IMG/VR virus record: IMGVR_UViG_3300039106_000401
Coordinates: 1-41,550 of that record
Length of the DNA: 41,550 nt
Direction: 5' to 3' (one strand)
Origin: a virus
Shown piece after piece: positions 1 to 41,550 of this stretch. Below the pieces are notes generated by a model, which saw only the letters and a list, made by a program, of their open reading frames with translations, searched no databases and was not told the origin of the DNA. The translations under genes were made by a program, and so were the position numbers. The first letter of the stretch is position 1; every line of letters starts with the position of its first letter.

Positions 1-102
1 CCTGTAACTCCACCACCACCAACTCCACCACCTGTAACTCCACCACCACCAACTCCACCACCTGTAACTCCACCACCTGCAACTCCACCACCACCTCCAC
101 CA
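1..102 (+). repeat. Tandem repeat encoding PVTPPPPTPP
   Basis: Two identical 30-base units (1-30 and 31-60) are followed by a 15-base half unit (61-75) and a diverged copy in which GTA becomes GCA (76-102). Units begin CCTGTAACTCCACC. Every unit is a whole number of codons, so copy-number change would keep the frame. The array may extend left of the window. Confidence 0.9.
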
Positions 103-174
103 ACCTGCGATTGTGTCTTTAGTGATGGAGGAGATACATATTACTACTACAATAATTGTCAGAACCCTTGCTAG
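1..174 (+). CDS. C-terminal end of a proline-repeat, Cys-tailed protein (partial)
   Basis: The frame is open from the first base and stops at TAG 172-174, giving 57 visible residues; the start lies outside the window. Residues 1-34 are a repeat of PVTPPPPTPP and shorter variants. The tail holds four cysteines (CDC, then NNC and NPC at the very end), a Tyr run and a DGG turn. Such a Pro/Thr-rich stalk with a small Cys-rich tip fits a surface-exposed virion appendage, but only the end is visible and no family can be named. A promoter and the gene at 222 follow directly. The Pro/Thr repeats are plausible targets of the hydroxylase and glycosyltransferase encoded 0.6-2.2 kb downstream; that is inference. 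Confidence 0.75.
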   Translation, partial: PVTPPPPTPPPVTPPPPTPPPVTPPPATPPPPPPTCDCVFSDGGDTYYYYNNCQNPC

Positions 175-183
175 TAAGGCACA

Positions 184-192
184 TGATATAAT
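184..192 (+). promoter_or_regulatory. Extended -10 promoter for the 222-2347 gene group
   Basis: TGATATAAT, with TATAAT at 187-192, lies 10 bases after the stop of the proline-repeat gene and 29 bases before ATG 222. I see no -35 element at 16-18 bp spacing. It probably starts a transcript covering 222-2347. Confidence 0.6.
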
Positions 193-221
193 AAAGATTG
201 AATTTAAAAAAGGAGAATAAA

Positions 222-608
222 ATGGATGTAAATCAACTTGAACGCATTTTAGTAAGATTGTCTGTAGATGGAGAACTTGCTCAAGAATTACAACTAATTG
301 TTAATGGCTATGATCCACACCCTTTGGGAGTTGCTCTTAAAAATGGCATGACTAGTCATATTCATTACAATGATATTTATAATATTCCAGTCAAAGGAAT
401 GATTTATGAAGATGAAATTTTTATTGATGGACCAAACGGAGAAACTTTTAGAACACATTATCCAGCAAGAGATCTAGATTATGATCTTTTTATTTTTTTA
501 AAAGATAATGAGGTTTTAGATTTTTGGCTTGCTCCATCACAGCATCCACTTTATAAAGAAACTGTACCAATTTTAAAAAGCAATCCTACTTTTGAAATAG
601 TTGAGTAA
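222..608 (+). CDS. Hypothetical protein, 128 aa
   Basis: I chose ATG 222 because AAGGAG lies just upstream at 7-8 bases; a TTG further upstream at 198 overlaps this site and is unlikely. The product (MDVNQLERIL...) is acidic and looks like a single globular domain, with no signal peptide, membrane segment or catalytic motif that I recognise. Its middle reads like a mixed beta fold (IYNIPVKGMIYEDEIFIDG). It is the first gene after the promoter at 184-192 and is followed seven bases later by a small Cys protein and then by the GT60/hydroxylase pair, so it may belong to that group. Function unknown. Confidence 0.8.
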   Translation: MDVNQLERILVRLSVDGELAQELQLIVNGYDPHPLGVALKNGMTSHIHYNDIYNIPVKGMIYEDEIFIDGPNGETFRTHYPARDLDYDLFIFLKDNEVLDFWLAPSQHPLYKETVPILKSNPTFEIVE

Positions 609-614
609 TATTTC

Positions 615-845
615 ATGGAGTATAAAAATGCCTGGGAAGAATATAAGGCAAAAAATAATGTAACTCCCCTTGACTTACTTAATAAAAATAACTATATAGA
701 AAAAATAGAATCAGACAAAAGAATGGATATTTGTTTAGGTTGCGAACATTTAATTAAGTTAACACATCAATGTAAAAAATGTGGCTGTTTTATGAATTTA
801 AAAACTAAACTTAAAGATGCAAGGTGTCCGATTGAAAAGTGGTAA
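615..845 (+). CDS. Small zinc-ribbon-like protein, 76 aa
   Basis: The C-terminal half carries CLGCEHL, then CKKCGCFM, then a last cysteine in ARCPIEKW. Two CxxC-type pairs plus extra cysteines suggest binding of one zinc ion. Short proteins with the pattern C-x2-C ... CK-x-CGCFM-x2-K ... CP-x3-W are, from memory, frequent in marine and freshwater phages and are annotated as hypothetical. The N-terminus is charged and probably helical. ATG 615 follows the previous stop by 6 bases; no good Shine-Dalgarno is seen, so translation may be coupled. The 3' end overlaps the glycosyltransferase start by 29 bases. It could be an adaptor or regulator; the function is unknown. Confidence 0.8.
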   Translation: MEYKNAWEEYKAKNNVTPLDLLNKNNYIEKIESDKRMDICLGCEHLIKLTHQCKKCGCFMNLKTKLKDARCPIEKW

Positions 846-1794
846 AATTTATGTTTCTATAGCATCTTATAGAGATCCATATTTACAAAGTACAATTGAT
901 TCATTATTTTGTGAAGCAGATAATCCAGAAAATATAACTGTTGGATGCTTTATTCATGCTTTAGAAAATGAATTTGAAACTTTAAAATTAAAAAGAACAT
1001 ATGATGAAAAAGTTAAATATGAAATTGAAACTCCTGGACAAATTTTTAGTGTTACAGCATGCAGGAATCGTTGTTTAAAATGGCTTGATGATAGTTATGA
1101 GTATGTACTTCAAATAGATTCACATTCAAGGTTCGATCAAGGTTGGGATACAACATTAATAAATATTATAAAATCAATAGATGATAAAAAATCAATATTA
1201 AGTGGAGCACTGCCCACTTTTGATATTTTTGAAGATGGCACAGAAGAAAAAAAAGAACAAACTGATCCAATTTCTTTTATAATGCACAGCGAAATAACAA
1301 AACAAGCATTACTTCATACATATGACTTACCTGGAAAACCAATTATTTTAGAACCAATAGAAGGGAAAAAATATGCCAGAGATTGGTATATGACAGGACA
1401 TTTTATTTTTGCTCATACAGAATATTTTAAAACTATTCCACAACCAGAATGGGTTTTATTTTGGGGGGAAGAGGTATTGAATGGATTAAGAACATTTACC
1501 GCAGGATGGAATGTATACATACCAATAGACATACCCATTTATCATTTATATTCTGATCGAATAAAAAGGCCAAGGCTTGTAGACGATTTTCCAGAAAAAT
1601 ATTTTATTCAAAGAGATTATACAACTAATAGAATTATTGACATACTAATAGGAAAAGATATTAAAGATGGTGATATTTTTTATGAAAGAAGCATGAGCGA
1701 TTTTTATATACACGTTGGATATAATCTTGGAGAATTTTTTGATTTTTGGAGAAAGTGGAGAAAGGAATTATTTGATGTTGGAAGAAATGTTTAA
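817..1794 (+). CDS. GT60-type (Skp1 GlcNAc-transferase-like) glycosyltransferase
   Basis: Residues 11-20 read IYVSIASYRD followed by Pro, the hallmark opening of the GlcNAc family (Pfam GlcNAc, CAZy GT60). The donor/metal site follows as LQIDSHSRF (residues 98-106), with D101 and H103. Upstream is a conserved Arg segment (ACRNRC, 81-86), and later come HFIFAH and FWGEE. Known family members are retaining, UDP-GlcNAc-using enzymes; Dictyostelium Gnt1 modifies hydroxyproline on Skp1, and trypanosome relatives modify Thr in mucins. At 325 residues it is about one catalytic domain with no signal or membrane segment, so it should act in the host cytoplasm. ATG 817 is preferred, but TTG 832 is possible. 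The end overlaps the hydroxylase gene by 20 bases. Donor sugar and acceptor are inferred. Confidence 0.82.
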   Translation: MQGVRLKSGKIYVSIASYRDPYLQSTIDSLFCEADNPENITVGCFIHALENEFETLKLKRTYDEKVKYEIETPGQIFSVTACRNRCLKWLDDSYEYVLQIDSHSRFDQGWDTTLINIIKSIDDKKSILSGALPTFDIFEDGTEEKKEQTDPISFIMHSEITKQALLHTYDLPGKPIILEPIEGKKYARDWYMTGHFIFAHTEYFKTIPQPEWVLFWGEEVLNGLRTFTAGWNVYIPIDIPIYHLYSDRIKRPRLVDDFPEKYFIQRDYTTNRIIDILIGKDIKDGDIFYERSMSDFYIHVGYNLGEFFDFWRKWRKELFDVGRNV

Positions 1795-2347
1795 CGCAAA
1801 AACAATTGAAAACTTTTTATCAATAAAAGATTTAGACATAATTTTAAATTATGCAAAATCAACAGAGAGTTGGGAAGGTAGCGATTTTTGGAAAGATCGT
1901 ATTTTGTCCATACAAAAAATTAATAATGAAAATAAAGAGGTTTCGCTACTTCTTTTCAACTTATTAATGAAACAAAAAGAATATATATCAAATAGTTATA
2001 ATTTAAATACCATGATATATTCTGACGCATTTGTTTTAGTCAAATGGCTTCCAGGACAAGAACAGTCTCCACATTCAGATAATATGATAGATACTCCCGA
2101 TCATATAAATCATAAACATAGAGAGTATGGGTCTATAGTTTACTTAAATAATGATTTTTTTGGAGGAGAAACCTTTTACCCACAACACAATGTTAGTATA
2201 GTTCCAAAATCAAGAATGCTTGCAGTACATCCTGCAGATGATAATCACATGCATGGTGTTTCTAAAATAGAAAATGGAATTAGATATACAGTCGCTTCTT
2301 TTTGGACATTTGATAAAGAAAAATCTAATGAATGTCTTACATTTTAA
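1775..2347 (+). CDS. 2-oxoglutarate/Fe(II) oxygenase, prolyl 4-hydroxylase-like
   Basis: The 190-residue product has the HxD...H iron triad of P4H-type dioxygenases: H100 and D102 in SPHSDN, and H160 in NHMHGVSKI. R170, ten residues after H160, is the expected 2-oxoglutarate anchor. The strands between them (YGSIVYLNNDFFGGETFYP) match the double-stranded beta-helix core of this family, including the GGET turn. Known activity: 2OG + O2 + peptidyl-Pro gives hydroxyproline + succinate + CO2. I placed the start at ATG 1775, which has AAAGGA at 8 bases; the longer ATG 1715 lies deep inside the glycosyltransferase gene. The 20-base overlap with that gene suggests coupled translation and joint function. 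The substrate is unproven; the nearby Pro-rich protein is the obvious candidate. It meets the minus-strand lysozyme gene end to end. Confidence 0.85.
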   Translation: MLEEMFNAKTIENFLSIKDLDIILNYAKSTESWEGSDFWKDRILSIQKINNENKEVSLLLFNLLMKQKEYISNSYNLNTMIYSDAFVLVKWLPGQEQSPHSDNMIDTPDHINHKHREYGSIVYLNNDFFGGETFYPQHNVSIVPKSRMLAVHPADDNHMHGVSKIENGIRYTVASFWTFDKEKSNECLTF

Positions 2348-2883
2348 TCAGGATATCTTGCTAACCACTCTTTAGTCTTCCAAGTAATGCCCTTCCAGGC
2401 TGACCAGTCCTTACCACCATCACTCATATGATAAGCGATCTCTGCATTCTTAACGGGATCGAATAGATCTTCGTTAGACTCTAGATTAAATTTATCCCGT
2501 CGATCTTGACCCATTGATCCTAGCATATTGATTTGAAATAGGCCATAGGAATTATCTCCAGTATTTCTGTTGGGATTCCAAGAATTAGGAGTACCCATAG
2601 ATTCTTTCATTACCGTTGCCCAAGCAACTTTTAGTGCATATCCTTCAAAACCTACAGACTTTAATATTTTAATTAGTTCATCTTTTTCAAGAGGGGTTCC
2701 ATATTTGTATTTTTTACTAGGCTTATTATTTTTTTCTTCAGAAACTAAAAAAACCGCCTCAGCGGTTTGGGCCTCACTTTTTGTTATCTTAGTACTCAAA
2801 TTGTTTTCAGCATTAGCAGAAGAATTAGCAAAAAATGCTACCGCTGCTACTCCTGAAATTACAATCATTGCCGATTTATTCAT
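2344..2883 (-). CDS. Secreted lysozyme-like / lytic transglycosylase protein
   Basis: Residues 1-25 form a Sec signal peptide: a basic start, a hydrophobic core (MIVISGVAAVAFFA) and an ANA cleavage site. A low-complexity charged linker (about 26-62) leads to a lysozyme-fold domain: AWATVMKESMG with the likely catalytic Glu94, the NPNRNTGDNSYGLFQINM signature, and a late WSAW. This matches the SLT/GH23-like domain of actinophage and actinobacterial cell-wall enzymes that cut peptidoglycan glycan strands. The start ATG at 2883 has a strong AAAGGAGG site. It is the only minus-strand gene, has its own promoter, and its stop overlaps the hydroxylase stop by four bases. A terminator-like hairpin lies within codons 39-46. 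It may serve in lysis or in superinfection/host-wall processing. Confidence 0.85.
   Translation of the reverse strand: MNKSAMIVISGVAAVAFFANSSANAENNLSTKITKSEAQTAEAVFLVSEEKNNKPSKKYKYGTPLEKDELIKILKSVGFEGYALKVAWATVMKESMGTPNSWNPNRNTGDNSYGLFQINMLGSMGQDRRDKFNLESNEDLFDPVKNAEIAYHMSDGGKDWSAWKGITWKTKEWLARYPD
2747..2768 (-). terminator. Terminator-like hairpin inside the lysozyme gene
   Basis: On the minus strand AAACCGC-TGAG-GCGGTTT forms a 7 bp stem with a 4-base loop and runs straight into TTTT (seven T in all). It lies about 160-175 bases after the predicted transcript start, within the signal-peptide/linker part of the coding sequence. Read on the plus strand the hairpin is followed by TTTGGG and would be weak. 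Confidence 0.5.
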
Positions 2884-2903
2884 GATTGCCTCCTTTAAGC
2901 AAA

Positions 2904-2924
2904 AACACCATAAGTTATGGTGTT
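2904..2924. repeat. 21-bp perfect inverted repeat at the lysozyme transcript start
   Basis: AACACCATAA, one central base, then TTATGGTGTT. The predicted minus-strand start site (about 2925) abuts it, so it would form a hairpin at the very 5' end of the lysozyme mRNA, followed by a T run. As DNA it could equally be a repressor operator. Confidence 0.65.
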
Positions 2925-2931
2925 ACTCACT

Positions 2932-2940
2932 AGTATATCA
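2932..2940 (-). promoter_or_regulatory. Extended -10 promoter for the lysozyme gene
   Basis: On the minus strand TGATATACT (hexamer 2937-2932). Transcription would start near 2925, giving a leader of about 42 bases holding the inverted repeat and the AAAGGAGG ribosome site. It is divergent to the promoter at 2975-2983. Confidence 0.6.
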
Positions 2941-2974
2941 TGAATTTGGACATTGAGTCAACTTAAACTTAATG

Positions 2975-2983
2975 TGATATAAT
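2975..2983 (+). promoter_or_regulatory. Extended -10 promoter, leaderless start at 2990
   Basis: TGATATAAT with the hexamer at 2978-2983, six bases before ATG 2990. The normal start site, about seven bases after the hexamer, falls on the A of the ATG. There is no Shine-Dalgarno. A weak TTGAGT lies 19 bp upstream. Confidence 0.7.
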
Positions 2984-2989
2984 TTCTTT

Positions 2990-3406
2990 ATGGCTAAATA
3001 CCGCAATCCAGACGAATCAGAGATGGATGTAAAGGCTCCGTCTACTTATAATGTTGGCAATAAGCCACCGTTGGTCAACTGGACCGTTGTAATTGGAGAC
3101 TCTGCTGCTTTTAGAATATATGTTCAAGATGATGCGGGAGATCCAGTTGTAGTTGATAATTGGGACATTAAATCTGATTTTAGAAGGTATTCAGATAACA
3201 TTGGAGATGATCTAATATTTACTTTGTATCCAGTGCAATCATTAACCGATGGAGATGGAGAGTTTACAGTTTCTTTAACTCCTGCTCAATCTAAACAATT
3301 AAGAACAGGTGATGTTTTTGATGTTCAACTTTCTGATCCTAGCAGAGTTTGGACGGTATGTCAAGGAGAAATGATTATGCTAGGTGAAGTTACAGATCAA
3401 TCATAA
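2990..3406 (+). CDS. Virion-associated beta-sandwich protein, 138 aa
   Basis: After a polar N-terminus the product has a run of predicted strands (WTVVIGDSAAFRIYV, VVDNWDIKSDFRR, GEFTVSLTP, VFDVQLSD). This resembles the small domain at the front of baseplate/fibre proteins such as BppU-type upper baseplate proteins: a strand that is driven by a supplied value, then a limit, then a strand. I cannot name a family with certainty. The gene has no Shine-Dalgarno; the -10 box six bases upstream implies a leaderless mRNA. The next gene starts within the stop (TAATG). Its place at the head of the tail-fibre array suggests a fibre or baseplate accessory protein. Confidence 0.7.
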   Translation: MAKYRNPDESEMDVKAPSTYNVGNKPPLVNWTVVIGDSAAFRIYVQDDAGDPVVVDNWDIKSDFRRYSDNIGDDLIFTLYPVQSLTDGDGEFTVSLTPAQSKQLRTGDVFDVQLSDPSRVWTVCQGEMIMLGEVTDQS

Positions 3407-3633
3407 TGTCTAAAACAACTCTTATTGATATTAAACCAAAAGCAAAAATACTTCCATTAAAAGATTTTAAATCTTCAAAAATAAAAACAATTGATTATTC
3501 TAAAAAAGTATTAATAAATGAAATTCTTCCATTCAGAGTAAGGATAACTAATATTGGTATTGAGGGTATAGATCCTTTGAATCCCCCAGCAATTCCTATG
3601 CAAATAATTGGATATTCAAACTATATCTTGTAA
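3406..3633 (+). CDS. Small conserved virion-region protein, 75 aa
   Basis: The start codon shares its A with the upstream stop (TAATG), so translation is coupled. The N-terminus is Lys-rich (MSKTTLIDIKPKAKILPLK) and the C-terminal half reads FRVRITNIGIEGIDP, then NPPAIPMQIIGYSNYIL, a beta-rich segment of a type I recall from tail regions of actinophage genomes. There is no signal peptide or membrane segment. It may be a fibre-linked or assembly protein; the function is unknown. Confidence 0.7.
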   Translation: MSKTTLIDIKPKAKILPLKDFKSSKIKTIDYSKKVLINEILPFRVRITNIGIEGIDPLNPPAIPMQIIGYSNYIL

Positions 3634-3641
3634 TAAATCTA

Positions 3642-3650
3642 TGTTATAAT
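3642..3650 (+). promoter_or_regulatory. Extended -10 promoter, leaderless start at 3657
   Basis: TGTTATAAT with the hexamer at 3645-3650, exactly six bases before ATG 3657. There is no Shine-Dalgarno and no clear -35. Confidence 0.7.
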
Positions 3651-3656
3651 ATCTTT

Positions 3657-4103
3657 ATGGCCCGTCTATCACTAGCAAATTTAAAGTTAAGATTTCAAAC
3701 AGGAGATCGTCCTTCACAGACTGATTATGAAGATTTTATTGACACATCAAGCGCTCAAGCAACTGATTTAGGCACCACTGGAAACAATGAGTCAACAATC
3801 AACGGCATTGAAAGTGCTACAGTAATTGATAATTTTGATGCAACAGAATGGAGATCTGTTAAGTATTCGGTCTCTATTAAAAAGACTTCTGGTGGCGCAA
3901 ATAAATACTACGCAACAGAAATGGTTGTTCTTGTTGACGGTACCGATGTATCTGTCACTGAGTATGGCCTTATTGACAATGATGGGAATATTGGCACCAT
4001 TAGCGTCTCCCGTGCTGGAAATACAGTATCCTTAACGGTTACTCCAGTCATCGGTATAACCCCAATCACTGTACGTTATTCACGTACAGGATTAAAGGCA
4101 TAA
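3657..4103 (+). CDS. Virion protein with the duplicated fibre C-terminal domain
   Basis: Residues 1-30 hold MARLSLANLKLRFQTGDRP, then SQTDYEDFID, a conserved phage fibre/neck N-terminus. Residues 55-148 form a beta domain (ATVIDNFDATEWRSVKYSV, ATEMVVLVDGTDVSVTEYG, ISVSRAGNTVSLTVTPV). The same domain closes the 4121-6382 fibre protein (TTIDTFSATTYSAAKYFV, EMLVAVDGNNNVYVTEYG), so the two genes share a module, probably a receptor-facing or trimer-capping beta domain. The -10 box is six bases before the ATG, so the mRNA should be leaderless. A short hairpin at 4069-4089 lacks a T run. The next gene follows after an AAAAAGGAG site and is probably co-transcribed. Confidence 0.75.
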   Translation: MARLSLANLKLRFQTGDRPSQTDYEDFIDTSSAQATDLGTTGNNESTINGIESATVIDNFDATEWRSVKYSVSIKKTSGGANKYYATEMVVLVDGTDVSVTEYGLIDNDGNIGTISVSRAGNTVSLTVTPVIGITPITVRYSRTGLKA

Positions 4104-4120
4104 GAAAAAGGAGATAAAAA

Positions 4121-6382
4121 ATGGCAACAGTAGATAAAGATTTTAAAATAAAAAATGGTTTAATTGTTGAAGGTGCATCAGCAACTGTTAATGGTAAGAA
4201 TGTTATCACAGCAGGAGTTGTAGATGCTAAAGGTGATTTAATCGTTGGTAGCGCAGATGATGCAGTAGCAAGACTTGGCGTTGGAACCAACGGACAGGTC
4301 CTCACTGCAGCGTCAGGTGCAACTTATGGAGTTCAGTGGTCAGATCCAGCAGCAGTTGGAGTATTTACAGAAAGCATTGTATTCGAAGGTGCAACAGCAG
4401 ATGCCTATGAGACAACACTTGCAGTAACTGATCCAACAGCAGATCGCACAATTACACTTCCAAACGCTTCTGGTACAGTAGCATTAACTTCAGATGTTTC
4501 AGCACATGCAGACTTGACAGAAGCACATGGAGCAACTGGGGCAGTAGTTGGAACAACAAACACTCAAACACTTACAAACAAAACTTTAACATCACCAAAG
4601 ATTAATGAAAATGTTGCACTTACAGCCACCGCTACAGAACTTAACACACTTGATGGAATTACAGCGTCTACCGCTGAACTTAACATCCTTAATGGTGTTA
4701 CTTCTACAGCAGCAGAACTCAACATTCTTGATGGAGCAACACTTACTACAACAGAACTTAACTATGTAGATGGCGTTACATCAGCAATTCAAACACAGTT
4801 AAATGCTAAGTTTGATTCAGCAAATGCGTCAACAACAAATATTTCAGAAGGCTCAAACCTTTACTTTACCGATGAAAGAGCACAAGATGCTATTGGTAAT
4901 AATGTTGGTACTGGTCTTTCATATAATGACTCAACAGGTGCTATCTCTGTAAATACATCAACAATTCAAGCAAGAGTTGCAGACGTTTCAGACACAGAGA
5001 TTGGATATCTAAATGGTGTTACATCAGCAATCCAAACTCAAATTGACGGCAAGCAAGCAATTGTTGCGAATGTGTCAGACACAGAGATTGGATACCTTGA
5101 TGGAGTAACTTCAGGAATCCAAACACAACTTAATGCAAAACTAGCACTCGCTGGCGGAACAATGACTGGCGCAATTGCAATGGGCACAAACAAGATCACT
5201 GGTCTTGGAGCACCAACAGATTCAGGAGATGCTGCTACAAAGGCTTACGTAGATGCAGTTACTGAAGGACTTCATGTTCATCCATCAGCACGAGCAGCAG
5301 TTCTTACAAATATTGCAATTGCTACCGCTCTTGAAAATGGAGACACTGCTGGTGGAGTAACACTTGCAACAGGAGATCGTATTCTCCTTAATGGTCAGAC
5401 AAATGGTGCAGAAAACGGTATTTACGTAGTTCAGGCTTCAGGTCAAGCACTTCGTGCAACAGACTTTGATACTGCAACAGAAGTAGATAGTGGAGACTTT
5501 ATCTTCGTAAGTGCTGGTACCTATGCTAATACAGGATGGGTGCAAACACTTAAGCCAGCAACAATTGGAACAGATCCAATATCATTTACACAGTTCTCAG
5601 GTGCTGGTACATTTACTGCAGGTAATGGATTAACACTAACTGGTACAGTATTTAGTATTGATACAGCAATTACACAAACTCGTGTTGCAGATGTATCTGA
5701 TACAGAGATTGGCTACTTAAATGGTGTTACTTCAGCAATTCAAACACAGATTAATGCTAAGGCACCAACTGCTGATCCTACATTTACTGGAACAGTAACA
5801 GTTCCAAATGGTTCAAGTTTAGGAACACCAACAAGTTTAACACTTACAAATGCTACTGGTCTTCCAGTATCAACTGGTATTTCTGGTCTTGGAACTGATG
5901 TTGCAACATTCTTGGGAACTCCTTCCTCAGCAAACCTTCGCTCTGCTGTTACTGATGAAACAGGAACTGGTGCTCTAGTATTTGCTAATACACCAACTCT
6001 TGTTACTCCAGTACTCGGAGCAGCATCAGGTACTAGCATTGATCTTACTTCTCATATAACATTTGCAGATACTCTCATTGGATCTGCTACAGCAACTGCT
6101 GGTACTTCAGCAACAACAATTGATACATTCTCAGCAACAACATATTCTGCTGCTAAATATTTTGTCCAAATGAAAAAGGATAATGATATTGAAGTAATTG
6201 AGATGCTTGTTGCAGTAGATGGAAACAATAACGTTTATGTTACCGAATATGGTAATGTTGTAAGCAACGTAGAACTTGGAACAACAAATGCTGTTTATAG
6301 CGGTGGAAATGTTCTTCTTCAAGTAACTGCTGCTGCTGCAGGAACAAGCGTTAAGGTTTCAAAGACATACATCGAAGCATAA
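4121..6382 (+). CDS. Repeat-rich tail fibre protein, 753 aa
   Basis: The N-terminus MATVDKDFKIKNGLIVEG is shared with the gene at 6404. Then come FEGATADAYETTLAVTDPTA, followed by DRTITLPNASGTVAL (about residues 90-125), a chain of TAELNILDGVT units (165-225), and three DVSDTEIGYLNGVTSAIQTQ units. The middle has ALAGGTMTGAI then DAATKAYVD (about 345-385) and an ATGDRILLNGQTNGAENGIY domain (about 420-445), both frequent in phage side fibres. The last 95 residues repeat the domain found in the gene at 3657. This architecture is typical of trimeric fibres used for host attachment. The start has AAAAAGGAG at a good distance. The gene has no promoter of its own and should be on the 3657 transcript. 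Confidence 0.85.
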   Translation: MATVDKDFKIKNGLIVEGASATVNGKNVITAGVVDAKGDLIVGSADDAVARLGVGTNGQVLTAASGATYGVQWSDPAAVGVFTESIVFEGATADAYETTLAVTDPTADRTITLPNASGTVALTSDVSAHADLTEAHGATGAVVGTTNTQTLTNKTLTSPKINENVALTATATELNTLDGITASTAELNILNGVTSTAAELNILDGATLTTTELNYVDGVTSAIQTQLNAKFDSANASTTNISEGSNLYFTDERAQDAIGNNVGTGLSYNDSTGAISVNTSTIQARVADVSDTEIGYLNGVTSAIQTQIDGKQAIVANVSDTEIGYLDGVTSGIQTQLNAKLALAGGTMTGAIAMGTNKITGLGAPTDSGDAATKAYVDAVTEGLHVHPSARAAVLTNIAIATALENGDTAGGVTLATGDRILLNGQTNGAENGIYVVQASGQALRATDFDTATEVDSGDFIFVSAGTYANTGWVQTLKPATIGTDPISFTQFSGAGTFTAGNGLTLTGTVFSIDTAITQTRVADVSDTEIGYLNGVTSAIQTQINAKAPTADPTFTGTVTVPNGSSLGTPTSLTLTNATGLPVSTGISGLGTDVATFLGTPSSANLRSAVTDETGTGALVFANTPTLVTPVLGAASGTSIDLTSHITFADTLIGSATATAGTSATTIDTFSATTYSAAKYFVQMKKDNDIEVIEMLVAVDGNNNVYVTEYGNVVSNVELGTTNAVYSGGNVLLQVTAAAAGTSVKVSKTYIEA

Positions 6383-6403
6383 TAAATAAAAGTAGGGGGA
6401 TAA

Positions 6404-6880
6404 ATGGCAACAGTAGATAAAGACTTTAAGGTAAAGAATGGCTTAAACGTAGCCACAACAGGTACCTTTGGTGGAGTAGTTACAGTTGCCACCCCGACTC
6501 AAAATGCACACGCAACAACTAAGTTATATGTTGATACCGCTATTAGTGGAATTGTTTCAAACGTTCTTCCAACGGAATCAACTGCTCCAGTTTCACCAGT
6601 AGATGGTCAAGTATACTTTGATACAGTCACAAGACATCTTTCAATATATTCAACGGATGCTGCAGACTGGATCATGATTGCTACTTTTGATGATACTGCA
6701 AACTTGAGACAACATATTCATGATACTGCAATTGATGGAACGGGACTTATTACTACCGTTTTTCAAGATGCAGGAGCATATGATGATGTATTCTCTTCAA
6801 CACAAATTGCAGGGTTTTATGACACAGTAGAGTGGTTAACTAGTTATGATGGCGGAAATCCGTTAGATAACTTTAATTAA
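6404..6880 (+). CDS. Short tail-fibre-like protein, 158 aa
   Basis: It begins MATVDKDFKVKNGLNV, nearly identical to the neighbour at 4121, so the attachment or chaperone-contact N-terminus has been duplicated. Next come THE NAHATTKLYVDTAISG element (an ATKxYVD-type fibre repeat), PVDGQVYFDTVTRHLSIYS, typical of the DGxxxxDTxTxxLxxY module of phage fibres, and a unique acidic C-terminus. The ribosome site is AGGGGG at 6 bases. It may be a second, minor fibre or a spacer, or a swapped receptor tip. The gene's 3' flank contains the promoter for the next fibre. Confidence 0.75.
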   Translation: MATVDKDFKVKNGLNVATTGTFGGVVTVATPTQNAHATTKLYVDTAISGIVSNVLPTESTAPVSPVDGQVYFDTVTRHLSIYSTDAADWIMIATFDDTANLRQHIHDTAIDGTGLITTVFQDAGAYDDVFSSTQIAGFYDTVEWLTSYDGGNPLDNFN

Positions 6881-6885
6881 TCATA

Positions 6886-6894
6886 TGTTATAAT
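6886..6894 (+). promoter_or_regulatory. Extended -10 promoter for the 6927 fibre gene
   Basis: TGTTATAAT with the hexamer at 6889-6894, 32 bases before ATG 6927. The leader contains the ribosome site CTAGGGGGA. Confidence 0.6.
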
Positions 6895-6926
6895 AAATAA
6901 AGAATAAAATCTAGGGGGATTTAATT

Positions 6927-9326
6927 ATGGCAACAAGAATGCAACAGAGACGAGGCACTGCAGCCCAATGGATATCAACAAATAGTGGCAATGGTCCAAT
7001 TCTTGCAGCGGGAGAAATCGGTTATGAGTCAGATACCAATAAGTTTAAAATTGGTGATGGCACAAACCACTGGATCAACCTTGATTACTTTATGGATGCA
7101 GACAGCACAACAAACCCCCAATTTGGCTCAAACATTAAATTTGAAGGTGCTACAGCAAATGCTTTTGAAACCACCCTAGCAGTAGTAGACCCTACAGCAG
7201 ATCGGACCATCACTCTTCCAGATTCTACTGGTACAGTTGTTCTTGCAGATGGCAGCGGTAACGTAACAGTTTCTGGTAATTTAACAGTTCAAGGAACAAC
7301 AACAACTATTGATAGTTCTACAATTGCAGTTACAAATTCGTTTGTATTTGAAGGTTCTACTGCTAATGACTATGAAACAACTCTTACAGTTACAGAACCC
7401 ACAGCAGATCGTACTCTTACACTTCAAGACGCAACTGGAACAATAGCACTTACTGCAGATGTTGTAACTCACGCAAACCTTACACTAGCACACGGTGCAT
7501 CTGGTGCGGTAGTTGGTACAACAAACGAACAAACTCTTACAAATAAAACACTTACAAGTCCAATAATTAATATGCCAACAGTTAGTGGTCTTGTCCTTAA
7601 TGACTCAAGCATTATGTTTGAAGGCTCTACAGCAGATGATTTTGAAACTGCTTTAGCAGTAGTAAACCCCACAGCAGACCGTGTTATTACTCTTCCAGAT
7701 GCAACAGGAACAGTAATTACAACAGGAAATGCTAGTGATTTAATTTTTAATACTAATATTGTTTTTGAAGGTGCTACAGCAAATGATTTTGAAACCACAT
7801 TAGCAGTAACAGATCCTACAGCAGATCGTACGATTGCTCTTCCAGATGCATCTGGCACAGTAGCACTTACTGCAGATATTGCTACACATGAGTCAGACAC
7901 AACAACCGTTCACGGTATTGCAGATACAGCAGATCTTGTAACAAAATCAGGCACACAAACCCTAGGAGGAGCAAAGACATTTACTGGAGATACTGTTCTT
8001 CCTGTAAATACCTCAATTGGAACCGTAACCTCTACTGAAATTGGGTATCTTGATGGAGTAACTTCTGCTATTCAAACTCAAATTGATGCAAAAGCACCAT
8101 TAGCCTCTCCTACATTTACAGGCACAGTAACTCTTCCCGCTAATACAATTTCACAGTCTATGATGGCAGATGACTCAGTTGGTACAAATGAAATTGGTGG
8201 ATTAGCAGTTACAGAAGCAAAGATTGCAGATGGAGCAGTAACTTCAGTAAAGATTGCAAATGGAACAATTGTTGATGGAGATATTAATGCATCAGCAGCA
8301 ATTGCACAGTCTAAAGTTGCAGATTTAACTACAGATCTTGCTGCAAAACTAGCACTTGCTGGTGGAACAATGACTGGAGCCCTAACACTTTCAGGTGCAC
8401 CTACATCTAACTTACACGCAGCAACAAAAGCATATGTAGATGGATTAGCAGCAGGAATTAACTTCCATCAACCAGTAGTTGCAGCAACAACAGGAAATCT
8501 TGCAGGTACATATAATAATGGAACAAGTGGAGTTGGAGCAACATTAACAAAAGCATCAAATGGTGCAATTGGTACAATTGATGGTGCAACTGTTGCTGCT
8601 GGAGATAGAATTCTTCTTCGTGCACAAACAGATACAACAGAAAACGGTATTTATACAATTACTGCAGTTGGAAGCGTGTCAGTTCCTTGGCAGATTACTC
8701 GTGCAACAGATGCCGATAATAATCCTTCTGGAGAACTTGCAACTGGAGACTTTACCTTTGTAACTGGTGGATCTACAAACATTGCAAAAGGATTTATTCT
8801 TAGCACAACAGGAACAATTACAATTGGTACAACTGCTGTAACCTATACACAATTTAATGCTTCAGAAGCAGTTACTGCAGGAACAAATATTTCTAAGGTT
8901 GGATCAACTATTGCAGTTATTGATGCACCAACATTCTCAGGACTAGTTACTGCATCAGCAACTGGTGTAGCATTTTCTGACGGTACACAAACTAAAGAAG
9001 GTGTACCATCAAGAACAGCAATTAGTACAATAACAGATACATACAACTTATCTACTGGTGGAGTAGCACTAAGAGATAGTTTAGTGGAATGTAACAAAGC
9101 AACTGGCTTTACTATCACAATCCCACTAAATTCTACAACTCCATTCCCAGTAGGAACATCTATTGATTTTCTTCAAATTGGGGCTGGACAGGTTACATTT
9201 GATAAAGCAGTAGGAGTAACATTGAATGCCACTCCAGGCTTTAAACTACGTTCTCAATGGTCTTCTGCAACTTTATTTAAACGAGCAACAGACAGTTGGG
9301 TATTAATGGGAGATTTGTCAGCATAA
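6927..9326 (+). CDS. Tail fibre with Mtd-like N-terminal domain, 799 aa
   Basis: The start MATRMQQRRGTAAQW, then ILAAGEIGYESDTNKFKIGD and WINLDYF, is the Mtd_N-type head found on many receptor-binding fibres. It is followed by four copies of a 35-residue unit, FEGATANAFETTLAVVDPTA with DRTITLPDSTGTV and variants (about residues 70-325), an EIGYLDGVTSAIQTQ unit, ALAGGTMTGAL with HAATKAYVD (about 475-510), and AAGDRILLRAQTDTTENGIY. The C-terminal 100 residues (AISTITDTYNLSTGG to the end) form a separate beta domain ending SWVLMGDLSA. No reverse transcriptase or template repeat is present, so this is not a visible diversity-generating system. The ribosome site is TAGGGGGA, with a promoter at 6886. 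Confidence 0.85.
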   Translation: MATRMQQRRGTAAQWISTNSGNGPILAAGEIGYESDTNKFKIGDGTNHWINLDYFMDADSTTNPQFGSNIKFEGATANAFETTLAVVDPTADRTITLPDSTGTVVLADGSGNVTVSGNLTVQGTTTTIDSSTIAVTNSFVFEGSTANDYETTLTVTEPTADRTLTLQDATGTIALTADVVTHANLTLAHGASGAVVGTTNEQTLTNKTLTSPIINMPTVSGLVLNDSSIMFEGSTADDFETALAVVNPTADRVITLPDATGTVITTGNASDLIFNTNIVFEGATANDFETTLAVTDPTADRTIALPDASGTVALTADIATHESDTTTVHGIADTADLVTKSGTQTLGGAKTFTGDTVLPVNTSIGTVTSTEIGYLDGVTSAIQTQIDAKAPLASPTFTGTVTLPANTISQSMMADDSVGTNEIGGLAVTEAKIADGAVTSVKIANGTIVDGDINASAAIAQSKVADLTTDLAAKLALAGGTMTGALTLSGAPTSNLHAATKAYVDGLAAGINFHQPVVAATTGNLAGTYNNGTSGVGATLTKASNGAIGTIDGATVAAGDRILLRAQTDTTENGIYTITAVGSVSVPWQITRATDADNNPSGELATGDFTFVTGGSTNIAKGFILSTTGTITIGTTAVTYTQFNASEAVTAGTNISKVGSTIAVIDAPTFSGLVTASATGVAFSDGTQTKEGVPSRTAISTITDTYNLSTGGVALRDSLVECNKATGFTITIPLNSTTPFPVGTSIDFLQIGAGQVTFDKAVGVTLNATPGFKLRSQWSSATLFKRATDSWVLMGDLSA

Positions 9327-9331
9327 TATTT

Positions 9332-9340
9332 TGATATAAT
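9332..9340 (+). promoter_or_regulatory. Extended -10 promoter for the 9364 gene
   Basis: TGATATAAT with the hexamer at 9335-9340, 23 bases before ATG 9364. The leader is about 16 bases and holds AAAAAGGAG. Confidence 0.6.
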
Positions 9341-9363
9341 AGAAAAGAAAAAGGAGTAACAAG

Positions 9364-10599
9364 ATGGCAACTAGAGGTAAAGGAATTAAAGCATCCGCAC
9401 AGGATAACTTTCTTGCTCCAAATGCACCAACAATAGGAACAGCAACAGATGTTGGAACTGCACGTGCATATAATAATGGTGCTGCAACTGTTACCTTTAC
9501 TCCAGCAACTTCAGGAAATGCTTCTGTAGTAACTGGATATACTGCTACATCATCTCCAGGATCTTTTACTGGAACATCAACAACCTCCCCAATTACAGTT
9601 ACTGGACTTCAATCAAACACAGCATATACATTTACGGTAGTAGCAAATAGTCCTTATGGATCATCTTCTGCATCAAGTGCAACCGCTTCTATGACTGCAA
9701 CAACAGTTCCTCAAGCACCAACAATTGGAACTACTACAACAACTGGGGATCCAGCACAAGATACAGTTAACTGGACAATTAATGCTACTGGTGGGAAGGC
9801 AATTACTGGTCATACAGTCGTTTCTTCTGATGGACCAACATATGCTGTTGGAGCAGCAGTTACATCAAGAGTAGTTGCAGAAACTGCGGGTACATCACAA
9901 TATTATTATGTATATGCAACAAATGATAATGGAAACTCAGCAAACTCATCAAACTCTAATACAGTAACAACACCTTCTCCCTTCTCTGCCTTTGGCGCTT
10001 TCGGTGCCTTCGGTGCTTTTGCTGCTTTCGGTGCCTTCGGTGCTTTTGCTGCTTTCGGTGCCTTCGGTGCTTTTGTTGCCTTTGGTGCATTTGGTGCTTT
10101 CTCTGCTTTCGGTGCTTTCTCTGCTCACAGTTGGGGAGATTCAATTGCAATTCAAACAAAAGTATTAACGCCAACAGGTACTAAGTTTATTGAAGATTTA
10201 GTTGTTGGAGATGTTTTATATGCAATGGATTTAGGTGGAGATACAACAACAAATTGGACAGAGTGGACATCCTCTGACATAGATTTAACAAATGATCGTG
10301 TTGTCGAAACAACTGTTATGTCTATAATTCCAGGAAATGCTGATAATTTTATTTCTATTAACGGAACATTGTATACACCTGCACACTATGTTCTAGTTAA
10401 AAAAGATGGAGTTACAAAATTTTTAAAAACACCAGAAATAGATACTACCTATGAAGTTTATCATTATGCAGAAGAAACATGGATGCCTATTACAGCAATT
10501 GAAAATGTAGGAGTTAATATGGACAAAATATCTATTAACTGTGAACCATATGATAACTTCTTTACTGAAAATATGCTTGTTTTTGACCGACCAGATTAA
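9364..10599 (+). CDS. Fibronectin-III / GAF-repeat / Hint-like virion protein
   Basis: The 411-residue product has four parts. Residues about 20-115 and 116-204 are two fibronectin type III-like domains (VTFTPATSGNASVVTGYTA, ITVTGLQSNTAYTFTVVA). Residues about 205-255 are a period-3 run of xAF triplets (mostly GAF, some AAF, SAF, VAF). Residues about 256-411 resemble a Hint (hedgehog/intein) domain: KVLTPTGTKFIEDLVVGDVL, then INGTLYTPAHYVLV, then NFFTENMLVFD. Active Hint domains start with Cys (sometimes Ser) and often end in His-Asn. Here S260 sits at that start and VFD replaces VHN, so splicing looks unlikely, though N-terminal cleavage is conceivable. It is the last gene of the fibre array and is probably a surface-exposed, sugar- or cell-binding appendage. 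The ribosome site is AAGGAG. Confidence 0.75.
   Translation: MATRGKGIKASAQDNFLAPNAPTIGTATDVGTARAYNNGAATVTFTPATSGNASVVTGYTATSSPGSFTGTSTTSPITVTGLQSNTAYTFTVVANSPYGSSSASSATASMTATTVPQAPTIGTTTTTGDPAQDTVNWTINATGGKAITGHTVVSSDGPTYAVGAAVTSRVVAETAGTSQYYYVYATNDNGNSANSSNSNTVTTPSPFSAFGAFGAFGAFAAFGAFGAFAAFGAFGAFVAFGAFGAFSAFGAFSAHSWGDSIAIQTKVLTPTGTKFIEDLVVGDVLYAMDLGGDTTTNWTEWTSSDIDLTNDRVVETTVMSIIPGNADNFISINGTLYTPAHYVLVKKDGVTKFLKTPEIDTTYEVYHYAEETWMPITAIENVGVNMDKISINCEPYDNFFTENMLVFDRPD
9997..10077 (+). repeat. Three 27-bp tandem repeats encoding AFGAFGAFA
   Basis: GCTTTCGGTGCCTTCGGTGC followed by TTTTGCT is present at 9997-10023 and 10024-10050, and with one change at 10051-10077. It sits within a longer, more degenerate GAF-coding run (about 9985-10128). 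The run is richer in G and C than the flanks. Confidence 0.9.
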
Positions 10600-10608
10600 T
10601 GCTATAAT
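10600..10608 (+). promoter_or_regulatory. Extended -10 promoter, leaderless start at 10615
   Basis: TGCTATAAT with the hexamer at 10603-10608, six bases before ATG 10615. It overlaps the stop of the previous gene by none of its hexamer bases. There is no Shine-Dalgarno. Confidence 0.7.
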
Positions 10609-10614
10609 TTATAA

Positions 10615-11331
10615 ATGGAAGAAAGCAAAAAAATATCATTTAATTACCTATATCCAAAAATGATTGATGTTTTTCCTGCACCAATACCAATGTCAAAAAA
10701 TATTCCGCAATGGTATAAAGATCAACCCAGTTATATTGTACAAGAAAATCAACCTGTTGATGGAGTAACAATAAAAGGTTGTCAAGCAATTTTTGATATG
10801 ATTACTACTGGATATTTATTGTTATGTCCAGTAGACATAGAGATTGATACAACTGAAAATAATAAAATTTTTAAGATATCAGAAGAATACAAAAACTTAA
10901 GGCCTCCCCTTATTGGTGATCATGACATGAAACAAATATCTCATTATCCATTTAATAATAATTTTTTTACAGACTATTTGTTTAGAGTTAAGATGGCTTG
11001 GGTAGTAGGAACAGAAAAAGGATATAGTTGTTTATTTATGGAGCCACAACACCAAGATTATATTCCGCTGCATGCAGTTTCTGCAATTATTGATACAGAC
11101 ACTCTTCTATCAGATGGTTTGTTTTCATTTTTTGTAGATAAAGGATTTAAGGGAACAATTAAAAAAGGAACTCCATTAGTTCAAGTATTTCCATTTAAAA
11201 GAGATGATTGGGTTGCAGATTTTAATAAAAATTTTGATTTTAATATTATAGTTGAACAAAGAAAAAAAATTAGAAGTTTATTTATTGGTGGATATAAAAA
11301 ATTTTATTGGCATAAAAAAAGTTATAAATAG
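10615..11331 (+). CDS. Conserved phage protein of unknown function, 238 aa
   Basis: The product begins MEESKKISFNYLYPKMIDVF, then PAPIPMSKNIPQWYKD and GVTIKGCQAIFDMITTGYLL. The second half has a beta-rich core (FRVKMAWVVGTEKGYSCLFM, then EPQHQ, PLHAVSAIIDTDTL) and a KGTIKKGTPLVQVFPFKRDDW block. The layout, with a substrate-sized pocket region and a 'KGTPLVQ.FPF' strand, reminds me of DUF6065-like proteins, found in many marine phages and bacteria without a known activity; that link is tentative. There is no signal peptide or membrane segment. The mRNA is probably leaderless. It lies between the fibre array and the ribonucleotide reductase gene and is separated from the latter by a 110-base gap. 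Confidence 0.75.
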   Translation: MEESKKISFNYLYPKMIDVFPAPIPMSKNIPQWYKDQPSYIVQENQPVDGVTIKGCQAIFDMITTGYLLLCPVDIEIDTTENNKIFKISEEYKNLRPPLIGDHDMKQISHYPFNNNFFTDYLFRVKMAWVVGTEKGYSCLFMEPQHQDYIPLHAVSAIIDTDTLLSDGLFSFFVDKGFKGTIKKGTPLVQVFPFKRDDWVADFNKNFDFNIIVEQRKKIRSLFIGGYKKFYWHKKSYK

Positions 11332-11373
11332 TTTCTTTAAAGTAAAATCTCTACCTATTCTAAACATTAAGAG

Positions 11374-11402
11374 TTTACAAAAACTAAAAACTCTGCTACA
11401 AT
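11374..11402 (+). promoter_or_regulatory. Promoter of the ribonucleotide reductase gene (-35 and extended -10)
   Basis: TTTACA at 11374-11379, a 17 bp spacer, and TGCTACAAT with the hexamer at 11397-11402. It is the only promoter in the window with a good -35. The leader of about 33 bases holds TTAGGAGA before ATG 11442; there is no room for a cobalamin riboswitch. Confidence 0.65.
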
Positions 11403-11441
11403 TAGTTATCGTTTAAAATTTATTTAATTAGGAGATTTATT

Positions 11442-13481
11442 ATGTCTGAAGTATTTTCTTTTCGCTTTTCTGATGATTTTGTAAACAAATATATTGAAAT
11501 TGAGCCACCATTTGGGTTCAAAGATGCAGGTGGAAACTCATTAGGAGAGATTACATTTGTTCGCACATACTCTCGTGTCAAAGATGATGGAACTAAGGAA
11601 AGATGGTATGAGGTTTGTAAAAGAGTAATCGAGGGTATGTACTCAGTACAGAAGAATCATGCAAAAGAAAACAGACTGCCTTGGAATGACTATAAAGCAC
11701 AAAAATCAGCACAAGAAGCATATGATCGTATGTTTAATCTCAAATGGACTCCACCAGGAAGAGGTCTTTGGGCTTTTGGAACTCCAATGACAATGGAAAA
11801 GAAAAACTCTGCTTCTCTTCAAAACTGTGCAATGGTTTCAACCAGAGACATTGATCGCAATGATCCTGGATCTTTGTTTGCGTGGGTAATGGACGCATTA
11901 ATGCTTGGAATTGGGGTTGGTTTTGACACGGTAGGTCAAGAAAAAGATCTATCTATTTATGCACCAACAGAGCCAGCATCTGTATATGATATTCCAGATA
12001 CTCGTGAAGGTTGGGTAGAATCCGTTAGACTTTTACTCAATTCATTCTTAAGAGCAAATCAACCAATTCAAGAATTTAACTATGATTTGATCCGTCCTCT
12101 AGGAGCCCCAATTAAGGGCTTTGGTGGGGTTGCAAGCGGTCCAAAACCATTAATAGATCTACATACAATGATCCGTAAAGTAATTGGTTCTAGAGCAGGA
12201 GAGAAGTTAGACTCTAGAGCAATTGTAGATATTGTAAACCTTATTGGAACATGTGTTGTTTCTGGAAATGTTCGCAGATCTGCAACCCTTGCTCTTGGAA
12301 ATCCAAACGATAAAGACTTTATTAATCTTAAAAACTCAGAAGTATTTCCAGATCGCAACTCATTTGATTCAGAAAGTCCAGGATGGGCATGGATGAGCAA
12401 TAACTCTATTGCTGCTGAAGTTGGAACTCATTACGAAGATTATGTAGATTTAATTGCAGATAATGGAGAGCCTGGTTTTATTTGGCTTGATGTTGCAAGA
12501 AATTATGGAAGACTAGCAGATCCAGCAGATGGAAAAGATTATCGTGTTATGGGATTCAATCCATGTGCAGAACAACCATTAGAATCTTATGAACTTTGTA
12601 CGCTTGTTGAAGTTCATTTAAATCGTCACACAGATAAAGAAGATTTTATGCGTACCTTAAAATTTGCATATCTTTATGGAAAAACTGTAACATTGCTTCC
12701 AACACATTGGCAAATTACAAACGGTATTATGCAAAGAAACCGCAGAATTGGAACATCCCTAACTGGAATTGCATCTTTTACTGATATCAATGGAATGCCA
12801 ACAACAAGAGAGTGGATGGACGAAGGATATAATAAAATTCGCCATTATGATAAGCAATATTCAGAATGGCTATGTGTTCGTGAATCAATTCGTGTAACTA
12901 CCGTAAAACCTTCAGGATCTGTCTCATTACTTTCTGGAGCATCTCCAGGAGTTCATTGGTCTGTTGGTGGAGAATATTTCTTACGTGCAATTCGTTTTGG
13001 AAATACAGACCCAATGTTGCACTTATTTAAAGCAGCAGGGTATAAAATTGAAGATGATTTAGTATCAGCAAATACTAGTGTAGTATACTTCCCAGTGTCT
13101 TCAGGACACCCAAGATCAGAGAAGGATGTAAGTCTTTTTGAAAAGATTGGTCTTGCTGCAACGACACAAAAGTATTGGTCAGATAATGGAGTCTCTGTAA
13201 CTTTATCTTTTGACAAAGAAACAGAAACAAAGCATATTGCTCCAGCACTTCATATGTATGAAGGTCAGTTAAAAGCAGTTTCATTCCTTCCAATGGGAAA
13301 TCATACTTATCCACAACAGCCATACACACAAATTACTAAAGAAGAGTATGATGTTTATGTTGGCAAGATTGCTCACATTAACTTTGATGCAATTTATGAC
13401 GGTATTGAGAATCTTGATTCCGTTGGAGAAATGTACTGCACTACAGATTATTGTGAAATTAAGGTAGAGACTGGTAACTAA
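11442..13481 (+). CDS. nrdJ: Class II (adenosylcobalamin-dependent) ribonucleoside-triphosphate reductase
   Basis: The 679-residue product matches the monomeric B12-dependent reductase family (Lactobacillus-type enzyme, about 740 aa). C129 (SLQNCAMVS) and C386 (SYELCTLVE) form the reducible pair. C375 and E377 in FNPCAEQPLE are the thiyl-radical cysteine and the acid. C666 and C671 near the end (YCTTDYC) are the C-terminal shuttle pair. GNVRRSATLALG and TVKPSGSVSLLSG are family hallmarks of the barrel. It reduces ribonucleotides to deoxyribonucleotides for phage DNA synthesis and needs no oxygen or partner subunit, but depends on host cobalamin. It stands alone amid structural genes with its own promoter and an AGGAGA site. 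No intein or truncation of the catalytic core is seen. Confidence 0.95.
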   Translation: MSEVFSFRFSDDFVNKYIEIEPPFGFKDAGGNSLGEITFVRTYSRVKDDGTKERWYEVCKRVIEGMYSVQKNHAKENRLPWNDYKAQKSAQEAYDRMFNLKWTPPGRGLWAFGTPMTMEKKNSASLQNCAMVSTRDIDRNDPGSLFAWVMDALMLGIGVGFDTVGQEKDLSIYAPTEPASVYDIPDTREGWVESVRLLLNSFLRANQPIQEFNYDLIRPLGAPIKGFGGVASGPKPLIDLHTMIRKVIGSRAGEKLDSRAIVDIVNLIGTCVVSGNVRRSATLALGNPNDKDFINLKNSEVFPDRNSFDSESPGWAWMSNNSIAAEVGTHYEDYVDLIADNGEPGFIWLDVARNYGRLADPADGKDYRVMGFNPCAEQPLESYELCTLVEVHLNRHTDKEDFMRTLKFAYLYGKTVTLLPTHWQITNGIMQRNRRIGTSLTGIASFTDINGMPTTREWMDEGYNKIRHYDKQYSEWLCVRESIRVTTVKPSGSVSLLSGASPGVHWSVGGEYFLRAIRFGNTDPMLHLFKAAGYKIEDDLVSANTSVVYFPVSSGHPRSEKDVSLFEKIGLAATTQKYWSDNGVSVTLSFDKETETKHIAPALHMYEGQLKAVSFLPMGNHTYPQQPYTQITKEEYDVYVGKIAHINFDAIYDGIENLDSVGEMYCTTDYCEIKVETGN

Positions 13482-13496
13482 AATTAAGCCTTAGTG

Positions 13497-13505
13497 TGGT
13501 AAAAT
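13497..13505 (+). promoter_or_regulatory. Extended -10 promoter, near-leaderless start at 13515
   Basis: TGGTAAAAT with the hexamer at 13500-13505, nine bases before ATG 13515. The 5' leader would be 0-3 bases; there is no Shine-Dalgarno. Confidence 0.55.
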
Positions 13506-13514
13506 AGATTAATA

Positions 13515-16500
13515 ATGACTTCATCAAATCTATATGCCGAAAAAATTTTTGCTAATCATCCATTAGCCATCTGGCCATTAGATGATAGTGCTGATTATAT
13601 CTCTTTAATTACAGAAGCAGAAAGAGATATAAACACCTGGACAAAAACAAATGGAACAGTAATTACTGGATCTGCTCCAATTTATAATACAGAAACACAA
13701 ATAGACCCATTTCCAAATAGTTATAGAAAAATATTTAGATCAACACTTCCTGCTGGATCAAATGTTACATCTTATATAAAAAGCCCCAATTTAATAAATT
13801 TTAAAGACTTAAACTCTTCACTTCAAACATTAACAATAAGCACATATTATTATACTGCAAGTTCACATATTGTTTCAATTTCAATTGGAGCAGAATATGC
13901 ATCTGGAAGTTTTACATTTAGAGACTTTACAAATATTAGTTTAGAAGATTGGACTCCAATTTCAGCAACTTTTACATATCCAGATATTGATGAAGAATTT
14001 AAAATTGTTATAAAAGTTGTATCCTCCACTGGAGGGGCAACAGTTGATAACTATAATATTCATTTTAATGGAATTACAGTAGGGCAATATAGTGAAGAAT
14101 TTAATGCAACTTCTTTAGGTCAAACAGTTTCAACTTTTCCAACTGACATCAACTTGTCTCTTGATGGAGTATTGCCTGCATATTCTTATGGTTTAAATGC
14201 AAATAATGGATACTATATTGTTGATAATAACTCTTTAGTTGCTAAAAATTTTGGAGTTCCTCTTGTTTATGGATCAGCAAGGGCGGTTGAAATTGCTCCA
14301 AGTGCAGAAGCAATTGATAGAACTTGGGCTCAAGTAGCAGAAGAAAGTTGGGCATACTGGGATAACGAAGAGTCTTGGAGCGATGTTTTAAATTTTACAA
14401 ATGAAGCAGATATAATTCTTAATACAAAACCATCTTTTATTTTTCCAGGGTATGGATTTTTAAATGAATCTGGAAGAAACAATGACTATACTTTAGAATT
14501 TTGGTTACAGGCTGACGTAAATACAACAGAGGGTAAAAGAATTTTAGGACCAATATCTTCTTATGATGGACTATACGTAAAAGATTGTTTTCTAATTCTT
14601 TCTATTAATGGTCAATTTGTTTCTCATTTTGTTGGTGAATGGTTTAGACCAATGCTAATTCACATTAAACTTATTAAAAATCAAGCAACTTTAATGGTTA
14701 ATGGAGAAATTGTAGGAACCCTAAATATTGATACACAGTCAATGACTTTGCCATCTGAGTTTGATGAAATTTCAACAACTAAAAGTAACGACTGGATAGG
14801 GATTTATGCTTATAGAGAAAATGTTGATCAAATTAAGATTGATTGCATATCAATTTACCCATATTCTATTTTAACAAATTTAGCAAAAACAAATTATATT
14901 TTAGGTCAGGGTGTTCCTAAAACTTCAGAACTGATTGATAACTATTATGGTGGATCTTCTGTAGAAATAGATTATCCATTTGCAAATTACAGCAATAATA
15001 TAACTTATCCAGTTACTAGGTCTTGGAATTTAGGAGAAGAAGATAATTTAATTCCTGGATCATTAACATTAAGCACACCACAATATAGTTTGCCAAATTT
15101 TATTCTTTCTCATTCAGTAACAGAAAAAACAATAACAGATTTAGAATCTGATAATGCTTTAATTCAAGATGGAGTTAATAAATTTTTTAGATTAAAACCT
15201 TCAAATAATTGGGGAAACACATCTTATATTTATTTTGAAAACCTTTCATTTATGAAAAATGGAATTGACTCAATCTTAGGTGTTTTTAAAATTATTGATG
15301 ACCAAGATGCGACACTACTGTTATTAAGAAATGGAACTAATTCTTTTAGCATTGAAAGAAAATCTATTTCTAGTGTTGATTATTTAACTTATATTTTTAC
15401 TTACAATAACGTATCTACAACAATTTATAGCGAGGTTTGTCCAGCAGGAATTTTTACTGCAGGTATTAAAATTTCAAAATTAATTTCAGAAAACGCAATT
15501 GGAGGATTGTCTGAATTTTTTGCTAATCCAGCATCTTTAAAATTGTATATTGGAAGTAATCCAAATCAAAACAATATTTTTACTGGAAACATATATAATG
15601 TTAGTATCAATACACCAAAAGAAACCTATGCAATAGATTCTTCTTTTGAAGCAAACGGTACTATTGATTCATCGGCAAATTTTGTTGATTATGTGGGCAG
15701 TTATACTTTATTTTCTTTTGAAGACTTTGGAAAATTTTTTATTGATATTGCTATATCAGGATCTTGGGAAGACTATATACCACTATCATCTCTTGCAAAA
15801 GATTCTTTTGATCAAAATGGTCAAGTTGTTTCTGATATTGATTTTATTCAGTTTAATATTGACTATCCTGCTCCACCAGAAGTTAAAGAACTTGGAGATA
15901 CATATTGGGAAGATAACAATGATTCAATAAATACAAATAATCTTAACGTAAGAACCTTTATTACTTTTCAAAATATAGTGGATGGAGTAACACAGATTGA
16001 TTCAAACTATGCTACGAATCAACCTGCAATTAAACGAAGAATTTTAGAATTAGATGAAGTAGAAGATTGGGAAACAAAAAGATTTGAAATTGTGGATAAC
16101 TATTTAATATATCCATCCAAGTTAGTTGATTTTAATGATCTTGCAATAGTTTATCTAATTAAGTTTAAAGTTTTTGGAATTTTACATAATAAAATTTCTT
16201 TAAGAAAATTAGAATTTGCTGCAAAAACATTTGATGCAGATAGATTTAATCCAATAACAACTAAACATGCAATAAATTTAGTTCCTTATAATTTAATTGA
16301 AGAGTCTGGAGATACTGGATCATATGACTATAAAGATAAGAATCCATACCTTATAGATAAAGAAAGTGCCCCATATCTTTATTTAACAAGAAAAAGCGGT
16401 ATTGAACTAAAAGATGGACTTGTTGATTTAAATCGTGGATTGTTTATTGATATCAATTCAAATAAATCAGAAGTAGTGTCTATAAGTGCAATTCAAATGT

Positions 16501-17099
16501 TTATTCGGTCCGATCTTTGGGCATTTCCACAATCAGAAACTTTAATTTTTGAAATAGAAGATAGTGTTGACACAGTACAGTTTTATATTAAAGCAAATTC
16601 ATCAAATGCCGATAGGGGCATTATAATTGCTAGAACAAAGTCGGACAATCAAATATATGCAAATATTAATTATTATCTAGATGGACTTTATGTTGCAGAA
16701 CCAACAATAAGTATCCAAAGATGGTCAGTTTTGGGAATTTCTTTTCCAAATAATTTAAATTTTAATAATTATAATGGAAAAATTAATTTAAAACATTTAA
16801 TAACATATAACAATATCTCATTTTATCAAGGCACTAAGTCTCAACAAGAACAAAGAGTTATCTTTAGATCATGGGATGAGGTCAATGATGAAAGTTGGGG
16901 ATATTGGGACAATAGCGACTGGGATAACGTAGTAATTAAACGAAGAGACACAAGATATGTTGTTAATCCTGAAAGTGTTTATAAAAATTATACTGGAACC
17001 AGTAGAATTGTGATAGACGATAATGAGGGAATTTACTTAGAAACTGACAATTTAACAGTATTCCAAGACGCAACTTGGCAAACACAGTCTTTACAATAG
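13515..17099 (+). CDS. Large LamG-type minor tail protein, 1,194 aa
   Basis: The N-terminus (LYAEKIFANHPLAIWPLDD) is the usual opening of LamG-bearing actinophage minor tail proteins. Concanavalin/LamG-like sandwiches are seen at about 324-452 (DYTLEFWLQAD to KIDCISIYPY), 556-700 (IYFENLSFMKNG to TGNIYNVSI) and 1000-1090 (LIFEIEDSVDTVQFYIKA). A Trp-rich motif occurs twice, ESWAYWDNEESW at about 278-289 and ESWGYWDNSDW at about 1126-1136, in each case beside a domain border. Such domains bind glycans or cell-wall polymers, so this is probably a receptor-binding or baseplate-periphery protein. It has no Shine-Dalgarno and a -10 box nine bases before the ATG. It lies just upstream of the head genes, an uncommon place for it. 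Confidence 0.8.
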   Translation: MTSSNLYAEKIFANHPLAIWPLDDSADYISLITEAERDINTWTKTNGTVITGSAPIYNTETQIDPFPNSYRKIFRSTLPAGSNVTSYIKSPNLINFKDLNSSLQTLTISTYYYTASSHIVSISIGAEYASGSFTFRDFTNISLEDWTPISATFTYPDIDEEFKIVIKVVSSTGGATVDNYNIHFNGITVGQYSEEFNATSLGQTVSTFPTDINLSLDGVLPAYSYGLNANNGYYIVDNNSLVAKNFGVPLVYGSARAVEIAPSAEAIDRTWAQVAEESWAYWDNEESWSDVLNFTNEADIILNTKPSFIFPGYGFLNESGRNNDYTLEFWLQADVNTTEGKRILGPISSYDGLYVKDCFLILSINGQFVSHFVGEWFRPMLIHIKLIKNQATLMVNGEIVGTLNIDTQSMTLPSEFDEISTTKSNDWIGIYAYRENVDQIKIDCISIYPYSILTNLAKTNYILGQGVPKTSELIDNYYGGSSVEIDYPFANYSNNITYPVTRSWNLGEEDNLIPGSLTLSTPQYSLPNFILSHSVTEKTITDLESDNALIQDGVNKFFRLKPSNNWGNTSYIYFENLSFMKNGIDSILGVFKIIDDQDATLLLLRNGTNSFSIERKSISSVDYLTYIFTYNNVSTTIYSEVCPAGIFTAGIKISKLISENAIGGLSEFFANPASLKLYIGSNPNQNNIFTGNIYNVSINTPKETYAIDSSFEANGTIDSSANFVDYVGSYTLFSFEDFGKFFIDIAISGSWEDYIPLSSLAKDSFDQNGQVVSDIDFIQFNIDYPAPPEVKELGDTYWEDNNDSINTNNLNVRTFITFQNIVDGVTQIDSNYATNQPAIKRRILELDEVEDWETKRFEIVDNYLIYPSKLVDFNDLAIVYLIKFKVFGILHNKISLRKLEFAAKTFDADRFNPITTKHAINLVPYNLIEESGDTGSYDYKDKNPYLIDKESAPYLYLTRKSGIELKDGLVDLNRGLFIDINSNKSEVVSISAIQMFIRSDLWAFPQSETLIFEIEDSVDTVQFYIKANSSNADRGIIIARTKSDNQIYANINYYLDGLYVAEPTISIQRWSVLGISFPNNLNFNNYNGKINLKHLITYNNISFYQGTKSQQEQRVIFRSWDEVNDESWGYWDNSDWDNVVIKRRDTRYVVNPESVYKNYTGTSRIVIDDNEGIYLETDNLTVFQDATWQTQSLQ

Positions 17100-17106
17100 C
17101 ATAATG

Positions 17107-17115
17107 TGGTATACT
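17107..17115 (+). promoter_or_regulatory. Extended -10 promoter, leaderless start at 17123
   Basis: TGGTATACT with the hexamer at 17110-17115. ATG 17117 is too close to be included in the transcript, but the in-frame ATG 17123 lies seven bases on and would be at the 5' end. This decides the start of the next gene. Confidence 0.6.
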
Positions 17116-17122
17116 TATGGTT

Positions 17123-17491
17123 ATGAAAAAAGAAAATCCCAACCAAGTTGGTAAGTCTAAGATCAAGGTTATTGAAAAAGGATATGACTGGGGTTTATAT
17201 TTTTGGGAAAAGCCTAATGGTAAAATTTTTGGTGATGGACATGGAAATCTTTTAAACATTCCTGCACGTAAAGGAGACTTAGAAAAGATTATGGAACTTC
17301 GAAAAGCAGCAGCATATTGGGGTCAGCCAGAAGGCAAGCCAGTATTTCATCCTGGAGTAAGCCGTGTTAGCGAAGAAGAGTATTCAGAACAAATAGACAG
17401 AATGAAGCAGGGACTTATTCCAAACATGAATGATCTTGGCGCAGTTCATGCTGCACAGCAAACCATTAAGGAGTATGGCTCAGATGACTGA
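17123..17491 (+). CDS. Small conserved protein upstream of the portal, 122 aa
   Basis: I chose ATG 17123 over ATG 17117 because the -10 hexamer ends at 17115 and RNA could not include 17117. The product (MKKENPNQVGKSKIKVIEKG, then YDWGLYFWEKPNGKIFGDGHGNLLNIPARKG) has a compact beta N-terminus and a helical C-terminal half (ELRKAAAYWGQPEGKPVFHPG). Proteins of this type lie just before the portal gene in several actinophages, from memory, without an assigned role. It overlaps the portal start by eight bases and so should be coupled to it. There is no signal or membrane segment. Confidence 0.75.
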   Translation: MKKENPNQVGKSKIKVIEKGYDWGLYFWEKPNGKIFGDGHGNLLNIPARKGDLEKIMELRKAAAYWGQPEGKPVFHPGVSRVSEEEYSEQIDRMKQGLIPNMNDLGAVHAAQQTIKEYGSDD

Positions 17492-19088
17492 TGATGAATA
17501 TTTTATTGGTGCAAGTATTGATAATCTTCTAGAAAAAGATGATGAGTTTAAGAAAAACGATCCCTTCAATAAAGGATGGGATGTAATAAAAAATTTAAAT
17601 AACTTAGATCAAAACTTTAAAAGACGTATTGGTAGATCATTAGGAAAAGCAATAGATCCAAATGATGCATATTTGGATAGTGCTAATGCTGTTCAATCTG
17701 GACAAGACGGCTCCAAGTCTAAGGCAATTAATCCAGGAACTGCAGTAAGAAATGGTTATGGTTTATTTGATGTAATTACACCTCCATACAATCTATATGA
17801 ATTAGCAAATTATTATGATACTTCTTTTGCAAATCATGCTGCTATTGATGCAAAAGTAGAAAACGTAGTTGGACTTGGTTATGACTTTATTGTTTCGTCA
17901 AGAACAATGCTTAAACTTGAAAATGTTGATGATGAGACATCTTTAAACCGTGCTCGTAAAAGAATTGAAAGAGCAAAAATTGAAATGCGTGATTGGCTAG
18001 AAAGCCTAAACGATGATGACAGTTTTACAAAAATTATGGAAAAAATTTATATTGATGTTCAGGCAACTGGAAATGGATATATGGAAGTTGGAAGAACAGT
18101 TACTGGAGAGATTGGATATATCGGCCATATCCCTTCAACAACAATGAGAGTTCGTCGTTTAAATGATGGATATGTTCAAATTATTCAACCATCTGTTACA
18201 TATTTTAGAAATTTTGGAGCAAAAAATAAAAATCCTGTAACAACAGATACAAGACCAAACGAAATTATTCACTTTAAGCAATACTCTCCATTAAATACGT
18301 ATTATGGAGTGCCAGACATTATTTCAGCACTTGCATCTTTGCTTGGAGATCAACTTGCCTCAAACTATAACATTGATTACTTTGAAAACAAAGCAGTTCC
18401 AAGATATGTTATTACCCTCAAGGGTGCAAAATTAAGTCCAGACGCAGAAGATAAAATGTTTAGATTTTTGCAAACTGGTTTAAAGGGTCAGTCTCATAGA
18501 ACTTTGTATATTCCACTTCCAGGAGACACAGAAAATAGCAAGGTTGAGTTTGATATGAAACCAATTGAAAATGGAATTCAAGAAGGATCTTTTAAAGAGT
18601 ATAGACTACAGAATAGAAATGATATTTTAGTAGCACATCAAGTTCCACTTTCAAAATTAGGTGGAGGAGATTCTGGGTCAATAGCAAGCGCACTTGCACA
18701 AGATAGAACCTTTAAAGAGCAAGTTTCAAGACCTGCACAAAATGAAATATCAAAACTAGTAAATAAAATTATTCGTGAAAAAACTGATATTCTTGAACTT
18801 AAGTTTAATGAACTTACATTAACTGATGAAATTGCACAGTCTCAGATTCTAGAAAGATATGTAAAGACTCAGGTTATGATGCCAAATGAGGCTAGAACTC
18901 AATTAGGTTTGCCACAAATTAAAGATGGAGATACTCCATTTGAGATGACACCAAGACAGGCAACAGATGCTCGTGCAAATTTGGCAGGGAATAGAGAAAG
19001 AGATTCAGAAAGAACCAATAATAATTCTGATAGTCCTTCAACCATTGCTGGAAGAAATGCACAGGGAGAAGGAAGATCTTCTCAGTAG
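17484..19088 (+). CDS. Portal protein (HK97/PBSX-type), 534 aa
   Basis: The core contains NYYDTSFANHAAIDAKVENV, then VGLGYDFI, the PBSX/HK97 portal opening after the N-terminal arm. Further on are YIDVQATGNGYMEVGR, EIIHFKQYSPLNTYYGVPDI and QLASNYNIDYFENKAVPRYV, the wing and stem segments of the dodecameric portal. A polar C-terminus rich in Asn/Ser/Arg follows. The portal is the DNA gate at one capsid vertex and the platform for the neck. I chose ATG 17484 (MTDDEYFIG) because AAGGAG (17468-17473) is ten bases upstream; ATG 17475 is too close and ATG 17430 lacks a site. No terminase gene precedes it in the window. Confidence 0.9.
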   Translation: MTDDEYFIGASIDNLLEKDDEFKKNDPFNKGWDVIKNLNNLDQNFKRRIGRSLGKAIDPNDAYLDSANAVQSGQDGSKSKAINPGTAVRNGYGLFDVITPPYNLYELANYYDTSFANHAAIDAKVENVVGLGYDFIVSSRTMLKLENVDDETSLNRARKRIERAKIEMRDWLESLNDDDSFTKIMEKIYIDVQATGNGYMEVGRTVTGEIGYIGHIPSTTMRVRRLNDGYVQIIQPSVTYFRNFGAKNKNPVTTDTRPNEIIHFKQYSPLNTYYGVPDIISALASLLGDQLASNYNIDYFENKAVPRYVITLKGAKLSPDAEDKMFRFLQTGLKGQSHRTLYIPLPGDTENSKVEFDMKPIENGIQEGSFKEYRLQNRNDILVAHQVPLSKLGGGDSGSIASALAQDRTFKEQVSRPAQNEISKLVNKIIREKTDILELKFNELTLTDEIAQSQILERYVKTQVMMPNEARTQLGLPQIKDGDTPFEMTPRQATDARANLAGNRERDSERTNNNSDSPSTIAGRNAQGEGRSSQ

Positions 19089-19113
19089 TTTTTAAAAAAA
19101 GTAATAAAATAGT

Positions 19114-19122
19114 TGATATAAT
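19114..19122 (+). promoter_or_regulatory. Extended -10 promoter, near-leaderless start at 19132
   Basis: TGATATAAT with the hexamer at 19117-19122, nine bases before ATG 19132. A GGTAGGG lies between but is too near the ATG and would be mostly outside the transcript. Confidence 0.6.
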
Positions 19123-19131
19123 GGTAGGGAT

Positions 19132-20424
19132 ATGATTATCAATAAAGCACACTGGAATACTGAGGGCACCAATCTTAGATTGTCCATGCCCATATCCAAG
19201 ATTGACCAAGAACGCAGGATTGTATCAGGTTTTGCGACATTAGACAATTTGGATAGACAAAATGATATTGTTACTACAGAGGCCAGTATCAAAGCATTCA
19301 ATGCATTTAAAGGAAATATTCGTGAGATGCATCAGCCATCTGCCGTTGGAAAGATGATTTCATTTAAAGAAGATAAGTATTTTGATCCAGAGTCAAAAAA
19401 GTTTTATTCTGGTGTTTTTGTTTCTGCCTATGTTTCAAAGGGAGCACAAAATACATGGGAAAAAGTTCTTGATGGCACTCTTTCAGGATTTTCAATTGGT
19501 GGAATTATGAATAAATGGGATGATGGATTTGACGATAAAGTTGAAAAACCAATTAGAATTATTAAAGATTATGACTTGTTTGAACTATCTCTTGTAGATA
19601 ATCCAGCAAATCAATTTGCAAGTGTTGTTTCAATTGAAAAAGTTAACGGGGTTAATATTATGAAGGGTGACATTGCAGACTTAGCAGTGGAAAATGTTTT
19701 TTGGGATAAAGATTCTGGTTTGATTATGATTTCAGAAAATGATTTTGAAACAAGTCCAACAACAGGTAATCAGATGAAAAATATAGGTTTTGTTGAAAAA
19801 TCCGACACAGATAAAGATAAGATGATAAAGTTCTTAGTTGATAGTGCTAAAGGCATTAGTGCAATTAAGATGCAAAAGGAGGTAAGTCCTATGACAGAAG
19901 AGACAACAAACGTTGTTGACAATGTTCAGGTCGTACCAGAGGCAACAGATACTGCTGTAACTAAAAGCGCAGATGCTGAAGTTACACCAGCAGTTGAAGT
20001 TGAAACAAATGTGGTAAACGAAACTGAAATTGCTAAATCAGATGAAATTGTTGAAACTGTTGAAACAGTAGAAGCAATTGCAAAATCTGAAGACGTTGCA
20101 GTTGAAGTAACCACTGAAATCAAGGATACTCTTGCTAATGCCTTTGGCGATCTAACAGCAATGGTTAAATCATTAAATGAAGAGACTGTAAAAGCATTAC
20201 AGGCTCAAATTGCTGATCTAAGTAAGTCAATTCAAAACATTTCCAGTGAGGTTAAAGAAGTTAAGAATTCTTACGATGATTTTGGAAAACGTGTCGATGC
20301 CGTAGAGCAAGATACTGCTTTCCGCAAGTCTGGCGATCTCGGTGAGATTGTACAGGAGCCAGAAATGGTTCAAAAATCAATATGGGGCGGGCGTTTCCTC
20401 ACAAACTCCGACTTATTTAGGTAA
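19132..20424 (+). CDS. Prohead protease fused to a scaffold domain, 430 aa
   Basis: Residues 1-167 are an XkdF/U35-type prohead protease: IVSGFATLDNLDRQNDIVTT, H67 in REMHQPSAVGK, S121 in LSGFSIGG, and the FELSLVDNPANQF strand. These enzymes cut scaffold and capsid precursors. Residues about 254-400 are acidic, repetitive (Glu/Val/Thr) and then coiled-coil (ALQAQIADLSKSIQNISSEV), as in scaffolds. The end (SIWGGRFLTNSDLF) is a distinct tail that could contact the capsid protein. An in-frame ATG at 19891 with its own strong ribosome site could yield the scaffold part alone. The capsid gene follows 21 bases after the stop, without a separate promoter. Confidence 0.88.
   Translation: MIINKAHWNTEGTNLRLSMPISKIDQERRIVSGFATLDNLDRQNDIVTTEASIKAFNAFKGNIREMHQPSAVGKMISFKEDKYFDPESKKFYSGVFVSAYVSKGAQNTWEKVLDGTLSGFSIGGIMNKWDDGFDDKVEKPIRIIKDYDLFELSLVDNPANQFASVVSIEKVNGVNIMKGDIADLAVENVFWDKDSGLIMISENDFETSPTTGNQMKNIGFVEKSDTDKDKMIKFLVDSAKGISAIKMQKEVSPMTEETTNVVDNVQVVPEATDTAVTKSADAEVTPAVEVETNVVNETEIAKSDEIVETVETVEAIAKSEDVAVEVTTEIKDTLANAFGDLTAMVKSLNEETVKALQAQIADLSKSIQNISSEVKEVKNSYDDFGKRVDAVEQDTAFRKSGDLGEIVQEPEMVQKSIWGGRFLTNSDLFR
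19875..19893 (+). promoter_or_regulatory. Strong internal ribosome site and start for a nested scaffold protein
   Basis: AAAAGGAGG (19875-19882 core) lies eight bases before ATG 19891, in frame with the protease gene at codon 254. It is a stronger site than that of the full gene, which has almost no leader. The nested product would run 19891-20424 (177 aa). Confidence 0.6.
19891..20424 (+). CDS. Nested in-frame scaffold protein (predicted)
   Basis: Starting at M254 of the protease-scaffold, this would be a 177-residue acidic protein (MTEETTNVVDNVQVVPEATD...) with a central coiled coil and no protease residues. Separate scaffolds nested in a protease gene are established in lambda (C and Nu3). 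Many more scaffold than protease copies are needed per prohead, and an extra ribosome site supplies this. Seen: the ribosome site and the frame. Inferred: that it is used. Confidence 0.55.
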   Translation: MTEETTNVVDNVQVVPEATDTAVTKSADAEVTPAVEVETNVVNETEIAKSDEIVETVETVEAIAKSEDVAVEVTTEIKDTLANAFGDLTAMVKSLNEETVKALQAQIADLSKSIQNISSEVKEVKNSYDDFGKRVDAVEQDTAFRKSGDLGEIVQEPEMVQKSIWGGRFLTNSDLFR

Positions 20425-20445
20425 ATTCACTGGGAGGTGAACAAT

Positions 20446-21567
20446 ATGTCAGAACAAATTATTAAAAACCAACCAGGTAGTGGTGGAGCATCCGACTCAG
20501 GCTTGTATAACGCAGACGGAGGTTTCGCATCTGGTGGAATTGGTGGAGTAAGCACACCAGCAGCAGGAATTTTGGGAAATATCCCAACTGCTTTGTCTGG
20601 AATTACTTCAGGACCAAACGCTGTAAATCCTTCGGGAGCAGCGGGTAGTGGAATTCTACGACCTGAGCAGGCTCGTCAATTTATTGATTATGTTTGGGAT
20701 GCAACTGTTCTTGCTAAGGACGGACGTAGAGTTACAATGCGAGCAAATACAATGGAACTTGAAAAAGTTAACGTTGGTGAGCGTGTAATTCGTGCTGCTG
20801 CTCAAGGCGACGGCGCATACACAAACGCTGGTGCTACCTTCTCTAAGGTAGAATTAACAACCAAGAAGATTCGTCTTGATTGGGAAGTTACATCAGAAGG
20901 CCTAGAAGACAATATTGAGGGGGCTGCTCTTGAAGATCATCTTGTTCGTTTGATGACCAATGCATTCGGTAATGATATCGAAGATTTGGCTATTAACGGA
21001 GATGGTTCAACAGGAAACTTCCTATCAATCATGGATGGCTTCGTTCACAAAATTACAACTAATGGAGATGCACACGATGCAGTTCTTCCAGCAGTTACAT
21101 CTGATAACTGGACAACCCCAGTTATGCAGGGAATTATCAATGCAATGCCACGTAAGTATCGTGCACTTAAGAACAATCTTAAGTTCTATGCAGGTACAGA
21201 CGTATTCCAGAGCATTGTTCGCAACAACGGTACACTTGCTGATGCTATTTCTGAGGCTTTCTCAAGCCGTATTGGTAGCACACAAGAGAATCGTCAAGCA
21301 TACCTTGATGGACAAGGACAAACATTCGGAGGTGCCCGTACCACTCGTGTACTTGGCGTTGACGTAATGGAAGTTCCTTACTATCCAGCAGATTATGTTG
21401 ATCTTACTTTCCCACAGAACCGTATTTGGGGATTCCAACGGGATATTACCGTTAATCGTCAATATGTTCCAAAGAAAGATACAATTGAATACACCGTATT
21501 CGTACGTTTTGGTGTTCAAATTGAAGAAGAAGATGCAATTGCCTATAAGGACATTGCTGCTTCTTAA
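20446..21567 (+). CDS. Major capsid protein (HK97 fold), 373 aa
   Basis: A Gly/Ser-rich N-terminal arm (about 1-65) leads to RPEQARQFIDYVWDATVLAK, then VGERVIRAAAQGDGAYTNAG, KKIRLDWEVTSEGLEDNIEG and DIEDLAINGDGSTGNFLSIM, the spine-helix and E-loop-type segments of HK97-fold shells. The late part (VPYYPADYVDLTFPQNRIWG, QRDITVNRQYVPKKDTIEYT) is a typical P/A-domain end. I chose ATG 20446 since TGGGAGGTGA lies five bases upstream; GTG 20437 falls inside that site. Codon choice is more GC-rich than in the neighbours, as for a highly expressed gene. A strong intrinsic terminator follows. Confidence 0.93.
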   Translation: MSEQIIKNQPGSGGASDSGLYNADGGFASGGIGGVSTPAAGILGNIPTALSGITSGPNAVNPSGAAGSGILRPEQARQFIDYVWDATVLAKDGRRVTMRANTMELEKVNVGERVIRAAAQGDGAYTNAGATFSKVELTTKKIRLDWEVTSEGLEDNIEGAALEDHLVRLMTNAFGNDIEDLAINGDGSTGNFLSIMDGFVHKITTNGDAHDAVLPAVTSDNWTTPVMQGIINAMPRKYRALKNNLKFYAGTDVFQSIVRNNGTLADAISEAFSSRIGSTQENRQAYLDGQGQTFGGARTTRVLGVDVMEVPYYPADYVDLTFPQNRIWGFQRDITVNRQYVPKKDTIEYTVFVRFGVQIEEEDAIAYKDIAAS

Positions 21568-21584
21568 TCATTAAGCAATTAATT

Positions 21585-21614
21585 AGGGCAGGGGATTCGT
21601 TCTCTGCCCTTTTT
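21585..21614 (+). terminator. Intrinsic terminator after the capsid gene
   Basis: AGGGCAGGGGA (21585-21595), loop TTCG, TTCTCTGCCCT (21600-21610): an 11 bp stem with two G-U pairs and a UUCG tetraloop, then TTTT. It ends the protease-capsid transcript 18 bases after the capsid stop. Confidence 0.92.
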
Positions 21615-21623
21615 AATTAAATC

Positions 21624-21632
21624 TGATATAAT
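21624..21632 (+). promoter_or_regulatory. Extended -10 promoter of the neck operon
   Basis: TGATATAAT with the hexamer at 21627-21632, directly after the capsid terminator and 18 bases before ATG 21651. AAAAGGAG lies in the short leader. Confidence 0.65.
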
Positions 21633-21650
21633 AAGAACAAAAGGAGTAAA

Positions 21651-21878
21651 ATGTCAACTGTAAAAAAAACAACAACACAAGAGAAGGTTGTTGAAGTTAA
21701 AGAGAAAAATAGTCAGGCAGTCGTTTACTCTGATAAAAACCTTTATTTTGATGGTTATGGACACGTTGATAAGGGATTTAATATTATTAATACAGAATTT
21801 CTTGATATCTATCTACAACACAAATCAGTTAGAGAGGCCAGCGCTTTAGAACTTGCAAAGCACTATGGTGTTAAATAA
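21651..21878 (+). CDS. Small neck-region protein, 75 aa
   Basis: The N-terminal 25 residues are Lys/Thr/Glu-rich and probably disordered. The rest (AVVYSDKNLYFDGYGHVDKG, FNIINTEFLDIYLQHKSVRE) ends in a helix of the form ASALELAKHYGVK. It lies at the head of a tightly overlapped operon of neck genes and its stop shares a base with the next start (TAATG). Its position, right after the capsid gene, would fit a decoration or head-completion protein, but the sequence gives no family. AAAAGGAG is at 5-6 bases. Confidence 0.75.
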   Translation: MSTVKKTTTQEKVVEVKEKNSQAVVYSDKNLYFDGYGHVDKGFNIINTEFLDIYLQHKSVREASALELAKHYGVK

Positions 21879-22804
21879 TGCAAGTTTTAAGAATCCCACC
21901 ATACCCAATCTCTATTTCATATGAAGTTCCAAATGCATTTGCTGACTATTTACTAGTAATTGAAAGTTCAGATTCTGTTGAAATTGAAGAAGAAGTTACT
22001 TCAAATGCAAATAAAAAGGTTTTTTATTCTCTAGACAATGAATATGTTATTTATGATGGATCTTATACGTTAACAATATATGAAGATGAAAGTGGATCTA
22101 GAGGAGATATTGTTGTTCAGGACAGTCTTGAAATTTATAGACCATATGTAGACCCAAACTCTTTAGCCAGCACAGCAACAGAAATAGCAGAATATAAAGC
22201 ACAAGAATTTTTAGCAAGGTCAATAATTGATTCTGTTCTTGATGAAGGTTTTTACTATGTTGCAAAAACAATTGAACATGTTGGACTAGGAACAGACTAT
22301 GCTCCAATTAATTATAGAGCGCATAAAGTTCTTAAAGTTTATCAAGATAATATTTTATGGTTTGATAGTTCTTTGGCAACACCAGCAATTTTTGGTGTTA
22401 CGTTTAAATTAAGTGATAACAAAACTGCAATTATTAAAGATTTGCCAGGAGAAGAATATAATAGATCAGAGCAAGCACCTTTATTTTTGCCAGTAGGACA
22501 GTCAGATTGGATGGGTCCAATAGGATACGGAAGTTCTTTTGACAATAGATCAGACTTTACTTTTGTTTTAGAAACAGGGTATAAAGTAGTTCCATTAGAT
22601 ATTAAAGAAGCAACTTTAATGCTTATGGAAGATATTCGTTGTGGAAAATTAGATTATTATAAAAGATATGTTACTAGTTATAACACTGATCAGTTTAGGC
22701 TTCAATTTGATAAATCTATTTTAGAAGGTACTGGAAACCTATTAGTTGATAAAATTCTTTCAAAGTATATATCGGATTCTAGGGTTAAAATTGGGGTCCT
22801 ATAA
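21878..22804 (+). CDS. Head-tail connector-type protein, 308 aa
   Basis: Residues 1-90 look like an Ig-type beta domain (YPISISYEVPNAFADYLLVI, YVIYDGSYTLTIYEDESG). The C-terminal part (DIKEATLMLMEDIRCGKLDY, then YKRYVTSYNTDQFRLQFDKS) is helical, like the gp6/gp15-type adaptor that docks under the portal. Position (second after the capsid, before three other neck genes) supports an adaptor role. The joined beta domain is unusual and may be exposed on the neck or head. Coupled on both sides by TAATG overlaps. Confidence 0.65.
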   Translation: MQVLRIPPYPISISYEVPNAFADYLLVIESSDSVEIEEEVTSNANKKVFYSLDNEYVIYDGSYTLTIYEDESGSRGDIVVQDSLEIYRPYVDPNSLASTATEIAEYKAQEFLARSIIDSVLDEGFYYVAKTIEHVGLGTDYAPINYRAHKVLKVYQDNILWFDSSLATPAIFGVTFKLSDNKTAIIKDLPGEEYNRSEQAPLFLPVGQSDWMGPIGYGSSFDNRSDFTFVLETGYKVVPLDIKEATLMLMEDIRCGKLDYYKRYVTSYNTDQFRLQFDKSILEGTGNLLVDKILSKYISDSRVKIGVL

Positions 22805-23247
22805 TGACCTGTGTAACAGACTTTATGTACCCAATGATTGTCGATATTTATTACCCAATAATTGAAAGAGACATGTATGGAACTGGCTTAAAAACTTGGG
22901 TTTTTGATAAAAGCGTTGTTGCTAACTTTACTCCAGGTGGAACTGCATTAGCAGAAGATATTAAGGCAAAGGTTTATGCAAAAAATGAAAATATGCTTAT
23001 TGGAAGAATAAAAAATGACATTAGAAGTTCAACTGGAAAAGACTCTGCTGCTATTACAAATATTCTTATTACCAACATACGTAACAGTTCAGATACATTA
23101 ATCTATCAAGAAACTTCTGGAGAAAGATCTGGCAAGGGTACATTATATGAAATTGCAACATATGACCCAATAGTTAATCCATTTGGAGATATTGATTATT
23201 ATAAAGTAATTTTGCGAAGAACAGAAAATCAAGGAGCGACTGACTGA
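22804..23247 (+). CDS. Head-completion / stopper-type neck protein, 147 aa
   Basis: The size, the beta-rich middle and the place in the operon fit the stopper (head closure) family. The N-terminus (MTCVTDFMYPMIVDIYYPII, ERDMYGTGLKTW) and the end (YKVILRRTENQGATD) are those of a small barrel whose last strand carries the RR pair. I see no exact family motif, so the call rests mostly on gene order: adaptor, stopper, gp10-like, terminator, major tail protein. It begins within the previous stop (TAATG) and ends within the next start (TGATG). Confidence 0.6.
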   Translation: MTCVTDFMYPMIVDIYYPIIERDMYGTGLKTWVFDKSVVANFTPGGTALAEDIKAKVYAKNENMLIGRIKNDIRSSTGKDSAAITNILITNIRNSSDTLIYQETSGERSGKGTLYEIATYDPIVNPFGDIDYYKVILRRTENQGATD

Positions 23248-23924
23248 TGCAAGCAAAATTTGACAGTCGTGCATTTATGAAAACAATGAATAATATTGTT
23301 GATTACTCTTTTGGATTTCTAGAAGGGGCAGAAAAAGGTAAAACAGTTTTTCTAGATAATCTAGGAAAAGATACAATTGAAGCATTAAAGATTTTTATTG
23401 ATACAAACGCAAGAATGGACCCACAAGCAATGCACCATGTTTATGAATGGGGTAAAACAGGAATGGCTTCACAAAGACTTTTTACACTTAATCATACAGT
23501 TAGCAATTTAGGACTTTCAATTAAATCAGATTTTAGGCAGTCTACCTCAATCAAACAAGGTTCTTTGGTTCCATTTTATAATAAAGCAAGAGTTATGGAA
23601 GATGGACAACCAGTAGTTATTAAACCAAGAAATGCATCTGTTCTTTCTTTTAATGTTGGAGGAGAACAGGTATTTACTAAAAATCCTGTCAATGTATCAA
23701 ATCCAGGAGGAGACTGGGTTCAGGGATCATATGAAAAAACATTTGATAATTTTATGAATAATTATTTTAAACAATCATTTTTAAGAGCATCTGGAATTTA
23801 TCAGTACTTAAGTAAGCCAGAAATATATAAAAAAAATATTAGATCTGGTTCAAAAAATGGTAAAGCCAAAGGAATAGAAACAGGGTATCGTTGGATTACA
23901 AATGTAAAAGTAGGAGTAGAATAA
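23247..23924 (+). CDS. Neck protein, HK97 gp10-like (tentative), 225 aa
   Basis: The N-terminal helix pair (AFMKTMNNIVDYSFGFLEGA, KTVFLDNLGKDTIEALKIFI) and the following HHVYEWGKTG block resemble the tail-completion/minor capsid family of HK97 gp10, in which DTNARM-x-P-x-x-x-HHVYEWG is a recurrent form. The middle has two strands around VMEDGQPVVIKP and the end is Lys-rich (KKNIRSGSKNGKAKG). It should sit at the head-tail interface. Coupled to the preceding gene by TGATG; the next gene starts one base after its stop. Confidence 0.65.
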   Translation: MQAKFDSRAFMKTMNNIVDYSFGFLEGAEKGKTVFLDNLGKDTIEALKIFIDTNARMDPQAMHHVYEWGKTGMASQRLFTLNHTVSNLGLSIKSDFRQSTSIKQGSLVPFYNKARVMEDGQPVVIKPRNASVLSFNVGGEQVFTKNPVNVSNPGGDWVQGSYEKTFDNFMNNYFKQSFLRASGIYQYLSKPEIYKKNIRSGSKNGKAKGIETGYRWITNVKVGVE

Positions 23925-23925
23925 A

Positions 23926-24543
23926 ATGCCAAATAAAGAGATATTAGATCTTCCGTTTCCGCCAGTTTGGGTAAATGCATATCTTCAGCAAGAACTTAAT
24001 AAGTATGGATTTAGTGTTTTGACAATACCATCTAACGCAACAGCAATTGATGATTTAAGTAAAAATAGAATAGATATACCTACACAATATGACGATGAAG
24101 GCATTCCACTTTCACAACAACCAGATGTTGTAATTCAATATGATAGACTACTAAGGTTTAGACGAAGTGGACTTTATGCTTTAAAGTGTGAACAGTTATT
24201 GTATTATGTCTATTCAACTCCAAGTAAAATTTTAGATGTTAGCACTATTTTGTCTCAGTTGTTAGATAGATCAGATGCAGCAGCAGAAGACCTTAATAGG
24301 TGGGCTATGGCAAAACAAAATGGAAGCAATCCATTGACAGACTTGGCGGTTCCACTTACTAGAAATGTTTATTTTCACGATATGAAGGTATATCAACTTG
24401 AAGAAGTGCGTGATTTAACAGAGTTGTCTGCCCTCAGAGGGCTTACCCTTAATAAGTTTATTGTTGAGTACGACTATCATGTCGTTAATCAGCCTAAAAT
24501 ACCAAATACTGAGATTACCGATCCAGACCACAGTTATACTTAA
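23926..24543 (+). CDS. Tail terminator / tail completion protein (tentative), 205 aa
   Basis: The layout is that of the tail terminator slot: last gene before the major tail protein, and about 200 residues. The N-terminus (LPFPPVWVNAYLQQELNKYG) and the segment PDVVIQYDRLLRFRRSGLYA, then LKCEQLLYYVYST, resemble tail-completion proteins of actinophages, in which a helix opening is followed by the strands of an alpha/beta fold. It would form the ring that caps the tail tube at the neck. It is followed by a 78-base gap with the promoter for the major tail protein. Confidence 0.6.
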   Translation: MPNKEILDLPFPPVWVNAYLQQELNKYGFSVLTIPSNATAIDDLSKNRIDIPTQYDDEGIPLSQQPDVVIQYDRLLRFRRSGLYALKCEQLLYYVYSTPSKILDVSTILSQLLDRSDAAAEDLNRWAMAKQNGSNPLTDLAVPLTRNVYFHDMKVYQLEEVRDLTELSALRGLTLNKFIVEYDYHVVNQPKIPNTEITDPDHSYT

Positions 24544-24548
24544 AAGGC

Positions 24549-24557
24549 TGTTATAAT
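24549..24557 (+). promoter_or_regulatory. Extended -10 promoter of the major tail protein gene
   Basis: TGTTATAAT with the hexamer at 24552-24557, 64 bases before ATG 24622. The leader of about 57 bases is the longest in the window and holds AAAAGGAG. Confidence 0.65.
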
Positions 24558-24621
24558 TAATTTACCAGCATTTAACGATGCCAAAATTTAATATAGAAAA
24601 AACTTAAAAGGAGAACTAAAT

Positions 24622-25287
24622 ATGCCAGCATATTCACGTGGTACGTCCACAAATATTATCGTAGGTGCAGCAGCACTTTTCGTTGCAGACTACAAACTTA
24701 CACCAACAGGTGGAACCGCAATTCCTTCATTCGTATCTTCAGAGTCCTATAAGTCGACTCTATCATCAGATCCTGACTTCACAAACGTCGGTTATACAAT
24801 GAATGGTATTGAGTTAACTTTCACACCAGATTTCGGCGAGGTAGCCGTAGATCAGGTTCTTGACGTTGCTAAACTATACAAGCAGGGAATGCAAGTTACT
24901 CTTGCTACTGCTTTTGCTGAGGCAACATTGGAAAACTTACTTCTTGCAACAGCAGGAAAAGATGCAGATCTTACAGGCACAAAGAATACTTCAGCAGGAC
25001 GCACACTTCAATTATCCGCAGGAAACATTGGAGAATGTCCAGTAGAGCGTGGAATCGTAGCAGTTGGTCCAGGAACTGGAGATTGCGACAACGACTCTGT
25101 TGAGCGTGTTTATGTTGGATACCGTGCTCTTTCAATTGAATCTGTTACTGTTTCAGCAAAGCGTGAAGAGGCTTCTATGTTTGAAGTTTCATTCCGTATG
25201 CTTCCAGATGATTCAACTGCAACATATGGTAAGATCGTTGATCGTACTTGGTACGATGGATCTGGTACTAACTTTATCGGAGCATAA
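24622..25287 (+). CDS. Major tail (tube) protein, 221 aa
   Basis: The product (MPAYSRGTSTNIIVGAAALF, VADYKLTPTG) shows the order of strands of a tail-tube protein: MNGIELTFTPDFGEVAVDQV, LYKQGMQVTLATAFAEATLE, and the late CPVERGIVAVGPGT, RALSIESVTVSAKREEASMF, EVSFRMLPDD. The TFTPDFGEV...DQ segment followed by EATLENLL is a familiar feature of actinophage major tail proteins. Codon choice is GC-richer than in the flanking genes, as in the capsid gene. It has its own promoter, a good AAAAGGAG site and a terminator, which fits high output. It stacks in hexameric rings to build the tube. Confidence 0.88.
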   Translation: MPAYSRGTSTNIIVGAAALFVADYKLTPTGGTAIPSFVSSESYKSTLSSDPDFTNVGYTMNGIELTFTPDFGEVAVDQVLDVAKLYKQGMQVTLATAFAEATLENLLLATAGKDADLTGTKNTSAGRTLQLSAGNIGECPVERGIVAVGPGTGDCDNDSVERVYVGYRALSIESVTVSAKREEASMFEVSFRMLPDDSTATYGKIVDRTWYDGSGTNFIGA

Positions 25288-25303
25288 CTAGCAAATAAAC
25301 AAT

Positions 25304-25340
25304 AGCCTACTCTCAAATAATGGGGAGTAGGCTTTGTTGT
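25304..25340 (+). terminator. Intrinsic terminator after the major tail protein gene
   Basis: AGCCTACTCTC (25304-25314), an 8-base loop, GGGAGTAGGCT (25323-25333): an 11 bp stem with one G-U pair, followed by TTGTTGTTTT. The T run is interrupted by G but the stem is strong. Confidence 0.85.
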
Positions 25341-25344
25341 TTTA

Positions 25345-25353
25345 TGATAAAAT
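25345..25353 (+). promoter_or_regulatory. Extended -10 promoter, leaderless start at 25360
   Basis: TGATAAAAT with the hexamer at 25348-25353, six bases before ATG 25360. It lies directly after the terminator. There is no Shine-Dalgarno. Confidence 0.65.
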
Positions 25354-25359
25354 TAATTA

Positions 25360-26067
25360 ATGGCTACAAAAGTTTTTAAAACTTCTCAAATTGTATTATT
25401 AAATGATCAAGTTCTTGAGTGCTCTCCATTAAAAATTAAGTATATGAGAGAGTTTATGGACATTTTTACTGGTATGGAAAATTCAAAAAATGATGATGAA
25501 TCAATTGAAATTTTATTAGAATGCTCCAGGATTGCTATGAAGCAATATAGTCCTATTTTATGTTTAGATTTAGAAGAACACGTAGATCTTAATGCGTTAT
25601 ATGATATTGTTGAAATTGCTGCGGGAATTAAAATAAAACCAGAAACTACTAAACAAGAAGAAACACCAATCAAAGAAATATCAAAAGAAAAGGAAAAAGA
25701 ACAAGGCTGGTTTGATCTAGATTTAGCAAAACTAGAAGCAGAGGTTTTTACTTTGGGTATATGGAAAAATTATGAAGAACTAGAACTATCTCTTTCTATA
25801 CCAGAATTAATGCAAACTCTTTCTTCAAAAAGGGAATTAGACTATGAAGAAAAAAAGTTTTTAGCAGCAATTCAAGGAGTAGATTTAGAAAAAAATAATC
25901 AAAATGGCAGGGGACAAAAAGAGTGGGAAGATATGAAAGCAAGAGTATTTAGTAGAGGACAAACAAGTGATGGAAACGATGTTTTGGCATTGCAGGGTGC
26001 TAATGCACAAAAGGCTGGATTTGGTATTGGTATGGGATTAGAATACGAAGATTTAACTAAAAAATAA
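25360..26067 (+). CDS. Tail assembly chaperone, long form (G-T-like fusion), 235 aa
   Basis: Residues 1-90 (VLLNDQVLECSPLKIKYMRE, ESIEILLECSRIAMKQYSPI) match the short chaperone at 26112 almost position by position. Residues about 95-120 are a charged linker. The rest (FTLGIWKNYEELELSLSIPE, LMQTL, FLAAIQGVD) is the 'T' domain of siphovirus chaperones, which recruits the major tail protein to the tape measure. In most siphoviruses this fusion is made by a -1 frameshift; here it is one open frame. The mRNA appears leaderless. Confidence 0.78.
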   Translation: MATKVFKTSQIVLLNDQVLECSPLKIKYMREFMDIFTGMENSKNDDESIEILLECSRIAMKQYSPILCLDLEEHVDLNALYDIVEIAAGIKIKPETTKQEETPIKEISKEKEKEQGWFDLDLAKLEAEVFTLGIWKNYEELELSLSIPELMQTLSSKRELDYEEKKFLAAIQGVDLEKNNQNGRGQKEWEDMKARVFSRGQTSDGNDVLALQGANAQKAGFGIGMGLEYEDLTKK

Positions 26068-26076
26068 ACCTATTTA

Positions 26077-26085
26077 TGCTATAAT
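26077..26085 (+). promoter_or_regulatory. Extended -10 promoter upstream of 26112
   Basis: TGCTATAAT with the hexamer at 26080-26085, 26 bases before ATG 26112. AGAAGGAG is in the leader. It probably drives the short chaperone and the tape measure. Confidence 0.65.
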
Positions 26086-26111
26086 TAACTAATCTAACAG
26101 AAGGAGAAAAA

Positions 26112-26426
26112 ATGGCAGCAGTTAAGGCAGATGAAAATGTAGTAGTACTAATTGATGGAACAAAGGTGGCCGTAAGACCACTAAAGATCTCACTACTTCG
26201 TCCGTTTATGAAAAAGTTTGAAGGTATTGCAGCAGTATCAGAAGACAATGAAAAATCCATGAATATTCTTATGGAGTGTGTTCAGATTGCTATGCAACAG
26301 TATAAGCCTGAATTATCACAGGACCTAAAAGCCCTTGAAGAAAACTTAGATTTGCCTACAGTTTATAAAATTGTTGAGGCAGCGTCTGGAAATAGTCTTC
26401 CAGATGGTTCTTTACTAAATATGTAA
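26112..26426 (+). CDS. Tail assembly chaperone, short form (G-like), 104 aa
   Basis: The product is a paralogue of the first half of the preceding gene: VVLIDGTKVAVRPLKISLLR against VLLNDQVLECSPLKIKYMRE, and SMNILMECVQIAMQQYKPEL against SIEILLECSRIAMKQYSPIL, then YKIVEAASG against YDIVEIAAG. It ends before any T domain (GSLLNM), and the tape measure starts 20 bases later, so no frameshift product can be made from it. It would bind the tape measure as the G protein does. The ribosome site is AGAAGGAG. The short form is likely to be made in excess of the long form from its own promoter. Confidence 0.8.
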   Translation: MAAVKADENVVVLIDGTKVAVRPLKISLLRPFMKKFEGIAAVSEDNEKSMNILMECVQIAMQQYKPELSQDLKALEENLDLPTVYKIVEAASGNSLPDGSLLNM

Positions 26427-26445
26427 AAAAGAAGAGGTGTTATGA

Positions 26446-29400
26446 GTGGCTGATGTACAATCCAATATTCAAGTTAACCTTGATGCCACTCAAGCACTTG
26501 CACAATTAAAATCACTTCAAGCACAACTTGCTCAATTTAATAATTCAATTGCAACAACTAATAAAGCAGCAGCAAGGGCTCAAGCCAACTTAAATAGTAA
26601 TCTTATCAATAGTATCAATGCTACTGGAAAATTTCAAGCAAGCATTACAAGTATTAAAAGTTCTACTGATGCTTTTACTGATTCTTTAGAACGAAACAAA
26701 TTTTCAACTCGTGAGTATTTTAGATATGCTGGTGGTGCAACTAAATCTTTTGGAAGACTATTTAAAACAGAGTTTAACACAATTGGCAAGGTAGCAGAAG
26801 AACGTGTTAAAACAATGCAAACCCAATATATTAAAATGGGTAGAGATGCAAATGGTGCAATTAAGGCTATAGCCGTAAGACCACTTGCATTAGACATGGA
26901 TAACCTTGCTACTAAAACTGCTCTTGCAGCACAAAAACAACAATTATTAAATCAATTATTAAAACAAGGATCAACGAATCTTTTAAATTTTGGTAAAAAT
27001 ACTCAGTGGGCAGGTCGCCAACTTATGGTTGGTTTTACAGTTCCGCTCAGTATGTTAGCAGTTTCTGCAGGCAAAACATTTATGGCATTAGAAAAACAAG
27101 CCATTAGATTTAAACGTGTTTATGGAGAAATGTTTACAACTACTGATGAAACCGCTAAAGCATTAAAAGAAGTTGAGTTATTAGCAAAACAATTTACTAA
27201 GTATGGAGTTGCTGTTGAAAAAACAATGGAAATTGCAGCAGATGCAGCAGCAACAGGAAAAATGGGAGCAGACTTAATTGCTCAAGTTAAAGAAGCAACA
27301 AGACTTGCAGTTCTTGGAGGAGTTGAGCAGCAACAAGCATTAGAAACAACAATATCATTGACAAATGCTTTTGGAATTGCTGCGGATGAATTAAGAGGAA
27401 AAATTGATTTTCTTAACGCTGTAGAAAACCAAACAGTATTAAACATCGAAGATTTAACAATTGCAATTCCAAAGGCTGCTCCAGTTATTAGACAACTCGG
27501 TGGAGATGTAGAAGATCTTGCTTTCTTTATGACTGCTATGAAAGAAGGCGGAATTAATGCATCTGAAGGAGCAAACGCTTTAAAGTCTGGACTTGCATCA
27601 TTAATTAATCCAAGTAAAAAAGCATCTGCATTTTTAGCAGACTTCGGAGTTAACATTAAGGCAATAGTTGAATCAAACAAGGGAGATATTAAATCAACCG
27701 TTATTCAATTTGCACAAGCACTAGATACCCTTGATCCTTTAAATAGAGCAAGAGCAATTGAACAATTATTTGGAAAATTTCAATTTTCAAGACTTTCAAC
27801 ATTATTTCAAAATATTACAAAAGATGGAACACAGGCATCAAGAACTCTTAATCTAGCATCAAATTCAGTTGAAGAACTTGCTATTCTATCTGAACGAGAA
27901 CTTAAAAAAGTAGAAGATGCAACTGGTACAAAATTTAAGAAAACAATGGAGGATCTTAAAGTAACCTTAGCACCAATTGGAGAACAATTTTTAAAGGCCG
28001 TAACTCCAATTGTAGAGTTTATTGGTAAAATACTTGAAAAATTTAATGGACTTAGTGATGGAGTAAAAAGTGGAATTGTAAAATTTATTGGTGTTGTTGG
28101 TCTTATCGGTCCTGCAATGTTAATGACATTTGGTTTAGTTGCAAATGGAGTAGCAAATATTATTAAACTATTTGTCACGTTGCGAAAAGGATTTATGAAT
28201 CTTGGAGGACAATCAAAGATTCTTGGAAATCAAACCCAATACATGACATCAGAGCAAGTTGAAGCAACAACAGTCGCAGCATCTTTAGATCAAGCACATT
28301 CTAGATTACGACAAACTTTTTTATTAGAAGCACAGGCTGCAAATCAATTAACAGCAGCATATCAAAGAGGAATGGTAGCAGCAAATAATTTTGCCAAAAC
28401 AAATCCAGGAATGATGAAACCAGGATTTACACCAAGAAAATTTAGTCAAGGAGGAGATGTTCCAGGAACTGGAAATACTGATACCGTTCCAGCAATGCTT
28501 ACTCCTGGAGAATTTGTTGTAAATAAAAAGGCAGCAAAAGAAAATCGGGGATTATTACAAGGATTAAATAGTGGAGGATATGCTTTACGTGGTGTAGGAA
28601 CCACAATGGTTAATGGTTATGATAGATCATTGCCAAGAATGCGCCCAGGATCAATTGAATATGCCAAAGCATTAGTTGCAAAACGAAAAGCACAACAAAC
28701 ATTTTTAGGTATGCCTTCTAAAAATGCAGGTAAGGCTCAAGAAAGACAAACACGGCAATTAGAACTTGACAAAATAGCAACTGAAACTTATAAATCTCCT
28801 AGAGCAAGAACCATGTTAGTTACAAATCCTGGAGAAAGAATTTCTCCTTCTACTGGACGCAGTTTTCCAAGTTCTTCTGTTGGAGGCGTTTATAGAAAAC
28901 CAAATGGAGATATGGTTTTTGTTAAACCAATGCCAAGTGAAAAAGCAGCATTAGCAGAAATGAGAGCAACAGAGATTGCTAGAGATGTTCATGGTCTTGT
29001 TTCTCCACAACAAAAATTAACTTTGATTGCAGATCCAAATGACCCAACTGGACATAGAAGGTATTTTGCTTTAGAATCTAAGGTCGATCCAAGAATTGCA
29101 AACGTACCACAAGAATTTACTAAAGAGCAAACAATCAAACAATTAGTTGCTTCAACTCTACGTGGCGATAAAGACTTGGCACCAGGAAATATTGGTGGAA
29201 ATGTTATAGCAGACGTAGGACCTGCTGGTGTATTTAGCAGGGCATCAGGAATGAAAACTGAATATGCAAAACAAATGCCATCAATGGAAGAACAAGCAAT
29301 GATTAATCTTCTTGGTGTTAATGGTGGGGCTAGAAAGTTTTTTGCTCAATCAACAGCACCAATAGCAGCAAAAATGTCTCCTATTGAATATGATAGATTG

Positions 29401-32400
29401 ATAAAAAAAGAAATTAATGAAATTTTACCAAAATTAAAAACCAAAATAGGAAGCATGAATTTAACTCCAGAAGAACTTCCAGTATATGAGGCAATGATTG
29501 CTAGATTACAATCTGGATCAAAAACAGATTGGACAAAATTTCAACCAATTCACGCTGCTGCATTAAATAAAGGTGGTTTTGTAAAAAGAAATGAAGGTGA
29601 TCCTTGGACAATTAAACCAGGAGGAGTTGCTGGAACTGCTTTATTACATTTTGAAGATGCACATGGAGGAATGGCACCAACACATACAGATGGAAGATTA
29701 GAAGGGTTTAGAAAGAGTGCTGGTTATACAATGATCGGAGATCAAGGATATAATCAATTAACTCAAGGTCAAAAAGGTCTTGGTCTTCCAGAGCCATATC
29801 CACTTACTTATGAAGATGCTATTGAGGCAGACAAAAAACTTCAAGATCATGTAAATAAAACAAAACAAAATTATGAAAATGCAACTACAGAAAAACAAAA
29901 AGAAAAAGCATTTAAACAATATCGTAATGCAATAGTTGCTTCAGAGCAATTAAAAGGAGATATTTCTACTATTGTTGGAAATGCAAGAGGAAATACTGCT
30001 AGGTCAGCATGGTCTAATTCCATGGCAACAAGAGTAGCATTAGCAGCAGCCCTATCTGAAGGACAAGATATGGGTGGTCCAGTATTTAAAAAAGTTTTTG
30101 CTGAATTTAACAAGGTAGCAGCCAGTGGTAAAAATACTAAAACAATTTCAGCACAATACAAAACAGTTGTTGACAAAATGTGGAAAGATGGATTTTTTGG
30201 GGATCAAGGTATGTCTACAGGAGGAAGAAAAAACCAAACAGGAAAAGGAACTCTTCATTCTAGACTAAAGGTTCCACTTTCTAAATCAATACAAAAAGTT
30301 GCAGGTTATGATGCAATAAAAAGTTTGTTAAATGTTACTCAAACAGGAAAACAAAAAAGTTTTGTTCAAAACGCTGTTACTAAAGCGTTAATGGGAAAAG
30401 GGTTTAGAGTTAAAAAAAATGGATCTCCACAATATGGAGAACCAGAAACAGTTCCAGCATTATTAACTCCAGGAGAATTTATTGCATCTCCAGCATTAGC
30501 ACAACAAGTTGGTCCAGCATTGCAATATATAAATTCTGGTGGAAAAATTGAAAAACGTTCCAAAGGAACAATAGTTCCAGGAACAGGAAATAAAGATACA
30601 GTTCCAATGATTTTAAATAAAGGATCTTTTGTTGTTAATAAACAATCAACAGAGGAAAACAAAGGATTTTTACAAAAATTAAATAAAGGTGGATTTGTTT
30701 TACGTGGAGATGGAAATCCGTTCGACAATATTGGGGTATATGATCCAGATCAATTAGAAACAATTACTCCTGATATGACTCCAGAACAACGTCAGCATAC
30801 TGAAGAACGCAACAGAAAAATAGCAAGACGAGTAAGAACCACTAAAGTAATAAACAAAATAGATGCTGTTCTTGAAAAAACATCAATTGGAGAAAGACAC
30901 AGAGCCGAACAACAACAAGAAGAAGATGAAATAAAAAGAGAAAACCAAAGAGCAATTGACGAAGTAAAAGATAAAGAAAAAATTCAAAAAGCAGAAAGAG
31001 ATTTACAAAAATCTAAAAATAAAATACGCCAACTTGATCGTAGAATTGCAGAGGCAAAGGCTAGTGGAGATAAAGAAAGAGGTACAGCACTAAGAGCAGA
31101 AAGAGCGACAGTAGTACAAGAAAGAAAAAATGCAGGAACTGCATTAAATAGTGCTAGACAATTAGCAAAAGAAAGAAGAGAAAATGCTGCGGTAGTTTCA
31201 CAAGAAAGAGGAAAACAAAAATCACCTTCAAGGGTTGGCAGATTTGTTTCTAGAGCAAAAACACCTTTTCCTAGAGTACAAAAAATGGCTGGACCAGCGG
31301 GTGCACTTGGAATGGCTGCATCAATGGGATTAGGAATGACTGGAAATATGGGGGGCTCAATGCTTGCAATGGGACTTGGCATGGCTCCACAATTAATGTC
31401 AACTCCAGTAGGAGCGATAACAACAGCAATAGTAGGAGTTGCAGCAGGATATATATACTTAAAAAAGAAAAATGAAGCATTGGCAGTAAAAACAATGGAA
31501 ACAACTGAAGCAATGGGGGCTAGTTCAAAGTCTTTAAATGAATTAGCAATTTTTACTAATAAAGTTACTGGTACAGAATTAATGAATAGAAAAAAGGCAA
31601 ACAGTTTTTCTAGATTTGAAATTCAACCAGGCAAAACAACCTTTGGTCAATCATATGTTCAAAGTGAAACGGGACAGAAAAAAATTAAAGAAATTACAAA
31701 CAGTGTAAAAACAAGTGGCAAAGTTGATGCTCAAAATAGTATTGCTTCACAATTAGCAACATCCATTGCAAGTGGTGTTTTAACGGCATCACAAGCACAA
31801 AGTATTGCTGCAGAATTAGGAAAACAACTTAATGATTATTCTTTTGGAATTAATGTAAACTCTAAGTTAATAAGTTTGATGGGTCCTAATGGAGAAAATG
31901 CCCTTAAAGATCCAATTGGAATTAGGGTCAAACTTATTGATACTGCAAGAGATAATGTTGCAGCATCACTTTCAGGTGTACAAAATGCTAAAAATGCTAA
32001 ACTTGGTTTGTTTAATGGTGCTGCTATTGCAAAAGCAACAGGAACTGCTGTTGGACTTCAGTCAATTGCAATACAACAAAGCCAAGAACTTTTAAATTCT
32101 TTTGATGCCCAAACTCAAAAAGAAATTGAACAATTAGAAATAAAAAATAAACTTGCTGAAGCAGATGAACTAAGAACCAAACGTGCAAAAGAAAGACTTA
32201 TTTTAGTTGAAAAAGATAAAGAAATTGCTCAACAATCTATAAAATTCTTTGATGATGTATTTATGTCTAGTTCAAAAACAGCCACATCACTTTTAAGAAC
32301 TTCTGAAAAAGGAGCGATATCAGCATATAAAGGCACGGCAGAGCAAGATATTGCTGGAGGAGCAGTTGAATCAATTAAAGGGTTTGAAGGAATAACAAGG

Positions 32401-35085
32401 TCACAACAATATGCAATAAATTTACAACTTAAAGGAAAAAATGTAAGTCCTACAGAAATTTTGAATTTAAGTAGTTTATTTAAAGGTGATAAAGAAGGAA
32501 CACAGAAATTATTAAACGTTTTAGTTTCTTCTCCAGCACAAACAAATGAAGCATCACAAGTTGCATCAATGTTTATGAATAAATCTGGAGAACCATTAAA
32601 AGAAGTTCAAAAATCACTAGTTTTAAAAATGACTCAGGGTGGGTCAGAGCAGAATCAAAAAAATATAGAGTTCTTTAAAACTATTGGCAAAACAGGAACT
32701 GTAATAGATTTAGAAGTTGTAACAACATACCTAGAAAAATATCCAGGAGTGGCTGAAAACCTTCAAAATATTTTTGCTCAAATTCAAAAAACAAAAGGCA
32801 AAATAACAATGAGTGTGTTGTCAAAAATTGACGGGCTCTCAATTGATGAAACAGAAGCATTAAAAGGTCAAATGGAATATTTAAATACTTTAGATCCAAA
32901 TCAACAAAAAATATTTACAATAACTTTTTTAAGTAATTATGGAGCAATGCAGAACGATGTCGCAGCACTAAGTAGTTATTTAAACTCTACTGGCATGAGT
33001 GCACGTGCAATTGAAGCACAATTAAGTACTGCTGCTGGAAAAGCCAAAGCAGCAGAAGGTGCATCAGCAGCAGCAGCAACACAAGTTACAAAACAACAAG
33101 AAGCATTTGCAGCCGAACAACAAGCAGCAGCAGCAGATGAAGCAGAAAAAGGCAGAAACTCCTTAATTGATGAGATGATGAAAAAACTTAAACTGTTTCA
33201 TGATTCAACAATAAAAGCAACTGGTGGATTTAATGAATTAATGAAAGCAATGACTACTAAAAAACCAATAATTCCAATTGATTTTGATGGAACTATTAGT
33301 AGATTAAGAAAACTTGGTAAGGGTAAAGTAAGTGAAGATTATTTAGATTTTGTAAAAAATTTAACAAACCAAGAATTAGAAGATAAAAATCTTATGAAAA
33401 AGATGGGAATAACTACTAAAAAGAAAAAGGGTGGTGGGCTAGAAGTAGCAAGTATAGACATGGCTACTCAACAAAAATTTCAAGCAGGTATGGTTTCTGC
33501 AGAAATTGGATCAAACTATGACGATACGATAAAAGCATTAAAAGAAATGGAAAACCGAACAAATGCTATAAATATTTTAAGACGAAAAGGTTTTAGTGAA
33601 CAAGAAGCAAATAATGTAGTCACTACTGATGCTATTGCCTTAGCAATTACACAAGGAAAAATTGCTAAAGAAGATTTAGATAGAATAAAAACGGGTCAAA
33701 AAAGTTTATCACAAGCAACTTTTGAATACAATAGATTTACTAAAACAGCACAAATGGATGCAGCAGAATCTCAAAGTAAACAACTTCAAATGGCAAGGGC
33801 TTATATTGAATTACAAGAAAAAATGATTGAGAATGAATACGTTAAAGAAAAAACTATGCTAAATATACAGCAAGGAGATAACGACTATGCTTTAGAATTA
33901 GTCTCACGACAAGAAGAAAAGATTAATGAATCTTATGATAAACAAATTACTGCCCTTGAAGAAATTAACAGACTTAGAGAAAGAGAAAATGAATTAACCT
34001 CTAAAAGAATGTCAATTGCTGCTGCTTTTGCAAGTGGAGATATGGCTAGTGCAGCAAGAGCAATGCAAGACTATAGAGAAGCAAGAGTTTCACAAAATGC
34101 AAGAACTAGAATGGAGGCTTTGCAAAAAGCAAAAGAAAATGCTATTAAGGGTGTAACTGCTCCAGATGGAAGATCTAGAACTGAAATAGAAAAATCAAAT
34201 CAAAGCATAGAACAAAGACGTGTAGATATAGAAAATGAAATTAGAGTTAAAAAAATTGAGTTAGATAAACTTACTCAAGAAAAAATGAAATTAACAAAGG
34301 ATCAAATTGATGCAGCAATTTCAACAATAAATCTTGCAGTTGAAGCATTAGGCCCAGAGGCTGCAAAAGCATATTTAAAAAATATTTTTACTGTTTTAAA
34401 TGGAGACGCCAAAACAGCAAAAGATACTGTTATAGAACTTAATAATGATTTAGACGCATTTTTAAAAAGAATGGACGCTGCAAGAATTGCAGCAGTTGGA
34501 ATTAAGTCTGGAAATGTTATTGTTGATCCTAACCCATCAGGTAGCAGTACGGGCGGTGGAACACCACCAGTTGTTACACCACCTTCATCTGGATCATCAA
34601 CAGGTTATGTTGCTATTGGAAGTACTTTTATTCCAGTTACTAATAACTTACCACCTAAAAAAGCCCCTGCTAAAAAAGCCACCGCTCTACCTGACTATCT
34701 AAGAGCAATTCCAGGATTTAAGTTTGGAATGGGTGGAATGGTTCCTAAGTATTTTGCTAATGGTGGTTTTAATAAAGGCACCGACACAGTTCCTGCTATG
34801 TTAACTCCTGGAGAGTTTGTAGTAAACAGAAAAGCAACTCAACAGTTTGGACCTTTACTAAGTGAAATTAATTCACCAACATTTAAAACCCCAAGATCTG
34901 CCACTCCAAATTTTGCAGGTATTAACTCTCCAAACAATATAACAAGCACAAATAATTCCAAAACCCTGTATAATTATAACTTGAATGTCAATGTTTCTAA
35001 CAGCAATGCAAATCCAAATGATATTGCAAGAACTGTTATAAATCAAATTAGACAAATTGACAATCAACGAATTAGGAGTTTATAA
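26446..35085 (+). CDS. Tape measure protein with inserted domains, 2,879 aa
   Basis: This is the longest gene, placed after the chaperones as in all siphoviruses. The N-terminal 530 residues form the tape measure core (LDATQALAQLKSLQAQLAQF, LGGDVEDLAFFMTAMKEGGI, NPSKKASAFLADFGV). Hydrophobic stretches lie at about 545-580 and 1616-1680. Four copies of GDVPGTGNTDTVPAMLTPGE followed by FVVNKKA (about 668, 1331, 1374 and 2762) divide the chain. Residues about 806-1050 resemble a kinase fold (K827 in VFVKP; D908, N915, D923). Residues about 2540-2640 are coiled-coil, and a Pro/Ser linker lies near 2697-2745. The start GTG 26446 has AAGAGGTG at six bases. By the usual 0.15 nm per residue the tail could reach about 400 nm, less the inserted domains. 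Confidence 0.93.
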   Translation: MADVQSNIQVNLDATQALAQLKSLQAQLAQFNNSIATTNKAAARAQANLNSNLINSINATGKFQASITSIKSSTDAFTDSLERNKFSTREYFRYAGGATKSFGRLFKTEFNTIGKVAEERVKTMQTQYIKMGRDANGAIKAIAVRPLALDMDNLATKTALAAQKQQLLNQLLKQGSTNLLNFGKNTQWAGRQLMVGFTVPLSMLAVSAGKTFMALEKQAIRFKRVYGEMFTTTDETAKALKEVELLAKQFTKYGVAVEKTMEIAADAAATGKMGADLIAQVKEATRLAVLGGVEQQQALETTISLTNAFGIAADELRGKIDFLNAVENQTVLNIEDLTIAIPKAAPVIRQLGGDVEDLAFFMTAMKEGGINASEGANALKSGLASLINPSKKASAFLADFGVNIKAIVESNKGDIKSTVIQFAQALDTLDPLNRARAIEQLFGKFQFSRLSTLFQNITKDGTQASRTLNLASNSVEELAILSERELKKVEDATGTKFKKTMEDLKVTLAPIGEQFLKAVTPIVEFIGKILEKFNGLSDGVKSGIVKFIGVVGLIGPAMLMTFGLVANGVANIIKLFVTLRKGFMNLGGQSKILGNQTQYMTSEQVEATTVAASLDQAHSRLRQTFLLEAQAANQLTAAYQRGMVAANNFAKTNPGMMKPGFTPRKFSQGGDVPGTGNTDTVPAMLTPGEFVVNKKAAKENRGLLQGLNSGGYALRGVGTTMVNGYDRSLPRMRPGSIEYAKALVAKRKAQQTFLGMPSKNAGKAQERQTRQLELDKIATETYKSPRARTMLVTNPGERISPSTGRSFPSSSVGGVYRKPNGDMVFVKPMPSEKAALAEMRATEIARDVHGLVSPQQKLTLIADPNDPTGHRRYFALESKVDPRIANVPQEFTKEQTIKQLVASTLRGDKDLAPGNIGGNVIADVGPAGVFSRASGMKTEYAKQMPSMEEQAMINLLGVNGGARKFFAQSTAPIAAKMSPIEYDRLIKKEINEILPKLKTKIGSMNLTPEELPVYEAMIARLQSGSKTDWTKFQPIHAAALNKGGFVKRNEGDPWTIKPGGVAGTALLHFEDAHGGMAPTHTDGRLEGFRKSAGYTMIGDQGYNQLTQGQKGLGLPEPYPLTYEDAIEADKKLQDHVNKTKQNYENATTEKQKEKAFKQYRNAIVASEQLKGDISTIVGNARGNTARSAWSNSMATRVALAAALSEGQDMGGPVFKKVFAEFNKVAASGKNTKTISAQYKTVVDKMWKDGFFGDQGMSTGGRKNQTGKGTLHSRLKVPLSKSIQKVAGYDAIKSLLNVTQTGKQKSFVQNAVTKALMGKGFRVKKNGSPQYGEPETVPALLTPGEFIASPALAQQVGPALQYINSGGKIEKRSKGTIVPGTGNKDTVPMILNKGSFVVNKQSTEENKGFLQKLNKGGFVLRGDGNPFDNIGVYDPDQLETITPDMTPEQRQHTEERNRKIARRVRTTKVINKIDAVLEKTSIGERHRAEQQQEEDEIKRENQRAIDEVKDKEKIQKAERDLQKSKNKIRQLDRRIAEAKASGDKERGTALRAERATVVQERKNAGTALNSARQLAKERRENAAVVSQERGKQKSPSRVGRFVSRAKTPFPRVQKMAGPAGALGMAASMGLGMTGNMGGSMLAMGLGMAPQLMSTPVGAITTAIVGVAAGYIYLKKKNEALAVKTMETTEAMGASSKSLNELAIFTNKVTGTELMNRKKANSFSRFEIQPGKTTFGQSYVQSETGQKKIKEITNSVKTSGKVDAQNSIASQLATSIASGVLTASQAQSIAAELGKQLNDYSFGINVNSKLISLMGPNGENALKDPIGIRVKLIDTARDNVAASLSGVQNAKNAKLGLFNGAAIAKATGTAVGLQSIAIQQSQELLNSFDAQTQKEIEQLEIKNKLAEADELRTKRAKERLILVEKDKEIAQQSIKFFDDVFMSSSKTATSLLRTSEKGAISAYKGTAEQDIAGGAVESIKGFEGITRSQQYAINLQLKGKNVSPTEILNLSSLFKGDKEGTQKLLNVLVSSPAQTNEASQVASMFMNKSGEPLKEVQKSLVLKMTQGGSEQNQKNIEFFKTIGKTGTVIDLEVVTTYLEKYPGVAENLQNIFAQIQKTKGKITMSVLSKIDGLSIDETEALKGQMEYLNTLDPNQQKIFTITFLSNYGAMQNDVAALSSYLNSTGMSARAIEAQLSTAAGKAKAAEGASAAAATQVTKQQEAFAAEQQAAAADEAEKGRNSLIDEMMKKLKLFHDSTIKATGGFNELMKAMTTKKPIIPIDFDGTISRLRKLGKGKVSEDYLDFVKNLTNQELEDKNLMKKMGITTKKKKGGGLEVASIDMATQQKFQAGMVSAEIGSNYDDTIKALKEMENRTNAINILRRKGFSEQEANNVVTTDAIALAITQGKIAKEDLDRIKTGQKSLSQATFEYNRFTKTAQMDAAESQSKQLQMARAYIELQEKMIENEYVKEKTMLNIQQGDNDYALELVSRQEEKINESYDKQITALEEINRLRERENELTSKRMSIAAAFASGDMASAARAMQDYREARVSQNARTRMEALQKAKENAIKGVTAPDGRSRTEIEKSNQSIEQRRVDIENEIRVKKIELDKLTQEKMKLTKDQIDAAISTINLAVEALGPEAAKAYLKNIFTVLNGDAKTAKDTVIELNNDLDAFLKRMDAARIAAVGIKSGNVIVDPNPSGSSTGGGTPPVVTPPSSGSSTGYVAIGSTFIPVTNNLPPKKAPAKKATALPDYLRAIPGFKFGMGGMVPKYFANGGFNKGTDTVPAMLTPGEFVVNRKATQQFGPLLSEINSPTFKTPRSATPNFAGINSPNNITSTNNSKTLYNYNLNVNVSNSNANPNDIARTVINQIRQIDNQRIRSL

Positions 35086-35729
35086 TGGCTACCGCAGCAT
35101 ATTTGACGGGGAGAGCAAGATATAGCAGACCACAAGCCATACTATGGTCAGAGAATCCAGGAACATTACAAAATGGATTATATGTACCAGAAGGCTTTGA
35201 AATAGGCTCTTATACTACATCAACAACTAATTTAAATAAATTTTTAATTTTGTCTGATCATAATCGTGCCCCTTTAGATTTTAAAACAGAAAGAATTGAA
35301 CAAAGACAAAGAATGATTAATGGAAATATGAGATCTTTTCATATTGCAGATAAAAACACACTAAGCACAAGTTGGTCAAACTTGCCATCAAGATCATACT
35401 TTTCTATTCCAAACTGGTCAAATACAACAGAAGGAAGTCAGGTGGCTGGAGTTACTACACAAGAGCCAGAATACACCGTTGACGGGGGCGCAGGAGGCGT
35501 AGAAATGCTAGACTGGTATGAAAGGCACACTGGCCCTTTTTGGATGTTTTTATCATATGATAAGTTTAATAACTTCCCTGATGATGGAACTTCTGCACGT
35601 TATGCTCACCTATCTCAATATAATGAAATTGTTCAGGTTTATATTTCTGACTTTTCATATACCGTAAATAAACGTGGACAAACAAATCACGATCTTTGGG
35701 ATATTTCGGTATCGCTAGAAGAGGTTTAA
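35085..35729 (+). CDS. Distal-tail-type protein, 214 aa
   Basis: The start overlaps the tape measure stop (TAATG). The product (MATAAYLTGRARYSRPQAIL, then WSENPGTLQNGLYVPEGFEI) has FKTERIEQRQRMINGNMRSF, then HIADKNTLSTSWSNLPSRSY, and a C-terminal strand set (VQVYISDFSYTVNKRGQTNH, DLWDISVSLEEV) of the kind found in the first protein after the tape measure of actinophages. That slot normally holds the distal tail protein that joins the tube to the baseplate. No enzyme motif is seen. The call rests on position and on this general likeness. Confidence 0.68.
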   Translation: MATAAYLTGRARYSRPQAILWSENPGTLQNGLYVPEGFEIGSYTTSTTNLNKFLILSDHNRAPLDFKTERIEQRQRMINGNMRSFHIADKNTLSTSWSNLPSRSYFSIPNWSNTTEGSQVAGVTTQEPEYTVDGGAGGVEMLDWYERHTGPFWMFLSYDKFNNFPDDGTSARYAHLSQYNEIVQVYISDFSYTVNKRGQTNHDLWDISVSLEEV

Positions 35730-38700
35730 GTGTTTTTAAATACAACCTTACAAAATCACATTGAGTCATCTTCAACAATTGAAACTCGTGCAACAGTTTT
35801 AGCAGAGTGGAATATGAATGTTGCAGATAATATTTTTAAATTAGGAAATTATAGAAATAGAGATACAAAAAAGGCATCATTGTTTTTTGACAATAATGAT
35901 GTTGGAAATTTTTATACAGGGGCAACAGATGCAGACATTGTATTAGATAATGGATATGACAACGAAGAAAATCCTTCTTTGTTTTCTAAAGTTAAAGATC
36001 AATACAATATGCTGTATTCGTTAGAAGATTGCATAAAACCATTTCGTCCAAGATCTGGAATTAATAAAGCATTTTATATTGCTGGAAGGTATTTACATAA
36101 TTTTAATACTAATCTAATTAATAATCAAGATTCATCTTTAGCAAATATTTCTACTAGTAGTTTTTTTACACAAAGACCAAGATATTATATGGCATCACGA
36201 TATGATGAGTTTAAATATTGGACATCTTTTAGAACTGAAAAAGACAATGAAACAGATGCAGTAACAAAAGAACGGGGTATAGCAAAACAATCTGGAACAA
36301 ATCAATATCCAATTGAAGATGCTGCACCATTTGTAGTATATAAAGAAACCGTACCAACAAATAGACTTGTTGTTAAAATGCAAACACATGTTGGAACAAA
36401 AAACTTAGGTCCATTTAATACAAATACAGTACCAATTGTTGATCCACTATATGGAAATTCAAATAAAAGGGTTCCACTTGTTTGGAAGATTGAGTATTTA
36501 GTTAATAACAATTGGACAACCGCAAAAACTTTTGATGCAAACTCAGTTAGAGAAGATGGTTCTGCAATTATTAAAGAAGATGGATATGTTGAGTTATCAT
36601 ATGGATTAATAGTTCCAAACAATTATAAAAATATATTTGTTCATGTTTCAAAAATATCTTCAACTACATTGCTTCCAGTTAAGTCAATTAATGGATATGC
36701 ATATCTTGTTGCCTCTACACCAACAGATAGGGGAACCTATCATATATGGAACAATACAACAAAACTCTATGAAACCTTTATTCCAGAGTATGGCTGGAAA
36801 CTAACAAATGAAAATTTAACAGATGAGACAAATTTTGTTACCGATTTTACTTCACCAGAATATTTTTTAAAAAACAATCAAAAGGTTTATCGTGAGTTTC
36901 AATATATTCAAGGTATAAGAGTTGTAGCAGAATTTATGAATAAATTTGAATCTACTTTTGATTTAATCGAAATGTCTCCAAGACTTGTTGCAAATATCTC
37001 AGATAGAACAATTAACTACAATGTTACAAAGCAACTTTCAGATCTTGGTAGTAGCGCTTTACCAGTTGGGCAACTTTTAGCCTCTACTGGAAATATTTCT
37101 ATTTTTGACGATGACCAAGCATTTAATGAAAACAATACCAATAGTATTATTTGTAAATATGTTACAAAAAATGTTAAATTTAATTTTTATGAAACATTTT
37201 TAAATGTTGATGGTAATAGGTATAGCGTACCAATTAAAACTTTATACTCTGAAGGAATGCCACAAGCAGATGTTACTGGTGGCACTATATCTCTTCAATT
37301 AAGAGATTTTTATTTCTACCTTGAATCAATTGAAGCCCCTAAACTTTTCTTAACAAATATATCAGTTAGTTATGCAATCTCTATATTGTTAGACTCAATT
37401 GGTTTTAGTAATTATATGTATAAAAGAATAGAGGGAGAAACAGATCCAATAATTCCATATTTTTTTGTAGGTCCAGATCAAAATGTTGCAGAAGTTTTAG
37501 CACAGTTGGCAACATCAACACAAACAGCAATGTTCTTTGATGAGTATAACAACTTTATTGCAATGAGTAAAAATTATTTAATGCCAACTGCAACACAAAG
37601 ACAAATAAATAAAACTTTTATTGGATCAAAAGTAACTGCACCAGTTTTAGATAGTTTAGTTGATTTTGAAGATGCCGAAACATATTCAACAATCCCAACA
37701 GAAACTTTAGATGCTGGAACTTATAATACAACAGAATTTGAAACAGACCTTACTGGAGGAAGTCCTTCTTTATCTGAGACTTTAGGAAGTATAGTTCAAA
37801 ATAAAGTAATAAGTGGCAAAAAACTTGCAAACATTATTTCAATTGCGTCAGAAGATAAAAAAATATATAATGATGGCAAAATTAATTACACATCAAGGTA
37901 TATTGCTAAAACATATTCTGCAATTGGAGAACAAACAGTTTCAAGTGCAGAAAATAAATTTTGGGTTTATAAACCATCTTTATTGTGGGAACTTTCTAAT
38001 TATGAAGAATTAAAAGATTCAAGATCAAGTGGATATACTTTGTCTGCAATTGCATTAAATTCAACACTTACCAATTCAGCACCAACAGTTGTTAATAATT
38101 TACTTACGAATAACATTGTTGATTTTGGAGAAGCAATTTATTTAATATCAAGAAATCAAGGATATTTTTATGCAAATGGAGAAATTATTAAATATGATGC
38201 AGTTCAATATTCTGTTGAAGGATTTGGAAATGTTTGGATAAGTAGTGATTCTGAATATAAAAATTATTTAAATAGATTAAGATATGGTGGAAAAATTTTT
38301 CCAACTGGAAAAATTAGAATCTACTCAGAGCCATATTATGAAACAGTTAATGGCGTCATTAGAATGGTAAATGGACCTGTTGCAAAACATGGAAGGGGTC
38401 AATTTGGTACTAGTATTGTTAGACATACAGCATCTCTAGATAGTTATTGGATTAGTTCTGATAATCGTAAAGGATGTTTAATGGAGTCAAAATATTTATT
38501 TGGAGATACTACTTTTGGAGGAACATTAGCAGTTGGAAGTGCTGGAATCTCTAATACTGTTGCGAATGCTAGTTCTATAAATGGAGTAATTAAAAAGTTT
38601 TTGTCAGAGTCTACACAAACAGAAAATGAAATTACAGGAATTTATAATATTGATCCAAATAAAAACAAAGGACTAGTTCAATCTTCTGCTCTTGTTTTTA

Positions 38701-40223
38701 AAGGAAAGAACTTTGCCAGCACAGATCCAAAACCAGTTGATCACATTTCATATGTTCATAAAACCTTAGATCAAGCAGTTTTTAAACATTTTGGAACAAG
38801 AATGAGGATTATTGGTGATACTGGCGGAAGAGAAATAACAGAAGATGGTAACGTTATATATACATCAACTCCTTTAGATGGATTTTCATATTATCAAAAT
38901 AATGCAACTTCACCAGAAGCAAAGATTAACATTGATGGAAATTCTGGAGGAATTGCAGTTCTTTTAAATCCAGAAACAAATAATGGATATTATTTTGAGG
39001 TTATTGCATTGGCAAATGGAACATCAGATCAATCAAATATTATTTTTTATAAAGTTCAACAAGGTGTTGGAGAAACAAAAGCAACTCCAGTATTGTTGTT
39101 TAACGCTTTTAATGAACAGATACAGTATGACGATGGAGATATGTCTGGTATTTCAGCAAAATATATTGAAAAATATACAACTGTTTACGATTTAGCAGTA
39201 GAATATCAAGACCTAGCAAATGGAAGTATACGAAGATTTTATCTATATATAAACAATGTTTTGGTTGGTCAGGTTGATGATACATCACCATTGCCAAAAT
39301 ATCAGTCAACTGCTATGTTTGTTCGTGGATCTTCAAAATGTATGTTTGAAAATTTTTATGCTTTAACAGATAACTATTCACAAAATGCTGGATTTCAAAC
39401 TGATAGTCAAGTTGCAAGAGTGTTTTCTTCATCTCCAATTACCGCAAACGATGCTTTCAAAAAATATGCATTAAGTGGAGTTCTACAAGAATCATATCTG
39501 AAAGGCATAAGCACTGGCACAACTCCAGGTCACAGTATTTTTTATGATGAATTTGGAACAATTATGAGGGAGTGTGCATACATCAATGCCAAATTTGATA
39601 ATGCATATCCAGCATTATATGCAAAATTAGTTATGGCACCAGATAAACTAAAGGAGTTTACTGTTTCTGGATTTCAAGCAAATGCATATGGAGCAGAGTT
39701 TTTGGTATTTAACGCAACAGATACTTTGTTATCTATTGATGATGAACTTTCTAATTCTTTAAGAATTCAAGGAATTGCTTTTACAAGTGACAGTAGTTCT
39801 GAATTAACAGTAGATGATTACTTTAAAAAACGATCAAGTTTTTCAGATCCAGAACTTAAGGGTGACGTAATTATATATTCTCCAAATATAGAAAAACAAA
39901 AATACGATACACTTAAATTAAGTAGAATAAAATTTGGCAGAAATGATTTTAATATAGATGCAAACTATATACAAACAACAGAAGATGCAGAGCATTTAAT
40001 TGGATGGCTATTGGAAAAACTATTGGTTCCAAGAAAAGCAATTGGATTAAAAATATTTGCAGATCCAACAATTCAACTTGGAGATATTGTTTCAATTGAT
40101 TATAAAAATAATGATAATTTAGACCTTGTAACATCAGCAACTTCAAGATTTGTTGTTTATAATATAGAGTATTCAAGAAGTTTGAGTGGACCAGACATGA
40201 CTGTATATTTGAGTGAGGTGTGA
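35730..40223 (+). CDS. Large baseplate hub / minor tail protein, 1,497 aa
   Basis: The GTG start is directly after the previous stop, with AGAGG at six bases. The N-terminal part (VFLNTTLQNHIESSSTIETR, ATVLAEWNMNVADNIFKLGN) begins a beta-rich hub protein. The region around 540-620 (ISVSYAISILLDSIGFSNYM, EVLAQLATSTQTAMFFDEYN) and the last 110 residues (AEHLIGWLLEKLLVPRKAIG, QLGDIVSIDY, FVVYNIEYSRSL) look like the tail-hub fold shared with gp27/Tal proteins. A concanavalin-like domain occupies about 1069-1208 (GIAVLLNPETNNGYYFEVIA), which could bind sugars. It should form the tail tip and hold the fibres. No peptidase or lysozyme motif is seen. Confidence 0.75.
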   Translation: MFLNTTLQNHIESSSTIETRATVLAEWNMNVADNIFKLGNYRNRDTKKASLFFDNNDVGNFYTGATDADIVLDNGYDNEENPSLFSKVKDQYNMLYSLEDCIKPFRPRSGINKAFYIAGRYLHNFNTNLINNQDSSLANISTSSFFTQRPRYYMASRYDEFKYWTSFRTEKDNETDAVTKERGIAKQSGTNQYPIEDAAPFVVYKETVPTNRLVVKMQTHVGTKNLGPFNTNTVPIVDPLYGNSNKRVPLVWKIEYLVNNNWTTAKTFDANSVREDGSAIIKEDGYVELSYGLIVPNNYKNIFVHVSKISSTTLLPVKSINGYAYLVASTPTDRGTYHIWNNTTKLYETFIPEYGWKLTNENLTDETNFVTDFTSPEYFLKNNQKVYREFQYIQGIRVVAEFMNKFESTFDLIEMSPRLVANISDRTINYNVTKQLSDLGSSALPVGQLLASTGNISIFDDDQAFNENNTNSIICKYVTKNVKFNFYETFLNVDGNRYSVPIKTLYSEGMPQADVTGGTISLQLRDFYFYLESIEAPKLFLTNISVSYAISILLDSIGFSNYMYKRIEGETDPIIPYFFVGPDQNVAEVLAQLATSTQTAMFFDEYNNFIAMSKNYLMPTATQRQINKTFIGSKVTAPVLDSLVDFEDAETYSTIPTETLDAGTYNTTEFETDLTGGSPSLSETLGSIVQNKVISGKKLANIISIASEDKKIYNDGKINYTSRYIAKTYSAIGEQTVSSAENKFWVYKPSLLWELSNYEELKDSRSSGYTLSAIALNSTLTNSAPTVVNNLLTNNIVDFGEAIYLISRNQGYFYANGEIIKYDAVQYSVEGFGNVWISSDSEYKNYLNRLRYGGKIFPTGKIRIYSEPYYETVNGVIRMVNGPVAKHGRGQFGTSIVRHTASLDSYWISSDNRKGCLMESKYLFGDTTFGGTLAVGSAGISNTVANASSINGVIKKFLSESTQTENEITGIYNIDPNKNKGLVQSSALVFKGKNFASTDPKPVDHISYVHKTLDQAVFKHFGTRMRIIGDTGGREITEDGNVIYTSTPLDGFSYYQNNATSPEAKINIDGNSGGIAVLLNPETNNGYYFEVIALANGTSDQSNIIFYKVQQGVGETKATPVLLFNAFNEQIQYDDGDMSGISAKYIEKYTTVYDLAVEYQDLANGSIRRFYLYINNVLVGQVDDTSPLPKYQSTAMFVRGSSKCMFENFYALTDNYSQNAGFQTDSQVARVFSSSPITANDAFKKYALSGVLQESYLKGISTGTTPGHSIFYDEFGTIMRECAYINAKFDNAYPALYAKLVMAPDKLKEFTVSGFQANAYGAEFLVFNATDTLLSIDDELSNSLRIQGIAFTSDSSSELTVDDYFKKRSSFSDPELKGDVIIYSPNIEKQKYDTLKLSRIKFGRNDFNIDANYIQTTEDAEHLIGWLLEKLLVPRKAIGLKIFADPTIQLGDIVSIDYKNNDNLDLVTSATSRFVVYNIEYSRSLSGPDMTVYLSEV

Positions 40224-40224
40224 C

Positions 40225-40917
40225 GTGCCATTAATTTCAGATGGAGAATATCAATATGAGTATAATGATTTTTTAAATGCAGTTGGTGCATTAGATACAT
40301 CAAAAAATAGTGGGTATTCTTATGATAATGATCCACTACCACCGCAGCCACTACCTATCAAACAACCACAACAACCTTTAACTCAAGATCAAAATGATTC
40401 TATCGATGCAACTAAATATCTTAGTGCAACTCCACCTGTTCCTAATGCCTCATTAGTTGTCTCAACCACATCAAATGCAGTAAAAATTGCAGGACCTCAA
40501 TATGTAGAGTTTAGAGAGGACAGTGGTGAGGACCAAGATTTTTTAAAAATTTTATTTTTTGAAAATATTAATGGTGTTGCATTACTTTCTTTAGTAAATA
40601 GTGCATCATTAGAAACAGCAAATATTCAATATCAACCAATTTTAAATATGGCAGAAACTAAGAATGCTTTAGATCCAAAGACGCTATTGGCCTTACAAGA
40701 TACGTTAGATAAATACTTTTTACAATTTCCAATTAAATTACCACGAACAATTCCTACCGTAGGAAATGGCCCAAATGGAGAGCACGTATACCTTGATCTT
40801 ATTACTGGAAATTTAACTATAGATACTATAAATTTAGGATTAATGGAAAACATTGAAATTCAAACACTTCAAAATGGTACAATATATAATACAAATCTGG
40901 GAAATGAGGAATCATGA
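40225..40917 (+). CDS. Minor tail protein with proline-rich segment, 230 aa
   Basis: GTG 40225 is preferred (GAGG at six bases); GTG 40213 lies inside the previous gene. Residues about 38-58 are Pro/Gln-rich (DPLPPQPLPIKQPQQPLTQD). Then come a beta domain (VKIAGPQYVEFREDSGEDQD, FLKILFFENINGVALLSLVN) and a C-terminal segment with GNGPNGEHVYLDLITGNLTI, another beta unit. It is in the baseplate operon and its stop overlaps the next start (ATGA). The Pro-rich stretch is a second possible target for the predicted proline hydroxylase. Confidence 0.7.
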   Translation: MPLISDGEYQYEYNDFLNAVGALDTSKNSGYSYDNDPLPPQPLPIKQPQQPLTQDQNDSIDATKYLSATPPVPNASLVVSTTSNAVKIAGPQYVEFREDSGEDQDFLKILFFENINGVALLSLVNSASLETANIQYQPILNMAETKNALDPKTLLALQDTLDKYFLQFPIKLPRTIPTVGNGPNGEHVYLDLITGNLTIDTINLGLMENIEIQTLQNGTIYNTNLGNEES

Positions 40918-41550
40918 TAACTAATAAAGGTAAAGAGATTATAGCCAAGTACTTACTTGGAACAACTCCTGCCTATGCCTCATATATGGCTTTTGGATGT
41001 GGAGCAAAGCCATTGGCCAGCGGAGATTCTTATGGAAATTATAATGAATATGGCGAATTAGAATTTGAAATGTTTAGAGTTCCTATTTCTTCAAGAGGGT
41101 ATGTAAAAGAAGATATTGGAAATAATGAATTTATTAGTAAGATAGTTTTTACATCAGAACTACCAACACAAGAAAGATATGAAATTACAGAAATTGGAAT
41201 ATTTCCTGCTGGAGGAAATCCATCTGCTTCTGGATTTGATAGTCGAACCTTGATAGCCTTTACAGAAGAAGAGCAATGGCAATATTTAGACACAACATCA
41301 AAGACTGTTCCAACAATTATTGAACCGCTTGATCATCCATTAGACGATAATATTATTAATACAAGTACAGCAGACTTTAATATAAATAATGTTGACAGCC
41401 TACTTCCTAGTGTTTTTCAAGCAAATGCAGATAATAATATTTTCTTTAAAACAAATAGAAATACTAAAAATGAAAGATGTAGATACTTAAACAATATGCT
41501 TTTTACTTTAGGTAATTATAGTTCAATTAAAGATATTGTCAGTGCTGATT
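40914..41550 (+). CDS. Actinophage-type minor tail protein (partial, N-terminal 212 aa)
   Basis: The frame opens at ATG 40914 (overlapping the upstream stop as ATGA, with GAGGA just before) and is still open at the window end. The visible part reads MITNKGKEIIAKYLLGTTPA, YASYMAFGCGAKPL, LEFEMFRVPISSRGYVKE, then VFTSELPTQERYEITEIGIF, which is a pattern I know well from minor tail proteins of actinophages (YAS-x-x-A-x-GCG ... EM-x-R-x-PI-x-SRGY ... ELP-x-x-x-RYEITE-x-G). Its role is not known in detail; it lies among baseplate proteins and may help form the tail tip or carry fibres. Confidence 0.85.
   Translation, partial: MITNKGKEIIAKYLLGTTPAYASYMAFGCGAKPLASGDSYGNYNEYGELEFEMFRVPISSRGYVKEDIGNNEFISKIVFTSELPTQERYEITEIGIFPAGGNPSASGFDSRTLIAFTEEEQWQYLDTTSKTVPTIIEPLDHPLDDNIINTSTADFNINNVDSLLPSVFQANADNNIFFKTNRNTKNERCRYLNNMLFTLGNYSSIKDIVSAD

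Follow-up and report, generated by a model that had tools for sequence, protein, structure and literature searches.

We propose that a gene cluster in an aquatic phage is a cassette for modifying a tail protein, in which a prolyl-hydroxylase-like oxygenase (P4H) and a family GT60 glycosyltransferase act on a proline-rich stalk, a reading to which we assign a probability of roughly 0.6. Both enzymes probably modify the neighbouring Pro/Thr-repeat, tail-associated protein. The stretch of DNA analyzed here (the window) is the entire linear IMG/VR record IMGVR_UViG_3300039106_000401, of 41,550 bases, in which no tRNAs were found; the phage is a siphovirus whose structural genes are closest to those of actinobacteriophages. 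Among the roughly 175 viral loci that we surveyed, designated by L-numbers (L003, L018 etc.), the cassette was common, in shuffled forms, to dozens of uncultured phages; either enzyme has been lost independently of the other, and the enzymes covary with the Pro repeats.

Gene content of the cassette and assignment of its enzymes

The cassette genes and their boundary markers are listed in Table 1; tail PHROGs surround the cassette in the window. A preliminary description, made from the sequence, had recognized a GT60-like reading frame by the motifs SIASYRD and LQIDSHSRF. The assignment was confirmed by a PF11397 score of 126.8 bits (cut-off, 21), and the curated cut-off was also passed by ten divergent GT60 relatives. 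Alignment of 26 sequences revealed the invariant residues D101-x-H103, W110-D111, E219, R225 and H243. The model (pLDDT 91) predicts a GT-A fold, and the acidic/His metal motif is conserved (D101-x-H103, H243); the first PDB matches of the model were GT-A polypeptide GalNAc-transferases (GT27), including T2, at a TMq of ~0.6, suggesting that the fold is nearest to that of the mucin-type Thr/Ser GalNAc-transferases. The D-x-H motif, a metal motif in the polypeptide GalNAc-transferases, is common to both, whereas identity is 11–16%, the lengths are ~490 (GT27) and ~325 residues, and sequence places the phage protein in PF11397. No GT60 structure was found by sequence match, and no GT60 relatives were found among annotated phages.

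Table 1. Features of the cassette and its right-hand flank in the window.
Feature	Position	Strand	Evidence and remarks
Pro/Thr-rich protein gene, 3′ end	1..171	+	Translation; truncated at contig start; PVTPPPPTPP-type repeat followed by short tail rich in Cys; candidate substrate
Small variable gene, ~128 aa, between Pro-rich gene and DUF6171	222..608	+	Similar-sized gene at same place in relatives
DUF6171 protein, CKKCGCFM motif	615..845	+	PF19668, E 1.2e-6; phrog_13558
GT60-family glycosyltransferase	817..1794	+	PF11397, E 1.8e-36; 26-sequence alignment; predicted fold
Prolyl-hydroxylase-like 2OG-Fe(II) oxygenase	1775..2347 (start 1775 or 1787)	+	PF13640, E 1.7e-6; 40-sequence alignment; predicted fold
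Lysozyme-like (SLT_3) gene, right-hand cassette boundary marker	2344..2883	-	PF18896, E 3.4e-16; same position in relatives
Conserved tail-locus gene, enzyme-independent control anchor	3657..4103	+	phrog_967 (tail); alignment and scan of relatives

The second enzyme had been described as a 2OG oxygenase with H100, D102, H160 and R170 (counted from M1775), and these four residues proved to be invariant across 40 aligned relatives. Its model (pLDDT 94.9) shows a predicted H-x-D...H iron triad and a basic 2OG residue on a double-stranded beta-helix, and matched P3H1 (TMq 0.78), PHD2 (~0.70), PBCV-1 vCPH (0.67) and B. anthracis P4H (0.62). The best 50 fold matches were nearly all prolyl hydroxylases (P3H1, vCPH, bacterial P4H, PHD2 and C-P4H-II), alongside a lysyl hydroxylase and an unassigned oxygenase. 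Sequence matches are by themselves weak (E 0.005–0.014); judged by its model, the oxygenase resembles prolyl hydroxylases more than it does other hydroxylases. The predicted fold does not separate 3- from 4-hydroxylation, and the best fold match is a 3-hydroxylase. Both family assignments are thus upheld by sequence and predicted fold. Among annotated phages, only distant cyanophage P4Hs were found as relatives of the oxygenase, and a search of 84,980 species genomes with the patterns used found no relatives of either enzyme, and hence no pointer to a host or origin. The 20-base overlap of the two enzyme genes noted earlier stands if P4H begins at the ATG at 1775, but relatives begin with MNNAK or MFNAK, corresponding to 1787 here and giving an 8-base overlap, as seen in L005, L006 and L009. 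Because AAAGGA lies eight bases 5′ of 1775, the start may be at 1775 or 1787.

Translation also bore out the upstream gene with PVTPPPPTPP repeats, whose product has a Pro/Thr-rich C-terminus, PVTPPPPTPPPVTPPPPTPPPVTPPPATPPPPPPT-CDCVFSDGGDTYYYYNNCQNPC; the 35-residue repeat is 69% Pro and 20% Thr, and only a partial gene is present because it is cut by the contig end. It lies upstream of the enzymes, as the preliminary description stated, but does not adjoin them, since two small genes overlooked there intervene. The first of these has no match in Pfam or PHROG, and its ATG is preceded by AGGAG (the reading frame was listed from a TTG at 198); the second, DUF6171, is a constant marker found in most cassettes of the survey. 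A Pro repeat with a Cys-rich tail also occurs in relatives (L003, L005, L009–L011, L014, L040 and L087), and Pro repeats in relatives are fused to a tail-fibre-like domain (L014-type loci) or to fn3-like and PASTA domains. We infer that the Pro-rich protein is a tail-associated component of the virion.

Recurrence of the cassette and natural exchange of its enzymes

The survey revealed a recurrent order in the tail locus, seen in dozens of contigs: Pro-rich protein, small gene, DUF6171, enzymes, often DUF6065, and lysozyme. The enzyme mixes differ, drawing on GT60, GT61, radical SAM, cupin and one to six P4H-like genes. Because the order Pro-rich gene, small gene, DUF6171, GT60, P4H recurs in other contigs, the arrangement in the window is not due to chance. 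The density of strong Pro-rich reading frames was 0.32 per kb immediately upstream of DUF6171 and 0.011 per kb in the remainder of the same loci. The co-occurrence in relatives that the preliminary description had asked for was found: a Pro-rich protein accompanied the GT60–P4H pair in all loci with enough upstream sequence except L062, where a Thr/Ser/Cys-rich protein takes its place. In a control anchored on the tail gene, a Pro-rich gene was present in 5 of 5 loci with strict P4H, GT60 or GT61 and in 4 of 14 others (Fisher p = 0.011, under a strict enzyme definition chosen after the broad one); the broad definition gave 8/12 and 1/7, respectively, a borderline difference (p = 0.057). Counter-cases are L164, which has Pro repeats and no enzyme before the lysozyme gene, and a P4H subgroup (L027–L037, L043–L045, L048, L050) with no Pro-rich gene nearby, some members of which have collagen-like fibres.

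Closely related phages provide natural swaps. Over the 4.7 kb to the right of the cassette, L018 matches the window at 95% identity, and in the lysozyme gene L003 shares 94% identity with L018, L101 and L104. Despite this similarity, the cassette contents diverge: both enzymes and VT/PT repeats in the window; GT60 alone with (PPPTT)n repeats in L003; P4H alone with Thr-poor repeats in L018; and, on a very similar backbone, neither enzyme nor any Pro repeat in L101. In L003 and L004, GT60 and the (PPPTT)n repeat were kept and P4H was lost by an internal deletion that left a 31-residue remnant. GT60 without P4H always lies beside Thr-containing Pro repeats (L003/L004, L090–L092, L146, L158, L178); P4H without GT60 occurs in L013, L018, L020, L021, L047, L052 and others, the repeats of L013, like those of L018, being Thr-poor.

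The median Thr content of the Pro core was 0.21 with GT60 or GT61 versus 0.075 without (p = 0.0036), a link that is not significant once corrected for relatedness, with two to four usable independent pairs. Counter-cases are L046 and L079 (GT61 with Thr-free PPVV repeats), the L064–L072 group (GT60 with Thr-free poly-Pro) and L143 (TPTPTP repeats, no GT detected). The GT-free class is itself not clean, since L056 has a GT61 further on, L049 an O-FucT-like gene (scoring below the cut-off) and L085 an epimerase and an unassigned gene. The possibility that the two GTs in the closest cultured relatives are the same genes was rejected, since they are GT4-like rather than GT60.

Proposed mechanism and alternative targets

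In the mechanism that we favor, a tail-associated protein would carry the Pro-rich repeats as a C-terminal stalk with a Cys-rich tip. The oxygenase would act during infection, drawing on host 2-oxoglutarate, Fe(II) and O2 to hydroxylate stalk prolines. GT60 would add a sugar from a UDP donor (GlcNAc, on the precedent of the family) to hydroxyls of the same stalk, mainly those of threonines and possibly also those of the hydroxyprolines so formed. The modified stalk would be stiff, resistant to proteases and mucin- or extensin-like, and may hold the receptor-binding tip off the tail or mask it. That the repeat protein is the substrate is our inference, as are which sugar is donated, which residue accepts it and what the phage gains. 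A more specific version, in which P4H makes hydroxyproline and the phage glycosyltransferase (GT60, or GT61 where a sister cassette has PPVV repeats lacking Thr) adds sugars to it, giving an extensin-like O-glycosylated hydroxyproline on a phage tail stalk, is conceivable but doubtful.

A strict chain of the Skp1 type, with P4H making 4-hydroxyproline as the first step and GT60 then glycosylating that residue only, is unlikely. Toxoplasma Skp1 Gnt1, a GT60 enzyme, needs a hydroxylated proline acceptor (PMC6939170), the GT60 and P4H genes overlap by 8–20 bases in the window and its relatives, and the GT cassettes with Thr-free repeats (L046, L079, L064–L072) all have P4H. Against such a chain, which the preliminary description had brought up and which found no support here as a strict requirement, GT60 is kept without P4H beside Thr-containing repeats in the five groups of loci named above, P4H is kept without GT60, and the GT60 model is nearest to Thr/Ser GalNAc-transferases; the genomic evidence thus argues against dependence of GT60 on the prolyl hydroxylase. 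Given this retention and the mucin-type predicted fold, glycosylated hydroxyproline is possible without being the leading reading for the GT step. The main rival is hitchhiking within a modular tail locus: a hypervariable tail-fibre module would be swapped as a block, the enzymes acting elsewhere and co-occurring with Pro-rich genes through linkage only. The locus is plainly modular, being exchanged between 94–95% identical flanks, and the relatedness-corrected tests are low in power. We nevertheless give this explanation a low probability, as enzyme families and orders turn over (GT60, GT61, radical SAM, one to six P4H-like genes) while the Pro-rich gene stays, the repeat type shifts along with enzyme content, and the enzyme-free block lacks Pro repeats.

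P4H might instead act on a collagen-like tail protein (~245 aa, Gly-X-Y), with GT60 acting on something else. Such a protein is encoded a few kb upstream in many relatives, some P4H loci without a Pro-rich gene carry collagen-like fibres (L034–L036, L050, L080), GPPGPEGPP repeats immediately precede P4H in a marine virus relative, and virus P4Hs are usually tied to collagen in the literature (PMC9301287). Its presence does not track P4H or the other enzymes: it occurs without any P4H or GT in L105, L142/L144 and L164, and strict P4H occurs without it but with a Pro-rich protein in L023, L058, L059, L064–L072 and L084. This target was therefore set aside as somewhat less likely still. Host-directed activity, in which a wall polymer would be the target of GT60 (e.g., in superinfection exclusion) and a host protein, for instance EF-Tu, that of P4H, recalls the teichoic-acid transferase TarP among the lower-ranked fold matches of the GT60 model and the B. 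anthracis P4H, reported to modify EF-Tu according to the record of PDB 5v7y. It leaves unexplained both the fixed position behind Pro-rich tail proteins and the covariation with repeat type, and appears quite improbable.

Relation to known systems and significance

The acceptors of GT60 in Trypanosoma cruzi are Thr-rich mucins. Thr/Pro-rich repeats are the likely acceptor in both cases, although the T. cruzi enzyme is eukaryotic and the phage donor and acceptor are putative. The T. cruzi enzyme, a polypeptide alpha-GlcNAc-transferase, belongs to the same GT60 family as the phage enzyme (PMC6939170). The Skp1 pathway of Dictyostelium and Toxoplasma likewise brings together a prolyl hydroxylase, PhyA, and a GT60 enzyme, Gnt1 (PMC6939170), but it concerns one cytosolic proline of one protein and Gnt1 needs hydroxyproline, whereas the putative phage substrate is a repeat-rich tail-associated protein and the loss of one phage enzyme can leave the other in place. 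Cyanophage 2OG-Fe(II) oxygenases belong to the same superfamily as the phage P4H and, in S-RIM50, lie a few genes from tail-fibre genes, but they are only 24–38% identical to it and no GT60 is annotated alongside. No Pro-rich reading frame was found in the stretch near the S-RIM50 oxygenase. For vCPH, the viral prolyl hydroxylase of the algal virus PBCV-1 and a fold match of the phage P4H, we know of no GT60 partner. The PBCV-1 prolyl 4-hydroxylase was characterized with viral-protein peptides (Eriksson 1999, as cited in PMC9301287), and no hydroxyproline was found in PBCV-1 particles, according to a note cited in PMC7019647.

The purpose of viral P4H has been called cryptic (PMC9301287), and we found no description of such a bacteriophage cassette or protein decoration in the open-access literature. 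The cassette offers a concrete, repetitive substrate candidate beside P4H in many related phages, with each enzyme naturally gained or lost on a near-identical backbone. The small enzymes, probably expressible in bacteria, could serve to make hydroxylated or glycosylated repeats if the proposed activities are correct. Phages would then build mucin- or extensin-like stalks, making both the virion surface and receptor binding dependent on a post-translational chemistry hidden from the gene sequence, one that would itself need host oxygen, iron and 2-oxoglutarate.

Gene layout and phage kinship

The window is an entire linear IMG/VR record that begins inside a Pro-rich gene. The preliminary description had placed a prolyl-hydroxylase-like oxygenase (P4H) and a GT60 glycosyltransferase beside this repeat protein; that observation is real and the enzyme motifs were correctly read, but the three-gene layout missed two small genes and the truncation of the Pro-rich gene.

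Features at the left end of the window
Feature	Position	Remarks
Pro-rich gene, 3′ end	window start	cut off by the contig; product ends in repeat PVTPPPPTPPPVTPPPPTPPPVTPPPATPPPPPPT, then a short Cys-rich tail
Small ORF	222-608	between the Pro-rich and DUF6171 genes
DUF6171 gene	615-845	
GT60 glycosyltransferase	817-1794	PF11397, E 1.8e-36
2OG-Fe(II) oxygenase	1775 or 1787 to 2347	PF13640, E 1.7e-6
Lysozyme-like gene	2344-2883	reverse orientation

To the right lie tail-fibre-like genes, then RNR, portal, protease, capsid, tape measure and minor tail genes. The portal and capsid are nearest those of Streptomyces phages of the Stanwilliamsviridae (46% and about 42%), in which the order from RNR to tape measure is similar. 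Window positions 11442-35085 and NC_048720.1 (Streptomyces phage Blueeyedbeauty) are alike in the order RNR, portal, protease, capsid, tape measure, and the latter carries two GT4-like genes before RNR. Window G+C is 34%. A search of 84,980 species genomes for relatives of either enzyme found no host; an actinobacterial host is a guess.

The two putative enzymes

H100, D102, H160 and R170 of the oxygenase were invariant in 40/40 aligned sequences. The top solved-structure matches of its AlphaFold2 model (pLDDT 94.9) were prolyl hydroxylases (human P3H1, bacterial P4H, PBCV-1 vCPH and PHD2), which supports a predicted prolyl hydroxylase chemistry without indicating the hydroxylated position. 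The name 'DNA endonuclease', borne by phrog_2297, a PHROG matching this oxygenase, and by a cyanophage gene (NC_031242.1 19704-20174), is probably a wrong annotation. Viral use of P4H was called cryptic in a Baltic virus study (PMC9301287), and PBCV-1 particles contain no hydroxyproline according to a note cited in PMC7019647.

The GT60 model (pLDDT 91) best matched polypeptide GalNAc-transferases (TMq about 0.6, E 4e-10). D101-x-H103, W110-D111, E219, R225 and H243 were conserved in 26 sequences with identity down to about 20%, and ten divergent members passed PF11397. Polypeptide GalNAc-transferases start mucin-type O-glycosylation on Thr/Ser, and GT27 enzymes bind Mn via D-x-H and a second His, the same pattern as in the phage enzyme. 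Distant PF11397 proteins also occur on other viral contigs (L096-L099, around 8013), without this type of P4H and without a Pro-rich gene.

A recurrent cassette linked to Pro-rich repeats

Scans with single proteins and alignments, plus a control scan with a tail gene, gave about 175 viral loci (numbered with the prefix L). The cassette runs from Pro-rich protein, small gene and DUF6171 through an enzyme mix (GT60, GT61 (PF04577), radical SAM/SPASM, cupin-like and 1-6 P4H-like genes), often with DUF6065, to lysozyme. In the co-occurrence survey proposed by the preliminary description, a Pro-rich ORF was found at all GT60+P4H loci with at least about 1.5 kb upstream, and on several truncated contigs; the sole exception, L062, has a Thr/Ser/Cys-rich protein instead. 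Because the pair occurs as GT60-P4H, P4H-GT60 and GT60-P4H-GT60, and some paired GT60s are only 20-26% identical to that of the window, sequence comparison suggests that it was assembled repeatedly.

Sister cassettes L014, L015, L016 (4504-8564), L056, L079 and L086 carry radical SAM/SPASM and one or two GT61 genes near P4H, most with a cupin-like protein. A second tail cluster (L132, L139, L143, L149, L150, L159, L164) has another repeat class, PFFPPFFPP, in tail proteins that often precede several distant P4H paralogues and DUF6065. Candidate additional modification genes (L049:11815-12849, L049:14826-16253, L019:4398-5810, L046:3702-4592) include O-FucT-like and sulfotransferase-like matches, both below cut-off, and repeated proteins of roughly 470 residues resembling carbamoyltransferases by eye. 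Some repeat-bearing tail proteins have an intein/Hint-like C-terminal domain (L041:2176-3282, PF14890, E 1.7e-6, below cut-off); those of L041 and L150 both finish ...VHNK, and the product of window 9364-10599, fn3-like and then GAFGAF repeats, looks akin to them at its C-terminus.

The density of strong Pro-rich ORFs was 0.32 per kb over the 2 kb preceding DUF6171, compared with 0.011 per kb in the remainder of these loci. Among control loci, fetched by the tail gene alone, a Pro-rich gene was present in 8/12 with and 1/7 without an enzyme under a broad definition (p 0.057), and in 5/5 versus 4/14 under a strict P4H/GT60/GT61 definition, a split chosen after seeing the data (p 0.011). The table of all loci gave 37/43 versus 1/7 (p 0.0004), but is biased by the enzyme queries used to gather loci.

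Natural swaps are seen on a shared backbone. Over the 4.7 kb to the right of the cassette, the window and L018 share 95% identity; in the lysozyme gene, L003 shares 94% identity with L018, L101 and L104. Within this setting, GT60+P4H go with VT/PT repeats in the window. L003/L004 combine GT60 with (PPPTT)n, and an internal deletion (about 460 bases) has reduced their P4H to a remnant. L013/L018 have P4H and paralogues directly behind DUF6171, lack GT60 and carry Thr-poor PPPPPIIIxEPP repeats. Each enzyme can therefore be lost on its own. L101 lacks enzymes altogether, and its Thr/Ser/Cys-rich protein is free of Pro repeats; in L104 and L108, where a distant P4H paralogue is the only enzyme left, the repeat is also absent; thus, in these backbone examples, Pro repeats were absent wherever both strict enzymes were.

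Candidate substrates and acceptor residues

The P4H might instead act on a collagen-like protein, since many relatives encode a Gly-X-Y protein of roughly 245 residues a few kb upstream. However, this protein also occurs in loci that lack the enzymes (L105, L142, L144, L164), and none is encoded within 6.5 kb of the strict-P4H, Pro-rich loci L023, L058, L059, L064-L072 and L084. Collagen may be the target in a P4H subgroup (L027-L037 and others), because it lacks Pro-rich genes and sometimes has collagen-like fibres.

For the Pro-rich protein as substrate, the acceptor of the sugar could be Thr or hydroxyproline. Thr made up a median fraction of 0.21 of the Pro-rich core where GT60/GT61 was present, compared with 0.075 where it was not (42 non-redundant cassettes, p 0.0036; p 0.027 within strict-P4H cassettes), a link that is suggestive but not established because only 2-4 independent contrasts were usable in the tree-based test. 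Counter-cases are L046 and L079 (GT61 with Thr-free PPVV repeats) and L064-L072 (GT60 with Thr-free poly-Pro); all of them carry P4H, so hydroxyproline could serve as acceptor in these cases. Every GT-bearing cassette without P4H has Thr in its repeat (fraction 0.10-0.33). Among GT60 enzymes are Gnt1 of Toxoplasma, which requires Skp1 to be hydroxylated, and a T. cruzi polypeptide alpha-GlcNAc-transferase (PMC6939170).

We found no description of a GT60/P4H/Pro-rich cassette in the open-access library searched, and we infer all biochemical steps of P4H and GT60. The interpretation first offered survives in modified form: the enzymes would act on a tail protein, and GT60 more likely targets Thr than hydroxyproline alone. 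With a probability of about 0.6, the locus is a tail-protein modification cassette.
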